Notes under the pieces: model-generated
Told to the model about the DNA's origin: nothing
Database searches by the model: none
Seen by the model: the letters and a program-made list of their open reading frames with translations, nothing else
Position numbers and translations under genes: made by a program
Assembly: GCF_900116115.1 (NCBI RefSeq)
Contig: NZ_FOZP01000003.1
Location: forward strand, 186,001-250,000
DNA from: Lutibacter maritimus
GTDB taxonomy: Bacteria > Bacteroidota > Bacteroidia > Flavobacteriales > Flavobacteriaceae
DNA: 64,000 bases
Direction: 5' to 3'
In this document: in pieces, positions 1 to 64,000 of the stretch
How positions within the stretch are numbered: position 1 is the stretch's first letter
Layout of the letters: each line of letters begins with the position of its first letter

Positions 1-480
1 TTCTGAAAATAGTTTTTTAAAAGCGATATTTAATGCAAAAAAGCATCCAATAAAAATTAAATATGGCACAAAATAACCAATAGAAAATTCTACTGAAGAA
101 GAAACTGTTGTAGTAATATCACTATAAGAATACCCCAATAAATCGGCTCCTAAATTAATTAAGGTTGTTAAGCTATAATTAACCAGCGTAAATTGACCAA
201 CAATTATAATTGTAAAAATAGCTTGAATAAAAATTGTAGCTGTTTTTTTGTGAAAATAAGCTATTAAAAAAAATAATGGTAACAGCAATATACTAATTAG
301 TAATCCAGTCCAAAAATCATTTAATAATTTAAAAATTAAGGTTGAACCAACAGAAATATCGGTATTTTTTAAAGTTAATTGGTATACTTCAAAAAAACTA
401 ATAACCCAAAAAGTAGCTATTAAAGCTAAAGCCAAATAACCTAATTTATAAATTTCTTTAAACTGAGTTTTTATTTTCAT
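1..480 (-). CDS. LTA synthase-like membrane protein, N-terminal part (cut by window edge)
   Basis: An open frame starts at the ATG at 480 and runs off the left edge with no stop, giving 160 residues. It contains four or five hydrophobic segments joined by short loops, including a GADLLGYSYSDI stretch. Such a loop precedes the extracytoplasmic sulfatase domain in Bacteroidetes LTA synthase-family (alkaline phosphatase superfamily) proteins. The catalytic domain would lie outside the window, so the family call is inference from the membrane part and from the upstream glycosyltransferase, whose stop is 12 nt away. It is probably the last visible gene of the kinase-receiver-HEAT-GT2 operon. It could instead be another polytopic membrane protein. 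Confidence 0.6.
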   Translation of the reverse strand, partial: MKIKTQFKEIYKLGYLALALIATFWVISFFEVYQLTLKNTDISVGSTLIFKLLNDFWTGLLISILLLPLFFLIAYFHKKTATIFIQAIFTIIIVGQFTLVNYSLTTLINLGADLLGYSYSDITTTVSSSVEFSIGYFVPYLIFIGCFFALNIAFKKLFSE

Positions 481-492
481 ATTAGTTTATTT

Positions 493-1929
493 CTATATAA
501 TTTTTTTTGATAAACCTTTGCGTTTCATTTCTCCCCATTTTTTCTTTTTATTAAAGTAATAATCGTAATTTCCTTTAATTGCGGCATATAAAATTACCGG
601 ATGTAAAATAAAAGGTTCTAATAATGTTACAAAAATTAACTTAAAACCTGTTCCTTTCTTTTTATATTGATGAAAAGTTAACTCTTCAGAAAAAATAGCA
701 ATAATTGTAAATATAACTGAAAACAAATATGCAAGTAAAAAAAATGCAAATGCATATTCCCATTTTACATTTTTTAAAGCTATTAAAATGATAAAATAAA
801 TTATACCAATTACTTCTATTACTGGCGCTAATCTTTCATAAAAAAACCAGTATGGAAAACTTAACATTCCCAATAAATTATATTTTGGATTAAAACCAAT
901 TTTTCTGTGCTTTCTTAAAGTTTCAATGGTGCCGCGTGTCCATCTATTCCTTTGAGAAATTAAAATTTTATAATTGTCTGGGGCTTCAGTCCAACACAAG
1001 GGATCTGGTATATACGCTACTTTATACTTTACATTTTTCTCTTCCATATACCGTCTCATCCGTACAATAATTTCCATGTCTTCACCAACAGTATTAGTGT
1101 CGTACCCTCCAACTTCTATTGCAGTTTTTTTCTCAAACATTCCAAAAGCACCTGAAATAACTAACAATCCATTTAATCTGCTCCAAGCCATTCTTCCCAA
1201 TAAAAACGATCTTAAATATTCTAATATTTGAGCAATTTCAATCCATTTATTTGGCAAGTTAACATCTAATAACTTTCCTTCTTTAATAGTACAGGCATTG
1301 GCAATTCTGATAACTCCTCCTGATGCAATTACTTTAACATTGGTAACTTCTAAAAAAGGTTTTATCATTTTTTGTAACGAATCTTCTAACAACAAACAAT
1401 CTACATCTATACAAGCACAATATTGACTGTTAGAAATGTTTAAACCAAAGTTTAAAGCATCGGCTTTTCCACCATTTTCTTTATCAACAACTATTAATTT
1501 TTCAAAAGCAGGATTTGTAGATTTAAAAATTCCGGCTCTTAATGGTTTTGTTGGTATTTGTTCATTTATTAAGTAGTTAACTTTTTCTAAATCGTAGGCT
1601 TCAATTAATAGCTCTAAACTATTGTCTTTACTTCCATCGTTTACAATTATTACATCATAATTTACGTAATGACTTGAAAGTAATGACCTTACATTTTCAA
1701 TAATGTTTAAACTTTCGTTATAGGCAGGCGCAATAATTGAAATGGAAGGAGAAACGGTTGAGGAAAGTATTTCGTTATAATTAACAAAACTGTTTTTTTT
1801 CATATATTGATTTGACTCAATTCCAGAAATAATAGCTAAAATTATGTATGATACGATTACAGAAAATGCATATATAAAAAATAAGGTATGAATTATTAAT
1901 AATATTATTTGTACGGTACTGCTATCCAT
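493..1929 (-). CDS. Family 2 glycosyltransferase, processive (PgaC/NodC/hyaluronan synthase-like)
   Basis: This 478-residue inner-membrane glycosyltransferase likely polymerises a surface or exported polysaccharide from a nucleotide sugar. An N-terminal membrane segment spans about residues 8-36. The GT-A domain follows with PAYNE at 69-73, VNDGS at 96-100, the metal-binding DVD at 175-177, the catalytic ED at 283-284 and the processive-type QRNRW motif at 326-330. Three membrane segments lie near 355-385, 393-415 and 430-452. It begins 2 nt after the HEAT-protein stop, so the two are almost certainly co-transcribed and perhaps translationally coupled. The sugar specificity cannot be read from the sequence. 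Confidence 0.88.
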   Translation of the reverse strand: MDSSTVQIILLIIHTLFFIYAFSVIVSYIILAIISGIESNQYMKKNSFVNYNEILSSTVSPSISIIAPAYNESLNIIENVRSLLSSHYVNYDVIIVNDGSKDNSLELLIEAYDLEKVNYLINEQIPTKPLRAGIFKSTNPAFEKLIVVDKENGGKADALNFGLNISNSQYCACIDVDCLLLEDSLQKMIKPFLEVTNVKVIASGGVIRIANACTIKEGKLLDVNLPNKWIEIAQILEYLRSFLLGRMAWSRLNGLLVISGAFGMFEKKTAIEVGGYDTNTVGEDMEIIVRMRRYMEEKNVKYKVAYIPDPLCWTEAPDNYKILISQRNRWTRGTIETLRKHRKIGFNPKYNLLGMLSFPYWFFYERLAPVIEVIGIIYFIILIALKNVKWEYAFAFFLLAYLFSVIFTIIAIFSEELTFHQYKKKGTGFKLIFVTLLEPFILHPVILYAAIKGNYDYYFNKKKKWGEMKRKGLSKKII

Positions 1930-1931
1930 AA

Positions 1932-3035
1932 TTAAACAACTTCTAAAAAATTAAAAATTCTACTATTATCAAATTCGGTAGCATTTTGCTTTAATTCATG
2001 TAACTTTTCAATATGATTCTTTTTTAATAATTGAAATGCTAAAAACCTTATTTGAAAATTAGGATTTAGCGTATTTTCAATAATAAAAGCCTCATCATCA
2101 GCAGTTACAATATCTTGTAGAATTTTAAAAAACGTTATTTTTTCTTCACTGCTTCTATCTAAAAAATTTGATTTTACAATTTCTTTTGTTTCTTTTACTT
2201 GAAAGTATCCTAAAATTTCAATTGCACTAACTCTAATTTCTTTATTTTTATGATTTAATAATTGTAATAAAATTTCAATTACTTGAAACTGATTGTAAAT
2301 TTTTGCTAATTTTAATGCAAATAATACTACCGAATCATTTTCTGATTTTAACCAAGGAGAAATGTCTGTAATTTCCTGATCATCAAATTTTTGAAGAATT
2401 TCTAATAGCTGTATTTGATTCCATTCAGAAATAGGTGTTTTTAAATTATCCAGGAATTCCAATCCTTTAAAATGAAATAAACTTACATAATATAGTTGTA
2501 CTTGATTTCTAACTTCTTGCTTAGGATAATTTTGAAATTTACTAATTTCATTATAAACATTTGTAATTTCAAACTGTGTAAGCTCTTTAATACCAAGTGC
2601 AATTTGATTCCATTTTTTGCTTTCTAATTTTTTTAAAGCATAATTTAAAAGTCCTGTTTTAATAAATAATTGATTAATAGCTAATGCCATTTCACCCGAA
2701 ATATCACTTTTTAATTTTGATAAAACTGAAATTAAAATAGTTCGCTTAAACGTATTTTGTATTGACACTTTCATTTTATCAATAATTGTTTGCTGCTCAC
2801 TATTTATTTGCGAAGTATTTTCACCTAAATACAAATAAGTGATTAAATCATTTTCATATTGAGTAAATAGATTTTTAGAAATAAGTTCTTTGCTTCTTAA
2901 ATAAGTTCTTAAATAATATAGGTAAAATAGAAAAAATAAAATTAGTATAAATAACACAACCGAACCAATCCAAACAATTTTTAGCAACGTTGGAAGTTGG
3001 TTAAAATATTCTAAAATATTTTGGTTGTTAAACAT
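1932..3035 (-). CDS. Membrane-anchored HEAT-repeat protein
   Basis: This 367-residue protein has one hydrophobic segment at about 18-42 followed by a long helical cytoplasmic region. The C-terminal part shows HEAT-like helix pairs (for example NKEIRVSAIEILGYFQ and the segment after it), typical of protein-protein scaffolds. It has no catalytic motif. It sits between a lone receiver (16 nt gap) and a glycosyltransferase (2 nt gap). I infer that it passes the phosphorelay signal to the membrane glycosyltransferase, but this rests on context only. Confidence 0.78.
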   Translation of the reverse strand: MFNNQNILEYFNQLPTLLKIVWIGSVVLFILILFFLFYLYYLRTYLRSKELISKNLFTQYENDLITYLYLGENTSQINSEQQTIIDKMKVSIQNTFKRTILISVLSKLKSDISGEMALAINQLFIKTGLLNYALKKLESKKWNQIALGIKELTQFEITNVYNEISKFQNYPKQEVRNQVQLYYVSLFHFKGLEFLDNLKTPISEWNQIQLLEILQKFDDQEITDISPWLKSENDSVVLFALKLAKIYNQFQVIEILLQLLNHKNKEIRVSAIEILGYFQVKETKEIVKSNFLDRSSEEKITFFKILQDIVTADDEAFIIENTLNPNFQIRFLAFQLLKKNHIEKLHELKQNATEFDNSRIFNFLEVV

Positions 3036-3051
3036 AAAATTTTCTAAAACT

Positions 3052-3420
3052 TTAAATTAATAATCTTTTTACTCTAATTACCAATTCATTTGGACTAAAA
3101 GGTTTTCCCATAAAATCATTTGCGCCTAAGTTAAATGCTTTTAACACCATTTCTTCTTGCCCAGCTGCGGAAAAAACGATAATTGGAATTTGTAACTTTA
3201 ACTTATTTCTAACGTGGCTAATTACTTCTAATCCACTTATATATGGCATCATAATATCGGTTAAAATTATATCTGGAGCATTCGCTTCAATTAATTCAAC
3301 TGCTTTTTTACCATCTTCAGCAATTAAAAGTTGAAACCCTTCTTTTTCTAACCTAAATTTTAATAAAAGTGACAAAGTTGAATTATCTTCGGCTAATACA
3401 ATTTTTTTTAAATTACTCAT
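3052..3420 (-). CDS. Stand-alone response regulator receiver (CheY-like)
   Basis: This 122-residue receiver domain has no output domain. Acidic residues E11 and D12, the phospho-acceptor D55 in ILTDIMMP, S84 at the conserved Thr/Ser position and K106 in GKPFSP are all present, so it should be phosphorylatable. Its ATG overlaps the last 8 nt of the hybrid kinase gene, indicating translational coupling. Without a DNA-binding domain it presumably acts by protein contact; the adjacent HEAT protein and glycosyltransferase are the obvious candidate partners. Confidence 0.92.
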   Translation of the reverse strand: MSNLKKIVLAEDNSTLSLLLKFRLEKEGFQLLIAEDGKKAVELIEANAPDIILTDIMMPYISGLEVISHVRNKLKLQIPIIVFSAAGQEEMVLKAFNLGANDFMGKPFSPNELVIRVKRLLI

Positions 3421-5719
3421 TTTCTAAAATTTTTAATTCTTCTTTTAATTCTTCTTTTACTTTTTCAATAATTTGTTTACACTCATTTAATAGCGTTGAT
3501 ACGTTATCGAAATCTTCACGTTTCTCTAATTTTTTCATTAAAGTGTGTACCAAAGGTTCCATTTTAGAAATACCAAACATGCTAATATTTGGTTTAATTT
3601 TATGTGTAGCTCTGTGTAAAATTTCCCAATTTTTTGTTTTTATTTCTTTGGTTACCACCTGAACATATTCATCTAAATCTTTTATAAATAATTGTATAAG
3701 TAATACTAAAATTGATGTTTCATTTAATGATTCTTGCTTTAAAAATTCCAAATCTGTGTATTTTTCACTTTTGGTATTTTCATTAATAATTTTAATTTCT
3801 TTACTATCTTCTAACTTCTCTATATTCGTTAATTTTCCATACTTTTTTAATAATAAAAGTAATTCTTCTTTTTTAAAGGGTTTAAAAATATAATCGTTCA
3901 TTCCTGCTTCTAAAGCCATATTAATATCTTTTTTAGAAGTATACGCTGTCATAGCAATTATAGGAATTTTGCTTACTTGTTTTGATAAATCATTTTTTAT
4001 AATTTTTGTAGCTTCGTAACCATCCATAACAGGCATTTGAATATCCATTAAAATAATGTCGTACATGTTTTTTTGAACTTTTTTTACGCCTTCAATACCG
4101 TTATTGGCAATATCTACTATGCAATTCCATCTTTCTAATCTTGTTTTTGCTAATAATTGATTTGTTTTATTGTCTTCAACTAACAATATTTTTAAATTTA
4201 ATATTGATTTTTCTACTTCACCAAGTTCTACAAAATGCTTTTCAATTTTAGTTACATCTTTTTTAAATGGTATGGTCATTTTAAAATTACTACCAACGCC
4301 AAATTTACTTTGTACTTTAATTTCTCCGTTTAACAATGAAACCAGTTTTTTAACAATAGCCAATCCTAAACCAGTTCCGCCATAAATTCTTGAAGTATCA
4401 CTTTTAGCTTGTGTAAATACGCCAAAAACAGTACTAATTTTGTTTGAAACTATTCCAATACCGGTATCTTTTATTTCAAAATAAACTTCTGTTAAATTAT
4501 TTTCATCTTTGGTTAATTTTACAGAAACTATTACCGATCCTTCATCTGTAAACTTAATGGCGTTTCCAATTAGGTTTAAAAGTATTTGACCAATTCTGGT
4601 GGGATCTCCTAAAACAAATTCTGGTGTATTTGGATTAATATCTAGCTCTAAAGCAATTTTTTTCTCTTTTGCTTTTAGCTTCATAAGTTTTACAACTTCG
4701 TATAAACTTTTATGAAGATTAAAAGGAATTTCTTCAATTTCTACTTTGTTTGAATCTAGTTTTGCTAAATCTAACACATTGTTTATTAGCGAAAGAAGGA
4801 TTTCGCCTGAGTTACGCATGGTTTCTAAATGCTCTTTTTGCTCAGGTGTTAATTGAGTTTCTAACAATAAATCGGTAAACCCAATAACAGCATTTAAAGG
4901 TGTTCTAATTTCGTGGCTCATATTTGCCAAAAACTCATCTTTAACTTTTAATGATTTTTCTGCTGTTTCTTTCGCTTCTTTCAATTCCATTTCTGTTAAA
5001 ACTCTATTGGTTATATCTGTTCCAACAGAAATGTAGGTATCATTTAATCCTTTAGACAATTGCCATTCAATCCACTTATAATCGCCATTTTTAGTTTTAA
5101 TTTGTCTTTTTGAAATATCTGTAAAATCTTTAATATGAAAATATACAAAATTATGAATGGCTTCTTTAACTTTTTGTGCTTCGTATTGGTTTTCATAGGT
5201 TAATTTCCACCAATTATCGCCCATAATTTCTTCATCACTATAACCCAACATTCTTTCTACGGAAGGTGAACAAAAAATAACATTATCATTTTTATCACTA
5301 ACTAAAATCATAGCATCAACGCTATTGATAATATCGTTAGAGTGAAACGATGCTATTTCTTGCGATTTTCTTATAGTAATATCTACGCCAACTGTGGTAA
5401 AAGTGTTATTTTCTAAAACCGTATCTCTCCACTCAATCCATTTAAAATTTCCATCACTACATTTTACTTTAGTTTCATAAGGTTTATTTGAAACTTTTAA
5501 TTTACCTAAAGAAATTTCTTTAATTTTTAATTTGTTTAAAATACTTTCATCATTGGTAAAACTTATTTTATCCCACCAATCTTTTTTTAATTTATCGTTA
5601 ACTTTATAACCTAACAAAGTTTCACAATAAGGAGATATGTACGTGATTTCACCATTATTATTTGTTGAAACAATTAGTATATTTAATTCATTTAGGTATT
5701 GAATTGAATTATCTCTCAT
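3413..5719 (-). CDS. Soluble PAS-PAS hybrid sensor histidine kinase with receiver and Hpt domains
   Basis: This 768-residue phosphorelay protein has two PAS/PAC domains (about 10-118 and 128-240). A HisKA domain follows with H269 in NMSHEIRTP, then a HATPase domain with N-box near 382-386 and GTGLGL at 448-453. The receiver has D559 in ILMDIQMP and the C-terminal Hpt domain has H706 in HKIKPN. There is no membrane segment or signal peptide, so it should sense a cytoplasmic cue, the PAS ligand being unknown. It is the first gene of the operon and overlaps the lone receiver by 8 nt, which is the expected terminal phospho-acceptor. Confidence 0.93.
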   Translation of the reverse strand: MRDNSIQYLNELNILIVSTNNNGEITYISPYCETLLGYKVNDKLKKDWWDKISFTNDESILNKLKIKEISLGKLKVSNKPYETKVKCSDGNFKWIEWRDTVLENNTFTTVGVDITIRKSQEIASFHSNDIINSVDAMILVSDKNDNVIFCSPSVERMLGYSDEEIMGDNWWKLTYENQYEAQKVKEAIHNFVYFHIKDFTDISKRQIKTKNGDYKWIEWQLSKGLNDTYISVGTDITNRVLTEMELKEAKETAEKSLKVKDEFLANMSHEIRTPLNAVIGFTDLLLETQLTPEQKEHLETMRNSGEILLSLINNVLDLAKLDSNKVEIEEIPFNLHKSLYEVVKLMKLKAKEKKIALELDINPNTPEFVLGDPTRIGQILLNLIGNAIKFTDEGSVIVSVKLTKDENNLTEVYFEIKDTGIGIVSNKISTVFGVFTQAKSDTSRIYGGTGLGLAIVKKLVSLLNGEIKVQSKFGVGSNFKMTIPFKKDVTKIEKHFVELGEVEKSILNLKILLVEDNKTNQLLAKTRLERWNCIVDIANNGIEGVKKVQKNMYDIILMDIQMPVMDGYEATKIIKNDLSKQVSKIPIIAMTAYTSKKDINMALEAGMNDYIFKPFKKEELLLLLKKYGKLTNIEKLEDSKEIKIINENTKSEKYTDLEFLKQESLNETSILVLLIQLFIKDLDEYVQVVTKEIKTKNWEILHRATHKIKPNISMFGISKMEPLVHTLMKKLEKREDFDNVSTLLNECKQIIEKVKEELKEELKILENE

Positions 5720-5843
5720 TTGTTAATTTTCATTTTTTTTAATACTTTGCTTTTTTAAATTTCAAAAAAACACAGTAATATTACAATATATTTTAATATG
5801 TAATTCACTTCATATAAATATACCTAAATTATTCTATAAAAAT

Positions 5844-5870
5844 AAAAAACCACTTTAAAAGTGGTTTTTT
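5844..5870 (-). terminator. Intrinsic terminator, probably bidirectional
   Basis: The arms AAAAAACCACTT and AGTGGTTTTTT flank a short AT loop. It lies about 40 nt past the stop of the minus-strand lipoprotein gene and upstream of the hybrid kinase, so it insulates the two units. Confidence 0.8.
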
Positions 5871-5910
5871 AATACATATAAAGTTTTTAGACTTTAGTTA
5901 TCTGATACTG

Positions 5911-6273
5911 TTAATTTAACATTCCAAAACCTAATAAAAGTGATCCTATTCCAAATGTTATTCCTATAATTTTAAAAGAATTTGAAGACTTTTTATTTTG
6001 TTTTTGAATATTTAAAATAGCATCTTCATCTAAAATAGTTTTAATTTCATTATTTTCTATAGTTTTAATACCATATAATTCTAAATCTGTTCTCTCAATT
6101 TTTTCAAAAATAAGTTCATCACCATTCTTCATATTTACTTTAAAAAAGCCTGAATCAGTATTTTCTATCGCTTCATTAACCGTTACCGGATTTTGGTAAA
6201 CCTTACAACTTAAACAAACTGTAAAAATTAATATGTAACTTATTATTTTCAGAATATATCTTTTTTTAATCAC
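5911..6273 (-). CDS. Hypothetical small lipoprotein with C-terminal membrane segment
   Basis: This 120-residue protein has a lipoprotein-type leader ending in a Leu-Ser-Cys box (C23). A short charged domain (about 25-95) follows, and a glycine-rich hydrophobic segment lies at about 99-118. The middle part (NGDELIFEKIERTDLELYG) resembles short beta domains of Bacteroidetes lipoproteins, but I do not recognise a named family. It stands alone between a terminator on its 3' side and a long gap on its 5' side. Confidence 0.65.
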   Translation of the reverse strand: MIKKRYILKIISYILIFTVCLSCKVYQNPVTVNEAIENTDSGFFKVNMKNGDELIFEKIERTDLELYGIKTIENNEIKTILDEDAILNIQKQNKKSSNSFKIIGITFGIGSLLLGFGMLN

Positions 6274-6671
6274 TTTAAGAGGTTTTAAAATTTAAATACA
6301 AGTTACATTTTAAATTTAAATGAACTACAAAAAAAATAATTTTTTAACTGAAATATTTATGAAAATTTTATATTTTTTTAAATCGCTTTTTATATATATT
6401 TGCAGCGTAAATGCGCTTTTAAAGCATTATAAAATAGCAATGAAAACAGCTGTTAAATTTGTGTTTATTTTTAAAAACACATTTTTTAGATTTACTACTC
6501 AAGTCGTTCGACAGAGATAACCACTATTCTTTTTAAACCTAATAAACCAACTAATTTATTATTAAAATTTGTTGAAACGTTCTGTGGTATGTGCAATTTA
6601 CCTTTATTAATAAATTTCATTAAAAATTGCGGCTCAATTCAAATTAAAAAATTTAAAAAATCACAAAAAAC
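6274..6671. other. Gene-poor 400-bp gap with a -7 box and a decayed-looking open frame
   Basis: The gap holds a plus-strand Bacteroidetes-type -7 box TATATTTG at 6396-6403, followed by an ATG at 6440 opening only 26 codons. A second plus frame without a start codon is open from about 6488 to the TGA at 6673-6675, which overlaps the ATG of the next gene as ATGA. I do not recognise either peptide. The layout could be a small RNA leader or a frameshifted small gene. Confidence 0.35.
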
Positions 6672-6977
6672 ATGAAAGCACTTTTAACCTTTTTTACAAT
6701 TATTTCTTTAGCCTTTGGCAAAAATGATCAAGAAGTATTTACAATGAAAGCCATTTTTGACGGATTTGAAGATGATACTTATTTTTTTACTGATAGTGAG
6801 GATGAAACATACTATATTCAAGAAGTTACAGCAGAAGTAACAAAAACTTATGATCTTAAAGACATAAAATACAACGGAAAAACATTTAACGTAACTTACG
6901 AAACTCAAAAAAGAATTGATGAAAACAATGAACCTTACGAAGTTTTTGTAATTACAAAATTAACTTTAGTTGAATAA
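6672..6977 (+). CDS. Hypothetical small exported protein
   Basis: This 101-residue protein begins with a short hydrophobic leader (ALLTFFTIISLAFG), followed by an acidic, beta-rich domain with repeated Tyr/Phe-Asp patterns (EDDTYFFTDSEDETYYIQEV). I see no recognised family. It is followed directly by a strong terminator, so it forms a short unit of its own with whatever lies in the 400-bp gap upstream. The leader is weak, so export is only probable. Confidence 0.6.
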   Translation: MKALLTFFTIISLAFGKNDQEVFTMKAIFDGFEDDTYFFTDSEDETYYIQEVTAEVTKTYDLKDIKYNGKTFNVTYETQKRIDENNEPYEVFVITKLTLVE

Positions 6978-6979
6978 AC

Positions 6980-7007
6980 AAAAAGAGGAGTTTAAACTCC
7001 TCTTTTT
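6980..7007 (+). terminator. Intrinsic terminator
   Basis: Perfect arms AAAAAGAGGAGT and ACTCCTCTTTTT around a TTAA loop, ending in a T-run. It starts 3 nt after the stop of the small exported protein. Confidence 0.88.
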
Positions 7008-7010
7008 GTT

Positions 7011-7018
7011 TAACTTTG
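7011..7018 (+). promoter_or_regulatory. -7 promoter box TAACTTTG of the PurD-like gene
   Basis: TAACTTTG matches the Bacteroidetes -7 consensus TAnnTTTG and lies right after the terminator. It puts the transcript start near 7023-7026. A start at the upstream TTG (6970) is therefore impossible, because that codon lies upstream of the promoter. No clear -33 TTG is visible, since the expected position falls inside the terminator. Confidence 0.5.
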
Positions 7019-7047
7019 TTATTATGCAAAGAAATGAGCACCAAAAA

Positions 7048-8379
7048 ATGAGTACCAAAAATCAAAAAAAGAAAGATGTTTCGCCTAAAAACGACCAACA
7101 TATAAAACGAAATTTTTTATTTGTTTCAAGATGGGGAGAATCACTTGATATTGCCCATGCATCACAACAAGAAGGAAATTCAGTAAAACTTTTTATTGAA
7201 GATAAAGCTTCAAAAGAAATTGGATTTGGATTTGTTCCTAAAGTTCCAAATTGGAAAAAACATATTGATTGGGCAGATATTATTATTTTTGATTATACAG
7301 GTTACGGAAAAGAATGCGAAGAGTTAAGAACTGCAGGAAAAATTGTTTTTGGAGGATCTGAATATACCGATCAACTTGAACTAGATCGTAATTTTGGACA
7401 AGATGAATTAAAAAAACATAAAGTAAAAATATTGCAATCTAAAGAGTTTTTTAATTTTCAAGATGCAATTACTTTTGTTGAAAAAAACCCAGATGCATAT
7501 GTTATAAAGCCTTGTGGTGAAACTCAAGAATTAAAACAACTCCTTTTTGTAGGAAATGATGATGAAGGCCATGATGTTATTAGAGTTTTAAAAGCTTATG
7601 AAAAATCTTGGGGAAATGATTTTGGTAATTTTCAATTACAAAGAAAAGTAAAAGGTGTAGAAATTTCAGTTTCAGCTTTTTTTAATGGAAAAGAATTTTT
7701 AACACCTATAAATGTAACTTTTGAACATAAAAAATTGTTCCCTAAAGAGTTAGGAGTATCTACAGGCGAAATGGGAAGTAGCATGTTTTGGGTAAAAGAT
7801 TCACCAATTTTTGATGCTACTTTAAAAAAATTTGAAACTACACTTGGCAAAAAAAACTTTATTGGTCATATAGATATTAATTGTATTGTAAACGGCAATG
7901 GTATTTATCCATTAGAATTTACTTCACGCTTTGGATTTCCTCAAATATTTATTCAAAGAGCAGGCATAAACGAACCTATTGGAAATATGCTATTTAAAAT
8001 TGCTAGCGGACAAAAGTTTACAATTAATGTTAAAAAAGGATTTCAAATAGGCGCTTTTATTGTGGTTCCTCCTTTTCCTTTTGATGACAAAAAAAGCTTT
8101 GAATTATTTTCAAAAGATTCTATAGTTATTTTTAAAAAAGAAATTAAGGAAGGTATTCATCCAATGCATCTAAAAAAAATAAATGATGAGTGGTTAATAA
8201 CTGGAAATACCGGAATTGCAGTAATGGTTTCGGGAACTGGATTAACTATGAAAGATGCTCAAAAAATGATGAATAATAGAATCGCCAACATTATTGTAAA
8301 TAACAGCTATTACAGAACCGATATTGGCGACAGATGGTTTGACGATTCTGACAAACTTTGGTCTTGGGGATTGTTATAA
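7048..8379 (+). CDS. ATP-grasp enzyme, PurD-like (phosphoribosylamine-glycine ligase-like)
   Basis: This protein of about 443 residues has the N-terminal, ATP-grasp and C-terminal layout of phosphoribosylamine-glycine ligases. Visible elements are a Rossmann-like start (NFLFVSRWGESLDIAHASQQEG), an ATP-binding KPCGE segment, and the metal-binding HIDINCIV and EFTSRFG stretches that correspond to the acidic ligands of ATP-grasp folds. Many PurD signature residues differ, so it is probably a paralogue rather than the housekeeping enzyme. The start at 7048 is chosen because the -7 box at 7011-7018 leaves little leader for the ATG at 7024; that one remains possible. Confidence 0.7.
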   Translation: MSTKNQKKKDVSPKNDQHIKRNFLFVSRWGESLDIAHASQQEGNSVKLFIEDKASKEIGFGFVPKVPNWKKHIDWADIIIFDYTGYGKECEELRTAGKIVFGGSEYTDQLELDRNFGQDELKKHKVKILQSKEFFNFQDAITFVEKNPDAYVIKPCGETQELKQLLFVGNDDEGHDVIRVLKAYEKSWGNDFGNFQLQRKVKGVEISVSAFFNGKEFLTPINVTFEHKKLFPKELGVSTGEMGSSMFWVKDSPIFDATLKKFETTLGKKNFIGHIDINCIVNGNGIYPLEFTSRFGFPQIFIQRAGINEPIGNMLFKIASGQKFTINVKKGFQIGAFIVVPPFPFDDKKSFELFSKDSIVIFKKEIKEGIHPMHLKKINDEWLITGNTGIAVMVSGTGLTMKDAQKMMNNRIANIIVNNSYYRTDIGDRWFDDSDKLWSWGLL

Positions 8380-8394
8380 TTTAATTTTATTGAA

Positions 8395-8856
8395 ATGGAG
8401 TTACAATTTGAAAAACTTAAAGGAAATCCAAATCAGTTTTTTGATATTTTACCAGAAGATTGGAAAATTAGCATTGTTCCTAATTGGGTTTACTATAAAA
8501 AAACAGCATCAATTTATGTAATTAAAGAAAATAACGAAATTATATGTGGCGGCATTGTATTTACAGAAAAACTAAAAGAAATGACTTCTTTTGAAATTTT
8601 ACACGCATATTTATTTACTGAAGGATATTATTATTTAGGATACATTTGGGTTTCAGAACATAAAAGAAACCAACAATTGGCCACAAAATGGTTTACGCAT
8701 TTAAAAGATCAAAATCCAAAACAAAAATATTGGTTAACTATTGAAGAAGAACAACTCAATTATTTTTATAAAAAAAATGGATTCAAACTATTTGCAGAAA
8801 GCAATGATGATTTTGATGCTAAAGAGTGGATTTTCACCAACAATCCAATAAAATAA
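8395..8856 (+). CDS. GNAT-like acetyltransferase
   Basis: This 153-residue protein has a motif-A-like strand-loop-helix (GYIWVSEHKRNQQLATKWF, 82-100), as in acetyl-CoA-binding N-acetyltransferases. The typical C-terminal element NYFYKKNGFKLF is at 122-133. The usual Q/RxxGxG/A loop is degenerate (RNQQLA), so acetyl-CoA binding is likely but not certain. It starts 15 nt after the PurD-like stop and ends in a terminator, so the two form an operon. The acceptor substrate is unknown. Confidence 0.68.
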   Translation: MELQFEKLKGNPNQFFDILPEDWKISIVPNWVYYKKTASIYVIKENNEIICGGIVFTEKLKEMTSFEILHAYLFTEGYYYLGYIWVSEHKRNQQLATKWFTHLKDQNPKQKYWLTIEEEQLNYFYKKNGFKLFAESNDDFDAKEWIFTNNPIK

Positions 8857-8888
8857 AAAAACGAATACATAATAAAGTATTCGTTTTT
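8856..8888 (+). terminator. Intrinsic terminator between convergent genes
   Basis: Arms AAAAACGAATAC and GTATTCGTTTTT with an 8-nt loop. It overlaps the GNAT stop codon and lies just before the stop of the convergent SQR gene, so it may serve both. Confidence 0.85.
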
Positions 8889-8908
8889 AAAATTTCTTTT
8901 TAGCTTTT

Positions 8909-10219
8909 TTAAACTTCTACACCTTTCATCATTTTATTCCAATACAAATAAGGAAGCATATATTTTTTCAACAGCCATAATCTCCAATGCTCTTTTGATG
9001 AATCTGAAATCATTAAAGGAAACTGTTTCAATTTTGGGTCTGGTTCAAAGTTTTGATTATAATCAAACTCAGCCAAAACCATTTTTCCATAACCCGTAAC
9101 TAACGGACAAGAAGTATATCCTTTATATTCTTTTGTTGAAAGCGCATTTGTTTCAATTAACTTTAAAATATTTTCAACTACAACCGGAGCTTGTTTTCTA
9201 ATGGCTGCACCTGTTTTTGAAGTTGGTAAATTAGAAACATCTCCTAAACTAAAAATATTTGCATATTTAAAATGTTGCATTGTTCCTTTATTTACATCAA
9301 CCCAACCAGTTTCAGAAGCCAATGGCGAATTTTTTATAAAATCGGGAGCACATTGTGGTGGTGCCAAATGCATCATATCAAAATGAATTCCAAATTGCTC
9401 TCCTCGTCTACTTACTTTAACATCTTTATAATTGTATTGAATTTCTTTATCTAGTGAAGCAATATCACCATCAGCAATGGTAACACAGCCACCTGCTGTT
9501 AAATCTTTATCAATTTCATACCAAGCAATTTTTTTATCACCATCAACCTTTACAAGTCTGTGAAAAAATCGAACGTTAATATCTTTTTTATCAACTACAT
9601 TCATTAATGTATCAGCAATAATTTTTACACCAAAAATAGAACCGCTTGGTAATGCAAAAACAATATCTGTTTTATCTCTCAATCCTACTTTTCTAAAATA
9701 TTCATCAGCTAAATACATTATTTTTTGAGGCGCTCCACCACATTTTATAGGTGTAGCTGGTTGTGTAAAAAGTGCTGTTCCTCCTTTAAATTTTTTTAAA
9801 ACTTCCCAAGTATGTTTTGGGTTGGTATAATTACTACATACTACACCACTATCCATCGCTTCTTTTAAACCCTCAATCATTTCAGGAGCAATCTTTAATC
9901 CTGGCACAACAACTAAATAATCATAGGTAAATTCTTCACCTTTTTTAGTAATGACTTTATTATTTTCCGGTTCAAATTTATCAGCATATTGTTTTATCCA
10001 TTCAACTCCTTTTGGAATTAAAGAAGCCATCGGTTTTGCTGTTTTTTCAAAATCATATGTATTAGCGCCAACCAACGTCCAAGCAGGTTGATAATAATGC
10101 GTTTCTGCTGGCTCAATTAACCCAATTTGAATGGATTTATTTTTTCTTTTTAGCATTGAAGAAACCATAATTCCGGCGGTACCACCACCAATTATCAGTA
10201 CTTGATAATGTTTTGACAT
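8909..10219 (-). CDS. sqr: Sulfide:quinone oxidoreductase, SQOR-like (type II)
   Basis: This FAD flavoprotein of 436 residues oxidises sulfide and reduces membrane quinone, giving a persulfide. A dinucleotide fold starts at once (VLIIGGGTAG). The two redox cysteines expected from animal SQOR are conserved in context, C160 in TPIKCGGAPQKIMYL and C371 in TSCPLVTGY. The tail (PFLYWN-like LPYLYWNKMMKG) also resembles mitochondrial SQOR. The start at MSKHY (10219) is preferred over the upstream TTG at 10246, because the flavin fold follows directly and the predicted promoter lies at 10251-10258. It is the last gene of the sulfide cluster and has its own Crp-like site. Confidence 0.93.
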   Translation of the reverse strand: MSKHYQVLIIGGGTAGIMVSSMLKRKNKSIQIGLIEPAETHYYQPAWTLVGANTYDFEKTAKPMASLIPKGVEWIKQYADKFEPENNKVITKKGEEFTYDYLVVVPGLKIAPEMIEGLKEAMDSGVVCSNYTNPKHTWEVLKKFKGGTALFTQPATPIKCGGAPQKIMYLADEYFRKVGLRDKTDIVFALPSGSIFGVKIIADTLMNVVDKKDINVRFFHRLVKVDGDKKIAWYEIDKDLTAGGCVTIADGDIASLDKEIQYNYKDVKVSRRGEQFGIHFDMMHLAPPQCAPDFIKNSPLASETGWVDVNKGTMQHFKYANIFSLGDVSNLPTSKTGAAIRKQAPVVVENILKLIETNALSTKEYKGYTSCPLVTGYGKMVLAEFDYNQNFEPDPKLKQFPLMISDSSKEHWRLWLLKKYMLPYLYWNKMMKGVEV

Positions 10220-10250
10220 AATAGTGTTTTTTAGATTAACGTTCAACTAA

Positions 10251-10294
10251 GAAAATTAAATAAAAAAAAGCATTTTAATGTGATTATAATCACA
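10251..10294 (-). promoter_or_regulatory. sqr promoter: Crp-like site plus -7 box
   Basis: A perfect TGTGA-N6-TCACA palindrome spans 10279-10294. On the minus strand a TAATTTTC -7 box, one base from TAnnTTTG, spans 10251-10258. The 21-nt step between box and site is the same as at the SulP and persulfide dioxygenase promoters. No -33 TTG is present, as expected for an activator-dependent promoter. The operator lies inside the upstream terminator hairpin. Confidence 0.62.
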
Positions 10295-10306
10295 TTAAAA
10301 TGCTTT
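10262..10306 (-). terminator. Terminator formed by a 40-bp perfect palindrome
   Basis: Positions 10267-10306 are a perfect palindrome (18-bp arms around TATA), and on the minus strand it is followed by a run of T (10262-10269). It begins 21 nt past the DUF2892 stop, so it ends the HMA-DUF2892 transcript. Its centre is the Crp-like operator of sqr. Confidence 0.8.
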
Positions 10307-10327
10307 AAATAAATCATTAAGATTCAA

Positions 10328-10537
10328 TTATTCTTTTATTTCACAAGTATTAATCCCAAAAAGAGTATAAAGCGGACAATACCCTGTTATTGGAGTTACC
10401 AACATTACAGCTGATATAACATATAAAACATACTGAATCCAATTGGTTTCAAATGTTGTTGAATAGGCAAAATAGCCAATTGCAATGGCTAAAACCATTC
10501 TTATAATTTTATCAGTACTGCCTACATTCTTTTTCAT
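10328..10537 (-). CDS. DUF2892 (YgaP-type membrane domain) protein
   Basis: This small inner-membrane protein of about 69 residues has two hydrophobic helices (IIRMVLAIAIGYFAY and YVLYVISAVMLVTPITG) and a short C-terminal cysteine-containing tail (YCPLYTLFGINTCEIKE). This pattern is typical of DUF2892 proteins, which are often fused or linked to rhodaneses. The ATG at 10537 is chosen over the upstream TTG because the family begins with MKKNVG-like sequence. It follows the HMA gene by 10 nt and precedes sqr, suggesting a role in sulfur handling at the membrane. Confidence 0.82.
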   Translation of the reverse strand: MKKNVGSTDKIIRMVLAIAIGYFAYSTTFETNWIQYVLYVISAVMLVTPITGYCPLYTLFGINTCEIKE

Positions 10538-10547
10538 AATTGGTGTT

Positions 10548-10820
10548 TTAAGATTCTGAACCCAATTTCCCTGTTGCACAACTCACAAATGATTTTGCCT
10601 TGTGAATTATGGTGTTTGCATCACCTACTTCTGGATATCCCATTGTTGCAAGTTTATTTTTTACTTCTGTTAAAACCGAATTATCTTTGCTATCTATAGT
10701 CACTTTTGATGTTTCTAATTCTACAGAAACATCAGTAACTCCATCAATTGCTAACAATCCTTTTTTAATAGAATTGGCACAACCACCACATTTTAAGTTT
10801 AATATTTCTAATGTTATCAT
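10548..10820 (-). CDS. HMA (heavy-metal-associated) domain protein
   Basis: This 90-residue protein is a ferredoxin-like HMA domain with the metal-binding CGGC at 11-14 and the usual VDGVTDVSVELETSKV-type pattern. A further cysteine, C81, lies in a KAKSFVSCATGKL tail. Such domains carry Cu(I) or similar soft metals, and here the sulfide context also allows a thiol or persulfide role, which is inference. It is probably co-transcribed with the DUF2892 gene. A possible minus-strand -7 box TAATTTTG lies at 10839-10846. Confidence 0.85.
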   Translation of the reverse strand: MITLEILNLKCGGCANSIKKGLLAIDGVTDVSVELETSKVTIDSKDNSVLTEVKNKLATMGYPEVGDANTIIHKAKSFVSCATGKLGSES

Positions 10821-10857
10821 ATTATTAATTTGAGATTACAAAATTACAAAAATAATT

Positions 10858-11022
10858 TTAGGAGTGACCTCTTACAACTATCATCATTACTTTTAAATTT
10901 AACCTGAAAAAATTATAAATCTGATATGGAAAAAAAACTCTCATAAATCGAACCAATTTTGTTGGTTCTGTTCCGTATGAAATATTACTATAAGGTACTG
11001 TTTTATCTGTTGTTGTTTTCAT
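10858..11022 (-). CDS. Small 54-residue protein in the sulfide cluster
   Basis: A short frame of 54 codons starts at the ATG at 11022, only 15 nt after the stop of the SQR-like gene, and ends with TAA at 10858-10860. The product has a polar N-terminus, a basic-aromatic middle (KLVRFMRVFFPYQIYNFFR) and a tail ending in VVRGHS. It could lie as an amphipathic helix on the membrane. I do not know a named family. Its position inside the operon and tight spacing argue that it is real. Confidence 0.6.
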   Translation of the reverse strand: MKTTTDKTVPYSNISYGTEPTKLVRFMRVFFPYQIYNFFRLNLKVMMIVVRGHS

Positions 11023-11037
11023 GTGTTTCGCTTTAAA

Positions 11038-12495
11038 TTATTCTGGAATTAACCACCAAAATGGTTTTGCTTTAGCTTTATATAAAAACATATAATGCAT
11101 AAATAATTTCATCCAATGTCCTGCTGTACCTACAACTCCAACAGTATCATCAATATTTCTTCCCCATTTTGGATATTTTTCCCAATCTTGAACAATTGGA
11201 TTTACAGTCATTACAGCAGCTTGACCATTTCTTAATCCATAACCGGCAGAAACTATACAAGCAGCACCCATTTTTGCCATTGATGCTTTATGCGGATGCT
11301 CAATTTTACCAACTTTTATGGAATGGATAATATTTTGAGCAACAATTTTACCAATAACACCTGATGGCATTCCTGTTCTTGGAGGGGTTGGAAATATTTT
11401 TGTGCCGTTTGGACTTTCCATTGGTTTAGACATTGCATGTGGTGGTGCAAAAGCTATACCTGCTGCATAAATATTACTATATTTTACACTTTGGTAAGTT
11501 AATGGCCAATCTTCAGCTTTCCATTCTTCATAAGGTTTTGGAGTATAATCAGCATCTACTTTCATCATTCCATTGGCAGCAAAAACTTCAGCACTAATAT
11601 CTTCATTACTTTTATTAAAAGCTTTCATTCCAGCTCCTGCAAAACCAGGAATCAACATTGCAAAATCAAAATTTACAGTTTTATGTTCACCTTTTAAATT
11701 TTCATAATATACAACACCTTTTTCTACTTTTTGTACACCAGCTTGCTTAATCCACTGTACGCCATATTCTTTTAAAATAGATTCAGCAAAAATTTTGGTT
11801 GGCGTTATATATCCGTTTCTTTTAATATAAGCGCCTCCCATACCAAAATCACCCAACTCATATTCATTGGTTATCCACCATAAATCTGCTAAATGTTGTA
11901 GTTTACGTTTTTTAATTTCAAAAGCTATATTTAAAATATACTCAAAAGCAGCACCTTGACAAGTTGCCATTGCGTGTCCAGTTCCAATTAAAAATGTTTG
12001 TCGCTCACCATTTTCCATTTTCTTTAAAGACTCTTGTAATTTGGTCCAAGCATGTGCAGCATGATCATATGTACAAACTGATTCTGTATGTTTTTTTGGC
12101 CCCAAACCTTCTGTCGCTTCAAAATTTAATTTTGGCCCTGTAGCATTTATCAAATAATCATAAGTAACTTTTTCTTCAACATCTTTTTTATCATCAGAAA
12201 CATATTTTATAGTAACAAATCCTTTTTCGTGAACTGCATCTCCTTCAGGATTTATTGAAACTGCTAATGCTTGCTTATAATCTACACCCATCTTTTTATA
12301 AACTGGTGCTAAAGAAAATTTCACCTGATCTGGAGTCATTAAACCTACTCCAACCCAAATATTAGAAGGTACCCATTGAAAATTACTATTTGGAGAAACC
12401 ATCACTACTTCGTGTTGTTTTTTAAGACTTTTACTTAAATATGAAACTGCTGTGTGTCCAGAAATTCCTGCACCTAAAACAACTACTTTTGCCAT
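11038..12495 (-). CDS. SQR-like NAD(P)/FAD-dependent oxidoreductase
   Basis: This 485-residue flavoprotein belongs to the sulfide:quinone oxidoreductase/flavocytochrome c family. The FAD-binding VVLGAGISG is at 5-13 and NATG at 117-120. Candidate redox cysteines are C141, C179 (MATCQGAAFEY) and C413 (GAACIVSAGYG). PRTGMPSGVIGKIVAQNI is the usual FAD-dimethylbenzene/quinone-site element. The C-terminus (HWMKLFMHYMFLYKAKAKPFWWLIPE) is aromatic and basic, suited to monotopic membrane attachment. It is distinct from the SQOR-like enzyme at 8909, so the cluster carries two SQR types. It starts 1 nt after the DUF3365 stop. Exact SQR type and substrate remain open. Confidence 0.85.
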   Translation of the reverse strand: MAKVVVLGAGISGHTAVSYLSKSLKKQHEVVMVSPNSNFQWVPSNIWVGVGLMTPDQVKFSLAPVYKKMGVDYKQALAVSINPEGDAVHEKGFVTIKYVSDDKKDVEEKVTYDYLINATGPKLNFEATEGLGPKKHTESVCTYDHAAHAWTKLQESLKKMENGERQTFLIGTGHAMATCQGAAFEYILNIAFEIKKRKLQHLADLWWITNEYELGDFGMGGAYIKRNGYITPTKIFAESILKEYGVQWIKQAGVQKVEKGVVYYENLKGEHKTVNFDFAMLIPGFAGAGMKAFNKSNEDISAEVFAANGMMKVDADYTPKPYEEWKAEDWPLTYQSVKYSNIYAAGIAFAPPHAMSKPMESPNGTKIFPTPPRTGMPSGVIGKIVAQNIIHSIKVGKIEHPHKASMAKMGAACIVSAGYGLRNGQAAVMTVNPIVQDWEKYPKWGRNIDDTVGVVGTAGHWMKLFMHYMFLYKAKAKPFWWLIPE

Positions 12496-12496
12496 A

Positions 12497-13069
12497 TTAT
12501 TTATTTTTAAAAGTAATACTCCAAATTCCTCTTAAATCGCCTTCTGCATATCCGGTAGCCTTATCATTTGGATATAATGATTTTATAATTGAATCTGTTT
12601 TAATATTTACTGTTTCATTTAATTTACCGTGACAGACCAGACAATTTGCTTTTAAAATTATTGGTGCATAAAAATGTTTTTTGTTATTAGCATCTAATTC
12701 AACTATTGGAGATAATTGTTTACCGTCCATTTTCATTTTTTGAAAATCTGCTAAAATTTCTGATTCTCTTTTTGAAGGAGCGTTATCAGGATTTCTTAAA
12801 TTATTTGAAGTTCGTTTAATTGTAGCTTTAAATTTATCTGACAACTCATTTGTGATTGGCATTGCTTTTTGATTGCAAAATGGTATTGCTTGAGCCGGAC
12901 CGCCAGCTTTCATCTGTTCAGTTAACTGTGTACTTAACGCTAAAAATGATGCTTCAGCAATTTCTTTTCCTTTTACACGATATTCTTCCTTTTCTTTTTC
13001 AGAAAAAGAAGAATTACAAGAAATAGTTATCAATAGAATACTTAATAAATAAAATGTTCTTTGTATCAT
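12497..13069 (-). CDS. DUF3365 (Tll0287-like) c-type haem lipoprotein
   Basis: This 190-residue exported protein has a lipoprotein leader ending at C18 (ITISC) and a DUF3365-type sensor-like domain. A single haem-c motif CLVCH spans residues 143-147. Such domains bind one haem with redox or gas-sensing behaviour. The start at 13069 is chosen because it gives a clean lipoprotein leader, and its ATG overlaps the rhodanese stop as TAATG. A location between a rhodanese and an SQR-like enzyme suggests electron transfer or sulfide sensing on the outer face of the inner membrane; the role is inferred. Confidence 0.82.
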   Translation of the reverse strand: MIQRTFYLLSILLITISCNSSFSEKEKEEYRVKGKEIAEASFLALSTQLTEQMKAGGPAQAIPFCNQKAMPITNELSDKFKATIKRTSNNLRNPDNAPSKRESEILADFQKMKMDGKQLSPIVELDANNKKHFYAPIILKANCLVCHGKLNETVNIKTDSIIKSLYPNDKATGYAEGDLRGIWSITFKNK

Positions 13070-13470
13070 TATTTTGTAATTTGAAGATTTTCTTTGGACC
13101 AATTCATGATTCCTCCTTGTAAATCATATACTTCATTAAACCCTAATTTAGCAACTTTTGCTGCTGCAGAAGAGGTTCTATTCCCTGATCTACAATATAA
13201 AAATATTGGTTTTGATCTATCGTATTTTCCAATTTCTTCTATAAAAGAGCGATCAAAATAATTAATATTTATTGCACCTTCAATATGTCCTTGATTAAAT
13301 TCTTGAGGTGTTCTAATATCAATAATAATTTGATTTACTGATTTCTCTTTAAATTCAGTTGGTTTAACTATGTGAATTGCTGCTTTTTCTTGCTCGTTTA
13401 ATGGAGGTTTTGAGTTACAACCTATGCTAATAAATAGCACAAATAAAATAATGCCTAATTTTAATTTCAT
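13069..13470 (-). CDS. Rhodanese-like lipoprotein
   Basis: This 133-residue single rhodanese domain follows a lipoprotein leader with lipobox ISIGC (C18). IIDIRTPQEF and the active-site loop YCRSGNRT with catalytic C93 are intact, so it should transfer sulfane sulfur in the periplasm. The ATG at 13470 is preferred over the upstream one (13512) because the -7 box TACATTTG is at 13494-13501. It is the first gene of the rhodanese-DUF3365-SQR-like operon. Confidence 0.9.
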   Translation of the reverse strand: MKLKLGIILFVLFISIGCNSKPPLNEQEKAAIHIVKPTEFKEKSVNQIIIDIRTPQEFNQGHIEGAININYFDRSFIEEIGKYDRSKPIFLYCRSGNRTSSAAAKVAKLGFNEVYDLQGGIMNWSKENLQITK

Positions 13471-13493
13471 ATTGATATGTTTTTGATTTTTAA

Positions 13494-13538
13494 CAAATGT
13501 ACCTAACCACATTTTGAAATGTGGTAACTAAAGTTACG
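13494..13538 (-). promoter_or_regulatory. Promoter of the rhodanese operon with two overlapping palindromes
   Basis: On the minus strand a TACATTTG -7 box spans 13494-13501. A GTAAC-N4-GTTAC palindrome at 13524-13537 fits the Crp-like pattern except at the outermost bases, with a 22-nt step to the box instead of 21. Between them 13506-13525 is a second palindrome, ACCACATTT-TG-AAATGTGGT, which overlaps the first by 2 nt and covers the -33 region. This suggests dual control. Confidence 0.5.
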
Positions 13539-13553
13539 AATAAAAATAAAAAA

Positions 13554-13572
13554 GGGGAGTTTAAAACTCCCC
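13554..13572 (-). terminator. Intrinsic terminator of the persulfide dioxygenase gene
   Basis: Perfect 9-bp arms GGGGAGTTT/AAACTCCCC, followed on the minus strand by a T-rich run. It lies 25 nt after the dioxygenase stop. Confidence 0.85.
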
Positions 13573-13596
13573 AAAATATTAAATAAAAAAGAACAC

Positions 13597-15012
13597 TTAT
13601 AATAATGTTGTTGGGCAAACATAATCTGTTAATTCTACCCCAGTATCTTTAATGTCATTAAAACCTCCTCTAACATCAATTACATTTTTAACGCCATTTG
13701 CTTTAAAAATTGACGCAGCAATTAACGAACGGTATCCACTTGCACAATGAAGTACATAGGTTTTATCTGGTTTTATTTCAGCAAAATTAGAATGAATATA
13801 ATCTAACGGGAAATTTCCTACTCCCACTACATGCTCAGAAAGGTATTCTGACTCTTTTCTAACATCAAGCGCTTCACCAAGTGAGCCTTCTTTTAATTTG
13901 TTTGCAAATTGAGTTGCTGATATAGAACTAATTTTATCAGCTTCGTATCCAGCAGCAAGCCAAGCATGCATTCCTCCTCTTAAAAATCCGTAGGTATTAT
14001 CATAACCAACTCTTGAAAAACGTGTTACCACTTCGTGCTCTCTTCCTCCTTCGGCAATAAAAATTATTTTTTGTTTTATATTAGGAATTAAAGCTCCAAC
14101 CCAAGGTGCAAAACCTCCATCGGCTCCAATAAACCAGGCACCCGGAACAGTTCCTTCTTCGGTATATTCTTCTTTTGAACGTGTATCAACAACTAAAATA
14201 TCATCACGTTCACTCATTTCTTTAAAGGTTGCAGCATCCAATGGCGTAGTTCCTCTATGAAGAATTTCATCTATACTAGTATTAATTCCTTTGTTCATTT
14301 TAACATTATTACCAAAATATTGTGGTGCTGGTTTTAAGCCAGTTGTAACTTCGGTAATAAATTCTTCTTTGGTCATATCTGCTCTTAATGCATAATTTGT
14401 TTTTTTCTGATTACCAAGTGTATCAAAAGTTTCTGAACTCATATTTTTTCCACATGCAGAACCTGCTCCGTGATTTGGGTACACTATAATATCATCTGGT
14501 AAAGTCATAATTTTATTTCGAAGAGAATCAAATAAGTGACCGGCTAAATCCGTTTGAGTTAAATCTGATTTTACGGCTAAATCTGGTCTACCAACATCAC
14601 CAATAAATAAGCAATCTCCAGTAAATACGTACGGCATTTTTCCGTTTTTATCAATTAGCAAATACGATGACGATTCCATTGTATGACCTGGAGTATGTAA
14701 TAGCTTTAAAGTTACATCACCAATTTTAAAAAATTCACCATCTTTTCCTTGATGGATATCATAATGAGGATTTGCATTTGGGCCAAAAACGATTGTAGCT
14801 CCTGTTTTTTTTGCTAAATCTACTTGACCAGACACAAAATCAGCATGAAAGTGAGTTAAAAAAACATATTTAATTTTAGCTCCATCAGCTTTCGCCATTT
14901 CAATATATGGTTCAGTTTCTCTAAGAGGATCAATAATTGCAGCTTCTCCATTAGATTCAATGTAGTAAGCCATTTCTGCCAAGCAGCCTGTAAATAATTG
15001 TTCAACTTTCAT
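13597..15012 (-). CDS. CstB-like persulfide dioxygenase-rhodanese fusion
   Basis: This 471-residue enzyme begins with an ETHE1-type metallo-beta-lactamase dioxygenase domain (about 1-240). Its metal-site residues H54, H56 and D58 (THFHADF), H110 (TPGHT) and D133 (TGDCLF) are present. The first rhodanese domain (about 265-360) has EGGRE in place of the cysteine loop and is catalytically dead. The second (about 370-471) keeps C423 in LHCASGYR. This active-dead-active order matches staphylococcal CstB, which turns low-molecular-weight persulfides into sulfite and thiosulfate. It is monocistronic, with its own terminator and Crp-like promoter. Confidence 0.93.
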   Translation of the reverse strand: MKVEQLFTGCLAEMAYYIESNGEAAIIDPLRETEPYIEMAKADGAKIKYVFLTHFHADFVSGQVDLAKKTGATIVFGPNANPHYDIHQGKDGEFFKIGDVTLKLLHTPGHTMESSSYLLIDKNGKMPYVFTGDCLFIGDVGRPDLAVKSDLTQTDLAGHLFDSLRNKIMTLPDDIIVYPNHGAGSACGKNMSSETFDTLGNQKKTNYALRADMTKEEFITEVTTGLKPAPQYFGNNVKMNKGINTSIDEILHRGTTPLDAATFKEMSERDDILVVDTRSKEEYTEEGTVPGAWFIGADGGFAPWVGALIPNIKQKIIFIAEGGREHEVVTRFSRVGYDNTYGFLRGGMHAWLAAGYEADKISSISATQFANKLKEGSLGEALDVRKESEYLSEHVVGVGNFPLDYIHSNFAEIKPDKTYVLHCASGYRSLIAASIFKANGVKNVIDVRGGFNDIKDTGVELTDYVCPTTLL

Positions 15013-15055
15013 AATTCTCTGATTTTAATATTTTTAAACTTAGTATGTAGTTTTT

Positions 15056-15099
15056 CAAATCTACATGAAAGGTTCTTTTTTTTTGTAACCGAGGTTACA
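15056..15099 (-). promoter_or_regulatory. Persulfide dioxygenase promoter: Crp-like site plus -7 box
   Basis: TGTAA-N6-TTACA spans 15084-15099 (core GTAACC-GA-GGTTAC). The minus-strand -7 box TAGATTTG spans 15056-15063. The 21-nt step is the same as at the SulP and sqr promoters. The -33 position falls inside the palindrome and has no TTG, which fits class-II-type activation. Confidence 0.65.
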
Positions 15100-15122
15100 T
15101 AAATAACTTTTTTAAGAAAAGT

Positions 15123-16859
15123 TTAATTATTTGTTTGTTGTATGTATTCAAAATATTTTAGTTCCAATTCTTTATTTTTTACTTTATCTTCAAAAGCATC
15201 AACTGCTTGCTGAATACTCATAAAACAATTTTCGTAACTAATTTTTTTCATAATACCGCTTTTTTCTAAAACATCTCTTACAGGACCTTTCATACCTGTA
15301 AGTGCAATTTCAATTTGTTGGTTGTGATATTTTGAAATGACATCATTAAACATGTAAATTCCAGAACTATCAATGGTATTAATACTTTCTCCATCTATGA
15401 TAATTAGTTTTAAGCCAGTACCTTTTTCATTTACAAAATCTTCTAACTGATCTTTAAAATATTGCACATTTGCAAAAAATAATTGCGCATCAAAACGTAC
15501 TATTAAAATTGCTGGATTTATTTCTAACAAGCCTTCAAACCGTTTAATGTTTCTATAAAAATGAGTATTTGGAATTTTTCCTAAAATAGCAATATGAGGT
15601 TTTGTACTTCTGTAAATTAACATTCCTAATGACAAAACAACTCCAATAAATATTCCTTCCTTAATTCCTATTGTGGCGGTAACAATTAAGGTAATATTTA
15701 AAATAATCAATTCTCTTTTTGAGTATTTTAGCAATTGTTTTGGTACCGTAAAATCTAACAAACCGAAAACAGCAACTATAATAATTGCTGCCAAAACCGC
15801 TTCTGGCAAATAGTAAAAAACGGGTGTTAAAAATAATAATGTAAGTCCAACAATTATACTTGAAATTATTGCTGCCATTGGTGTTTTTGCACCAATTTGA
15901 TTGTTTACTGCTGATCTTGATAAACCGCCAGTTGCTGGATATGTTTGAAAAAATGAACCTACAATATTTCCCATTCCAATAGCAATTAACTCTTGGTTTG
16001 GATTTACTTTATAGTTATTGTGCTTTAATTCTATGGCTTTAGCAACAGATATTGCTTCTAAAAAAGCAATGAATGATAACGTTAATGCTATAGGAAATAA
16101 ATCGACAATTATATCTAAACTAAACCTCGGCATTTTAAATGCTGGTAAACCTTGCGGAATATCGCCAATTATTTTTACGCCAATTTCATTTAAATTTAAA
16201 TATTTAACAGCAACAATTCCTAATATCACTAAAACTAATGCTGCTGGAATTTTTTTTGTCAATTTTTTAAAAAAAACTAAAATTAATATGGATATAATTC
16301 CAATAGCAAACGTAACCCAGTTTATTTCGCTAATATGTTTATAAACTTCAATTAGTAGTTCGTGAATTTTATTCCCTTTTTGAAGATTTACACCTAATAA
16401 GTTTTTAAGCTGACTTAAAGCAATTATTAAAGCTGCAGCTGATGTAAAACCACTAATAACAGGTCGCGATAAAAAATTAACTAAAAAACCCAATTTAAAC
16501 ATTCCAAACAATACTTGTAAAACACCCATGATAAATGCCAGTAAAATAGCAAACTCAATAAAATGTTCCGTACCAACTTCTGCTAATGTAGCAACACCGG
16601 AAGCTACAATTAATGAATCCATTGCAACTGGACCCACAGCTAATTGGCGTGATGTTCCAAAAATTGCGTAAATAATTTGAGGAATCATTGCTGTGTATAA
16701 ACCGTAAATTGGTGGTAATCCGGCAATCATAGCGTATGCAATTCCTTGTGGAATTAACATAATTCCAACAGTTAACCCTGCTCCAAAATCATCTTTAAAC
16801 CAAGATTTTTGATAATTTGGCAACCATTCTAGTATTGGAATAAATTTTTTAATACTCAT
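15123..16859 (-). CDS. SulP family anion transporter with STAS domain (second of pair)
   Basis: This polytopic inner-membrane transporter of about 578 residues belongs to SLC26/SulP. It has the conserved N-terminal GLTVGIMLIPQGIAYAMIAGLPPIYGLY segment, about 12-14 membrane segments, the NIVGSFFQTYPATGGLSRSAVN motif and a C-terminal STAS domain. SulP proteins move sulfate, bicarbonate or related anions. The start at 16859 (MSIKKF) is preferred because it aligns with the partner's MSLKKIF; it overlaps the partner's end by 11 nt. In this cluster a sulfite or sulfate role is inferred. Confidence 0.92.
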   Translation of the reverse strand: MSIKKFIPILEWLPNYQKSWFKDDFGAGLTVGIMLIPQGIAYAMIAGLPPIYGLYTAMIPQIIYAIFGTSRQLAVGPVAMDSLIVASGVATLAEVGTEHFIEFAILLAFIMGVLQVLFGMFKLGFLVNFLSRPVISGFTSAAALIIALSQLKNLLGVNLQKGNKIHELLIEVYKHISEINWVTFAIGIISILILVFFKKLTKKIPAALVLVILGIVAVKYLNLNEIGVKIIGDIPQGLPAFKMPRFSLDIIVDLFPIALTLSFIAFLEAISVAKAIELKHNNYKVNPNQELIAIGMGNIVGSFFQTYPATGGLSRSAVNNQIGAKTPMAAIISSIIVGLTLLFLTPVFYYLPEAVLAAIIIVAVFGLLDFTVPKQLLKYSKRELIILNITLIVTATIGIKEGIFIGVVLSLGMLIYRSTKPHIAILGKIPNTHFYRNIKRFEGLLEINPAILIVRFDAQLFFANVQYFKDQLEDFVNEKGTGLKLIIIDGESINTIDSSGIYMFNDVISKYHNQQIEIALTGMKGPVRDVLEKSGIMKKISYENCFMSIQQAVDAFEDKVKNKELELKYFEYIQQTNN

Positions 16860-18594
16860 TATGTAAGAGCTTTTTACATTCGCCAAATAACTTAATATCA
16901 CAATTTTCACAAATATTTTTATCTAATTTTTTATAAATAGTTGAAATTGCTGTGTATTTATCTTTAAAAAAGTTTTCTGAACCAATTGCGCTTATAAATC
17001 CACCATTTTGAAGTATATCCTGGCTGATAATTTTTAAGCCAACAAAGTAGATTCCTCCACCACGTTTTTGCCATTTCAAAACTTCTCGCGACAACCATTC
17101 TGCACCAGCTACATCAATAAAATTAACTCCGTTTGATATAATTAACAAATGTTGCTGCTTATTTTCTTCATATAAATCTGCAAAATAATTTGAAATTCCT
17201 TCAACAGCACCAAAATAAATAGAACCATCAATACGAATTATTTTTAATTGTGGACATTCTTTTGTGGTTTCATCTCTTATAATATTGATAAATTTATCAT
17301 CACTATTTTTTCCTAAAACAGCAATATTTGGTTTAGATGTTTTTTCTAAATAGAAAAATAAAGAAATTAATATACCCAAAAGTAATGCTATTTCAAGTTC
17401 TAAAAACAAAGTACCTAAAAGCGTAATCATCAATACAATAAACTCTCGTTTGCTACTTTTAATAATGATTTTTATATTTTCAAAGTCAATTAAATTATAG
17501 CCAACTAATAAAATAATTCCGCCCATTGCAGGTTTTGGTAAATAGGATGCATATTTTGCAAAAAACAACACTACTAACATTAAACCAATTGCCGATACTA
17601 TTGCTGATAAAGGTGTTTTTGCACCAGCTTGATAATTAACGCCAGAACGAGTAAAAGAACCTGAACTAGCATATGATGAGAAAAAACTTGAAATAATATT
17701 TGACAATCCCTGTCCAATAAATTCTTGATTATTATGTAACTTTTGATGAGAATGCAATGCTACAGCTCGTGCAATTGAAACCGCTTCAACCAAACCTAAT
17801 AAAGCTAACGTTACGGCTCCTGAAGTTAACAGTCGCATATCTTCAAAGTTAAAATTTGGAATTTTAAAAGGAGGTAAATTAGAAGGAACAGTTCCAACAG
17901 TTTCAATTCCATGGATATTTCCTCCCAACAAGATAGCTAAAATACTTCCCAAAACCATGGCTATTAACATATACAATCTGGAAATATATTTTATTTTTTT
18001 TATGATAAAAGCCAAAATTAATGTACCTACAGCAACTGTCAACACATATAAATTTGTTTCTTGTATATGAACAATTATATAATTAACAATTTCATAAAAT
18101 GAGCTACCCAACGGTACTTGAATACCAAAAACATGTTTTAATTGTTTAAATGCAATTAAAATACCTGCACCTGCTGCAAAACCTATAACAACTGAATTAG
18201 AAACAAAATTTACCAATTTTCCCATTTTAGCCAACCCCATAATTAACTTTATAACACCAGCCATAAATGATAATACTATTGCTAAAGAAATAAAGGCTTC
18301 TAACTCTGTTTCCGGACTTGCAAATTTACTAATTACTGCAAATACAACTATAGAACTTGTGGTGGTTGGACCAGAAATTAAATGATACGAAGATCCAAAT
18401 AATGCTGCAATTATGGGAGTTATCATAGCAGTATAAAAGCCATAAATAGGTGGTAAACCAGCAATCATTGCAAAAGCAACAGCTTGTGGAATTACAATAA
18501 TAGTGCCTGTAATACCAGCAATAAAGTCATCTTTCCAAGTGTATTTAACTAATGGTAACCAAGTTAAAAAAGGGAATATTTTTTTTAAACTCAT
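16849..18594 (-). CDS. SulP family anion transporter with STAS domain (first of pair)
   Basis: This SulP/SLC26 permease of about 581 residues has the family N-terminus (IIVIPQAVAFAMIAGLPPIYGFYTAM), the SNIISSFFSSYASSGSFTRSGVN motif and a C-terminal STAS domain (about 430-550). A short cysteine-bearing tail (ENCDIKLFGECKK) is not shared with its partner. The start at MSLKK (18594) matches the partner's start, with ATGs at 18600 and a TTG at 18615 less likely. It opens the transporter operon, which has a Crp-like promoter, and overlaps the second gene by 11 nt. The two may work as a pair or carry different anions. Confidence 0.92.
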   Translation of the reverse strand: MSLKKIFPFLTWLPLVKYTWKDDFIAGITGTIIVIPQAVAFAMIAGLPPIYGFYTAMITPIIAALFGSSYHLISGPTTTSSIVVFAVISKFASPETELEAFISLAIVLSFMAGVIKLIMGLAKMGKLVNFVSNSVVIGFAAGAGILIAFKQLKHVFGIQVPLGSSFYEIVNYIIVHIQETNLYVLTVAVGTLILAFIIKKIKYISRLYMLIAMVLGSILAILLGGNIHGIETVGTVPSNLPPFKIPNFNFEDMRLLTSGAVTLALLGLVEAVSIARAVALHSHQKLHNNQEFIGQGLSNIISSFFSSYASSGSFTRSGVNYQAGAKTPLSAIVSAIGLMLVVLFFAKYASYLPKPAMGGIILLVGYNLIDFENIKIIIKSSKREFIVLMITLLGTLFLELEIALLLGILISLFFYLEKTSKPNIAVLGKNSDDKFINIIRDETTKECPQLKIIRIDGSIYFGAVEGISNYFADLYEENKQQHLLIISNGVNFIDVAGAEWLSREVLKWQKRGGGIYFVGLKIISQDILQNGGFISAIGSENFFKDKYTAISTIYKKLDKNICENCDIKLFGECKKLLHNEY

Positions 18595-18622
18595 ATTCAT
18601 AAGTTTATATAACAATTAACAA

Positions 18623-18666
18623 CAAAAATACTTCGATATATATTTAGTATTGTGATGAAAGTCACA
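18623..18666 (-). promoter_or_regulatory. SulP operon promoter: Crp-like site plus -7 box
   Basis: TGTGA-N6-TCACA spans 18651-18666. The minus-strand -7 box TATTTTTG spans 18623-18630, again with a 21-nt step. There is no -33 TTG. The predicted transcript start is near 18617, placing the operator centre about 42 nt upstream. Confidence 0.65.
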
Positions 18667-18672
18667 TTAAAA

Positions 18673-19695
18673 TTAAAATAACTCGCCCTGATTATGACTT
18701 TTAATTCTACCTAAATGTTTGTATGCAAGTTCTGTAACCTCTCTTCCTCGTGGAGTTCTCATAATAAAACCTTCCTGAATTAAAAAAGGCTCATACACTT
18801 CTTCTATAGTTTCTGAATTTTCTCCAACCGCTGTTGCTAATGTACTTATACCAACGGGACCACCTTTAAATTTATCGATAATAGTAGATAATATTTTGTT
18901 ATCCATTTCATCTAAGCCATGCGCATCAACATATAAAGCTTCTAAGGCATACTTTGCAATTTGAATGGTTATACTACCATTTCCTTTTATTTGCGCAAAA
19001 TCTCTAACTCTTCGTAATAATGCATTGGCAATTCTTGGTGTGCCTCTACTTCTTCCTGCTATTTCAATAGCTGCTTCCATAGAAATTGGTACTTTTAATA
19101 TGGTTGCACTACGCTGCACAATGGTAGTAAGCAATTCTGTATTATAATATTGCAGTCTACTACTAATTCCAAAACGGGCTCGCATTGGTGCTGTTAATAA
19201 ACCTGAACGCGTTGTTGCGCCAATTAAAGTAAAAGGTTCTAAATCTATTTGAACAGTTCTTGCATTTGGACCACTTTCAATCATTATATCAATACGATAA
19301 TCTTCCATTGCTGAATACAAGTATTCTTCTACTACAGGACTTAACCTATGAATTTCATCAATAAAAAGCACATCGCGCTCACTTAAATTGGTAAGTAAAC
19401 CTGCTAAATCTCCTGGTTTATCTAACACAGGACCTGAAGTAATTTTTAAACCAACATTTAATTCATTAGCCAAAATGTGAGCTAAGGTAGTTTTTCCTAA
19501 ACCTGGAGGTCCATGAAAAAGTGTATGATCTAATGCTTCATTCCGCTGATTGGCAGCTTGAACAAAGATTTTTAAGTTTTCTAAAACTTGTTCTTGCCCA
19601 GTAAAATCATGAAATGATAATGGACGTAATTTTTTTTCTACATCCAATTCTTCCGATGAAAAATGTTCTTTATCTGGATTCAAGTTGTCATTCAT
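18673..19695 (-). CDS. ruvB: Holliday junction branch migration ATPase RuvB
   Basis: At 340 residues it has the usual RuvB length. Walker [10 protein letters not shown] is at 62-70 and Walker B FIDEIH at 111-116, with the [12 protein letters not shown]-terminus, the sensor GATTRSG, arginine-finger-region ARFGISSRL and the winged helix with [17 protein letters not shown]. With RuvA it drives branch migration during recombination and repair. It stands alone on this strand. The -7-like box TATCTTTG at 19701-19708 is only 5 nt upstream of the ATG, suggesting a nearly leaderless transcript. Confidence 0.97.
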
Positions 19696-19700
19696 AAAAA

Positions 19701-19708
19701 CAAAGATA
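19701..19708 (-). promoter_or_regulatory. Possible ruvB -7 box
   Basis: TATCTTTG on the minus strand fits TAnnTTTG and ends 5 nt before the ruvB ATG. If used, the transcript would start at or next to the start codon. No matching -33 is obvious. Confidence 0.4.
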
Positions 19709-19915
19709 GTAGAAATTAAAAAACCTTTGTATAAAAACAGTAAGCTTTTCTATTTATATTTTTTTAATTTATTATAGTATACAACTATATTAAAACCATT
19801 AAAAAAAATTATAGCCGTTTAAACTTATTGATGGTACTTTTTTTAATATACCGCACTTTTAAAACCAATTTTCTAAATTAACTTAAGTAAATTTTACATA
19901 CAGTAATGATTTTTT

Positions 19916-19923
19916 TATTTTTG
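19916..19923 (+). promoter_or_regulatory. -7 box of the FemAB-like gene
   Basis: TATTTTTG fits TAnnTTTG and lies 16 nt before the ATG at 19940. The -33 element is weak. Confidence 0.5.
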
Positions 19924-19939
19924 TGAAAAATAAATTTTA

Positions 19940-21043
19940 ATGATTTGCCGATTAGAAAAGAAAGCCATAGAAGAAATTAAAACAACACATATTTTACCCC
20001 AAACTCCCTTTTGGGGACGATTAAAAAGTAAACAAGGCTTTAAACCTTATGGATTTGAATTAACAGTTTCAAAAGATTTACTTTACAACACTGAAAATAC
20101 TTCAAAAAGCATTAAAGATGATATCCTTATTCTTATAAAATATATCGATTCTAAACACTGTTTTGCTTATGTGCCTTATGGACCAAAATTAGAACCAGAC
20201 TTTGAAAATCATGGAGTATTTCTTGAGTATCTTTCTGAAGTTTTAAAACCACAATTACCTACTAATTGTATTTTTATTAGATATGATTTAATGTGGCAAA
20301 ATCAATGGGCGGTTGATGAAGAATATTTTGACGAAACGGGCAATTGGATTGGCCCGCCTCAAAGTCAAGTACAAGAATTTAGAGTAAATTTTAAAACTGC
20401 TAATTGGAACTTACAAAAAAGTCCGAATGACATTTTACCAAAAAATACATTCTTTTTAGATTTAACATTAAAAGAAAAAGATTTACTATATAATATGCGT
20501 TATAATACGCGCTATAATATTAAAAATGCTGCTAAAAAAGGAATTCAAATTAAAGAATATGGTATTGAACATATAGAAAATTGGTATTATTTATATAAAG
20601 AAACTGCTTTACGTCAGCATTTACCCTTACAAAATAAAGAATATTTTTCCACTATTTTAAGAAATCAAGATAACACTAAAAATGGCGTAAATGTAAAAAT
20701 GCTAATGGCTGATTATGATGGTCAATTTTTAGCATCAATGTTTTTAGTATTATCTAACAAAAGAGGCACTTACTTGTATGGAGCTTCTTCTTCACAAAAT
20801 AAAAATATGATGGCAAGTTACGCGCTACAATGGGAGTCATTAAAAATTGCTAAAAAATGGGGATGTTCTGAATATGATATGTTTGGTTCTGCACCAAACT
20901 TAAACCAAAAACACCCTTTACGTGGTATACATATTTACAAAAAAGGATTTGGTGGGAATTTATTTCATAGAATGGGATGCTGGGATTACCCATATAATCA
21001 CAAAATTTATGAATTATACAAAATGCATGAAATCAATAATTAA
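19940..21043 (+). CDS. FemAB-like peptidyltransferase (lipid II aminoacyltransferase family)
   Basis: This 367-residue protein has the double-GNAT FemABX fold. The N-terminal QTPFWGRLKSKQGF is the family entry motif, and NMRYNTRYNIKNAAKKGI is the typical end of the first half. The second half holds an ASMFLVLSNKRGTYLYGASS strand block, the ALQWESLKIAKKWGCSEYDMFG element and the closing KKGFGG. FemX-type enzymes add amino acids to peptidoglycan precursors using aminoacyl-tRNA. In Gram-negative Bacteroidetes the real substrate is not known. It is monocistronic with a strong terminator. Confidence 0.85.
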   Translation: MICRLEKKAIEEIKTTHILPQTPFWGRLKSKQGFKPYGFELTVSKDLLYNTENTSKSIKDDILILIKYIDSKHCFAYVPYGPKLEPDFENHGVFLEYLSEVLKPQLPTNCIFIRYDLMWQNQWAVDEEYFDETGNWIGPPQSQVQEFRVNFKTANWNLQKSPNDILPKNTFFLDLTLKEKDLLYNMRYNTRYNIKNAAKKGIQIKEYGIEHIENWYYLYKETALRQHLPLQNKEYFSTILRNQDNTKNGVNVKMLMADYDGQFLASMFLVLSNKRGTYLYGASSSQNKNMMASYALQWESLKIAKKWGCSEYDMFGSAPNLNQKHPLRGIHIYKKGFGGNLFHRMGCWDYPYNHKIYELYKMHEINN

Positions 21044-21071
21044 AAACGCTATCAACAGCAACTTTTACAAT

Positions 21072-21110
21072 AAAAAAACCTTACTGAAAATATCAGTAAG
21101 GTTTTTTTTT
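21072..21110 (+). terminator. Intrinsic terminator between convergent femAB-like and coxA genes
   Basis: Arms AAAAAAACCTTACTGA and TCAGTAAGGTTTTTTT with a 5-nt loop. A-run and T-run on opposite sides make it usable from both strands. Confidence 0.88.
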
Positions 21111-21128
21111 ATTGTGTTTTATAAATAA

Positions 21129-22880
21129 TTATGATTCTTCTTCACCTTCTTTTAAAGGAGTAATTTGAGTTACAAAATCATCATCATGACCTGGTTTACT
21201 ATAATCATATGCCCAACGATGCACAGTTGGAAGTTCTCCTGGCCAGTTTCCATGAATATGTTCAACAGGTGTTGTCCATTCTAACGTGTTAGATTTCCAT
21301 GGGTTTTGTTCTGCTTTTTTACCTTTATAAATACTGATAAAGAAATTTGCTAAAAATATAATTTGAGCAGCACCACCTAAAAGTGCAAACATAGTAATAA
21401 CAACATTTACATCTGCTACATCATCAAATAATGGAAATGCAGTGTTAGAATAATATCTACGTGGTAAACCTGCTAAACCAATAAAGTGCATTGGAAAGAA
21501 AACTCCGTATGCCGCTACGGCTGTAATCCAAAAATGCCAATAACCTAATGTTTTATTCATCATTCTACCAAACATTTTTGGGAACCAATGATAAACACCT
21601 GCAAACATTCCGTAAATTGCAGAAACACCCATTACTAAATGAAAGTGAGCTACAACAAAATAAGTATCGTGCACATTAATATCTAAAGCACTATCTCCTA
21701 ACACCAAGCCTGTTAAACCTCCAGATATAAATGTTGAAACCAGTCCAATTGAAAAAAGCATAGCTGGATTCATTTGTAAATTCCCTTTCCATAAGGTTGT
21801 AATGTAATTAAATGCTTTTACTGCTGAAGGAATAGCAATTAATAAGGTTGTAAATGTAAATACAGATCCTAAGAACGGATTCATACCTGATACAAACATA
21901 TGGTGCCCCCAAACAATAGTAGATAAAAATGCAATTGCTATAATAGAACCAATCATTGCTCTGTATCCAAAAATTGGTTTTCTTGAATTTGTTGAAATAA
22001 TTTCAGAAGTAATTCCTAAAGCTGGCAATAAAACAATGTATACTTCAGGATGACCTAAAAACCAAAATAAATGTTCAAACAATACTGGAGAACCTCCTTG
22101 GTAATGCAGCACTTCTCCTTGAATAAATATATCGGATAAATAGAATGAAGTTCCAAAACTTCTATCAAAAATTAATAACAAAGCTGCAGATAATAATACT
22201 GGAAACGAAACAACTCCAATAATTGCAGTAATAAAAAACGCCCAAATTGTTAAAGGTAATCGTGTCATTTTCATTCCAACAGTTCTTAAGTTAAGAACTG
22301 TAACAATATAATTTAATGACCCTAACAATGAGGATGCAATAAAAATAGCCATTGAAATTAACCATAATGTCATACCTAATCCCGATCCAGGAATTGCTTG
22401 TGGTAATGCACTTAAAGGAGGATAAATTGTCCAACCTGCAGATGCTGGCCCAGCTTCTACAAAAAGAGAGCAAACCATAATTACACTTGATAAAAAGAAC
22501 AACCAATATGAAACCATGTTTAAAAACCCTGAAGCCATATCTCTGGCACCAATTTGTAAAGGAATTAATAGGTTACTAAAAGTTCCGCTCAATCCAGCAG
22601 TTAATACAAAAAATACCATAATGGTACCGTGAATGGTTACAATTGCTAAATAAATATCTGGCGACATAACTCCTCCATCTTGATGACGACCTAAAAAGGC
22701 CTCAATTATACTGAAGGATTGTTCTGGCCAAGCAATTTGTAAACGAAATAGCATAGACATAAATACACCTATAATTCCCATAAAAATACCAGTAACTAAG
22801 TACTGTTTTGAAATCATTTTATGGTCAGTACTAAAAACGTATTTTGTGATAAATGTTTCTTTATGATGATGATCTGACAT
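21129..22880 (-). CDS. coxA: Cytochrome c oxidase subunit I (A-type haem-copper oxidase)
   Basis: At 583 residues it has the normal length for the catalytic subunit of the aa3-type oxidase that reduces oxygen and pumps protons. The low-spin haem His lies in TIHGTIMVFF and the CuB-Tyr motif is WFLGHPEVYI. The two CuB histidines are in WGHHMFVSG and the haem a3/a ligands in HDTYFVVAHFHLVMG. The N-terminus MSDHHHKE carries a short His cluster. It is the last gene of coxBA, 32 nt after coxB. No subunit III gene follows here. Confidence 0.97.
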   Translation of the reverse strand: MSDHHHKETFITKYVFSTDHKMISKQYLVTGIFMGIIGVFMSMLFRLQIAWPEQSFSIIEAFLGRHQDGGVMSPDIYLAIVTIHGTIMVFFVLTAGLSGTFSNLLIPLQIGARDMASGFLNMVSYWLFFLSSVIMVCSLFVEAGPASAGWTIYPPLSALPQAIPGSGLGMTLWLISMAIFIASSLLGSLNYIVTVLNLRTVGMKMTRLPLTIWAFFITAIIGVVSFPVLLSAALLLIFDRSFGTSFYLSDIFIQGEVLHYQGGSPVLFEHLFWFLGHPEVYIVLLPALGITSEIISTNSRKPIFGYRAMIGSIIAIAFLSTIVWGHHMFVSGMNPFLGSVFTFTTLLIAIPSAVKAFNYITTLWKGNLQMNPAMLFSIGLVSTFISGGLTGLVLGDSALDINVHDTYFVVAHFHLVMGVSAIYGMFAGVYHWFPKMFGRMMNKTLGYWHFWITAVAAYGVFFPMHFIGLAGLPRRYYSNTAFPLFDDVADVNVVITMFALLGGAAQIIFLANFFISIYKGKKAEQNPWKSNTLEWTTPVEHIHGNWPGELPTVHRWAYDYSKPGHDDDFVTQITPLKEGEEES

Positions 22881-22912
22881 ATTATATTTTTTTAGTAAAG
22901 TAGTAGTAATTT

Positions 22913-23920
22913 TTATTGAACAACTTGAGCCATAGTTTTTTGACTAGCTAACCAAGCATTAAACTGAGCTTCTTCTTCAACAATGATTTTCATTTGCATA
23001 TTGTAATGTGAAGCTCCACAAATTTTGTTACAAAGTAATAAATAATCAAACTCATAAGGGTCTTCTCCTTTTTCAGCTCTTATTTTATTAATTCCTTCAA
23101 CCTTGGTAATTGTTTTTTCATTTGCTCTCATTTCTTCAGTTGTCATACTAGGAGTAAATGCAAATTCGGTTACCATTCCAGGAACGCAGTTCATTTGTGC
23201 TCTAAAATGTGGCATATAAGCAGAGTGTAACACATCTTGTGATCGAAATTTAAAAATCACTTTTCTTCCTTTCGGTAAGTGTAATTCTCTGGTAGGTATA
23301 TCATCTAAGGCATTTTTATCTGTCATATCAACACCCATAGTGTTAATGCCTTGAATATTTCTAACATTTGCTAAACCTAATTCATTATCATTTCCAGCGT
23401 AACGTGCTTCCCATTGAAATTGTTTTGCATACACTTCAATAATTAATGGGTTTTCAGCATCAGAAGAATCCATTACATCGTTCCATACAGTTAAACCATA
23501 CAAAACTAAACCTGCTAACACAATTGCTGGTACTACGGTCCAAATAGTTTCTAATTTATGACTATCTGCATAAAATAATGCTTTTCTACCTTTTATACCT
23601 CTATATTTAAAAGCAAAATAAAATAGTAAAAATTGAGTTATTGCCTGTACAACAAGAATTAATAACATTGTAATTAAATACAGCGTGTCATATTTTTCAC
23701 CTTCTAAAGAAGCTGAATCTGGCAATAAAAGAGAAGAATATTTTACAAATGAAAATATCATCAACCCATAAAAGAAAATTCCAAATAGGGCAAATAAAAT
23801 TCCTTGTGTATTGTTATCTTTTTCTGTGGCTATTACACCTTTTAAGTTAAAAATACTTGCTATTTGCCATATTGCTACGGCAATTACAACTGCAAGTAAT
23901 ACATAAAGTAATGCTGTCAT
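22913..23920 (-). CDS. coxB: Cytochrome c oxidase subunit II
   Basis: This 335-residue subunit has an extra N-terminal hydrophobic helix before the two usual transmembrane helices, then a periplasmic cupredoxin domain. The CuA site is complete: HSAYMPHFRAQM supplies the first His and CNKICGASHYNM supplies the two Cys, His and Met. It accepts electrons from cytochrome c (or directly from the ACIII cytochromes) and passes them to subunit I. It has its own promoter right after the actF terminator but belongs functionally to the act-cox region. Confidence 0.96.
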   Translation of the reverse strand: MTALLYVLLAVVIAVAIWQIASIFNLKGVIATEKDNNTQGILFALFGIFFYGLMIFSFVKYSSLLLPDSASLEGEKYDTLYLITMLLILVVQAITQFLLFYFAFKYRGIKGRKALFYADSHKLETIWTVVPAIVLAGLVLYGLTVWNDVMDSSDAENPLIIEVYAKQFQWEARYAGNDNELGLANVRNIQGINTMGVDMTDKNALDDIPTRELHLPKGRKVIFKFRSQDVLHSAYMPHFRAQMNCVPGMVTEFAFTPSMTTEEMRANEKTITKVEGINKIRAEKGEDPYEFDYLLLCNKICGASHYNMQMKIIVEEEAQFNAWLASQKTMAQVVQ

Positions 23921-23946
23921 ATTTTTTTAGTTGTTAGTATAGTAGT

Positions 23947-23954
23947 GCCAAATA
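23947..23954 (-). promoter_or_regulatory. -7 box of coxBA
   Basis: TATATTTG on the minus strand, 6 nt downstream of the actF terminator stem and 27 nt upstream of the coxB ATG. It implies that coxBA can be transcribed apart from act. No clear -33 is seen. Confidence 0.5.
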
Positions 23955-23959
23955 TAAAA

Positions 23960-23986
23960 AAAATCCTGAATAATTAGAATTCAGGA
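23960..23986 (-). terminator. Intrinsic terminator after actF
   Basis: Arms AATCCTGAAT and ATTCAGGATT followed on the minus strand by a T-run. It separates actABCDEF from coxBA. Confidence 0.82.
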
Positions 23987-24011
23987 TTCTTTTATACTTA
24001 AAATTATATTA

Positions 24012-25346
24012 TTAATAGTGAAAATGTTCACTTTCTTTAATAAATGGGTTTCCTTTTGCTAATAAAGGCGCTTTTGTTAATGCCGAGAATACAAAATAAA
24101 TAAATAAGCCCAATATTAAAAGTACTGAACTAATTTCTGAAATTCCAAAATACCATTGATCTCCAACAGTTGCTGGCATAATCATTACAAAAATATCTAT
24201 GTAATGACCAATTAAAATAATAATACCTGTGCAAACTATAAACCAGTTAACACGTTTAAAATCACTATTCATTAATACCAACAATGGAAATAAGAAGTTT
24301 AACACCAGCATTCCTAAGAAAGGTAATTTATAATCTCCAAATCTTGATACAAAATAGGTAACTTCTTCTGGGATATTTGCATACCAAATTAACATAAACT
24401 GAGAAAACCATAAGTATGTCCAGAAAATACTAAATCCAAACATAAACTTGGCTAAATCATGTAAATGGCTATTATTTACAAATTCTAAATACCCTTTTCC
24501 TTTTAAATAGATAGAAACTAATGCAATGGTAGTAACTGCAGACACAATCATACTTGCAAAAACATACCATCCAAATAAAGTACTAAACCAATGTGGATCT
24601 AAACTCATAATCCAATCCCAAGACATCATAGATTCTGTAACTAAAAAGAATACTAAAAATGCCGCAGAGCGTTTAAATAATTTTGTATAGTTACTAATGT
24701 CTCCAGACGTAGCATTATCTTGTGCCAAGGTCAATTTTCTTGCGTGTTGACGGTACCAAATCCATCCACCAATATAAATTGCAGCTCTCGCTAAAAAGAA
24801 TGGTACATTTAAATATCCCGTCTTATTTTGAATTAACTCATCGTGTGCAACCACTTCTGGATCCATCCAAATAAAAAGGTGATTTAAATGTAACGATGAT
24901 AATACAAAAAACACAAATAACAACACCCCTCCAACAGGTAAATACGCTGTTATTGCTTCCATAACTCTAAATAACACAATAGACCACCCTGCTTGCGCTG
25001 CATGTTGAATTGCATAAAAAGCTAAAGTTGCCAATGAAATCATAAAAAAGAAAAACAAAGCAACATATAATGCAGACCAAGGTTTATTTTTTAAATAATG
25101 ATATGCGTGTTCTGCATGAGCATCATCTGAATGCGCAACATTTTCTTGAGACTCAGTTGTTTCGGTTGCATGTGCTTCTTTTTCCTGTGTAGCACTTTCT
25201 CCATGAGTTTCATGCGAGTTTGCTAACATTACTTTCACATCTTCTACTGAATTTGGTGTTGAGAAAAACCCATAGGCTACTCCCAAAAATCCTATAATCA
25301 TTAAAGCAAATGAAAATTGTTTTAATTTACTTGAAAAGGTATACAT
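24012..25346 (-). CDS. actF: Alternative complex III subunit ActF
   Basis: This 444-residue polytopic membrane protein of the quinol:cytochrome c oxidoreductase has about ten hydrophobic segments. Family landmarks include SMMSWDWIMSLDPHWFSTLFGWYVFAS and LWFSQFMLIWYANIPEE. Between the first membrane helix and the rest lies a His/Glu-rich loop (about residues 42-90) of low complexity, which may be an acidic, metal-binding periplasmic or cytoplasmic arm. It ends the act operon at a terminator. Confidence 0.92.
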   Translation of the reverse strand: MYTFSSKLKQFSFALMIIGFLGVAYGFFSTPNSVEDVKVMLANSHETHGESATQEKEAHATETTESQENVAHSDDAHAEHAYHYLKNKPWSALYVALFFFFMISLATLAFYAIQHAAQAGWSIVLFRVMEAITAYLPVGGVLLFVFFVLSSLHLNHLFIWMDPEVVAHDELIQNKTGYLNVPFFLARAAIYIGGWIWYRQHARKLTLAQDNATSGDISNYTKLFKRSAAFLVFFLVTESMMSWDWIMSLDPHWFSTLFGWYVFASMIVSAVTTIALVSIYLKGKGYLEFVNNSHLHDLAKFMFGFSIFWTYLWFSQFMLIWYANIPEEVTYFVSRFGDYKLPFLGMLVLNFLFPLLVLMNSDFKRVNWFIVCTGIIILIGHYIDIFVMIMPATVGDQWYFGISEISSVLLILGLFIYFVFSALTKAPLLAKGNPFIKESEHFHY

Positions 25347-25375
25347 ATCTAAAAAATTCTATCTTAGTAAAAGTG

Positions 25376-25930
25376 TTATTGTAATAATTCTGTTCTAAGC
25401 TGTTGAACGTACATGGTAATTTGCCAACGTTCTTTAGCAGTTAATTGAGAAGCATGTGAACCCATCATATTTCTTCCATACATGATTACATGGTAAATGC
25501 TTCCTTCTGTAATTTCTCTATCCTTATAATTAGGAACTCCTAAAAATTTATCTCTTTTAACTAATTCTCCATCTCCTGCACCTGCGCTACCATGACATGA
25601 TATACAATAAATATCATACATTTTTTTACCATTCGCTAAATTAGCTTCATTAACTTCTAAAGGGTTTTTTAAATTAAGCTTTGCTGCTTCATATCCTTCA
25701 TTGGTGTTTTCGTAATCATAAGGCACATGACCACGAGCAATTGTTCCATCAACAGGAGTTTGAGTAGTCATACCATTTGCATAATTCGGATTTTGAGAAT
25801 ACGTTTCATACCCCACCGATTTATACATATCTGGCATATATTGGTAATTAGGCTTAGTTTTGTCACCCCAACAAGATGATAAGGTTATTAAAAAAGCCAA
25901 TGCTATTGTTATTTTTAAAATGTTTTTCAT
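25376..25930 (-). CDS. actE: Alternative complex III monohaem cytochrome c subunit ActE
   Basis: This 184-residue protein has a lipoprotein leader ending in a Ser-Ser-Cys box (C19) and a class I cytochrome c domain. Its haem motif is CISCHG and the distal methionine is near YGRNMMGSHASQL. It is the mobile or docking electron acceptor of ACIII. It starts 1 nt after the ActD stop, so it is translationally coupled. Confidence 0.94.
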   Translation of the reverse strand: MKNILKITIALAFLITLSSCWGDKTKPNYQYMPDMYKSVGYETYSQNPNYANGMTTQTPVDGTIARGHVPYDYENTNEGYEAAKLNLKNPLEVNEANLANGKKMYDIYCISCHGSAGAGDGELVKRDKFLGVPNYKDREITEGSIYHVIMYGRNMMGSHASQLTAKERWQITMYVQQLRTELLQ

Positions 25931-25931
25931 T

Positions 25932-26459
25932 TTAATTATGCTTTTCTGTTACTTTAATTTCTACAGTTCCTGTATTTTCTAAGAAAGAAACTAGTTCGTC
26001 TTCATTTCCATCAACATAAACTTCCATTACAAACATATCATCTGTAGTTCTTGGGTCAGGGTTTTCCGCTTCTTTAAATGGCCATAATCTACTACGCATA
26101 TAAAATGTAATTACCATTAAATGCGCTGCAAAAAACACACTTAATTCAAACATAATTGGCACAAATGCTGGCATGTTTAAGAAAAAACTAAAACTTGGTT
26201 TTCCACCAATATCTTGTGGCCATTGTTCAATCATCATATAGTTCATCATCCAAACGGCAAATGAAAATCCAACACAACCATATAAAAATGCAGTAATTGC
26301 AATTCTGGTTCCTTTAAGTCCCATTGCTTTATCTAATCCATGAACTGGAAATGGCGTGTACACTTCTGCAATATGATGATTTGCTGCACGTACCTCTTTA
26401 ACGGCATCCATCAGGATGTCATCGTCGTTATACATTGCTTGTATTACTCTATTACTCAT
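25932..26459 (-). CDS. actD: Alternative complex III subunit ActD (DUF3341)
   Basis: This 175-residue protein has two membrane helices (about 55-75 and 95-120) flanked by soluble ends. It is typical of ActD, the small DUF3341 subunit. EVYTPFPVHGLDKAMG is a family signature. It overlaps the end of actC by 8 nt and precedes actE by 1 nt. Confidence 0.93.
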   Translation of the reverse strand: MSNRVIQAMYNDDDILMDAVKEVRAANHHIAEVYTPFPVHGLDKAMGLKGTRIAITAFLYGCVGFSFAVWMMNYMMIEQWPQDIGGKPSFSFFLNMPAFVPIMFELSVFFAAHLMVITFYMRSRLWPFKEAENPDPRTTDDMFVMEVYVDGNEDELVSFLENTGTVEIKVTEKHN

Positions 26460-27843
26460 GATTTGTGTCTCTTAATTTTTTATAATTTTCACCTGAAGAT
26501 TTTAAAATAGATTTTACTTCGGCTTGTGCAATTACTGGGAATGTTCTGGCATATAATAAGAACAATACAAAGAAGAATCCTATGGTTCCAACGTAAATTC
26601 CAATATCAACAAATGTTGGAGAGAACATTGTCCAAGATGATGGTAAATAATCTCTGTGTAATGAAGTTACAATAATTACGAATCTTTCAAACCACATTCC
26701 AATGTTTACAACAATTGAAATAAAGAAAGAGAACATTATGCTTGTACGTAATTTTTTAGACCACATGAATTGTGGAGAGAATACGTTACAACTCATCATT
26801 AATAAATAAGCCCACCAGTAAGGTCCAGTTGCTCTGTTTAAAAATGCATATTGTTCATATTCAACACCTGAATACCAAGCAATAAATAACTCAGTAATGT
26901 ATGCACATCCAACTATTGAACCTGTAATCATAATTACAATGTTCATTAATTCTATATGTTGAACTGTTATATATGCTTCTAAATTAGAAACTTTTCTCAT
27001 TATAATTAACAAGGTATTTACCATCGCAAATCCTGAGAAAACCGCTCCAGCAACAAAGTATGGAGGGAAAATTGTAGTATGCCAACCTGGAATAACTGAT
27101 GTTGCAAAGTCAAAAGATACAATTGTATGTACAGAAAGTACTAATGGCGTTGCTAAACCTGCTAAAACCAACGATACTTCTTCAAAACGTTGCCAGTCTT
27201 TTGCTCTACCGGTCCAACCAAAACTCACTAAACTATAAATTTTCTTTTGAAAAGGTTTTACAGCTCTATCACGTAACATTGCAAAATCAGGCAATAAACC
27301 AGTCCACCAGAAAACTAATGATACCGATAAATAGGTTGAAATTGCAAAAACGTCCCATAATAAAGGAGAGTTAAAGTTTGTCCAAAGTGTTCCAAATTGG
27401 TTAGGAATAGGTAATACAAAGTGCGCATTCCACACACGCCCCATATGTATTACTGGGAATAAACCTGCTTGAACAACAGAGAAAATTGTCATTGCTTCCG
27501 CAGAACGGTTAATACCCATTCTCCATTTTTGACGGAACAATAATAGTACTGCGGAAATTAATGTACCTGCGTGACCGATACCTACCCACCAAACGAAATT
27601 GGTAATATCCCAAGCCCATCCAACAGTTTTATTCAATCCCCAAACTCCAATTCCTGTTCCAATAGTGTACATAATTGATCCTAAACCCCATATAAAGGCT
27701 AGTAATGCAATTGTAAATGCAGTCCACCATAATTTATTTGCTTTACCTTCAATGGGAGCTGCTACTTCAACGGTAATATCGTGGTAGCTTTTATCTCCAA
27801 CAATTAAAGGTCTTCTAATAGGTGCTTCGTAATGAGACGACAT
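26452..27843 (-). CDS. actC: Alternative complex III quinol-binding subunit ActC (NrfD-like)
   Basis: This 463-residue NrfD/PsrC-family membrane subunit has about ten helices. It should bind menaquinol and pass electrons to the iron-sulfur subunit. Landmarks are WWVGIGHAGTLISAVLLLFRQKWR and FSPQFMWSKKLRTS. It overlaps ActD by 8 nt and follows ActB by 34 nt. The sulfide cluster's SQR enzymes would supply quinol to this complex, as would other dehydrogenases. Confidence 0.95.
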   Translation of the reverse strand: MSSHYEAPIRRPLIVGDKSYHDITVEVAAPIEGKANKLWWTAFTIALLAFIWGLGSIMYTIGTGIGVWGLNKTVGWAWDITNFVWWVGIGHAGTLISAVLLLFRQKWRMGINRSAEAMTIFSVVQAGLFPVIHMGRVWNAHFVLPIPNQFGTLWTNFNSPLLWDVFAISTYLSVSLVFWWTGLLPDFAMLRDRAVKPFQKKIYSLVSFGWTGRAKDWQRFEEVSLVLAGLATPLVLSVHTIVSFDFATSVIPGWHTTIFPPYFVAGAVFSGFAMVNTLLIIMRKVSNLEAYITVQHIELMNIVIMITGSIVGCAYITELFIAWYSGVEYEQYAFLNRATGPYWWAYLLMMSCNVFSPQFMWSKKLRTSIMFSFFISIVVNIGMWFERFVIIVTSLHRDYLPSSWTMFSPTFVDIGIYVGTIGFFFVLFLLYARTFPVIAQAEVKSILKSSGENYKKLRDTNHE

Positions 27844-27877
27844 AATTCTAATTTAATTATTATCTATTATTATTAAT

Positions 27878-30800
27878 TTATGCTTCTTGTGTATTTCTTA
27901 CTTTTACATGGTAAACAACATTTGGTTTTGTTCCTACATGTTCTAATAAATGATACGCTCTTTTATCTTTTGTTAATGCTGTTACAGTATCTTCTTCTTT
28001 GTTTATATCACCAAACACCATTGCTCCTGTACTACACGCATTTGAACACGCAGTTGAAAACTCATTTGTATTCACTGGTCTTCCTTCTTTTTTAGCTTTT
28101 AAAATTGTAGCTTGAGTCATTTGTATGCACATAGAACATTTTTCCATAACCCCACGTGAACGTACAGTAACATCTGGATTTAATACCATTTTACCTAAAT
28201 CGTCATTCATATTGAAATCAAATTCATTGTTATTAGGATAATTAAACCAGTTAAATCTACGTACTTTATATGGACAGTTGTTTGCGCAGTAACGAGTTCC
28301 AACACAACGGTTATACGCCATATGGTTTTGACCTTGACGACCGTGCGATGTAGCAGCCACTGGGCAAACAGTTTCACATGGTGCGTGATTACAATGTTGA
28401 CACATTACTGGTTGAAATGCTACAGCAGGATTTTCTGAAGGATGTTCTAAAGTTGCCATTGTATCTTTGTAACCAATAACACCTGTTCCATTTTCTTTTG
28501 TTTCAACATCACCAGCAAAATCTTCTTCATGAGAATAATATCTATCGATACGTAACCAATGCATATCTCTAGATTTTCTGATTTCACTCTTACCAACTAC
28601 TGGAACATTATTTTCAGCGTGACAAGCTATCACACAAGCTCCACAACCTGTACAAGCATTTAAATCGATTGACAAGTTAAAATGATGACCAATTGATCTA
28701 TCAAAAGAATCCCATAAATCTACGCTTGTTGCATCAACTTCATTATGGTTTAAAGATACTTTTGGAACTTCATTCCATTCAGAAGCATCTTTATTAATAT
28801 AATCTTCTAATGTAGTTTCTTTAATAATATCTCCTCTACCCATTAACGTATTATGCAACTGTACACACGCAAATTCGTGTTCTCCAGCAACAACTTTTAA
28901 TGTAACATCAGATTGATAGTTGTTAAAACCTTTATAAAATTGGTAAGCGTTTTTACCCGTTTGCATTTCTTCTTTTAATCCTTCTTTACGACCATAACCA
29001 AGTGCCAATCCTAAAGATCCTTTTGCTTGACCTGGCTGAATTAAAGCTGGTAAAATTTCTGAAACTCCGTTTACAGTAACTTCAACTAAACTTCCGTTTA
29101 ACGCTCCGTTTGCCACATTGTGATTTTCTACTCCAATTGCCTCAGCATCTGCCTTAGAAATTGTTAAATAGTTATCCCAAGATGTTCTAGTAATCGGATC
29201 TGGAAATTCTTGTAACCAAGGGTTGTTAGCCATTTGACCATCTCCCATTCCTGTTTTTGTGTATAATGAAAGTTCAAAATCACTTCCTTTTATAGCTGCT
29301 AATGCTGACCCAGCTGCATCAATATCAACTTCCATTGTTGATGCTTCATCATTTATTTCAGTAGTAAATATACCATCATGTAATGCTTGATTCCATGAGG
29401 TTCCACCTAAAATATTAGCATTCCAAGTTTCTTTTAAGAAATCGTAGTATGAAGTAGAACTACCAGTCCAATTTAATAAAGCATCTTGAAACTGACGTGT
29501 ATTAAATAATGGCTTAATAGTTGGTTGCATTAAACTATATTGTCCTTTTTTGATAACAACATCACCCCAAGACTCTAAATAATGAGGTGTTGCTAAAGCA
29601 TATTGAACAGCTTTTGCTGTTTCGTTATCTTGCATAGAAAATGCAACAGATAATTTCACTTTTTTCAATCCTTCAACAAATTCAGCTGAATTTGGTAATG
29701 TATAAACCGGATTAGCATTGTTGATAATTACTGCACCAATTTTTCCAGCATTCATATCCGCAATTAACTGGGCAACCTCAACATCATTACCTTTTCTTAT
29801 ATTTTTAGTTGCAACAACATCAATTACTTCACTTTGTATAGCATTATTAATAGCTAACGCCAATAATTGAGCATTTTTATCTTGAATTCCTGCTAAAACA
29901 ACCGCTTTATTACCAGCTGCCTTAATTTGTGCCGCTGCTTTTAAAATTACATCATTTAAAGGACTCGCCTCTCTTGTTGATATTCCTTTAACAACTGCAT
30001 TGTATAATTTAATAAGTGCTAAATTTTGTTCTGATGGTTTTACCATAAAACGTTTATCTGCATTTGCACCTGTTAATGTCATATTAGATTCTATTTGAAT
30101 ATGACGAGACATTTTTCCATTTTGAGGAACACGTCCTTTTGCATATCCAGCATCAAATCCTCCACCTTGCCAATCTCCTAAAAAATCAGCACCAATAGAA
30201 ACTATTACCTCAGCTTTATCTAAATTATAATCAGGTAAAGCTCTGGTTCCATACATCGCTTCAAAAGCATCTAAAGCAGCAGATTCTGAAACAGCATCAT
30301 AAATTACATGATTAACAGTTCCAAAAGTTTCTCCTAAATTAGCAACTAATTTTTTTGTAGAAGGACTTGCACAAGTACTAGTTAACACCGCAATTGGCAA
30401 TCCAGCTTCTTTTATTTCATTTAATTTTGAAACAATTTGACTATCTGCATCAGCCCAAGAAATATCATTTCCATTGGCTTTTGGTGATTTTAAACGGTGA
30501 CTATCATATAAAGAAAGTACAGAAGCTTGCACACGTGCATTAGTTGTTCCATTTGCTTCTTTATTAGGTTCAATTTTTATTGGACGTCCTTCTCTAACTT
30601 TTACCAATACATTAGCAAAATCAAAACCATCTGCCATTGTGGTTGCATAATATTCTGCAACACCAGGAATAATATCATCTGGTTTTATAACGTAAGGTAT
30701 TGATTTAACTACTGGACCTTCACAGGCAGCTAAAGACGCTGCAGCTGTTGTAAATCCAACATACTTTAAAAAGTCTCTACGTGTTGTTGATGATGCCTCA

Positions 30801-30934
30801 AGAGTTACTTTATCACCTAAAAATTCATCAGTAGGAATTTCTTCAACAAACTCGTTATTTTTTAACGTATCAACAATAGAACTACTTTCTTTTAGTTCTT
30901 CAACACTTTTCCAGTATTTTTTGTTTGATGCCAT
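27878..30934 (-). CDS. actB: Alternative complex III iron-sulfur subunit ActB (molybdopterin oxidoreductase-like plus ferredoxin domain)
   Basis: This 1018-residue subunit has a twin-arginine motif TTRRDFLK near residue 52, preceding a hydrophobic stretch and a lipoprotein-like AAC. A molybdopterin-oxidoreductase-like domain without an obvious Mo-site cysteine follows (about 90-700). The C-terminal ferredoxin-like domain (about 745-1000) has four cysteine groups: CTGCGACVIACH, CQHCNHAPCETVC, CVGTRYCANNC and CSMC...CSNAC. These fit one 3Fe-4S and three 4Fe-4S clusters. It carries electrons from ActC to the cytochromes. Confidence 0.96.
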   Translation of the reverse strand: MASNKKYWKSVEELKESSSIVDTLKNNEFVEEIPTDEFLGDKVTLEASSTTRRDFLKYVGFTTAAASLAACEGPVVKSIPYVIKPDDIIPGVAEYYATTMADGFDFANVLVKVREGRPIKIEPNKEANGTTNARVQASVLSLYDSHRLKSPKANGNDISWADADSQIVSKLNEIKEAGLPIAVLTSTCASPSTKKLVANLGETFGTVNHVIYDAVSESAALDAFEAMYGTRALPDYNLDKAEVIVSIGADFLGDWQGGGFDAGYAKGRVPQNGKMSRHIQIESNMTLTGANADKRFMVKPSEQNLALIKLYNAVVKGISTREASPLNDVILKAAAQIKAAGNKAVVLAGIQDKNAQLLALAINNAIQSEVIDVVATKNIRKGNDVEVAQLIADMNAGKIGAVIINNANPVYTLPNSAEFVEGLKKVKLSVAFSMQDNETAKAVQYALATPHYLESWGDVVIKKGQYSLMQPTIKPLFNTRQFQDALLNWTGSSTSYYDFLKETWNANILGGTSWNQALHDGIFTTEINDEASTMEVDIDAAGSALAAIKGSDFELSLYTKTGMGDGQMANNPWLQEFPDPITRTSWDNYLTISKADAEAIGVENHNVANGALNGSLVEVTVNGVSEILPALIQPGQAKGSLGLALGYGRKEGLKEEMQTGKNAYQFYKGFNNYQSDVTLKVVAGEHEFACVQLHNTLMGRGDIIKETTLEDYINKDASEWNEVPKVSLNHNEVDATSVDLWDSFDRSIGHHFNLSIDLNACTGCGACVIACHAENNVPVVGKSEIRKSRDMHWLRIDRYYSHEEDFAGDVETKENGTGVIGYKDTMATLEHPSENPAVAFQPVMCQHCNHAPCETVCPVAATSHGRQGQNHMAYNRCVGTRYCANNCPYKVRRFNWFNYPNNNEFDFNMNDDLGKMVLNPDVTVRSRGVMEKCSMCIQMTQATILKAKKEGRPVNTNEFSTACSNACSTGAMVFGDINKEEDTVTALTKDKRAYHLLEHVGTKPNVVYHVKVRNTQEA

Positions 30935-30966
30935 TTTATATTTAGTTATTTACTTCGTAATTAATT

Positions 30967-32529
30967 TTAATAGTGACATTTTCCACATTCTAAACCACCC
31001 ATTTGAGCAGCTGTCACTTCTTTTACACCATACTTTTTAGCCAATTGATCGTGAATATTTTTATAATATCCATTTTCGGTCATATCAACTTTTGTAGTTC
31101 GGTGACAATCAATACACCATCCCATAGTAAGTGGTGAAAACTGACGCATTTCGTGCATTGTTTCAACGGGTCCGTGACATTTTTGACAATCTAACCCAGC
31201 AACTGTTACGTGCTGAGAGTGATTATAGTAAGCAAAATCTGCTAAATTATGAATTCGAACCCACTCAATAGGTTTTTGTTGATATCCTTCAATGTATTTA
31301 ACATTTTCTTTATCCCAACCTACTGCATCGTATATTTTTTGGATTTCTTTATCTAAATCTTCTTTGGTATGACCATCAAATAATTCTCCATTATATTCTG
31401 AAATAGATTTATGACAATTCATACAAACATTTGCAGTTGGAATTCCTGATGTTTTACTGTGTTTTGCAGAAGAGTGACAATATTGACAATCAATTTTATT
31501 ATCACCCGCATGTACTGCGTGCGAAAATGCAATTGGTTGAATTGGCTGATATCCTTCGTTTACATCAATTTGTAATAACCAAGCAAATAACATCCAAGCG
31601 CCACCCAATAAAACAAATATTAAGGTTAAAAAACGTAAGAAAGGATTAAAAAACATTGATTTTAACATGCTTTCAGATTCTTCTTCTCCTTCTTCAACTT
31701 TTTTATTAGTAGTTGCAGCAACTATAATTGACAATAATAAAAATGCCAAAATAGTAATTGCTAAAGATGGAAGAATTCCTATTCCTGGTTTGTTAAATAT
31801 TTCTTCACTGCCAGCAGTAGTAGTTGCAACTGCAGCAGGTTGAACATCACCAACAGCTAAATATTTTAACACATTATCTATATCTTCATCAGATAATTGA
31901 GGAAAAGGTGTCATTGCTGCAGGGTTGCTTTCTTGAACTTCTTTGGCTAATTTATCACCAGAAGCAACTAAAGCATTATTATCTTTAATCCATGCTTTTA
32001 ACCAAGAATGCTCACGCTTTTCAGTAATTTTCAATAATTCTGGACCAATAAGCTTCCCTTCTAACTTGTGACAAGCTGCACAATTGGCTTTAAAAATTTG
32101 TTTACCCAATTCTACACCTGGATCTACTTCAGTAGATGCAACTGTAGTTGCAGCAACTGGCGCTCCATTAGTATATACCAATATGTCATTGATATCTGAA
32201 TCACTTAATTGAGGAAATGGTGTCATTGCTGCAGGATTGCTCTCTTGAACTTCCTTAGCTAATTTATCACCTGAAGCAACCAAAGCATTGTTATCTTTAA
32301 TCCAAGCTTTTAGCCATTCTAAATCTCTTTTTTCAGTGATTTTTAATAATTCTGGACCTATTAATTTTTTATCTAACTTATGACAAGCTGCGCAGTTAGC
32401 TTTGAAGAGTTTTTCTCCATTAGCGGCATCGCCTTCTTGTGCAAATAAATTAAGTGAAAATAATAAAAGGAAAGCAAGACTATAATTGACTAATCTTGAT
32501 AAGGGACTGTGTAATTTCACACTTTTCAT
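30967..32529 (-). CDS. actA: Alternative complex III cytochrome subunit ActA with two extra cytochrome c domains (heptahaem)
   Basis: This subunit of about 520 residues has a signal peptide (VNYSLAFLLLFSLNLFAQ) and two tandem class I cytochrome c domains of about 84 residues, each with CAACHK, that differ at only about 15 positions. A hydrophobic segment follows, then a second membrane anchor and the usual pentahaem domain (CQYCHS, CMNCHK, CQKCHG, CIDCHR, CGKCHY). Family ActA proteins have five haems in the C-terminal part, so seven here comes from the duplicated front. The ATG at 32529 is chosen for its clean signal peptide; longer starts at 32598 or 32574 are possible. It is the first gene of the act operon. 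Confidence 0.93.
   Translation of the reverse strand: MKSVKLHSPLSRLVNYSLAFLLLFSLNLFAQEGDAANGEKLFKANCAACHKLDKKLIGPELLKITEKRDLEWLKAWIKDNNALVASGDKLAKEVQESNPAAMTPFPQLSDSDINDILVYTNGAPVAATTVASTEVDPGVELGKQIFKANCAACHKLEGKLIGPELLKITEKREHSWLKAWIKDNNALVASGDKLAKEVQESNPAAMTPFPQLSDEDIDNVLKYLAVGDVQPAAVATTTAGSEEIFNKPGIGILPSLAITILAFLLLSIIVAATTNKKVEEGEEESESMLKSMFFNPFLRFLTLIFVLLGGAWMLFAWLLQIDVNEGYQPIQPIAFSHAVHAGDNKIDCQYCHSSAKHSKTSGIPTANVCMNCHKSISEYNGELFDGHTKEDLDKEIQKIYDAVGWDKENVKYIEGYQQKPIEWVRIHNLADFAYYNHSQHVTVAGLDCQKCHGPVETMHEMRQFSPLTMGWCIDCHRTTKVDMTENGYYKNIHDQLAKKYGVKEVTAAQMGGLECGKCHY
31855..32106 (-). repeat. Second copy of the ActA cytochrome c domain repeat
   Basis: It encodes a domain about 82% identical in protein to the copy at 32167-32418. 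The DNA copies differ mainly at third codon positions, so the duplication is not recent. Confidence 0.85.
32167..32418 (-). repeat. First copy of the ActA cytochrome c domain repeat
   Basis: Tandem partner of 31855-32106, offset by 312 bp (104 codons). Both keep CAACHK and the block around NPAAMTPFPQLS, where the axial methionine lies. Confidence 0.85.
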
Positions 32530-32614
32530 ACTTAAAAAAAATCTTTTCTTTCTTGTTTGGTACAATATTTTCATGTAAAAATATATGACATAAGTCATTT
32601 TTTAAATGATTTCA

Positions 32615-32622
32615 CAAAAGTA
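32615..32622 (-). promoter_or_regulatory. -7 box of the act operon
   Basis: TACTTTTG on the minus strand, 85 nt upstream of the preferred actA ATG. A palindrome-like ATGAC-ATAA-GTCAT lies at 32585-32598 in the transcribed leader. Confidence 0.45.
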
Positions 32623-32748
32623 CTATTATTAACCAAAACTAAAAATCTAAAAATTGTGTTAAAGTTAATTTATATTCATTCTAAATAAGTAATTTAAATA
32701 TGTGTATTTCAGATAAAACTATAAATTTGAACAAAAATTAAATTTTTT

Positions 32749-33120
32749 ATGAAAAATTCATCAAAAAGTATAAAAATATTAGCATTTCTCGCTGTTTTTT
32801 TGAGTTTAAACTACAGCTATGCTCAAACAGAAAGTGCTAAAATTGATAAATTAATTGAGCAAAAAAGATCATTTAATAAGAAAAATAAAAACCTTGGAGG
32901 TTTTAAAATTCAGATTTACAATGGAAATGAGTCTCAAGCTTATAAAATTGAACAAGAGTGTAAAGCTAATTTCCCAGAGTATATTACAAGTACAAAATAC
33001 AAAGCTCCGGAATGGAAAACTCAAATTGGTCCATTTAAAACTAGGCTAGAAGCTGACAGAAATTTATTGTTAATTAAGAAGAAATATTTAGGAGCAATAG
33101 TTATAGAGGATAAAATTTAA
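32749..33120 (+). CDS. SPOR-domain protein
   Basis: This 123-residue exported protein has a signal peptide (ILAFLAVFLSLNYSYAQ) and a C-terminal SPOR domain (about 50-121): GGFKIQIYNGNESQAYKIEQE and WKTQIGPFKTRLEADRNLL. SPOR domains bind denuded peptidoglycan at division sites. Its stop lies 1 nt from the stop of the convergent dnaG, and no terminator separates them, so transcripts probably overlap. Confidence 0.88.
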   Translation: MKNSSKSIKILAFLAVFLSLNYSYAQTESAKIDKLIEQKRSFNKKNKNLGGFKIQIYNGNESQAYKIEQECKANFPEYITSTKYKAPEWKTQIGPFKTRLEADRNLLLIKKKYLGAIVIEDKI

Positions 33121-33121
33121 C

Positions 33122-35101
33122 CTAAACAACTCTTGCTAGCCTTTCGGCAACTAAAACTTTAAGCGCATTATAATCAATTATTGAAAGCATCGATTCATCT
33201 CTTTCTACTTCATTTTTAAGTTTTAATTGTAATGAATTAATTTTTTGTTCAATAAGTACGCGACGCAAATTGTAAATGGCATCTAATACCATTTTAGAAA
33301 GATCGCTTTCTTTTGATTTGGTAAATATATTTTTACGTTCCCAATTACTTAAAACATATTTTTCATCATCCATTAAAATATTGGTTACCAAATTAGCTAT
33401 TTCTGGATTTGAATTATTTACCAAAACATCTACAGAAATAGATTCGTTTTGGTTTAATTGCTCAATAACTGCATAATAAATATGTTTAAAAATATCATCT
33501 GTAAACTCCACTTCATCTTCTTGTAAATTCAAATATATTTCTTTAGATACAACATTAGTAATATGAACTTTTTTTAATTTTTGAGGTTTCTTTGGATCAA
33601 TTGTTTCTGGAGCTTCAAAATCAACAAAATCAACTTCCTTATTACCATACAACAATAATATTTTTATAATTTCTCGTTCGTATTTTTTTAATTCGTTAAC
33701 TTTTTCTAGCTGAGGTGTTTTGGTTAAAACTGGCTCAGAAGGTTTATCATATGGTTGTTTTCCTGATGCTTCTCTTTTTTCCTTTTTATCTAATTGTGCT
33801 AACTCACTAAATAAAACAGATTCTGAAATATCCATAATGCGTGAACATTCCTGAATATACACTTCACGTTGAATTCTATCTGGTATTTTTGAAATACTTA
33901 CAACAATATCACGTATTAATCCAGCTTTCTTTACTGGATCATTTTGAGCATCTTTCATTAATAAAGACACTTTAAAATTGATAAAATCTTGTGAGTTGTT
34001 TTCTAAATATTCTTTTAATTCTTGTTCCGATACTTTTTTAGCAAAACTATCTGGATCATCGCCATCAGGAAAAGAAAGTACACGTACATTCATTCCTTGT
34101 TCTAAAATTAAATCAATTCCTCGAATGGAAGCTCTAATTCCGGCAGCATCACCATCAAAAAGAATGGTAATATTTTTAGTCAACCTATTTATAAGTCGAA
34201 TTTGATTTTCGGTAAGCGCTGTACCCGATGAAGCCACCACATTTTCAACACCTTTTTGATGAAACGAAATTACATCGGTATATCCTTCAACCAAATAACA
34301 ATTGTCTTCTTTAGCAATGGTTTGTTTGGCATAATAAATACCGTATAAAATATTTCCTTTGTGGTAAATATCACTATCTGGCGAGTTTAAATATTTAGCT
34401 GCTTTTTTATCGTTGGTTAAAATTCGTCCACCAAAACCAAGTACTCTTCCACTCATACTATGAATTGGAAACAACACTCTACCTTTAAATCTATCAAATT
34501 GTTTTGTGCCGTTTGGCGCTAACAAATCTTGCTTAACAATGGTTAAACCTGTAGATTCTAAATATTTTAAATTATACCCTTTATTTAATGCTTCAGATGA
34601 AAATGCATCCCAATCATTTAACGCATAACCAAGTTGAAATTTTTTAATAGTTTCATCGGTAAAACCACGTTCTTTAAAATAGCTTAAACCAATAGCTTTT
34701 CCTTCGTTATCCTCTAATAAAATTCTTTGAAAATAATCACGTGCAAATTCCGATACCAAAAACATACTTTCACGTTCATCTGCTTGTTGTTTTTGTTCAT
34801 CGGTTTGTTCGGTTTCTTCTAATTCAATATTGTATTTTTTAGCTAAATACCGAATAGCTTCAGGATATGAATAATGCTCATGTTCCATTAAAAAAGAAAC
34901 AGCATTTCCGCCTTTTCCGGTACTAAAATCTTTCCAAATTTGTTTTACTGGCGATACCATAAATGATGGTGAACGCTCTTCAGAAAATGGACTTAAACCT
35001 TTAAAGTTACTTCCTGCTCTTTTTAATTGCACAAATTCCCCAATCACCTCCTCTACGCGGGCAGTTTCAAAAACTCTATCAATGGTTTCTCTAGAAATCA
35101 A
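33122..35101 (-). CDS. dnaG: DNA primase DnaG with degenerate zinc-binding domain
   Basis: At 659 residues it has normal DnaG order: N-terminal CHC2-type domain, TOPRIM core and C-terminal helicase-binding region. TOPRIM motifs VEGYTD and LFDGDAAGIRA are intact. In the N-terminal domain the zinc ligands are all replaced: the CPFH position reads SPFS (37-40) and the HCFGCG position reads KDFSTG (57-62). The fold-forming SPSFMVSPVKQIW is retained. This loss appears to be a Flavobacteriia trait from memory of the family. It makes RNA primers at the replication fork. Confidence 0.96.
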   Translation of the reverse strand: MISRETIDRVFETARVEEVIGEFVQLKRAGSNFKGLSPFSEERSPSFMVSPVKQIWKDFSTGKGGNAVSFLMEHEHYSYPEAIRYLAKKYNIELEETEQTDEQKQQADERESMFLVSEFARDYFQRILLEDNEGKAIGLSYFKERGFTDETIKKFQLGYALNDWDAFSSEALNKGYNLKYLESTGLTIVKQDLLAPNGTKQFDRFKGRVLFPIHSMSGRVLGFGGRILTNDKKAAKYLNSPDSDIYHKGNILYGIYYAKQTIAKEDNCYLVEGYTDVISFHQKGVENVVASSGTALTENQIRLINRLTKNITILFDGDAAGIRASIRGIDLILEQGMNVRVLSFPDGDDPDSFAKKVSEQELKEYLENNSQDFINFKVSLLMKDAQNDPVKKAGLIRDIVVSISKIPDRIQREVYIQECSRIMDISESVLFSELAQLDKKEKREASGKQPYDKPSEPVLTKTPQLEKVNELKKYEREIIKILLLYGNKEVDFVDFEAPETIDPKKPQKLKKVHITNVVSKEIYLNLQEDEVEFTDDIFKHIYYAVIEQLNQNESISVDVLVNNSNPEIANLVTNILMDDEKYVLSNWERKNIFTKSKESDLSKMVLDAIYNLRRVLIEQKINSLQLKLKNEVERDESMLSIIDYNALKVLVAERLARVV

Positions 35102-35155
35102 TTTTATTGAATATTTTTAAAGTGTTCTAAATTACAAAAATTAGATAAAAAAATG

Positions 35156-35282
35156 AGGCTGTTTGAAAACTACTGAAAAACGTTATTCTGAACTTAAATC
35201 AGATGCTTATCATATTGATTATTCATCAATATGAGTCCTAAATATATTTAGGATAACGTAAATTTCATATTTCAAACAGCCT
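35156..35282. repeat. Structured 127-bp inverted-repeat element (four-way, cloverleaf-like)
   Basis: Outer 13-bp perfect arms AGGCTGTTTGAAA (35156-35168) and TTTCAAACAGCCT (35270-35282) enclose a second pairing ACGTTAT/ATAACGT (35180-35186, 35253-35259). Two internal hairpins follow: CATATTGAT-N5-ATCAATATG (35211-35233) and the 16-bp palindrome CCTAAATATATTTAGG (35237-35252). It sits between the clpX stop and the dnaG start, both minus strand, and may be a MITE- or REP-like repeat or a structured RNA. Confidence 0.7.
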
Positions 35283-35300
35283 AAGTATTATTTAAACTAT

Positions 35301-36542
35301 TTATCCTACAGCTTTTAATTTTTTGATGGTAGATTTGTTTATTTTGTTTTCAGCATATTTTTTATCAACAATTAATATACTTTCATCACTTCCAGGTAAA
35401 TCAAACATCGCATCAGTTAAAATAGCTTCACATAATGAACGCAATCCACGAGCTCCTAATTTGTATTCAACTGCCTTATCAACAATATATAACAATGCAT
35501 TTTCACTGATGGAAAAATCAATACCATCCATTTTAAACAATTTTTGATATTGTTTAATAATAGAATTTTTTGGTTCGGTTAAAATAGCTCTCAACGTATC
35601 AGCATCTAACGGATCCATATGTGTTAAAACTGGTAAACGACCAATAATTTCTGGAATTAAACCAAATTCTTTTAAGTCTTTTGGAATAATATATTTTAGT
35701 AAATTACTTTCATCTACTTTATCAATTTTTATTGATGCGCTATAACCAACCGCTTGTCTGTTTAAACGTTTTCCAATTACTTTATCAATTCCTGAAAAAG
35801 CACCACCAGCAATAAATAAAATATTTTTAGTGTTTACTTCAATAAACTTTTGATCTGGATGTTTTCTTCCTCCTTTTGGCGGAACATTTACAACCGAACC
35901 TTCTAATAATTTTAATAAAGCTTGTTGAACTCCTTCTCCTGAAACATCTCTTGTAATAGATGGATTGTCTCCTTTACGTGCAATTTTATCAATTTCATCA
36001 ATAAAAACAATTCCTTTTTCTGCTTTGGCAACATCATAATCTGCGGCTTGTAGTAAACGTGTTAAAATAGTTTCAACATCTTCACCAACATAACCTGCCT
36101 CTGTTAAAACCGTTGCGTCTACAATACAAAAAGGCACATTTAACATGCGTGCTATGGTTCTGGCAATTAAGGTTTTTCCAGTACCTGTTTCTCCAACAAT
36201 TATAATGTTACTTTTTTCAATATCAATATCATCTTCATCTTTAGAAACTGGTTGCAACAAACGTTTGTAATGGTTGTATACTGCAACTGCCATTACTCTT
36301 TTGGCATCAACCTGACCAATCATATATTGATCAATAAATTCTTTTATTTCTCGAGGTTTTTTTAGAATTAATTCTGAAGAAAGATTAGAGGTTTTATTCT
36401 CTGCAATTTCTTCCATCACAATTCCATGCGCTTGCTCAATACATCTATCACAAATGTGTGCATCTAAACCTGCAATTAACAAATCTGTTTCTGGCTTTTT
36501 TCTTCCGCAAAATGAACATTCTAAAACATCATCCTTTGCCAT
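35301..36542 (-). CDS. clpX: ATP-dependent Clp protease ATP-binding subunit ClpX
   Basis: At 413 residues it is full length. The N-terminal zinc-binding domain has C9, C12, C31 and C34. Walker A GETGTGKT is at 117-124, Walker [10 protein letters not shown] and the pore loop GYVGEDV are present, with the ClpP-binding loop region downstream. It unfolds substrates and feeds them to ClpP, whose gene lies 47 nt upstream on the same strand. It is probably co-transcribed with clpP. Confidence 0.97.
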
Positions 36543-36589
36543 TCTTTTGTATTTTTTTAGTTAAATTTTGTAATTTAAGTGTAATGAAA

Positions 36590-37249
36590 TTATTTTCTTA
36601 TTAAAATTTCATCAATCATTCCATAAGCTTTAGCTTCTTCAGCCTTCAACCAATAATCTCTATCTGAATCTGCGTGTACTTTTTCCATACTTTGCCCAGA
36701 ATGTTTTGAGATTATTTGATATAACTCATCTTTTAACTTTAATATTTCACGTGCTGTAATTTCAATATCACTTGCTTGTCCTTGTGCACCACCTAAAGGT
36801 TGGTGAATCATTATTCTTGAATGCGGTAATGCTGAACGTTTTCCTTTTTCACCTGCACACATTAAAACTGCACCCATTGATGCTGCCATACCTGTGCAAA
36901 TTGTAGCAACTTCTGGCTTTATAAACTGCATAGTATCATAAATACCTAAACCAGCATACACGCCACCTCCAGGAGAATTAATATAAATTGAAATATCTTT
37001 AGAATTGTCAACACTTTCTAAAAATAATAATTGCGCTTGAATAATATTTGCTACGTAATCGTCTATGGCAGTACCTAAAAATATGATTCTATCCATCATT
37101 AAACGAGAAAAAACGTCCATTTGAGCTACATTCAACTGACGCTCTTCAATAATATATGGCGTTACACTGCTCACCAATTTATCATAATGCATACTACTAA
37201 TACCTTGATGTTTTGTAGCAAACTTTTTAAATTCTTTTCCGTAATCCAT
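36590..37249 (-). CDS. clpP: ATP-dependent Clp protease proteolytic subunit ClpP
   Basis: At 219 residues it has the usual length and the catalytic triad: S124 in [10 protein letters not shown]149 in MIHQPLGG and the Asp in the SDRDYWL stretch. It forms the tetradecameric chamber that works with ClpX. In relatives tig commonly stands directly upstream of clpP; here a 6-kb block of plus-strand genes lies between them, and clpP must have its own promoter in 37250-37450. Confidence 0.97.
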
Positions 37250-37376
37250 TTTTCAGGGTTTTAAATATTTAGTGGGTAAAGATAAGAAGTATTTATTTAT
37301 TTTAAAGTCAATTTGCTTAATGAATATTTAATCAACCTCATTTTGTGATATTTATGACAAATATTTTTTATTATTT

Positions 37377-37410
37377 TATTATGCGTGCATAATATTTTTA
37401 CGTACCTTTG
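37377..37410 (+). promoter_or_regulatory. Promoter with palindrome at the -33 position
   Basis: A TACCTTTG -7 box spans 37403-37410. The palindrome TATTATGC-GT-GCATAATA (8-bp arms, 37377-37394) sits where the -33 element should be. It looks like a repressor operator for the hypothetical gene at 37452. Confidence 0.45.
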
Positions 37411-37451
37411 ATAAGATTTTTTAGAAATTTAAAAAGTAATAAAAGCACATC

Positions 37452-37946
37452 ATGAAATTAAAAATAATAACACTTTTACTTATTGCTTTTACAATAAGTA
37501 TTTACGGACAAGAGTTTGAGAAAGGAACTATTATAACTAAACATTACGATACTATTAAAGATGTTAAAATTGAAAAAATGAGCGATGCTAAAAGCATTCT
37601 TCATATAAATTATATTGATGCGAACGGAATGATGCAATCTCCAGACATTGAAACTATTAAATATTATAAGCGTGGAGAAGAACAATTTTGTAGAATTTAC
37701 AATTCAGGAGAAATGATTTTGGCAAAAAAAGTTGCCTCTGGTGAAAAATTGAATTTATATTTAAGAGATAACTCATTTTATATTGAAAAAGTGTATGATG
37801 AATTAATTAAAGTACCATCATCAAGTAATAAATTTAAAAAGGTATTAAGTGATTTTTTAAGTGAATCGCCACAAATTGCTGATAAAATTAAATCACAAGA
37901 ATTACAAGATATTGTAGAAATAGTGAACCTTTATAACAAAGGTTAA
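37452..37946 (+). CDS. Hypothetical exported protein
   Basis: This 164-residue protein has a signal peptide (IITLLLIAFTISIYGQ) and a beta-rich mature part (about 20-110) with the pattern KGTIITKHYDTIKDVKIEKM. A helical, lysine-rich end follows. The beginning resembles Bacteroidetes exported proteins that read a property of a substrate (DxxxDVKIxK), but I do not recognise a named family. It is a single gene with a palindrome-bearing promoter and a strong terminator, so it may be individually regulated. Confidence 0.65.
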   Translation: MKLKIITLLLIAFTISIYGQEFEKGTIITKHYDTIKDVKIEKMSDAKSILHINYIDANGMMQSPDIETIKYYKRGEEQFCRIYNSGEMILAKKVASGEKLNLYLRDNSFYIEKVYDELIKVPSSSNKFKKVLSDFLSESPQIADKIKSQELQDIVEIVNLYNKG

Positions 37947-37963
37947 TATTTTTGGTTTTAGTT

Positions 37964-37998
37964 AAAAAGCTCGAAAATCATTTATTTTCGAGCTTTTT
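37964..37998 (+). terminator. Intrinsic terminator
   Basis: Perfect 15-bp arms AAAAAGCTCGAAAAT and ATTTTCGAGCTTTTT around a CATTT loop, 18 nt after the hypothetical gene. Confidence 0.9.
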
Positions 37999-38023
37999 TA
38001 TGCAACTAATTCTATGTTTTGGG

Positions 38024-38031
38024 TATCTTTG
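38024..38031 (+). promoter_or_regulatory. -7 box of the M1 peptidase gene
   Basis: TATCTTTG, 23 nt before the ATG at 38055 and 25 nt after the terminator. Confidence 0.5.
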
Positions 38032-38054
38032 AACTTCAACTATGTTAGTACCTC

Positions 38055-39650
38055 ATGAAAAACACAATTAATTTCGTCCTAATTTTAATTTCTTTTATTT
38101 CAACCTCAAATGCTCAAAACTTCAAAAATAGATTTGAAACAATTGACGTACAAAATTATAAACTTGCAATTGAAGTAAGCGATACAACAAATCGTATTAC
38201 AGCATCTATGAACATTGCTCTAAAATTTAAAAAAAATTCAACAGAATTTATTTTAGATTTTATAAAAAAAGATAGTACTGGAAAAGGTATGCTTATAAAT
38301 TCAATATATGAAAATGATAAAACCGCAACGTATTTACATGAAAATAATCAATTAAAAATTTATCCAAACGCAACAAATACAGATAGTATTTTTAATTATA
38401 CCATAACTTATGAAGGAATCCCAAAAGACGGCTTAATAATTTGTAATAATTTGTACGGTGATAGAACTTTTTTTGGAGATAATTGGCCCAACAGAGCCCA
38501 AAATTGGTTTCCTTGTGTAGATCATCCGTCAGATAAAGCAACTATTGAGTACATTATAACTGCACCAAATCACTACCAAGCAATTGCCAATGGTTTTGAA
38601 GTGGAAGAAACAAATCTTGATAACAATTTAAAACAATACAATTATAAAACAAACGTTCCGCTTCCCACAAAAGTTATGGTAATTGGTATTGCAAAATTTG
38701 CCGTGCAAAACATTGGCGAAACACATGATATTCCGGTTTCAACTTGGGTATATCCACAAACAAAAGAAAAGGGTTTTTACGATTTTTCAACGGCAAAAGA
38801 AGTGCTCAATTTCTTTATTGAAAATATAGGAGAATATCCTTTTGAAAAATTAGCAAACGTACAATCTAAAACGCGTTTTGGCGGCATGGAAAATGCCGGA
38901 AATATTTTTTACTTTGAAAAATCTGTTACCGGAAATAGAGAACATGAAGATTTAATTGCTCACGAAATTGCACACCAGTGGTTTGGAAATTCCGCATCAG
39001 AATTAGATTGGCCACACATTTGGTTAAGTGAAGGTTTTGCAACGTATTTTACCAATTTATACATTCAAAAAAGTTTAGGTGAAGAAGCACTTCAAAAACG
39101 TTTATCAGAAGAAAAAGCTAAAGTTATTGCGTTTCACAAATACCAACAAACACCAATTATCGATTATACTTCAACTAATTTAATGAGCATTTTAAACCCA
39201 AATTCTTACCAAAAAGGAAGCTGGTTTTTGCGTATGCTTCATCATAAATTAGGCGATGAAACATTTTGGAAAGGCATTCAATTATATTATCAAACCTATA
39301 AATTTAAAAATGCTACAACTGATGATTTTAGAAATACTATGGAAACTGTTTCCAATAGTAATTTAGAAGATTTTTTCCATAATTGGCTTGGTCAATCAGG
39401 GCATCCAACTTTAAAACCAAGTTGGATTTATCATAAAAATAAGCTACGATTAATTATTGACCAAGTTCAAGAAAGTAATTTTACATTTCCTTTAGATATT
39501 GCTCTTTTATATAAAGATGGCACTTCTGAAATTAAAACGATACAAGTCAACACGAAATTTGCACCACACGAAATTGAAACCAATGGAGAGGTTATTGATA
39601 TAAAACTTGATCCAAATAATTATTTATTATTTGAAATAATTAAAGACTAA
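38055..39650 (+). CDS. M1 family metallopeptidase (aminopeptidase N-like), exported
   Basis: This 531-residue zinc peptidase has a signal peptide (1-20). The substrate-anchoring GGMEN is at 276-280, the zinc motif HEIAH at 303-307 with third ligand E326, and a catalytic Tyr region follows. It has the M1 N-terminal beta domain, catalytic domain and a short beta domain, but lacks the large C-terminal helical domain of aminopeptidase N, like other short Bacteroidetes M1 enzymes. It probably trims peptides in the periplasm or at the cell surface. Confidence 0.92.
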   Translation: MKNTINFVLILISFISTSNAQNFKNRFETIDVQNYKLAIEVSDTTNRITASMNIALKFKKNSTEFILDFIKKDSTGKGMLINSIYENDKTATYLHENNQLKIYPNATNTDSIFNYTITYEGIPKDGLIICNNLYGDRTFFGDNWPNRAQNWFPCVDHPSDKATIEYIITAPNHYQAIANGFEVEETNLDNNLKQYNYKTNVPLPTKVMVIGIAKFAVQNIGETHDIPVSTWVYPQTKEKGFYDFSTAKEVLNFFIENIGEYPFEKLANVQSKTRFGGMENAGNIFYFEKSVTGNREHEDLIAHEIAHQWFGNSASELDWPHIWLSEGFATYFTNLYIQKSLGEEALQKRLSEEKAKVIAFHKYQQTPIIDYTSTNLMSILNPNSYQKGSWFLRMLHHKLGDETFWKGIQLYYQTYKFKNATTDDFRNTMETVSNSNLEDFFHNWLGQSGHPTLKPSWIYHKNKLRLIIDQVQESNFTFPLDIALLYKDGTSEIKTIQVNTKFAPHEIETNGEVIDIKLDPNNYLLFEIIKD

Positions 39651-39652
39651 AT

Positions 39653-40279
39653 ATGATTTGTACGCTTTGTAATACGGGAACTATTTTTTTTGAGAATATT
39701 CATTTAAAAACGTATTACAATTGCCCAAATTGTAAAGGAATTCTTATGAATCCTGCAAATTTTGTTTCAACATCAGAAGAAATTACACGTTACAAAACTC
39801 ACAATAACGATGTGTACGATATAGGCTATCAAAATTTTGTGAAACCAATTGTAAATAGTGTTTTATTAGATTTTAGCCCAACAAATCAAGGTTTAGATTT
39901 TGGTTGTGGAACAGGACCCGTAATTACAAAATTATTGCGTGATAAAAACTATAACATTACCACTTATGATCCTTTTTTTGATAATAATTTAGCTGCATTA
40001 AAAACCACTTATAATTTTATAGTTTGTTGCGAAGTTATTGAGCACTTTCACAACCCTTTTAAAGAATTTAAATTATTAAAATCGATATTAAAACCCAATG
40101 GTAAGTTGTATTGTATGACAGATATTTACAACGAAACTATCAACTTTAAAAACTGGTATTATAAAAACGATGAAACTCACGTATTTTTTTACCATAAACA
40201 TACTTTTGATTGGATTAAAAACAATTTTGGCTTTTCAAAAGTAACAGTTAAAAACCGATTAATTATTTTTGAAAACTAG
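39653..40279 (+). CDS. Class I SAM-dependent methyltransferase with N-terminal zinc ribbon
   Basis: This 208-residue protein opens with a zinc-ribbon-like CTLCNTG...YYNCPNCKG (C3, C6, C24, C27 region). A Rossmann methyltransferase core follows, with the SAM loop LDFGCGTGPV near 84-93, CCEVIEH and LKPNGKLYC. Proteins of this layout methylate small molecules or sugars; the substrate is unknown. It begins 2 nt after the peptidase stop, so both are co-transcribed. Confidence 0.88.
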   Translation: MICTLCNTGTIFFENIHLKTYYNCPNCKGILMNPANFVSTSEEITRYKTHNNDVYDIGYQNFVKPIVNSVLLDFSPTNQGLDFGCGTGPVITKLLRDKNYNITTYDPFFDNNLAALKTTYNFIVCCEVIEHFHNPFKEFKLLKSILKPNGKLYCMTDIYNETINFKNWYYKNDETHVFFYHKHTFDWIKNNFGFSKVTVKNRLIIFEN

Positions 40280-40329
40280 TATAAATTTCAATTTATTACT
40301 AACAATCAAATTATGTGTGTTTTAACACT

Positions 40330-40337
40330 TATATTTG
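40330..40337 (+). promoter_or_regulatory. -7 box of the DEAD-box helicase gene
   Basis: TATATTTG ends 15 nt before the ATG at 40353. The longer frame start, a TTG at 40335, lies inside this box, so 40353 is the real start. Confidence 0.55.
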
Positions 40338-40352
40338 CAAAAAAAACAAACA

Positions 40353-41684
40353 ATGACTTTTTCAGATTTAAACTTAAACCGCTTTTTATTAAATGCCTTA
40401 GATGACCTTGGTTTAAAAACACCAACGCCTATTCAAGAAAAAGCCTTTTCGGTTATTATGAGCAGTAAAGACGTTGTTGGAATTGCACAAACTGGAACCG
40501 GTAAAACCTATGCTTATTTACTACCAATTTTAAGGCAATTAACATATTCCGATCAAAAATTTCCACGTGTTTTAATTATAGTACCAACCAGAGAATTGGT
40601 TGTGCAAGTTGTGCAAGAAATTGAAAACTTAACACCATATATAAATGTTAGATATGCCGGCATTTATGGAGGAACTAACATAAACAATGATAAACAACTT
40701 GTTTTTAAAGGTTTAGATATTTTAGTTGCAACACCAGGAAGATTGTTAGATTTAGCTTTAGATGGTATTTTAAAACTAAAATCTATTCAAAAACTTGTAA
40801 TTGATGAAGTTGATGAAATGTTAAACTTAGGTTTTTTACCGCAACTTACAACGCTACTAGATTTACTTCCTAAAAAACGTCAGAATATTTTATTCTCGGC
40901 AACGTTAACAAAAGAAGTAGATGATTTGTTGGAAGATTTTTTTAAATCGCCTATTAAAATTGAAGTTGGAGCCAGCGGAAGTCCATTAGATACTATTAAA
41001 CAACTTGCATACCCAGTTCCAAATTTTAATACCAAAGTAAACTTTTTAATTTCGCTTTTAATTGATAAAGAAACTTTTAAAAAAGTTTTAGTGTTTGTTA
41101 AAAACAAAAAACAAGCCAATATTTTACACGCCGAATTAGATATTGCATTGCCAAATCAGGCGCAAGTTATACATTCTAATAAAACTCAAAATTACAGATT
41201 ACGTTCAGTAGAAAACTTCGAAAAAAATAAATTCCCAGTTTTAATTGCAACTGATATTGTGGCGCGTGGAATTGATTTATCTGACGTAAGCCATGTTATT
41301 AATATCAATATTCCTAAAAAACCAGAAAATTATATTCATAGAATTGGTAGAACAGGTAGAGCAGAACAAGAAGGAACCTCTATTTCATTTTTTACAGAAG
41401 AGGAAGCTGAATATTTAGGTGAAATTGAATTATTAATGAACAGAGAAATTGATGTGTTTGACCTTCCCGATTCTGTTGAAATTTCAGAAGAATTAATAGA
41501 TGAAGAAATTCCAAGAGATCCTCAAGAAATTAATAATGACGCACGAAACAAATCAACAGAATTAGGTTCTGGTTTTCATGAAAAGAAAGAAAAAAATAAA
41601 AAAATAAATTTAGGTGGCTCTTATAGAAGAGAGATTGCAAAAAAGTACAAAAAGCCAAAAACTCGTGGACCAAAAAGAAAATAA
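40353..41684 (+). CDS. DEAD-box ATP-dependent RNA helicase
   Basis: This RNA helicase of about 443 residues has Q-motif TPIQEKA, motif I AQTGTGKT (about 45-52), motif Ia PTRELV, motif II DEVD in place of DEAD, motif III SATLT, and motif VI HRIGRTGR. The C-terminus is a basic tail (KKEKNKKINLGG...KKPKTRGPKRK) suited to RNA binding. It probably acts in ribosome assembly or RNA decay at low temperature. The exact homologue (RhlE/CshA/DeaD) cannot be assigned. Confidence 0.93.
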   Translation: MTFSDLNLNRFLLNALDDLGLKTPTPIQEKAFSVIMSSKDVVGIAQTGTGKTYAYLLPILRQLTYSDQKFPRVLIIVPTRELVVQVVQEIENLTPYINVRYAGIYGGTNINNDKQLVFKGLDILVATPGRLLDLALDGILKLKSIQKLVIDEVDEMLNLGFLPQLTTLLDLLPKKRQNILFSATLTKEVDDLLEDFFKSPIKIEVGASGSPLDTIKQLAYPVPNFNTKVNFLISLLIDKETFKKVLVFVKNKKQANILHAELDIALPNQAQVIHSNKTQNYRLRSVENFEKNKFPVLIATDIVARGIDLSDVSHVININIPKKPENYIHRIGRTGRAEQEGTSISFFTEEEAEYLGEIELLMNREIDVFDLPDSVEISEELIDEEIPRDPQEINNDARNKSTELGSGFHEKKEKNKKINLGGSYRREIAKKYKKPKTRGPKRK

Positions 41685-41685
41685 T

Positions 41686-41712
41686 GAACTAAATTATTTG
41701 TAATTTTAGTTC
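41686..41712 (+). terminator. Weak hairpin between helicase and pyruvate-kinase-like genes
   Basis: GAACTAAATTA pairs with TAATTTTAGTTC (one bulged T) around TTTG. The following T-run is short, so it may attenuate rather than stop transcription. Confidence 0.4.
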
Positions 41713-41722
41713 AAAATTTTTT

Positions 41723-43555
41723 ATGTTATTCGATATTCAAAAATTGCAAGAAGTAAATGCTCAAATTGATGCCATTATTGAAAAAATGGAAGCTTTTGAA
41801 AACATTTACAAATCGCAAATAGAAAATGTACATCTTAACTATACATACAGCGCAAAAAATTTAATTCATTATTTGGCATTTAGAAGTTTTGACAATACAC
41901 CATTTCAAAAAAATTTAAACGATTTAGGCTTACCCACATCTGTAAATACTGAAAGTAGTATTTTACATACAATGCTTATTTACAGAACGTTAGTAAATCA
42001 TTTATTAAAAATTGATGATACTATTCCTAAAAAATCATTTTTAACAAACAAAGAAAGCAAGCAACTTCTAAAAAAAAATACCAACGCTTTATTTGGTGAA
42101 AAACCATTAAATAGACGTACCAGAATTTTAGTTACACAACCAACAACAGCCGCTGAAAGTCCTGTTTTTTCTGAAAATTTAATAAACGCCGGAATGAATT
42201 GTGCTCGTGTAAATTGTGCACATGATAATGAAGTAACCTGGAAAAAAATTATTGAAAATATAAGACAAGTAAATCCAACTTGTAAAATAATGATGGATTT
42301 GGGTGGACCAAAGTTACGAACTGGAAAAATGAAACCAGGCCATAAAGTAATACACATTAAACCAAAACGAAACTCATTAGGACAATTAATTGCTCCAGCA
42401 AAAATTTGGTTAGCTCCTTATGGAATGCTTCCTCCTAAAGATTCGCAAGTTGATGCCATTATTACCGTAAATAAAAAATGGCTTAAAAAAACCAAAAAAG
42501 GTTCCTATTTTACTTTTACTGATTCTCGCGATAAAAAATGTAAAATAACCATTCAAGATAAAGAAGGTTTTGGCAGATGGGCAACTTGTAAAGATTCTGC
42601 TTTTGTAACTACCGGTATGCAGTTAACCGTATTTCTTCAAAAAAAATCTACTTCAGAAATACATACGGTTCATGAATTATTACCGCTTGAAGAAATTATT
42701 TATTTATTTGAAGGAGATACTTTAAAATTAAACAAAGAACCAATTTTAGGAGAACCTGCAACATATAATGACCAAGGAAATTTGGTTGATTTTGCCCATA
42801 TTTCTTGTACGTTACCACAATTATTCTCTAAAGTAAAAAAAGGCGAATTAATTTATTTTGATGATGGTAAAATTGAAGGTGTAATTGATGAAATTCACTC
42901 AGATTATTTATTAATTAAAATTACCAACGCAAAAACTACGGGCGGGAAACTTAGAGCCGATAAAGGAATAAATTTACCCGATAGCGACTTAGGAATTTGT
43001 GGTTTAACTGAAAAAGACAAAATTGATTTAAAATTTATAGCAAAATATGCAGATGCAGTTAACTTTTCGTTTGTAAACAACAAACAAGATGTTGAAGATT
43101 TAATACAAGAATTAAAAAAATTAAAAGCATCTATTGGTATTATTTTAAAAATTGAAACTCAAAAATCATTTGAAAACTTACCTAGTATTTTGCTAAAAGC
43201 AATGGAAAATTACCCAATTGGAGTAATGATAGCACGTGGCGATTTGGCTATTGAAACAGGCTGGAAAAATTTTGCTATTATACAAGAAGAAATTTTAAGC
43301 ATTTGTGAAGCCGCTCATATTCCGGATATTTGGGCAACGCAAGTATTGGAAAATTTAGCAAAAAAAGGAATTCCAACAAGAGCAGAAATAACTGATGCTG
43401 CAATGTCTCAACGTGCAGAATGCGTAATGCTTAATAAAGGTCCGTATATTGAAAAAGCTGTAAAAATGTTGGATAAAATTTTGAGTAAAATGCAACAAAT
43501 TCAGAAAAAAAGAATTGCATTATTACCACAACTAAAGTTTACAGAAAACTTATAA
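41723..43555 (+). CDS. Atypical pyruvate-kinase-like protein
   Basis: This 610-residue protein has a coiled-coil-like N-terminal extension of about 130 residues, then pyruvate kinase A and B domain motifs. These are MMDLGGPKLRTG near 192, a B-domain-like insert, the substrate-loop KIETQKSFENL (KIEN in normal enzymes) and MIARGDLAIE (MVARGDLGVE). It lacks the C-terminal allosteric domain. It is probably not the housekeeping enzyme. The catalytic Lys in KIE is present, so activity on an unusual phosphoenol substrate is possible. Confidence 0.78.
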   Translation: MLFDIQKLQEVNAQIDAIIEKMEAFENIYKSQIENVHLNYTYSAKNLIHYLAFRSFDNTPFQKNLNDLGLPTSVNTESSILHTMLIYRTLVNHLLKIDDTIPKKSFLTNKESKQLLKKNTNALFGEKPLNRRTRILVTQPTTAAESPVFSENLINAGMNCARVNCAHDNEVTWKKIIENIRQVNPTCKIMMDLGGPKLRTGKMKPGHKVIHIKPKRNSLGQLIAPAKIWLAPYGMLPPKDSQVDAIITVNKKWLKKTKKGSYFTFTDSRDKKCKITIQDKEGFGRWATCKDSAFVTTGMQLTVFLQKKSTSEIHTVHELLPLEEIIYLFEGDTLKLNKEPILGEPATYNDQGNLVDFAHISCTLPQLFSKVKKGELIYFDDGKIEGVIDEIHSDYLLIKITNAKTTGGKLRADKGINLPDSDLGICGLTEKDKIDLKFIAKYADAVNFSFVNNKQDVEDLIQELKKLKASIGIILKIETQKSFENLPSILLKAMENYPIGVMIARGDLAIETGWKNFAIIQEEILSICEAAHIPDIWATQVLENLAKKGIPTRAEITDAAMSQRAECVMLNKGPYIEKAVKMLDKILSKMQQIQKKRIALLPQLKFTENL

Positions 43556-43561
43556 AACAAA

Positions 43562-43588
43562 AAACCCTTAAAGAAATTTTAAGGGTTT
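43562..43588. terminator. Bidirectional terminator between convergent pyruvate-kinase-like and tig genes
   Basis: Perfect arms AAACCCTTAAA/TTTAAGGGTTT with a 5-nt loop, A-rich on the left and T-containing on the right. It lies 7 nt after one stop and 23 nt before the other. Confidence 0.82.
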
Positions 43589-43610
43589 ATTATAGCTATT
43601 TTTAAGAAAA

Positions 43611-44933
43611 TTATTTATAAACTTCTTTTACAAAATTTTCATAATTTACTTCTTTTACTTTAAAAGTAATGTTCTCTTTGTAGAACGTTAATAATTTTTG
43701 ACCCATTAATTGCTCTTGTAAACGCTTAGCTTCGTCTTGGTTGCTTAAAACCCTTTGTACAATATCTTCTAAATCTTTTTCTTCAGGATTTAATTGTCCG
43801 TATTGAGCCATTTGCGCTTTTACAAAACCTTTTGTAAAGTCTTGTAACTCTTTAAAATCTATTTGTAAGTTATTATCTTTTATAACTTTTCCTTCAATTA
43901 ATTGGTAACGTAAACCTTTTTCAGATTTATCAAACTCTTCAGCAGCTTGTTCAGCACTCATTGGTTTTTCACCAGCAACAGCTAACCATTTTTTTAAGAA
44001 TTCAGCAGGTAAATCAAACTTAGTATTTTCAACTAAATATTCAGTTACTGCGTTTAATAATTGTTGATCCGCTTGTTGTTGAAATTGCTTTTCAGCATCT
44101 TCTTTAATTTTTTCTTTTAACTCTTCAACTGATTTTACTACATCAGGTCCAAAAATTTTATCGAATAATTCTTGATTTACTTCAGCAAGTTCAGTAACGT
44201 TAATTTCTTCAATTGTAAAAGTTAAAGGAATTTCCAATCCGTGAACTTCATCGTGTCCTAAACCTAAAGCACCCATTAATTTATGATCATCATCAAAAAG
44301 TCCTTTGCTTTCTAACGCAACAACATCCCCAACTTTTTTACCAATAAATTTCTTTTGGTTTACTTTTCCTTTGATGTCTTCTAAAGAAATAGTAGATTTT
44401 TTATCAATCCCTTTTTCTTCATTTGCAAAAGAACCAGCAATATTTACACCTTCTTCAACAACTTCTTTTGTCACTAATTTACCAAAACGTTTTTGAAGGT
44501 TTTCAACTTCTTTATTTAACAATTCTTCGTCAGCTACAATATTATATTGTGTAATTTTATTTTTTCCACTTAAATCTACATCAAAATCAGGAGCTAAACC
44601 TAACTCAAATTCAAAAGCATAATCTTCTGCATCCCAGTTAAAATCGTCTTGCATTTTTGGTAATGGATTTCCTAAAATGTCTAATTTCTCTTCTACCAAG
44701 AAATTATTTAATGATTCTTGTAATAATTTGTTTACCTCATCAATCATTATAGATTTTCCATATTGTTTTTTAACCAATCCCATTGGAACTTGTCCTTTTC
44801 TAAATCCAGGAATATTGGCTTTCTGACGGTAATCTTTTAAAATTTTATCTACTTTATCTTGGTAATCAGCAGCCGAAATTTCTACCTTCACAACTGCATT
44901 TAATGCATCAATACTTTCTTTTGTAATATTCAT
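43611..44933 (-). CDS. tig: Trigger factor, ribosome-associated chaperone
   Basis: At 440 residues it has the normal length and three-part layout. The ribosome-binding N-terminus holds PGFRKGQVPMGLVKKQYG (the signature loop is usually GFRxGK). A degenerate FKBP-like domain (about 150-250) and a helical C-terminal cradle (from about 265) follow. It binds nascent chains at the ribosome exit. It has its own well-formed promoter and is separated from clpP by the 37.4-43.6 kb block. Confidence 0.95.
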   Translation of the reverse strand: MNITKESIDALNAVVKVEISAADYQDKVDKILKDYRQKANIPGFRKGQVPMGLVKKQYGKSIMIDEVNKLLQESLNNFLVEEKLDILGNPLPKMQDDFNWDAEDYAFEFELGLAPDFDVDLSGKNKITQYNIVADEELLNKEVENLQKRFGKLVTKEVVEEGVNIAGSFANEEKGIDKKSTISLEDIKGKVNQKKFIGKKVGDVVALESKGLFDDDHKLMGALGLGHDEVHGLEIPLTFTIEEINVTELAEVNQELFDKIFGPDVVKSVEELKEKIKEDAEKQFQQQADQQLLNAVTEYLVENTKFDLPAEFLKKWLAVAGEKPMSAEQAAEEFDKSEKGLRYQLIEGKVIKDNNLQIDFKELQDFTKGFVKAQMAQYGQLNPEEKDLEDIVQRVLSNQDEAKRLQEQLMGQKLLTFYKENITFKVKEVNYENFVKEVYK

Positions 44934-44971
44934 TTTATGCTATTTTACTTAAAATCATTAAAAATTGGGTG

Positions 44972-45002
44972 CAAAAGTACTATAATTTATACACTTTTCA
45001 AA
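44972..45002 (-). promoter_or_regulatory. tig promoter with both -33 and -7 elements
   Basis: On the minus strand TTTG (44999-45002) and the -7 box TACTTTTG (44972-44979) are separated by 19 nt, the Bacteroidetes optimum. It is the most complete promoter found here. Confidence 0.72.
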
Positions 45003-45024
45003 TATTTAATTCATTCAAACTCAA

Positions 45025-45384
45025 CTATTTTTTATCATCTTCATTTAAAAATGAATAGAGTATAGATTGCAGTATTGATAATAAGATGCTAAATAAAAGT
45101 GCTGTCCAAAACCCTGCAACCTCAAATCCATCAACAAAATAACTTGCTAATAAAATTATGATGGCATTTATTACCAATAAAAATAAGCCCAAAGTTAAAA
45201 TGGTGGCTGGCAATGTTAAGATTATTAAAATGGGTTTTACCGTAATTCTTAAAAAAGCAAGTACAATAGCTAAAAACAAAGCACTTACAAAATTAGTAAC
45301 GGTAACTCCTGGTAAAAAATTTGCTATTACAACTACCGCAACAGCAGTTAAAAGCATTCTTAAGATAGTTTTCATTATATTCAT
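45025..45384 (-). CDS. Phage holin-like (YvlD family) membrane protein
   Basis: This 119-residue protein has four hydrophobic segments with short loops (for example FVSALFLAIVLAFLRI and LGLFLLVINAIIILLASYFV). This matches the four-TM YvlD/mycobacterial holin-like family, which is widespread and not a true phage lysis gene. An internal ATG at 45375 is an equally plausible start. It lies between tig and the alpha/beta hydrolase. Confidence 0.8.
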   Translation of the reverse strand: MNIMKTILRMLLTAVAVVVIANFLPGVTVTNFVSALFLAIVLAFLRITVKPILIILTLPATILTLGLFLLVINAIIILLASYFVDGFEVAGFWTALLFSILLSILQSILYSFLNEDDKK

Positions 45385-45432
45385 TTATAATTATAAACTA
45401 TAAACTTAACTATAATTATGCCATTTTGCTAA

Positions 45433-46197
45433 TTAGTTTAAAAAAGAAATCACTTCACTATAAAACTGTGTTGGATTTTCAGCATGAAGCCAATGTCCTG
45501 CATTTTTGACAGTTACTATTTTTGCATTTGCAAAATGTGCGTTTATTAACGGAATTTCTTCTGAAGTGATATAATTAGAATTTTCACCTTTTAAAAATAA
45601 TGTTGGTCCATCAAAATGCGTAAATGATGGTAAGGCTTCGCCTACTTCACTGTTATTTACGGTTAAACTATGTAAATTAAAACGAAAAGCTAACGTTTGT
45701 TTATTTTTTCTGAAGACATTTTTTAACATAAATTGCAACACACCTTCATCTTTCATATAAATTCTTAAAGCTTCCTCTACTTTGCTTCTGGTATTATGCA
45801 ATGAAAAATTAACTGAATTTAATGCAGCTAAAATTGATTGATGATGTGGCTCGTAATATTTTGGGCTGATATCAGCAATGATTAGTTTATCAACCAATTC
45901 TGGATACGTAACAGCAAATAACATCGCTACTTTTCCACCCATTGAGTGGCCTAACAATAGTACTTTTTCTAATTTATAATGTTGAATATAAGCATACAAA
46001 TCTTCAGCTAAAAGTTCATAATCAAAATAATCGGAATGAAAACTTCTACCGTGATTGCGCTGATCTATTAAGTGAACTTCATAATTTTCAGAAAACTGAT
46101 TTCCCAACGTTTTCCAATTATCACTCATTCCAAAATAGCCGTGCAAAATTAAAAATGGATGACCTTTTCCTAAAATTGTTGAATGTAATAATTGCAT
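45433..46197 (-). CDS. Alpha/beta hydrolase (YbfF/esterase-like)
   Basis: This 254-residue soluble hydrolase has the oxyanion region LILHGYFGMSDNW, DQRNHGRS and nucleophile S85 in LLGHSMGGK. The catalytic His lies in GHWLHAENP near the C-terminus. The fold is that of small esterases and thioesterases such as E. coli YbfF; the substrate cannot be predicted. It starts 61 nt upstream of the REP-like hairpin, which lies between it and pdxJ. Confidence 0.88.
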   Translation of the reverse strand: MQLLHSTILGKGHPFLILHGYFGMSDNWKTLGNQFSENYEVHLIDQRNHGRSFHSDYFDYELLAEDLYAYIQHYKLEKVLLLGHSMGGKVAMLFAVTYPELVDKLIIADISPKYYEPHHQSILAALNSVNFSLHNTRSKVEEALRIYMKDEGVLQFMLKNVFRKNKQTLAFRFNLHSLTVNNSEVGEALPSFTHFDGPTLFLKGENSNYITSEEIPLINAHFANAKIVTVKNAGHWLHAENPTQFYSEVISFLN

Positions 46198-46230
46198 GTA
46201 CTTGCTAATTTTTGAGTTTCAAAAAAAGAG

Positions 46231-46250
46231 ATTCCTGCCTTGGCAGGAAT
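46231..46250. repeat. REP-like hairpin with ATTCCTGCC arms
   Basis: ATTCCTGCC-TT-GGCAGGAAT (9-bp arms, 46231-46250) is followed by GAC. This is the core of a palindromic repeat seen in many bacterial genomes. It lies 9 nt past the pdxJ stop (minus strand) and could also end that transcript. Confidence 0.65.
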
Positions 46251-46258
46251 GACAATTT

Positions 46259-46978
46259 TTATTTAGAACTTAATCTATATTTATACATATTCACCACATT
46301 TTCTAATCCTAAATATAATGATTCAGAAATTAAAGCATGTCCAATAGAAACTTCTAATAAATTGGGAACATTTTCTGCAAAAAACTGAATATTATCCAAA
46401 CTTAAATCGTGTCCCGCATTAATACCTAAACCAAGTTGTGTAGCTAAAATGGCGCTTTTTGTAAACGGCTCAATAGCTTTTTTGTTACCTAAAGCAAATT
46501 GTGTAGCGTATTCTTCGGTGTATAATTCAATTCTATCGGCTCCTGTAGTTGCAGCTGCTTCAATAAGTTTGCTGTTTGTATCAATAAAAATAGAAGTTCT
46601 AATACCTTTTAACTTAAATTCTGCAATGATTTCTTTTAAAAACGATTGATGTGTAATAGTATCCCAACCAGCATTAGACGTAACTGCATCAACTGCATCT
46701 GGCACTAAAGTAACTTGTGTTGGACGAATGGCTAACACCATTTCCATAAATTTTGGAATTGGATTTCCTTCAATATTAAATTCTGTGGTAACCACTTTTT
46801 TTAAATCGTAGGCATCTTGATATCTAATATGACGTTCATCGGGTCTTGGGTGAATAGTAATTCCTTCAGCACCAAAACTTTCAATATCACAAGCAACTTT
46901 TACCACATTTGGAAAATCTCCTCCACGTGAATTCCTTAAAGTTGCAATTTTATTTACATTTACGCTTAACTTTGTCAT
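46259..46978 (-). CDS. pdxJ: Pyridoxine 5'-phosphate synthase
   Basis: At 239 residues it is a full-length TIM-barrel enzyme. LSVNVNKIATLRNSRGG is the family start, and GITIHPRPDERHI and the phosphate-binding ISIGHALISESL end region are conserved. It condenses 1-deoxyxylulose 5-phosphate and amino-oxo-propyl phosphate in the vitamin B6 pathway. A minus-strand -7 box TAAATTTG at 47007-47014 stands back to back with the promoter of the CBS gene. Confidence 0.96.
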   Translation of the reverse strand: MTKLSVNVNKIATLRNSRGGDFPNVVKVACDIESFGAEGITIHPRPDERHIRYQDAYDLKKVVTTEFNIEGNPIPKFMEMVLAIRPTQVTLVPDAVDAVTSNAGWDTITHQSFLKEIIAEFKLKGIRTSIFIDTNSKLIEAAATTGADRIELYTEEYATQFALGNKKAIEPFTKSAILATQLGLGINAGHDLSLDNIQFFAENVPNLLEVSIGHALISESLYLGLENVVNMYKYRLSSK

Positions 46979-47006
46979 TTTTAATACCTTTTATGAAATG
47001 AGTTGG

Positions 47007-47047
47007 CAAATTTACGAACTAAGAATATGTTTTTGGTTTTATTTTTG
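47007..47047. promoter_or_regulatory. Divergent -7 boxes of pdxJ and the CBS gene
   Basis: Minus-strand TAAATTTG at 47007-47014 points to pdxJ, and plus-strand TATTTTTG at 47040-47047 points to the CBS gene and the envelope cluster. Confidence 0.5.
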
Positions 47048-47075
47048 ATTAATTTGTACTATAATACAAAACTAA

Positions 47076-47732
47076 ATGGAAACTACCCCATATATTTTAA
47101 ATGATTTAAAAGCCTTTTCTCTTGAAAATACAATTGAAGAAGCAAAGCTATTGTTTGATGAAACCTCATTTTCACATTTTCCAGTTTTACAAAACAATCA
47201 ATTGATTGGTTTAATTTCTGAAGAATCTATTAAAGACCTTGAAGAAAATGAGAAAGAAATTGGCTATTTTCAATATTTATTTAGCCATTTTCATATTCAA
47301 AAAAACAGTAACTTGTTAGATGTTTTAGGTGTTTTTGCTAGTAATAATACTAATTTAATTCCTGTAACTGATAACAACGACTATGTTGGTTATTATGAAA
47401 TTAATGATATTCTTCAACTAATTAATGACACTCCGTTTTTAAAAAGCGAAGGTGTTGTAATATTGTTAGAAAAAGAAACTGGCGGCTATTCATTTAGTGA
47501 AATTTGTCAAATAGTTGAGTCTAACAATGCAAAAATTGTTGGTTTGTTTGTGTCGGAATCTAGCGCAACTACTGTAAAAATTACAGTAAAAATTAATTCA
47601 AATGAAATTAATGAAATATTACAATCATTTAGACGCTATAATTACACCATTCTTTCCTCTCATAAAGAAGATTTTTTTATAGAAGACTTAAAAGAAAGAT
47701 CTAATTATTTACAAAAATATTTAAACATATAG
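47076..47732 (+). CDS. CBS-domain protein
   Basis: This 218-residue protein has two CBS repeats (about 1-60 and 70-130: SHFPVLQNNQLIGLISEESI and NTNLIPVTDNNDYVGYYEI). They are followed by an ACT-like or CBS-fused C-terminal region (about 135-210). CBS pairs bind adenosine nucleotides. It is a constant neighbour of nadK in Flavobacteriia, starting only 2 nt before it, so it may sense adenylate energy state or NAD(P), but this is inference. Confidence 0.87.
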   Translation: METTPYILNDLKAFSLENTIEEAKLLFDETSFSHFPVLQNNQLIGLISEESIKDLEENEKEIGYFQYLFSHFHIQKNSNLLDVLGVFASNNTNLIPVTDNNDYVGYYEINDILQLINDTPFLKSEGVVILLEKETGGYSFSEICQIVESNNAKIVGLFVSESSATTVKITVKINSNEINEILQSFRRYNYTILSSHKEDFFIEDLKERSNYLQKYLNI

Positions 47733-47734
47733 CT

Positions 47735-48616
47735 ATGAAGGTAGCCATTTATGGGCAATATTATAAGCCTGAAGACAAAGAATATCTTAAAGAACTTTTT
47801 CTGCTTTTAGAAAAAAATTCTATTGAGTATATTATAGAAAATCATTACTATACAGGCTTAAAAAAAGAAATTGATTTAAAAAATGTTGTTACCTTTTCTT
47901 CACACAAAGATTTAAATGAATCATTTAATTTTATGATTACCATTGGTGGTGATGGAACTATTTTAAGAGCTGTAACTTATATACGAAACTCCAACATACC
48001 AATTGTTGGTATTAATACAGGACGTTTAGGCTTTTTAGCCACTGTTCAAAAAGATGAAATAAACAATGCTATTGAGCAACTTTTAAGTAAAAACTACAAA
48101 ATTAAAGAACGCTCTTTATTAAGCGTTACTACCAATCCACCAATAAAAAGCTTAAAATCATTAAATTTTGCTTTAAATGAAGTTTCGGTAAGTCGTAAAA
48201 ATACCGCATCTATGATTACCATTGAAACCTTAATCGATGAAGAATATTTAAATTCATATTGGTCTGATGGATTAATCATTTGTACTCCAACTGGCTCTAC
48301 GGGTTATTCATTAAGTTGTGGCGGACCAATAATAACGCCGCAAGCAAAAAGTTTTGCAATAACACCAATTGCTCCGCACAATTTAAATGCACGGCCAATG
48401 GTTGTTCCTGATGAAACAACAATTTCATTAAAAATTAGCGGACGTGAAGATGAATTTTTTTTATCGCTTGATTCTAGAATAGTTTCGGTAAATAATGCTA
48501 CTGAAGTGTGTATTAAAAAAGCTGCTTTTAGCTTAAAAATGATTCAAATTAACAATCAAACCTTTATAAAAACATTACGCGAAAAATTATTATGGGGACA
48601 AGATACCCGTAACTAA
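47735..48616 (+). CDS. nadK: NAD kinase
   Basis: At 293 residues it is full length. The catalytic GGDGT is at 71-75, with the NEVSVSR strand and the glycine-rich TPTGSTGYSLSCGGP substrate loop. It phosphorylates NAD to NADP in the cytoplasm. It begins 2 nt after the CBS gene. It precedes the outer-membrane cluster with a separate promoter in between. Confidence 0.95.
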   Translation: MKVAIYGQYYKPEDKEYLKELFLLLEKNSIEYIIENHYYTGLKKEIDLKNVVTFSSHKDLNESFNFMITIGGDGTILRAVTYIRNSNIPIVGINTGRLGFLATVQKDEINNAIEQLLSKNYKIKERSLLSVTTNPPIKSLKSLNFALNEVSVSRKNTASMITIETLIDEEYLNSYWSDGLIICTPTGSTGYSLSCGGPIITPQAKSFAITPIAPHNLNARPMVVPDETTISLKISGREDEFFLSLDSRIVSVNNATEVCIKKAAFSLKMIQINNQTFIKTLREKLLWGQDTRN

Positions 48617-48712
48617 ATTAATATTAGCACTAAGTTATACCACAATAAAGTAACGTTTATGTTGTTAATCAAAAAAGACATTGTATAACTTCAATAAGCA
48701 AATAGATTTATT

Positions 48713-48720
48713 TATATTTG
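48713..48720 (+). promoter_or_regulatory. -7 box of the porG-uppS-bamA unit
   Basis: TATATTTG ends 15 nt before the ATG at 48736. An alternative TTG start at 48718 lies inside the box and is excluded. Confidence 0.55.
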
Positions 48721-48735
48721 CACGCTAAAATATTT

Positions 48736-49416
48736 ATGAAAAAAATAATTATCTTTTTTATACTCAGCTGTATAACTATTACATCTAAGGCGCAACTTTA
48801 CGAAGCAGGAATATTTGTAGGTGGCAGCAATTATATTGGAGATATAGGTTCAGAATATTATATTAAGCCAAATAGTTTAATGGGAGGTGTTATTTTTAAG
48901 TGGAATTCAAATTCGCGTGTAGCTTTTAGAGGGACTTTTACCTATGCTCAAATAAAGGCTGATGACAAAGATGCTACCAACAGAGCTCGTTACTACAGAG
49001 GTATTGGTTTTACAAACACCATAAAAGAATTAGCAGTTGGTTTAGAATTTAATTACTTTGAATACGACTTAAGTGATTTTAGAAAAACTCATACACCATA
49101 CATCCTTTTAGAATTAGCTGCGTTTAACTACAGCATAGTTACCAAAGAAACCGGAGTAGAACAATATGAATATAGTTCAAATACCTCTTTTGCTATTCCT
49201 TTTGGTTTAGGCTATAAAACTAAATTAGGCGGTGGCTTTGCTATAGCAGCTGAAGTAAGAGCCAGATATACATTTGTTAACGATATAGATTATAATAATA
49301 ACAATATAAACTCATTAACATTTGGAAATCCAAATAGTAATGATTGGTACGTTTTAAGTGGTATTTCTTTAGTGTACACTTTTGGAAGACCCCCTTGTTA
49401 TGTGACGCCTTATTAA
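48736..49416 (+). CDS. porG: DUF6089 outer-membrane protein, PorG homologue (type IX secretion)
   Basis: This beta-barrel protein of about 226 residues has a signal peptide (IIFFILSCITITSKAQ). The start YEAGIFVGGSNYIGDIG and aromatic-ended strands such as VLSGISLVYTFGRPPCY are typical of DUF6089/PorG. The PorG type IX secretion subunit links outer-membrane and periplasmic parts of the machine. The position between nadK and uppS-bamA is constant in Flavobacteriia. Its stop overlaps the uppS ATG (TAATG). Confidence 0.88.
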   Translation: MKKIIIFFILSCITITSKAQLYEAGIFVGGSNYIGDIGSEYYIKPNSLMGGVIFKWNSNSRVAFRGTFTYAQIKADDKDATNRARYYRGIGFTNTIKELAVGLEFNYFEYDLSDFRKTHTPYILLELAAFNYSIVTKETGVEQYEYSSNTSFAIPFGLGYKTKLGGGFAIAAEVRARYTFVNDIDYNNNNINSLTFGNPNSNDWYVLSGISLVYTFGRPPCYVTPY

Positions 49417-50177
49417 TGGAAAATTTAAAATTAAAAATACAAGAGCACAATGTTCCAAACCACATAGCCATTATTATGGATGGCAATGGAAGATGGGCGA
49501 AACAAAAAGGACAACCACGCGTTTTTGGACATAAAAATGGTGTAGATTCTGTTAGAGATGTTATTGAAGGCTGTGCTGAAATTGGAATTAAATTTTTAAC
49601 ACTGTATGCTTTTTCTACGGAAAATTGGAACCGTCCAAAAATAGAAGTTAAAACTTTAATGTCTTTACTAGTTTCATCACTAAAAAAAGAACTAAAAACA
49701 CTTCAAAAAAACAATATTAAACTCAATACAATCGGAAACTTAAATGACCTTCCCAAAGGCGCTCAAAAAGAGCTACTTGAAGTTATTGAAAAAACTAAAA
49801 ATAATACAACTTTAACATTAACGTTAGCCCTTAGCTATGGGTCGCGCCATGAAATTGTTAATGTTATCAAAAATATATCAAAAAAAGTTGTTAATAATGA
49901 GATGACGATTGAAGAAATTAATGAAAATATTATTAATAATCATTTATATACGTTTTCTTTGCCTGATGTTGATTTTATGATCCGCACAAGTGGAGAAAAA
50001 AGAATCAGCAATTTTTTATTATGGCAAATAGCCTACGCAGAATTGTATTTTACAAATACGCTTTGGCCAGATTTTAGAAAAGAAAACCTTTTCAACGCCG
50101 TAATAGAGTATCAAAATAGAGAAAGACGATTTGGTAAAACAAGTGAACAAATTGAAAAAATCAATGAACAAAATTAA
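49416..50177 (+). CDS. uppS: Undecaprenyl pyrophosphate synthase (cis-prenyltransferase)
   Basis: At 253 residues it has the family length. HIAIIMDGNGRWA (catalytic D22) is followed by FSTENWNRP, LALSYGSRHE and DFMIRTSGEKRISNFLLWQIAYAELYFT. It makes the C55 lipid carrier for wall and surface polymers. The start at 49416 overlaps the porG stop. The stop at 50177 overlaps the bamA start by 14 nt, so three genes are coupled. Confidence 0.95.
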   Translation: MENLKLKIQEHNVPNHIAIIMDGNGRWAKQKGQPRVFGHKNGVDSVRDVIEGCAEIGIKFLTLYAFSTENWNRPKIEVKTLMSLLVSSLKKELKTLQKNNIKLNTIGNLNDLPKGAQKELLEVIEKTKNNTTLTLTLALSYGSRHEIVNVIKNISKKVVNNEMTIEEINENIINNHLYTFSLPDVDFMIRTSGEKRISNFLLWQIAYAELYFTNTLWPDFRKENLFNAVIEYQNRERRFGKTSEQIEKINEQN

Positions 50178-52725
50178 AATAGCCCTTTTACTTTTTACAA
50201 TTATTACATCCGTTAATATAGCAGTCTCACAAGAAGTTGAGAATACCATTGTAAAAAATGTTGAAATTAAAAACGACTCAATTAAGCGAGATTCCATTTT
50301 ACCAATCAAAAATACAGCACCTTTTCTAAAAGATAATTCATACGAATTAGGTGGTATTACAGTAACAGGTTTACGCAAATTTGAAGAAGAAACAGTAAAA
50401 GTTTATACAGGTTTACTTGTTGGACAGGAAATAAAATTACCTGGAGACAAACTTACAAGCGCCATTAAAAAATTGTATGAAACCAAACAATTTAGCAATG
50501 TTGATGTATACATTTCTAAAATTGATGGCAACACAGCTTATTTAGAGTTTGAAGTTGAAGAACTACCGCAATTAAACAACATAAAAATAACAGGCGTAAA
50601 AGAAAGCAAAGCAAAAGAATTACAAAAAGATGCTGAACTAAAAAAAGGCGCTATGGTAACAGACAATTTAATTGTTACCACAACAAATTATTTTAAAAAG
50701 AAATACCAAGAAAAAGGATTCTTAAAAACAAAAGTAACTTTAGATACGAAACCAGATACCTCATCGGTAAATACAGTAAATATGTTAGTTCATATTGACA
50801 AAGGTGAAAAAGTAAAAATTAAAAATATCACCTTTACTGGTAACGAAGCTTTCTCTGATAAAAAATTAAGAAAATCACTTAAAAAAACAAAAAAAGCAGT
50901 TCTTGGTAGGTTTTGGAAAACATCCAAATATATTGAATCTAACTTTCAAGAAGACTTAGAGAAACTAATTGAAACGTATAGCGAAAAGGGTCATAGAGAT
51001 GCACGTGTTGTTGACCATACAATGACTTGGAACGATGACAATACTTTAAACTTAAATATTGAAGTTGAAGAAGGTAAAAAATATATTTTTGGTGATATTA
51101 AATTCTTAGGAAACAGCAAATATACTGATGAACAATTACAAAGAATTTTACGAATTGAAAAAGGTGACACCTACAACGGTAAAATTTTAAAAGAACGTGT
51201 TACTGGAGATGGATCACCAGACTCTGAAGACATAGCAACAGTATACCAAAATAATGGATACTTATTTTCTAGAGTAATGCCCGTTGAAACAAGAGTAAAT
51301 AACGATTCAATTGATGTTGAAATTCGTATTTATGAAGACCAACAAACAAAAATTAAAAAAGTTACTGTAAATGGAAACGACAGAACCAATGACCATGTAA
51401 TTTACAGAGAAATTAGAACTAAACCTGGGTATTTATATAGCAAATCCGATATTATTAGAACCATTAGAGAAATAGGGCAATTAGGCTTTTTTGATGCCGA
51501 ATCTATTACTCCAGATATTCAACCAAATTATAGTGATAAAACTGTTGATATAGATTATACTGTTGCTGAAAAAGGTTCAAGTCAAATTGAATTACAAGGT
51601 GGTTACGGAGGTGGATCATTTATTGGAACACTTGGCTTGTCCTTCAACAACTTTTCAACAAGAAATATTTTCAACAGAAAAGCATACAAACCTTTACCAA
51701 TGGGTGACGGACAAACTTTATCATTACGTTTACAAAAAAGCAGGTATTATACAACCTCAAGTTTTTCATTTATGGAGCCTTGGCTAGGTGGCAAAAAACC
51801 TAAATCATTATCATTCTCTATCTACAATTCAAAACAGTTTAGATATGACTATTACTCTAATAAAGTTGATAAAGACCAACGTTTAAACATTATTGGAGCA
51901 TCAGTTGGCTTAGGACAGCGTTTACAATGGCCAGACAACTATTTTACATTGTCTCAAAGTGTCAGTTACCAATTGTATGACCTAAAAGAATATGGAATGC
52001 GTATTGGTAACTTAACGTTAAGTAATGGTAATTTAAATAATTTAGCATATAACATATCGTTAGGAAGAAACTCTGCAGGCCCAAACCCAATTTTCCCAAA
52101 ATCAGGTTCTGAATTTACCATTGGAGCTAAACTTACCATTCCTTATTCATTATTAAATGAAAAAGATTATACCAATATGGAACTAGCCGAAAAATATAAA
52201 TGGCTAGAGTATTACAAAGCTTTTTTTAAAGGAAAATGGTATACTGCATTAACCAAAGATTTAGTGATAATGACCAATGCTGAATTTGGGTTTTTAGGAA
52301 ATTATAATAAAAAATTAGGCGATTCTCCTTTTGAACGTTACTTTGTTGGTGGAGATGGAATGGCATCTTATCAATTAGATGGTAGAGAAACCATTGCATT
52401 AAGAGGTTATGAAAATGGTAGACTTTCATCTATTGATGGTGGTACTGTTTATAATAAATTCCAACTAGAATTAAGATATCCAATAACATTAAAACCATCA
52501 GCATCAATTTATGCTTTAGGATTTCTTGAAGCGGGTAACTCTTATGATGGGTTTAAGAATTTCAATCCTTTCCAAATGAAAAGATCAGCAGGGCTTGGTT
52601 TAAGAATATTTATGCCTGCCTTTGGTTTATTAGGTATTGATTTTGCTCACGGATTTGATGCATTACCTGGAACAACTGTAAAATCTGGATGGCAAACACA
52701 CTTCATTATAGGACAACAATTTTAA
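50164..52725 (+). CDS. bamA: Outer-membrane protein assembly factor BamA
   Basis: This Omp85-family protein of about 853 residues has a signal peptide (IALLLFTIITSVNIAVSQ). Five POTRA repeats follow (from about residue 50 to 440; GGITVTGLRKFEEETVKVYTG opens the first). The 16-strand barrel has the GxxG-type ends and the VRGF-like loop reading LRGYENG. It inserts beta-barrel proteins in the outer membrane. The ATG at 50164 gives the best signal peptide. It is coupled to uppS. Confidence 0.95.
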   Translation: MNKIKIALLLFTIITSVNIAVSQEVENTIVKNVEIKNDSIKRDSILPIKNTAPFLKDNSYELGGITVTGLRKFEEETVKVYTGLLVGQEIKLPGDKLTSAIKKLYETKQFSNVDVYISKIDGNTAYLEFEVEELPQLNNIKITGVKESKAKELQKDAELKKGAMVTDNLIVTTTNYFKKKYQEKGFLKTKVTLDTKPDTSSVNTVNMLVHIDKGEKVKIKNITFTGNEAFSDKKLRKSLKKTKKAVLGRFWKTSKYIESNFQEDLEKLIETYSEKGHRDARVVDHTMTWNDDNTLNLNIEVEEGKKYIFGDIKFLGNSKYTDEQLQRILRIEKGDTYNGKILKERVTGDGSPDSEDIATVYQNNGYLFSRVMPVETRVNNDSIDVEIRIYEDQQTKIKKVTVNGNDRTNDHVIYREIRTKPGYLYSKSDIIRTIREIGQLGFFDAESITPDIQPNYSDKTVDIDYTVAEKGSSQIELQGGYGGGSFIGTLGLSFNNFSTRNIFNRKAYKPLPMGDGQTLSLRLQKSRYYTTSSFSFMEPWLGGKKPKSLSFSIYNSKQFRYDYYSNKVDKDQRLNIIGASVGLGQRLQWPDNYFTLSQSVSYQLYDLKEYGMRIGNLTLSNGNLNNLAYNISLGRNSAGPNPIFPKSGSEFTIGAKLTIPYSLLNEKDYTNMELAEKYKWLEYYKAFFKGKWYTALTKDLVIMTNAEFGFLGNYNKKLGDSPFERYFVGGDGMASYQLDGRETIALRGYENGRLSSIDGGTVYNKFQLELRYPITLKPSASIYALGFLEAGNSYDGFKNFNPFQMKRSAGLGLRIFMPAFGLLGIDFAHGFDALPGTTVKSGWQTHFIIGQQF

Positions 52726-52791
52726 TGTAAAACAGTTATATTTGTATATGAATAATAAATTGGCACGATTTTTTCTAAATACATTATAGTT

Positions 52792-53577
52792 ATGACAAAA
52801 AATGTTCTTTTACTTGCTTTTCTAATTTTAAGCCTAAATTCAATAGCCCAAAAAGCACAACGAATTGGATATATAGATATGGAGTATATTTTACAAAATA
52901 TACCAGACTATAATGAAGCTCAAAATAAAATAAATGCAAAAGCCATCACTTGGCAAAATAACATTGCGTTGCAACAAAAGGAAATTGAAGATTTAAAAAC
53001 AGAATTAAATAACGAAAAAGCATTATTAACAAAAGAACTAATTGTTGAAAAAGAAGAAGACATTCAAATTAAAGAAACTGAATTAAAAAAATTACAAGAA
53101 ACCTATTTTGGTAGCAATGGTGATTTATTTTTTTTAAGACAGCAGTTAGTACAACCTATTCAGGATTTAGTTTATAACGCTGTTCAAGACATCGCATCAA
53201 AACGTAATTATGATTTTATTTTTGATAAATCAAGCGATTTAATTATGTTATTTTCAAACAAACAATACGATGTTAGTGAACTTGTAATTAGCAGTATTAC
53301 CAGAACTGAAAAATTAAATGAAGTAAAAGCTAAAAGAGAAGCCTTAACAAATAAAGAATCAGCAACTGTTACAAATGATGATGGCGCTACTGAAAATGCA
53401 CTTTCTGAAAGGGAACAAAAAAGAGCTGAATTACAACAAAAACTAGAAGAAAAAAAAGCCGAACAACTTAAAAAAAGAGAAGCTTTAAAGAAAGCTATAG
53501 AAGATAAAAGATTACAAAGAATAAAAGAAATAGAAGAGGCTAAAAAAGCCAAAGAAGCAAAAAAAGAGAATAATTAA
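52792..53577 (+). CDS. Skp/OmpH-like periplasmic chaperone (long form)
   Basis: This 261-residue protein has a signal peptide (VLLLAFLILSLNSIAQ) and the OmpH core (AQRIGYIDMEYILQNIPDYNEAQ...YDFIFDKSSDLIMLF, 19-150). A long charged coiled-coil tail (about 175-261) is rich in Lys, Glu and Gln. Skp trimers carry outer-membrane proteins to BamA. The tail is unusual in length and may enlarge the chaperone arms. It lies 66 nt after bamA. Confidence 0.9.
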   Translation: MTKNVLLLAFLILSLNSIAQKAQRIGYIDMEYILQNIPDYNEAQNKINAKAITWQNNIALQQKEIEDLKTELNNEKALLTKELIVEKEEDIQIKETELKKLQETYFGSNGDLFFLRQQLVQPIQDLVYNAVQDIASKRNYDFIFDKSSDLIMLFSNKQYDVSELVISSITRTEKLNEVKAKREALTNKESATVTNDDGATENALSEREQKRAELQQKLEEKKAEQLKKREALKKAIEDKRLQRIKEIEEAKKAKEAKKENN

Positions 53578-53597
53578 TTTAAACATCAAGCAAAAAA

Positions 53598-54098
53598 ATG
53601 AAAAATTTTAAAACTTTATTACTAATTGCAATAGTAACTTTAGGGTTAAACACAGTACAAGCACAAACAAAAGTTGCTCATATTAATACTGATTTACTAT
53701 TAAGTTTAATGCCAGAAACAAAAGTATTAAATGCTGATTTAGAAAAACTAAGCAAAACATACGAAAACGAACTAAAAGCCGAAAGTGATAAATTTACAGC
53801 TAAATTAAAAAAATATGAAGCTGAAGTAAATTCACAAACTGATGAAGTAAACCAACAAAGAGGTGCTGAAGTTGAACAAGATCGTCAAAATCTTTACCAA
53901 GCTTCTCAAGTTGCAAGAGAAGAAATTGCTAAAAAAAGAGATGAGCAATTAAAGCCAATTTTAGACAAAGCTAAAAAAGCTATTGAAGATGTGGCTAAAG
54001 AACAAGGTTTTGTATATGTATTAGACGCTTCAAGTTTAATTGTTGCTAACGGTACAGATTTATTACCTGCAGTAAAAGCTAAATTAGGAATTAAATAA
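53598..54098 (+). CDS. Skp/OmpH-like periplasmic chaperone (short form)
   Basis: This 166-residue protein has a signal peptide (LLLIAIVTLGLNTVQAQ), the OmpH core (TKVAHINTDLLLSLMPETKVLNADLEKL) and the ending EQGFVYVLDASSLI. It is the canonical-length partner of the preceding gene, 20 nt away. Two tandem Skp genes after bamA are normal in Flavobacteriia. Confidence 0.93.
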   Translation: MKNFKTLLLIAIVTLGLNTVQAQTKVAHINTDLLLSLMPETKVLNADLEKLSKTYENELKAESDKFTAKLKKYEAEVNSQTDEVNQQRGAEVEQDRQNLYQASQVAREEIAKKRDEQLKPILDKAKKAIEDVAKEQGFVYVLDASSLIVANGTDLLPAVKAKLGIK

Positions 54099-54124
54099 AT
54101 CTATGATTTATATCTTATAAAACT

Positions 54125-54153
54125 AAATCCCGCTATTTTGCGGGATTTTTTTT
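54125..54153 (+). terminator. Intrinsic terminator after the Skp genes
   Basis: Arms AAATCCCGC/GCGGGATTT with a TATTTT loop and a T-run. It is 27 nt downstream of the second Skp gene. Confidence 0.9.
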
Positions 54154-54184
54154 ACATTTATATTTTACTAAAAATTAGGCATTC

Positions 54185-54985
54185 GTGAACACTCAACCCA
54201 TAGGTTTATTTGATTCTGGTATTGGAGGTACATCTATTTGGAAAGAAGTTATAAAATTACTTCCTAATGAAAACACTTTGTATTTAGCAGATAGTAAAAA
54301 CGCACCATACGGAGAAAAAACTTCCGATGAAATAATTGCTTTATCAGTTAAAAATACCGAATACTTATTATCTAAAGGTTGTAAATTAATTATTGTAGCC
54401 TGCAATACTGCAACAACTAATGCAATAGATTATTTAAGAGCTACATACAACGTTCCTTTTATTGGCATTGAACCAGCCATTAAACCTGCAGCACTATTCA
54501 GTAAAACAGGTGCTATTGGAATATTAGCCACCAAAGGCACATTAAGTAGTAAACTGTTTGAAAAAACAGCAAATGAATACACTAAAAACATTACAAAAAT
54601 AGAGCAAGATGGTGAAGGTTTAGTTCCTTTAATTGAAGCTGGCAAAATAAATTCACCGCAATTAATTAATTTACTTACAACCTATTTAAAACCTATGCTA
54701 AATTTTAATATAGATCATTTAGTATTGGGCTGCACACATTATCCCTATCTAATTCCTCAAATACAAAAAATTTTAGGCGAACAGGTTAAAATTATAGACT
54801 CTGGCGAAGCAGTTGCAAAACAAACAAAAGCCATATTAGAAAAAAATAATTTGTTAAATACCCTATCTAAATCAGCAACAAAACAACCAACACATCAATT
54901 ATTTAGCAATATAAATATAAATATTTTAGCGCAGTTGATTAAAGACGTTCCGGTACAATACACCGTTGAGAAACTAGACTTTTAA
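54185..54985 (+). CDS. murI: Glutamate racemase
   Basis: At 266 residues it is full length, using a GTG start at 54185. FDSGIGG (D10, S11) and the two catalytic cysteines C73 (VACNTAT) and C183 (LGCTHYP) with H185 are present. It makes D-glutamate for peptidoglycan. It lies after a terminator, so it probably has its own promoter in the 32-nt gap or read-through expression. Confidence 0.96.
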   Translation: MNTQPIGLFDSGIGGTSIWKEVIKLLPNENTLYLADSKNAPYGEKTSDEIIALSVKNTEYLLSKGCKLIIVACNTATTNAIDYLRATYNVPFIGIEPAIKPAALFSKTGAIGILATKGTLSSKLFEKTANEYTKNITKIEQDGEGLVPLIEAGKINSPQLINLLTTYLKPMLNFNIDHLVLGCTHYPYLIPQIQKILGEQVKIIDSGEAVAKQTKAILEKNNLLNTLSKSATKQPTHQLFSNININILAQLIKDVPVQYTVEKLDF

Positions 54986-55015
54986 TTTCAGTGTATATTA
55001 CTTAAAATTTAGGGT

Positions 55016-55879
55016 CTAATACTCCACTCTTTTGTTAGTTTTTTTCCTTTCGTAATAAAGCCAAATTCCACCAATTGAAATTACCATAGCAATTACAGAT
55101 AATATAGAGCCTTCAAATCCAAAAGCACCTCCGTTTAATAGCGTATTTTCAGAAATACTAAACTCTATTAATGAATACGAATCTTGTCCGCTTACGTTAA
55201 ATCCTAAAATTGTTTGAAATAAATTCCAGCTTAAGTGCAATGCTATAGGAAACCATAAATTTTTGGTATGGATGTATGACATGCCTAATAAAATACCTGC
55301 TAAAAAAATATTGGTCATACTAAACAAATCAATATTAGGATTAAATCCGTGCATTAATGCAAAAATAACTGATGATGTTACAAGCGCAATATATTTATTA
55401 AATGAAAGCATTAAATTTCTTAAAATATAGCCTCTTAAAAGTATTTCTTCCATAAAGGCAACTATGGTAAACAAAATAACTGAAAGTATAATTTCTTTAA
55501 AATTAAATACGGTTTTTACATATATTATTTCATTTAAATACAGTAAAATAAAATATCCTAAAATCATTATTACTGCGCCAAGTACAATACCAAAAATAAA
55601 GTCAGTTAATCTATTTTTTGTTTGAAAACCTAGATTTACAAATTTTTCTTTATCTAAATATTTTATAAAAATCCAAATTACAAGTAACGTTCCAATTAAT
55701 GAGAAAAGTGACATTATAACGTGTTGTTCTGAGCTTTTTTGAAAATTAGGATCCATTATATCAGCTCCTGCAACTATAGTTCCGACATATTGGAAGATTC
55801 CAACAATAAAAATGTAAGGTAAAATAATCAGTAATACTCTTTGCCAACCTCTATGCTTGTTTTCCATTTTAATAGTCAT
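55016..55879 (-). CDS. CPBP family intramembrane metalloprotease
   Basis: This 287-residue membrane protein has eight hydrophobic segments and the CPBP (Abi/Rce1-like) motifs: EEILLRG, FALMHG and HLSWN. These supply the Glu, His and Asn/His metal-site residues. Members process prenylated proteins or act in bacteriocin immunity. An internal ATG at 55867 (MENKHRGW) is an alternative start. It begins 12 nt after the upstream gene's stop and ends convergently with murI. Confidence 0.88.
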   Translation of the reverse strand: MTIKMENKHRGWQRVLLIILPYIFIVGIFQYVGTIVAGADIMDPNFQKSSEQHVIMSLFSLIGTLLVIWIFIKYLDKEKFVNLGFQTKNRLTDFIFGIVLGAVIMILGYFILLYLNEIIYVKTVFNFKEIILSVILFTIVAFMEEILLRGYILRNLMLSFNKYIALVTSSVIFALMHGFNPNIDLFSMTNIFLAGILLGMSYIHTKNLWFPIALHLSWNLFQTILGFNVSGQDSYSLIEFSISENTLLNGGAFGFEGSILSVIAMVISIGGIWLYYERKKTNKRVEY

Positions 55880-55891
55880 TTTTTAACAATT

Positions 55892-56275
55892 TTAAACGGA
55901 CATATCTAGTAACACCCAATTGACCGCAGCATCCATTGTTGAAAAAGGTTTAATATTTAATTCTCTTTCTTGCTCATGACCTAAAATTGGAAAAATTATA
56001 GTTTTAGGATTATCAGCAATTACAGCAATTTTAATGTTTTTTATATATTTCATACTTTTCATATAGTTTAGTAGCAATGTAAAACTTTCCAAATCCATCA
56101 TAAGTTCACAACCTTGCAAATTATTTATTAACCCTTTGGTACTATCATTAATAAGTTGATGTTTATACAAATATTTCCAAGATTCTATAATATCGTTAGC
56201 CACAACCTTTCCAACAAAATTTCTAATTAAAATAGCTTCTGGATACAAACTATGCTTTTCATAAGTAATATTCAT
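55892..56275 (-). CDS. Hypothetical SpoIIAA/STAS-like protein
   Basis: This 127-residue soluble protein has the strand-helix alternation of small SpoIIAA/STAS-like folds (TKGLINNLQGCELMMDLESFTLLLNYM and KNIKIAVIADNPKTIIFP). I recognise only the fold type. It forms an operon with the CPBP protease, 12 nt upstream of it. Confidence 0.62.
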   Translation of the reverse strand: MNITYEKHSLYPEAILIRNFVGKVVANDIIESWKYLYKHQLINDSTKGLINNLQGCELMMDLESFTLLLNYMKSMKYIKNIKIAVIADNPKTIIFPILGHEQERELNIKPFSTMDAAVNWVLLDMSV

Positions 56276-56711
56276 ATAAGCGCTGCCTTATTATTTTAAA
56301 TAATTAAAATTTTATGATATTTAATTAAGCTATAAACAATTAGTTTTTATAACGTTTTACATTAAAAAAACCGATGCTTATTTAATCTTAAATATACATA
56401 AATTTTAATAATGTTAGAAGAGTGCGCGCTATTATTAATTACTACCTAATTTTTATATTTGATAATAGCACATCCATGTATTTTTTATTTTTATATCCTT
56501 TTAATTTATAAGGTTAAATAAGTTCATCTTGTATAGTTCAACTTTTTTTAACCATCCTATTCGATTGTATTTTTTACCCCTCAAGGTTTTATGTAAATAA
56601 ATATTTAATATACAAAAGAGGTTATGGTTTAAACCATAACCTCTTTATAGTTAAATTTAATATAGTTGTTTGCTAGAAACAAACTATACTTTCTTATCAG
56701 AAATATTTTAA
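56276..56711. other. 436-bp intergenic region
   Basis: No coding frame is supported. It holds a plus-strand TATATTTG box at 56454-56461 with an imperfect inverted repeat around it (GCTATTAT at 56427-56434 and ATAATAGC at 56462-56469). The terminator at 56615-56646 belongs to the gene at 56712. Confidence 0.5.
56615..56646 (-). terminator. 32-bp palindromic terminator
   Basis: Perfect palindrome with arms AAAGAGGTTATGGTTT and AAACCATAACCTCTTT, 65 nt past the stop of the 56712-57218 gene. Confidence 0.8.
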
Positions 56712-57218
56712 TCAATCATCATCGTTCTCTGAATGATTACTTTTTAGATTTTCATCGCCACCTTGATTGATATTACTAACTGTTCTAATTTCAGAGTGTC
56801 TTATTTGTCCTCCTAAATTACCTACCTGAGCAAATAAACCAAATGTAACTATTGAAACAATTAAAGTAATTAAAGTTAGTGTTTTTGAAAATGATACTTT
56901 TTTTAAAATTGCAACTAAACTAATTAATGATAAAACTCCTAATAAACCCATAACCCAAATTGCTTTTTCGGCAAGTTCTTCGTGGTTTTCAATTAATTGT
57001 TCTGAAACTCCTGCTATATTTTCAACAGTTTCTGCTGCTTCTTCTCCTGTAAGAAAAACTGGAATTGTTAATAAAGCCATAACTATAAAAGTTACTAGTG
57101 CTACTTTTTGAATTTCTATTTTTTTTAAAATTTGACCATATATCAAAATTCCAATTCCTATAATTGTTCCCACTATAGGGAAGTGTGTTAATATTAAATG
57201 AAGATGTGTTGCATCCAT
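56712..57218 (-). CDS. DUF2231-like membrane protein
   Basis: This 168-residue protein opens with HLHLILTHFPIVGTIIGIGILIYG, the His-Pro-containing first helix of DUF2231 proteins. It has four hydrophobic segments and a charged Asp/Asn/His-rich tail. The LTHFP signature suggests a haem- or metal-linked membrane role. It follows the small His-containing protein by 26 nt. Confidence 0.72.
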   Translation of the reverse strand: MDATHLHLILTHFPIVGTIIGIGILIYGQILKKIEIQKVALVTFIVMALLTIPVFLTGEEAAETVENIAGVSEQLIENHEELAEKAIWVMGLLGVLSLISLVAILKKVSFSKTLTLITLIVSIVTFGLFAQVGNLGGQIRHSEIRTVSNINQGGDENLKSNHSENDDD

Positions 57219-57244
57219 AATTTTAAATTTTTATTGTTACTAAT

Positions 57245-57643
57245 TTATATCTTGAATTCATTGGTTATAAGAGCAGGAGGGCCTCTTACACCATGCTGTG
57301 TAACAATAAATAATGTATAAATATTAGATTTTAAATTTTTATAAACTTTTTTGTTTACAATTTTTGAGGTATTAAAATATGTTATAGCAATCGCTAGATG
57401 TTGGTTCTCAACTTTAATTTTCTTATCAATGTTATATTGAGCAAAAACTAAAGAATCTAAATTTTCATCGTTGCTTTCGTGAAATATTAATCTTAAAACA
57501 CCATAAATGGAGTGCGAATTAGAATGAAGCTTACGATGTTCTTTTAAACCCAAATCCTCCGAATGTGGATGCGGAATGATTGTGTGAAGTAAAATCACAA
57601 GCAAAGCACTATGAAACAATATATTTCTAAAAATTTTATGCAT
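57245..57643 (-). CDS. Hypothetical exported His-containing protein
   Basis: This 132-residue protein has a leader (LFHSALLVILLHTIIPHPHSED) leading into a short His-rich segment and ends in GVRGPPALITNEF. This tail pattern occurs in small Bacteroidetes proteins encoded near metal-efflux or transport genes, from memory. The VIT1-type transporter next door fits a metal context. No named family is recognised. Confidence 0.6.
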   Translation of the reverse strand: MHKIFRNILFHSALLVILLHTIIPHPHSEDLGLKEHRKLHSNSHSIYGVLRLIFHESNDENLDSLVFAQYNIDKKIKVENQHLAIAITYFNTSKIVNKKVYKNLKSNIYTLFIVTQHGVRGPPALITNEFKI

Positions 57644-57706
57644 TCATTTTTACTTAAAAAAAACTATAAAATTACTTTTAAACAACGCTTCATTTAAAAC
57701 ATATTA

Positions 57707-58411
57707 TTACACATTTACACCAAATAAATACCCAACTAAAGCAGTCAACCCCATTGCAATAGTTCCCCAAAATGTTATTCTAACAATTGCTTTTCTTAAA
57801 CTTGAGCCACCTGTTTTAGCAGCTAATGAACCTAAAATGATAAGAAAGAAGAGTGCAAATCCATAAAGTGAATATTCCATACCTTTTAATGGTAAAAAAA
57901 GAGCAACTAAAAGTGGCAGAGCACCACCAAAAGTAAATGCAGCACCTGATGCAAAAGCTGCTTGAATTGGTTGTGCCTGACTTATTTCATTTAGTCCTAA
58001 TTCATCTCTTATGTGCGCACCCAAAGCATCTTTTTCGGTTAATTCTTTAGCTACAGTAAGTGCAGTTTCTTTTTTTAAACCTCTTTTTTCATAAATTTCT
58101 GCCAAACGTTGTAGTTCTAATTCTGGCATTTCTATTAACTCTTGTTTTTCTCTTTCAATATCAGCTTTTTCAATATCTGTTTGAGAGCTTACGGAAACAT
58201 ATTCACCCGCAGCCATAGATAATGCACCAGCAACTAACCCTGCTAAAGTTGTAAAAACAATTAATTCTCTACTATCACTTGCTGCGGCAACACCAATTGC
58301 AAGACTTGAAGTTGATAAAATTCCATCATTTGCGCCAAGCACAGCTGCTCTTAACCAATTACTTCTATGAATGTAATGATTATCTAAATAATTATCTGCT
58401 AAGTCTTCCAT
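57707..58411 (-). CDS. VIT1/CCC1 family metal ion transporter
   Basis: This 234-residue membrane protein has the VIT1 signature NWLRAAVLGANDGILSTSSLAIGVAAAS and SMAAGEYVSVSSQTD. A cytoplasmic acidic helix domain (ADIEREKQELIEMPELELQRLAEIYEKRGL) and five hydrophobic segments follow. It should move Fe(II)/Mn(II) out of the cytoplasm or into storage. The Glu-rich metal-sensing domain is intact. Confidence 0.92.
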   Translation of the reverse strand: MEDLADNYLDNHYIHRSNWLRAAVLGANDGILSTSSLAIGVAAASDSRELIVFTTLAGLVAGALSMAAGEYVSVSSQTDIEKADIEREKQELIEMPELELQRLAEIYEKRGLKKETALTVAKELTEKDALGAHIRDELGLNEISQAQPIQAAFASGAAFTFGGALPLLVALFLPLKGMEYSLYGFALFFLIILGSLAAKTGGSSLRKAIVRITFWGTIAMGLTALVGYLFGVNV

Positions 58412-58518
58412 CTTTTATATCTATTTATCTAACTTAAACTTCTTGTTTTTATTGCTATTTAAATTTATTATTTAAACCCTTTTTTAATTATTTTTTCGCA
58501 ATGTTTTTAGTAAGCACC

Positions 58519-60093
58519 TTAATCTTTTTCATCTTTAATACCTACGGGTGTATTCATCCAATAGTTGTTTTCACCAGAAAATTTTGAAATACAACTATTA
58601 AATAAAGGATTATTACCCAAATAACAACTATCCTTAAATTGTATTTTATCATTGTATTCCTGTACAAATAATTCTCGGTATTGGTAGTATTCTAATAGCT
58701 TTTTTTGATTGATACGATTTCCATCAATATCTTTAAAGTTACTTGTATTTATACTACATTCAATCTCTATATAATTCTTTTTATTGTTAAAGTTAATAAC
58801 CACAGTACTATCTTTTACTAAAATACTTTCGGTTTTTAATCGATTACCATCACCTAAAAAAACATAAAAATCTTTATTATTAACGGAGTTTTCATCCACT
58901 AGTTTATTCATTTTAAATTCAACATACGAATTATGAACTTCCCTTTTTAAAATTTTAAAGTATAGAGAGTCTTTTTCATCAATAACATTAAATAGATTAT
59001 TGAAAGAGAGGTATTTTAACCGCATAGTAGAATGCGTTTGTTGCGTGTAACCATATTCAATTTTAAAATTGAATATTTCTTTGTTTGTAGTGCTATTTAA
59101 GCAAGTGTAACTAATTTTATGTATAGAATAATCTTTTGGTTGAATAAAAATTTCTCCCGAAGCTGTAACTAAACCGCGTTCAATGTATGGTTTTGTAGTA
59201 AATTTAATTTTAAAGAGTAGTAAATCATTATTATAAACGGGTTCAATTTTTGAGAAATTATGATTTTCTAGGAAATTTTTCGAAAACACATTTATAAATG
59301 AAAATGAGTTTGATTTGTAATTTCTTATAGGATCGTGCGCCAAAAGAATAAATAATTCATTTCCACCTTGGTTGGGTAAATATGCATTTGGAATAAACTT
59401 ATTTGGATTTTCATAATTAGGTGCATCTATCGTATCGTATAGCAAAAAAAGATTGTTTCTTACAAAACTAGAATCGGTTTTATAATTTAATAATCTAAAA
59501 TCATTTAACACATCATCGGTAGTAAATCCATTATCATAGGTATGAATTATAGCTTCATTTAAATTTAAATATTCTTTGTCTTTTTTTTGATAATCTCTAT
59601 AATACGACACATGAGAAAAAGGAGTTATAGCATAGTTGTTAGGAATGTTTTCAATTGCTTTTTTAATTAGTTTTTTAGCATTTATTTTTTTGTATCTATT
59701 GGAGTTGTTGCGGGTGTTATTTTTATTATTTAAACCACTTATTTGTACTTCTTTTAATTGTATTACAGCCGGATTTAAATAAAAATTATTAACGTTTTTA
59801 GCACTTAATTCACTGTATTTAATAAGTTTTTGATCGTACCCAATGCAAGAAATTTTTAGCGTATCTGATAAAAATTTTGGATTGATATTAATTTTAAAAT
59901 CGCCTTCTTCATTGGCAATAATTCCCAATTTATTTTGATTAAGTGTTATAAATGAAAATGGAATTGGTAACTGGGTTTTTGAATCAAAAACTTTTCCTTG
60001 AATATACACTGTAGATTGCCCAAACAAATTCACCGAAATAGTAAAGTAAATTAAAATTACAATTAATATATGTTTAGTTGTGATGGGTATCAT
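58519..60093 (-). CDS. CarboxypepD_reg-like exported protein
   Basis: This 524-residue protein has a signal peptide (IVILIYFTISVNLFGQ) and an N-terminal carboxypeptidase-regulatory-like beta domain (VYIQGKVFDSKTQLPIPFSFITLNQNKLGIIANEEGDF). A long mixed region of unknown fold follows, with Tyr/Asn-rich strands. It has no TonB plug or barrel, so it is not a transporter. In Bacteroidetes such proteins are surface or periplasmic and often of unknown role. A -7 box TAAATTTG lies at 60123-60130. Confidence 0.75.
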   Translation of the reverse strand: MIPITTKHILIVILIYFTISVNLFGQSTVYIQGKVFDSKTQLPIPFSFITLNQNKLGIIANEEGDFKININPKFLSDTLKISCIGYDQKLIKYSELSAKNVNNFYLNPAVIQLKEVQISGLNNKNNTRNNSNRYKKINAKKLIKKAIENIPNNYAITPFSHVSYYRDYQKKDKEYLNLNEAIIHTYDNGFTTDDVLNDFRLLNYKTDSSFVRNNLFLLYDTIDAPNYENPNKFIPNAYLPNQGGNELFILLAHDPIRNYKSNSFSFINVFSKNFLENHNFSKIEPVYNNDLLLFKIKFTTKPYIERGLVTASGEIFIQPKDYSIHKISYTCLNSTTNKEIFNFKIEYGYTQQTHSTMRLKYLSFNNLFNVIDEKDSLYFKILKREVHNSYVEFKMNKLVDENSVNNKDFYVFLGDGNRLKTESILVKDSTVVINFNNKKNYIEIECSINTSNFKDIDGNRINQKKLLEYYQYRELFVQEYNDKIQFKDSCYLGNNPLFNSCISKFSGENNYWMNTPVGIKDEKD

Positions 60094-60122
60094 TTATACA
60101 AAACCATTAGTGTATGCTACTT

Positions 60123-60130
60123 CAAATTTA
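60123..60130 (-). promoter_or_regulatory. -7 box of the CarboxypepD_reg-like gene
   Basis: TAAATTTG on the minus strand, 29 nt upstream of the start at 60093. Confidence 0.45.
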
Positions 60131-60190
60131 AGCATAACTTTTTACAAGTTGTTGTTAAAATGTGTCAATAAATTATAAATGTAATGTTCT

Positions 60191-60349
60191 TTAGTTATTT
60201 TTTATCTCTTGTTCAACTAATGCAATAGTAGCGTCAACTTTGGTTAATATTTCGGTGAGTTGTTGCATTAAAAGATCATTATTAAAACTTGCTAAAGTAA
60301 ATCCATTTTTAATCCGTTTACTTTTAAGAGCTATTTCAACATCCTCCAT
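60191..60349 (-). CDS. Small 52-residue hypothetical protein
   Basis: An open frame starts at the ATG at 60349, 16 nt after the stop of the TraB-like gene, and ends with TAA at 60191-60193. The product is hydrophilic and helical (MEDVEIALKSKRIKNG... VDATIALVEQEIKNN), suited to a short coiled coil. No family is recognised. It could also be a remnant; the tight spacing favours a real gene. Confidence 0.45.
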   Translation of the reverse strand: MEDVEIALKSKRIKNGFTLASFNNDLLMQQLTEILTKVDATIALVEQEIKNN

Positions 60350-60365
60350 AGATAATTCAATATTT

Positions 60366-61109
60366 TTATTTAAAATGATTTAATATAATTGTGCCTTCAA
60401 ATTCTTCAAAGACTTTTTTAAGGGTATAATCTCTGTGATCAGCACCTACTAAAAAAATCATTTTCTTTCCATGGTTACTTTTAATTATTTCCAAAATATT
60501 TTCAGCAATCATTTCATCTCTTTTTTTATAAAAGTCAGCTAAGGGTTTAAACTCTGTGTTATTTAAGAGTAATTTTAATTGCTCATAATAAATATGATTC
60601 ATCAAATCATATTTTCCATCATTTAATTCCGTAAGAGAGGCGCTTACGACAAGTTTATTCTTTTCCTGTTGAATTACATTTGTTATAGATAGTTGCTGTT
60701 GCATACTACTATCGGCAGCCAATTTAAGTTGTAATTTTTTAATAGTACTTTTTTCTTTCCAGTAGTTTTCAGGTATTGCTTTACCAGCTATAGCATCACC
60801 CAACCAATCAAAACCAACTACTTTCTTTGAAGCATACTTAGTTATACATTCGTACATCTCAAAAGGGTAATTACTTTTTAGATATAAAACAGTACTATCA
60901 ATATCTTCTTTTCTTATTTCAACCCCAATTATATCCGGATTATATGTTTCAATAAATGTAAAAAGCGAATCATACGAATAATTCGGATTGACTTTATGTG
61001 CTCCATGAATGGTACTAATTATCAATACTTCACTTTTTTTGGTTTGTGCCATTACGGAAATGACTGCAAGTGTTGCTAATGTAAATAGTAGTATAGTCTT
61101 TGTTTTCAT
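60366..61109 (-). CDS. Exported TraB/GumN/EreA-like protein
   Basis: This 247-residue protein has a signal peptide (ILLFTLATLAVISVMAQ) and a fold with IIGVEIR, SSKKxxGxDW-like VVGFDWLG and the terminal RDEMIAENILEII...IFLVGADHR motif. This is the metal-binding GxDH element of TraB/TIKI/GumN proteins, which act on small peptides or exported ligands. The activity in Bacteroidetes is unknown. Present are the Glu and His expected for metal binding. Confidence 0.72.
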   Translation of the reverse strand: MKTKTILLFTLATLAVISVMAQTKKSEVLIISTIHGAHKVNPNYSYDSLFTFIETYNPDIIGVEIRKEDIDSTVLYLKSNYPFEMYECITKYASKKVVGFDWLGDAIAGKAIPENYWKEKSTIKKLQLKLAADSSMQQQLSITNVIQQEKNKLVVSASLTELNDGKYDLMNHIYYEQLKLLLNNTEFKPLADFYKKRDEMIAENILEIIKSNHGKKMIFLVGADHRDYTLKKVFEEFEGTIILNHFK

Positions 61110-61182
61110 GCATTTCTTTGTTAAAAATTTTATTCAAAAGATACCATAAATAACAACTCCTATTAGGTTTGGTTTATTGAAA

Positions 61183-62094
61183 TTACAAATGGAATTTTTT
61201 TACAAATTTATCTATTGCTTTTGCTAAATCCTCTTTATTTTCTATGAATGGAACGTGACCTACTTTACTCTTCCATAATAGCATATTAGGAAATAAAACG
61301 CCTTTATAATGGTTAGGACCAATAGTCCAATCATTTTCACCATAAAAAAATAATACCGGCATTTTAATATCTGGAGTGTATTTTTTAAAATTAGTCATGT
61401 AATCTTTGTGAGAGAGACCGATACTACCGAAATCATTATTCCAATTAGGGATTTCGTTAAAAGTTGCATTCATTAACGTTTCATTATCTTTATTTTCATA
61501 GGCTAATTTCCACGTTAAATCTTTTTCATTGAGCAATGGAAAAATGCGGTTCAGTTTATCGTGTATATCAATAGTATCATTTTTAAAATAAGACACATCT
61601 TTTAAACTAAGAACTTCACAAGCTTTAGGTATCCAACTCTCATTAATGCTCTGTGTAAGATCTAGCGAGCAATTAAACATCATTATCCCATTTATAGATT
61701 CTGGATGCTCTTTTGCGTAGCCTGTTACCATTGTGCCTGAAAAAGAGTGTCCCATAATAATCCAATTTTCAAATCCCAAAAATTTTCTAATTTCTTCAAA
61801 ATCTTGAATCATTCTATCCATACTATAATTACCATCAGCTGGGCTGCTTGAACGACTAACACCTCTTAGGTCAAGATAAATCATGGTAAAACGTTTTTCT
61901 AAGATGTCACCAGAAAATTTTTCCATCCAATAACTTCCAGAACCAGGTCCGCCGTGAATATAAAGGCAAGGATTGCCTTTTCCTTTAACTTTTACATATA
62001 AGTGTACGCTATCAGAGGTGGTAAAATTGTATTCTTGAGCTTTACTAGTTAGTGTAAATAAAGTCAATGAAATTAATATAAGTAGTTTATTCAT
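61183..62094 (-). CDS. Exported alpha/beta hydrolase (S33, proline iminopeptidase-like)
   Basis: This 303-residue hydrolase has a signal peptide (LLILISLTLFTLTSKAQ), the S33 signature YIHGGPGSG (HGGPG 47-51) and nucleophile S117 in MGHSFSG. The His lies in KVGHVPFIENKE near the end. The HGGPG loop is typical of prolyl iminopeptidases. It is separated from its neighbours by long gaps, so it is probably transcribed alone. Confidence 0.87.
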   Translation of the reverse strand: MNKLLILISLTLFTLTSKAQEYNFTTSDSVHLYVKVKGKGNPCLYIHGGPGSGSYWMEKFSGDILEKRFTMIYLDLRGVSRSSSPADGNYSMDRMIQDFEEIRKFLGFENWIIMGHSFSGTMVTGYAKEHPESINGIMMFNCSLDLTQSINESWIPKACEVLSLKDVSYFKNDTIDIHDKLNRIFPLLNEKDLTWKLAYENKDNETLMNATFNEIPNWNNDFGSIGLSHKDYMTNFKKYTPDIKMPVLFFYGENDWTIGPNHYKGVLFPNMLLWKSKVGHVPFIENKEDLAKAIDKFVKKFHL

Positions 62095-62430
62095 TCCTAA
62101 AATTTGTTTAAGTCTATATTATTTTTATCAATTTATTACAGCATAGACGATAAACCCAGGAGTTTTGTTACACGTGTTTTAAGTTGATCAATCAACTCAA
62201 ATTTAAAATTATTTTTGTTGTTTGCAAACCGCTTTAAGCAATGGTATTTAAGAGTTGTTATCTGTGTAAATAATAACAATATCATTTATCATTCACGTTG
62301 TTAATAACAAGATTTGAAAGCGCTTTTTAAATGATTTGCACTTAATTAATCTTCTAATTCAACTATTAAAATTCAGTTTTTAATAGCTTTAATGGATATT
62401 AAAAGTGCTAATAACTGTGTTTTAAATCTA
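62095..62430. other. 336-bp intergenic region with small palindromes
   Basis: No coding frame is supported. GTTGAT-CA-ATCAAC lies at about 62188-62203 and an ACACGTGT palindrome at about 62171-62178. Neither has a clear partner promoter. Confidence 0.4.
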
Positions 62431-62787
62431 TTAAAATCTGTAAGTTATTTTAACTTTTCCTTTAGTTGCTTTATAAGGATCGAAAGTTATATATTCTGGT
62501 GCTCCACCATAATAGTCACTTCTAATTTCCTTTTTAAAATCACCTGTTAAATAATAATAGTAGTCTTTTGAATCATCTGCTTTACTTGGACTTATTCTAA
62601 TTGTATCATTTGAAGTTCCTTCAATTTTAATATAATAAACAACATAAGATTTATTAGGAATAGGTATTAAGCTATCTACAAATTTTTCATTAAAATTATC
62701 AATTGTAATTTTTTTACTATCCGTTGAATTTCCACATGAAATTAGCAATAGTGTTATTGTAATTAATTGAATGTAAGTCTTTTTCAT
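62431..62787 (-). CDS. Hypothetical small lipoprotein
   Basis: This 118-residue protein has a lipoprotein leader ending in a Ile-Ser-Cys-Gly box. The ATG at 62787 (MKKTYIQLITITLLLISC) is chosen because it directly yields this leader. The mature part is beta-rich with repeated Tyr residues (KDYYYYLTGDFKKEIRSDYYGGAPEY) and resembles no family I know. It belongs to the terminal block of scattered small minus-strand genes. Confidence 0.68.
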   Translation of the reverse strand: MKKTYIQLITITLLLISCGNSTDSKKITIDNFNEKFVDSLIPIPNKSYVVYYIKIEGTSNDTIRISPSKADDSKDYYYYLTGDFKKEIRSDYYGGAPEYITFDPYKATKGKVKITYRF

Positions 62788-62861
62788 TTTGGTAGTTTTT
62801 ATTTTAGTATCAATTTTATATTCTGGTAAAATATATGGTTCCAAGGAATAAGAAAACGCTA

Positions 62862-63047
62862 TTATTTAACAGTTCTGAAAGTTCCTAAAACGGTAGCTAA
62901 CAGCAATAATCCAAGTCCAATTCCTATGAATGAACCTTTCATTAAATCAGGTAATACAATATAGTAAGAAAGTACTTGAGAAATGGCAATTACAAACATT
63001 CCCATTGCTAATAAAATCAATGCTTTTCTTTTCGTGATTTTCATCAT
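62862..63047 (-). CDS. Small two-helix membrane protein
   Basis: This protein of about 61 residues has two hydrophobic helices (ALILLAMGMFVIAISQVLSYYIV and GSFIGIGLGLLLLATVLGTF) and no other motif. The start at 63047 is chosen at a Met-Met pair just before the basic MKITKRK; an upstream start at 63119 is less likely. It lies 74 nt upstream of the lipoprotein gene and may share a transcript. Confidence 0.6.
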   Translation of the reverse strand: MMKITKRKALILLAMGMFVIAISQVLSYYIVLPDLMKGSFIGIGLGLLLLATVLGTFRTVK

Positions 63048-63161
63048 TTTAAATACGTTTTTAATTATTGGTAGCTGAATTTTGATAGTTGTTACAGCGA
63101 TGCCTACAAATTTTAGCAACTTGTTGGAGTATCATTTCATTAAATGTTTCATTAAATACTT

Positions 63162-63228
63162 ACCAAATAAAAAATGCTATCGAGTTTATCATAAGCAAAC
63201 GAACCTCAACAAATAATTATACAAGCTG
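63162..63228. repeat. Diverged direct repeat, copy A
   Basis: About 70-75% identical to 63893-63958. It begins with ACCAAATA and contains TAAGCAAAC and TAATTAT. It lies 13 nt past the stop of the 63242-63820 gene. Confidence 0.6.
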
Positions 63229-63241
63229 TAGTAACCAGTAC

Positions 63242-63820
63242 TTATTCAAATTTAGAACTTAAAAATGCATCCAGCATTTGCTGTTCAATTGTTTTATCTA
63301 CAGCAGTAATATTCATTGTGAATTCCTTTTTATCAAATAAACGGCTAAAACCGATAGTTTTCATTTTTATTCCATTAGGATACTCTATGGAAACGTCAAA
63401 TCGATAAAACTCTAATCCGCTTACATTTTGAATAGATGAAACTGAATCGAGTTTTGCATCAGGTATTTGGTTTTCATACGTTTGATATAACATCTTGTTT
63501 ATTTCAGCATAAGTATCCAAGTATGCTCCGTCAATTTCAACATCAAAAGGTTGCCAATTTGCTTCAAAGTTGTTATACTGTCCATTTTTATAGGTAAATA
63601 GGGTTACAGCGTTATTTTCTACCTTTTCATCAAAGGTATTTTCAATAGCATTTATTCCTTTATTTAGGGTTTTGTTCCATTCTTCTTTATTTATTGGTTC
63701 AAAATTTTCCGGAATGCTTACCGTCCAATTAAACTCTTCTATTTTTAAAGTTTCTGAATCACTGTTACAACTCAAAAAGGTGATTATCAATAATAAGTAA
63801 ACTATTTTTTGTGTTTTCAT
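63242..63820 (-). CDS. Hypothetical lipoprotein
   Basis: This 192-residue lipoprotein has a leader ending in Leu-Ser-Cys (C18) and a mature alpha/beta domain with motifs FNWTVSIPENFEPINKEEWNKTLNKG and IGFSRLFDKKEFTMNITAVDKTIEQQMLDAFLSSKF. Such exported domains, with one protein per gene, are common in Bacteroidetes and resemble small serum-protein-like or PsbP-like folds, but I cannot name a family. It lies between the two copies of the repeat. Confidence 0.72.
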   Translation of the reverse strand: MKTQKIVYLLLIITFLSCNSDSETLKIEEFNWTVSIPENFEPINKEEWNKTLNKGINAIENTFDEKVENNAVTLFTYKNGQYNNFEANWQPFDVEIDGAYLDTYAEINKMLYQTYENQIPDAKLDSVSSIQNVSGLEFYRFDVSIEYPNGIKMKTIGFSRLFDKKEFTMNITAVDKTIEQQMLDAFLSSKFE

Positions 63821-63892
63821 TTTTTGTATTGGTTAGAACTTGTTTGTGTATAATTTTGTTAGATGTTTACGCAACTAATATATTGAATATTA

Positions 63893-63958
63893 ACCAAATA
63901 TAAAATGCTAATGGATTTTTGTAAGCAAACTAACATCGGTAATTAATTATGTACGCTG
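63893..63958. repeat. Diverged direct repeat, copy B
   Basis: Partner of copy A, in the same orientation and 731 bp away. It contains TATATTTG on the minus strand, a match to the -7 consensus, so part of the conservation may be promoter sequence. Confidence 0.6.
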
Positions 63959-64000
63959 ATGTACTGCTGTTAATTATCTTCTATTTCAATAGTAATACTT

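Follow-up and report, generated by a model that had tools for sequence, protein, structure and literature searches.

How the transcription units of a sulfide-oxidation cluster are switched on is the question raised by a 64,000-nt stretch of the Lutibacter maritimus genome (assembly GCF_900116115.1, contig NZ_FOZP01000003.1, positions 186,001–250,000 of the forward strand; hereafter the window). A single fixed promoter design, read by related activators, appears to switch on the entire sulfide-burning pathway, and a difference of one amino acid between the activators tends to accompany a difference of one base between their DNA sites. The genes and promoter elements are listed in Table 1. The product of sqr reached 254 bits against the NCBIfam model SQR_III, under the model cut-off of 525, and the name pdo is putative, as among the NCBIfam models listed none scored above its cut-off.

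Table 1. Genes and promoter elements of the sulfide cluster, in window coordinates (gap, nucleotides between operator and −7 box)
Feature	Position	Strand	Details
sqr, sulfide:quinone oxidoreductase-like	8909–10219	−	PF07992; ATG at 10219 by eye, TTG at 10246 in the ORF list
sqr −7 box	10251–10258	−	TAATTTTC; last base deviates from TAnnTTTG
Terminator-like hairpin	10262–10306	−	perfect 40-bp inverted repeat 10267–10306 and T8 at 10262–10269; sqr operator at apex
sqr operator	10279–10294	−	TGTGATTATAATCACA; GG type, TGTGA-N6-TCACA; gap 20
YgaP-like transmembrane protein	10328–10579	−	PF11127; upstream of sqr hairpin
Heavy-metal-associated (HMA) domain protein	10548–10820	−	PF00403
Second SQR/FCC-like flavoprotein	11038–12495	−	PF07992
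Tll0287-like protein	12497–13102	−	PF11845
Rhodanese, gene 1 of rhodanese operon	13069–13470	−	PF00581; ATG at 13470 by eye
Rhodanese-operon −7 box	13494–13501	−	TACATTTG
Rhodanese-operon (fourth) operator	13523–13538	−	CGTAACTTTAGTTACC; AA type; gap 21
pdo, persulfide dioxygenase-like	13597–15012	−	metallo-beta-lactamase and rhodanese domains; PF00753, PF00581
pdo −7 box	15056–15063	−	TAGATTTG
pdo operator	15084–15099	−	TGTAACCTCGGTTACA; AA type, TGTAA-N6-TTACA; gap 20
SulP2 transporter	15123–16910	−	PF00916, PF01740
SulP1 transporter	16849–18600	−	PF00916, PF01740; ATG at 18600 by eye
SulP-pair −7 box	18623–18630	−	TATTTTTG
SulP-pair operator	18651–18666	−	TGTGACTTTCATCACA; GG type, TGTGA-N6-TCACA; gap 20

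An earlier note on this DNA had described Crp/Fnr-type palindromes upstream of sqr, pdo and the SulP pair, all equally distant from a −7 box and none accompanied by a −33 TTG. All three palindromes exist as described and their distance to the box is indeed the same, although the 21 nt given was a coordinate difference and the true spacing is 20 nt. The boxes conform to TAnnTTTG at pdo and SulP but not at the final base in sqr, while the absence of the −33 TTG was confirmed for all three promoters at the usual spacing. The number of promoters was too low, as a fourth module, with a gap of 21 nt, had been overlooked; its operator has C at both positions where the pattern would show its outer T and A, and the window operators otherwise conform to the TGTNA-N6-TNACA symmetry. 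Counting this module, every transcription unit of the sulfide cluster is preceded by one operator. A fourth exact match to the TGTRA-N6-TYACA-type pattern in the window (26923–26938) lies inside a coding ORF and was taken as chance. The class-II position proposed for the sites also stands: with the box placed at −12 to −5, as mapped in Flavobacterium psychrophilum (PMC9723704), the palindrome centre would lie near −40.5 for gap 20 and near −41.5 for gap 21, relative to a predicted start.

The palindrome alone is of little diagnostic value. With one mismatch allowed, the window contains 23 occurrences against 16.6 expected, a count equally high in 8 of 100 shuffles, and genome-wide the palindrome on its own shows no clear enrichment (33 sites versus 27 for the reversed pattern); given this little or no excess, enrichment was dropped as proof. 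The combination with a TAnnTTTG box 10–40 nt downstream, on the other hand, occurs seven times in the genome and never in the control, three of the seven having a gap of 20 (pdo, SulP and one site before the Mo-oxidoreductase operon). Among 80 loci of relatives, which were selected by pdo and whose named records are mostly MAGs, 117 of the 412 palindrome orientations are followed by a box at gap 20 or 21, compared with 0/64 for the exactly reversed pattern and 1/643 for a looser unrelated pattern in the same loci. The gap takes the value 20 in 51 cases and 21 in 66, any other value from 0 to 60 occurring at most twice. This histogram, together with the profile search described below, rules out a chance palindrome.

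The modules are maintained in relatives and mark sulfur genes elsewhere in the genome. The 80 loci contain 151 modules, of which 142 precede the searched cluster families, five another gene and four no ORF. A core palindrome lies upstream of pdo in 65 of the 80 loci, with a box in 57 (it is also upstream in L070 and L120), the sites of sulP1 (n=14) all have a gap of 20 and, in Lutibacter relatives, the rhodanese is preceded by AA-type boxed sites at gap 20–21. An operator–box profile trained on 47/53 sites, all from other genomes, was applied to the L. maritimus genome, where 150 of 15,977 first-look candidates were scored. It yielded six matches at E≤1e-3, each preceding a sulfur or redox gene: pdo (7e-7), the Mo-oxidoreductase, SulP (3.9e-6), YeeE, a single-domain rhodanese and a peroxiredoxin-like gene, the last two belonging to families absent from the training set. 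The rhodanese-operon operator is a weak match (rank 13, E 0.118 under the gap-20 model), as is that of sqr (rank 10, E 0.069). This genome and those of 20 relatives together give 24 matches at E≤1e-3, every one of them located before pdo, sulP1, FeS-nrfD, yeeE1, the single-domain rhodanese or, in L. maritimus, the peroxiredoxin-like gene, whose site was not recovered in the 20 relatives scanned. At this threshold nothing was found in the eight relatives outside the genus or in three of the 12 inside it. Both checks attached to the earlier note thus came out in its favour, since the modules are kept upstream of orthologues and the genome-wide count at this spacing exceeds the chance control.

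These observations suggest that the palindromes are probably operators for Crp/Fnr activators at class-II sigma-A promoters of a sulfide-to-sulfate regulon, read by two regulator classes. An activator dimer would bind about 40.5–41.5 bp upstream of the start, in place of the missing −33 element, and recruit RNA polymerase to TAnnTTTG. The regulon would encompass sqr, the second SQR/FCC-like enzyme with rhodaneses, pdo, the Mo-oxidoreductase (FeS-NrfD and catalytic subunit), YeeE/YedE transport and SulP transport, and perhaps also the peroxiredoxin. The modules with their spacing and conservation, the membership of the regulon, the regulator genes and, as a count, the association of residue with site are read from the sequence itself; binding, activation, termination and the assignment of paralogues to promoters are inferred from it.

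The activator had been predicted to be encoded outside the window, and the Crp/Fnr genes are indeed located elsewhere in the genome. A Crp/Fnr gene lies within the sulfide cluster in 22 of the 80 loci of relatives, nine of which show the order crpA-yeeE1-yeeE2-FeS/nrfD-moOx-sulP1(-sulP2)-pdo; in L. maritimus, CrpA is encoded away from the window cluster and has the paralogues CrpB and CrpC, with crpA, yeeE1, yeeE2 and crpB adjoining on C16. The assumption of one activator was not supported, as all three proteins have an equivalent of CRP Arg180 and differ at the position of Glu181, which is Val in CrpA and CrpC and Glu in CrpB. Among 140 homologues this position is occupied by V in 88, E in 48, T in three and I in one. 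Mutants of CRP at Glu181 have reportedly been described by Ebright. In CRP, Arg180 and Glu181 contact both G:C pairs of TGTGA (PMC11253593).

No genome lacking a Glu-class protein was seen to have a symmetric TGTGA-N6-TCACA (GG) site, though support corrected for kinship is weak. When all regulators with Arg180 are counted, 24 of the 41 genomes that encode a Glu-class protein carry GG sites, as against none of the 19 that do not (Fisher 6.9e-6, kinship ignored); the corresponding counts of GG sites are 0/46 without the Glu class, 32/110 with both classes and 2/6 with the Glu class only. On eight independent pairs the association is not significant (3.3 in the same direction, 0 opposite, 4.7 without difference; p 0.25), nor is it for any G half-site (3.4 versus 1.1, p 0.625). 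Including homologues without Arg180 gives 24/45 versus 0/16 genomes (p 7e-5; pairs p 0.25), and the regulator tree holds only about three Val/Glu changes. At individual promoters, the SulP1 site is of GG type in 13 genomes, each of which encodes a Glu-class protein; in L062, for which no such protein was detected, it is AA. YgaP-type promoters are GG at 7/7 sites in both-class genomes versus AA at 2/2 in Val-only genomes. Exceptions are four genomes with a mixed site despite the lack of a Glu-class protein (L080, L084, L111 and L113), 12 that encode a Glu-class protein but show only half-sites lacking G in the stretch seen, and four that carry AA sites and yielded no Arg180 homologue (L115, L075, L094 and L101).

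The Val class is likely to read TGTAAC sites and CrpB TGTGA sites. Thus, CrpA and perhaps CrpC would bind TGTAAC-N4-GTTACA at pdo, the rhodanese operon, YeeE and the single-domain rhodanese, and Glu-class CrpB would bind TGTGA-N6-TCACA at sqr and SulP, while the mixed sites of the Mo-oxidoreductase and peroxiredoxin-like genes may be read by either class. More tentatively, the Glu181/Val difference may act as a natural switch that splits the regulon between paralogues, mixed operators being read by both classes, with gain or loss of the Glu class rewriting single promoter bases and the sqr operator built into a terminator apex. A candidate thiol or persulfide sensor is Cys78, a residue shared by every Val-class protein read and replaced by Ser in the CrpB type. 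It is rather doubtful, by comparison, that one protein, whether CrpA or a different activator, recognizes sites of both types, the G/A difference merely tuning affinity. Such an arrangement would accommodate the mixed sites that precede pdo at several Lutibacter loci, the GTRA and spacing common to both half-site types, the result on independent pairs and the 12 Glu-class genomes devoid of G half-sites, but it is at odds with the absence of GG sites from all 19 site-bearing genomes lacking a Glu-class protein, with the SulP1 and YgaP-type patterns, and with the Crp/Fnr family rule, according to which residue 181 correlates with a base of the site (PMC1274295).

The sqr operator has a second possible role. 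With its 40-bp inverted repeat and T8, the sqr palindrome also has the look of an intrinsic terminator for the gene upstream of it, and it is improbable that it serves solely as such, its likeness to a Crp site being coincidental. The predicted stability of −21 kcal/mol, the upkeep of the stem in eight sequences (pairing in 96.9 % of cells; both partners changed in 9 of 16 pairs) and the weak profile score and off-consensus box of sqr are in keeping with termination alone. However, the four operator GTGA pairs are invariant while most outer stem pairs covary (two are static), a constancy that a mere terminator would not need; the operator is of GG type in all seven relatives compared, with the box at gap 20 in five and gap 19 in L061 (L060 has only a poor TAAATTCC); and sqr genes of other relatives also carry boxed sites. 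Under the preferred reading, as an activator operator, the site would double as the apex of a terminator for the preceding gene, and we therefore propose that read-through would be blocked and sqr made dependent on the activator. Least probable of all is binding of a repressor or an unrelated dimeric regulator, since the downstream half-site is placed where polymerase could be blocked but the confinement of the gap to 20–21, the rarity of a −33 element in the modules (at spacer 17–22, TTTG in 0/113 and TTG in 3/113) and the linkage to Crp/Fnr genes fit activation.

At class-II promoters of Escherichia coli, CRP recognizes TGTGA-N6-TCACA centred near −41.5, and its residues Glu72, Arg82 and Ser83 contact cAMP. 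The activator system proposed here shares the palindrome and its position and, in CrpB only, the R-E-xxx-R recognition helix (R180, E181, R185). It differs in the Bacteroidota −7 box, the sulfur regulon and Val181 in CrpA and CrpC; in a profile alignment to CRP, Glu72 is matched by Met and Arg82 by Lys, with Ser83 kept, and the NCBIfam CRP model scored 43.6 and 26.4 bits against a cut-off of 266. Membership of the FNR group, with its oxygen-labile Fe-S cluster, was rejected because the N-terminal cysteine cluster is absent (0/140 homologues with at least three Cys in the first 45 reference columns). HcpR2, as described by Rodionov et al. 2005 (PMC1274295), is similar in lacking FNR cysteines, in the tie between residue 181 and the site base and in its GTAAC-N4-GTTAC motif, matched here by AA-type sites. 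By that account, however, most HcpR2 proteins have Pro181 and hcp is their usual target, whereas Val (CrpA, CrpC) or Glu (CrpB) and sulfide-oxidation genes are found here. Membership was rejected, as Pro at this position was absent from the 140 homologues and further ones added later, and hcp (PF03063) had no match in the L. maritimus genome, the same search being positive in 5 of 14 control genomes.

Control of sulfide oxidation has been attributed to BigR/SqrR (ArsR family), FisR (sigma-54) and CstR (CsoR-like) (PMC9774590, PMC7315123, PMC5823870), whose targets likewise include persulfide dioxygenase, sqr and YeeE/YedE operons. In these sources BigR/SqrR and CstR are repressors and FisR a sigma-54 activator, whereas the candidates here combine a cNMP-binding domain with a Crp-type HTH and sigma-A-type promoters; CrpA, the one examined in this respect, has no ArsR, CsoR or sigma-54 activator domain, its Pfam matches at E≤0.001 being PF00027 and PF13545 only. 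Among the matches listed from open-licence literature, none deals with regulation of sqr or pdo by Crp/Fnr proteins in Bacteroidota. Next to the ArsR, CsoR-like and sigma-54 regulators named in the cited literature, the present data suggest that Flavobacteriia have a Crp/Fnr system for this purpose, name candidate regulator genes and yield a prediction, simple to test, that pairs a single residue with a single base. If true, this would be a natural case of a duplicated regulator and its operators diverging together inside one pathway. Similar sites were also observed in a few Saprospiraceae and Cyclobacteriaceae loci.

The three Crp/Fnr-type palindromes of the sulfide cluster and their TAnnTTTG-like -7 boxes were confirmed at the positions assigned in the earlier note (table below). 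The distance from palindrome to box is identical in all three, as had been claimed, but it is 20 nt rather than 21 nt. A fourth module precedes the rhodanese operon and, when it is counted, the cluster (8909-18600) has one module per transcription unit, the units being read from gene order. Cluster genes were assigned by Pfam (NCBIfam matches were nearly all under their cut-offs), and the start codons of sqr, the rhodanese gene and SulP1 were located by eye. The genome (3.48 Mb, 20 contigs) has a persulfide dioxygenase-like gene (pdo) whose closest named relatives are those of Lutibacter (L051, 94% identity; L052, 90%).

Palindromes, boxes and related loci (window positions, modules on the minus strand, unless a contig (C) or stretch (L) is named; GG, TGTGA-N6-TCACA; AA, TGTAA-N6-TTACA type)
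Feature	Position	Box	Type	Gap (nt)	Remark
SulP1-SulP2	18651-18666	18623-18630	GG	20
pdo	15084-15099	15056-15063	AA	20
rhodanese-Tll0287-SQR-like	13523-13538			21	unit perhaps includes HMA and YgaP-like genes
sqr	10279-10294	10251-10258	GG	20	last base of box C instead of G
fused FeS-NrfD gene + molybdopterin oxidoreductase	C16:135182			20	neighbours look like Moco synthesis genes by sequence
YeeE/YedE pair	C16:143740	TACTTTTA		20
crpA-yeeE1-yeeE2-crpB	C16, L032:14059-16396				contiguous, beside likely Moco genes
second Mo-oxidoreductase	near C12:152860 (L162), minus strand		AA		TGTAACCATTGTTACC, ~100 nt before gene; no good box at gap 20-21
second sulfur cluster	C12:138000-152000 (L040, L131)				contains crpC
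TauE/SafE-like (relative)	L111:5007			21	named from sequence; possible regulon member
TauE/SafE-like (relative)	L113:2736			21	named from sequence; possible regulon member
palindrome in coding ORF	26923-26938		AA		exact match; taken as chance

The palindrome alone is no proof, since bare TGTRA-N6-TYACA occurs 33 times in the whole genome versus 27 for the reversed pattern. Palindromes followed by TAnnTTTG 10-40 nt downstream number seven in this genome (control, 0), and three of them, at pdo, SulP and the fused FeS-NrfD gene, have a gap of 20 nt. Across 80 loci that were picked around pdo in relatives and total 1.28 Mb, the gap is 20 nt in 51 cases, 21 nt in 66 and 22 nt in two, with at most two cases at every other gap from 0 to 60; in the controls, a box stands at gap 20 or 21 after none of 64 occurrences of the pattern in exact reverse and after 1 of 643 of a looser unrelated one. 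The shared promoter design is real and stronger than first stated. At -33 spacing, TTTG is found in none of 113 modules from these loci and TTG in three. PMC9723704 places the -7 box of Flavobacterium psychrophilum at -12 to -5; by that measure the operator is centred on -40.5 or -41.5, as at class-II promoters, and the activator would most likely stand in for the missing -33 contact.

The candidate activator genes lie outside the window, as the earlier note held: crpA and crpB are on contig C16. Three of the nine HTH_Crp_2 matches in the genome keep an equivalent of Arg180 in their recognition helix (CrpA, SRVVISR; CrpC, SRVVVSR, on C12; CrpB, SREAISR). In five others this position is Thr or Lys, and the last match, a fragment of 91 aa, falls under the cut-off. 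A Crp/Fnr gene is found within the pdo stretch covered in 22 of the 80 loci; yeeE1-yeeE2 comes next in 10 of these, and nine have the full order crpA-yeeE1-yeeE2-FeS/nrfD-moOx-sulP1(-sulP2)-pdo. CRP makes contact with the two G:C pairs of TGTGA through Arg180 and Glu181 (PMC11253593). Residue 181 correlates with a site base across the family (PMC1274295), so that pairing of Val181 with TGTAAC and of Glu181 with TGTGA would fit a known rule. The same paper describes HcpR2 proteins, mostly Pro181, as reading GTAAC sites, whereas CrpA and CrpC have Val181 instead. Both the promoter design and the residue 181 rule are of already known kinds; among the open-licence matches listed, none concerned a Crp/Fnr sulfide regulon in Bacteroidota or its split between paralogues.

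The genomes behind 79 of the 80 loci (all but L128) were searched for regulators at E<=1e-15, and the hits were classed by residue 181 when Arg180 was present, with Thr and Ile grouped with Val and two fragments ending before the helix (L296, L328) left out; the 169 sites compared were core palindromes with a box that precede genes of the cluster families in the pdo loci. The 25 genomes without a Glu-class protein (19 with sites) have 46 sites, of which none is GG, 42 are AA and four are mixed (one half-site of each), and the 38 with both classes (37 with sites) have 110 (32 GG, 67 AA, 11 mixed). Seven genomes have the Glu class only (four with sites; two GG, four mixed, six in all), and in nine no Arg180 homologue was found (four with sites; seven sites, all AA). 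Counted by genome, 24 of the 41 that have sites and a Glu-class protein show GG sites, and none of the 19 that lack the Glu class does (Fisher 6.9e-6, not corrected for kinship); any G half-site agrees with the Glu class in 44 of 60. Across eight independent pairs, GG went the same way in 3.3 and the opposite way in 0 (p 0.25), and any G half-site in 3.4 versus 1.1 (p 0.625). Twelve genomes have a Glu-class protein but no G half-site; in five the pdo stretch is <9 kb (L072, L079, L081, L082, L103), and some (L098, L081, L121) carry a distant form of it with an AREV helix. SulP1 offers the clearest single contrast: all 13 genomes with a GG site there have a Glu-class protein, and in L062, which yielded no such protein, the site is AA. 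These comparisons are suggestive of a tie between residue 181 class and site type, and two paralogous classes of activator are most likely, in place of the single activator earlier proposed for all three units. Among 140 homologues, Thr181 occurs in three and the AREV helix in eight (genomes of L054, L067, L085 and others). In the L115 genome, AA sites precede both pdo and the Mo-oxidoreductase, and the only homologue found has Thr at the Arg180 position.

No FNR-type cysteines were found in the 140 homologues. Glu72, Arg82 and Ser83 of CRP contact cAMP; in a profile alignment to CRP, Ser83 is kept and the other two are not. Among the same 140 homologues, all 89 of the Val/Ile class share the Cys78 of CrpA, and the position is Ser in 16 of 17 with a CrpB-type VSREA helix, as in CrpB itself. 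A persulfide-sensing Crp is plausible, because an Acinetobacter Crp-like protein is described as highly persulfidated under sulfide (PMC7315123).

In eight sequences (this genome and seven relatives), the sqr operator lies at the tip of a hairpin of 16 pairs with a T tract after it; 96.9% of cells are paired, nine of 16 pairs show both-sided changes, and 0 of 500 shuffles reach any of five measures. Besides the four GTGA/TCAC pairs of the operator, two outer-stem pairs are invariant, six in all. Most simply, the hairpin would be a terminator for the gene upstream and at the same time house the sqr activator site, so that sqr would be shielded from read-through.

Core palindromes lie upstream of pdo in 65 of the 80 loci (boxed in 57). 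Of 151 modules with a gap of 20-22, 142 precede cluster families searched for, which is not a genome-wide rate because the loci were picked by pdo; four precede no ORF, and five precede another gene (a cytochrome-like protein, two TauE/SafE-like transporters, a TlpA-like thioredoxin and one unassigned, named from printed sequence). A sequence-only profile, R1, built from 47 of 53 sites, none from this genome, and without the peroxiredoxin-like and single-domain rhodanese families, gave six matches here at E<=1e-3 (150 of 15,977 first-look candidates scored): pdo (7e-7) and SulP (3.9e-6), which are not independent because the close Lutibacter L051 was in training, Mo-oxidoreductase (2e-6), YeeE (5e-4), and, named from printed sequence, peroxiredoxin-like (4e-5) and single-domain rhodanese (9e-4). 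The seventh match has E 0.016; sqr ranks 10 (0.069) and the rhodanese operon 13 (0.118). When this genome and 20 relatives were scanned with R1, 10 of the 21 had matches at E<=1e-3, 24 in all: six here and 18 in nine of 12 same-genus relatives, with none in eight relatives outside the genus. All 24 targets are pdo, SulP1, FeS-NrfD, YeeE1, single-domain rhodanese or peroxiredoxin-like genes, the last at this threshold in L. maritimus only. The second sulfur cluster, with names from printed sequence and a family match for CrpC only, comprises a Mo-oxidoreductase, FeS and NrfD-like subunits, a YeeE/YedE-like pair, four rhodanese-like proteins, a porin-like protein and the Val-class CrpC.
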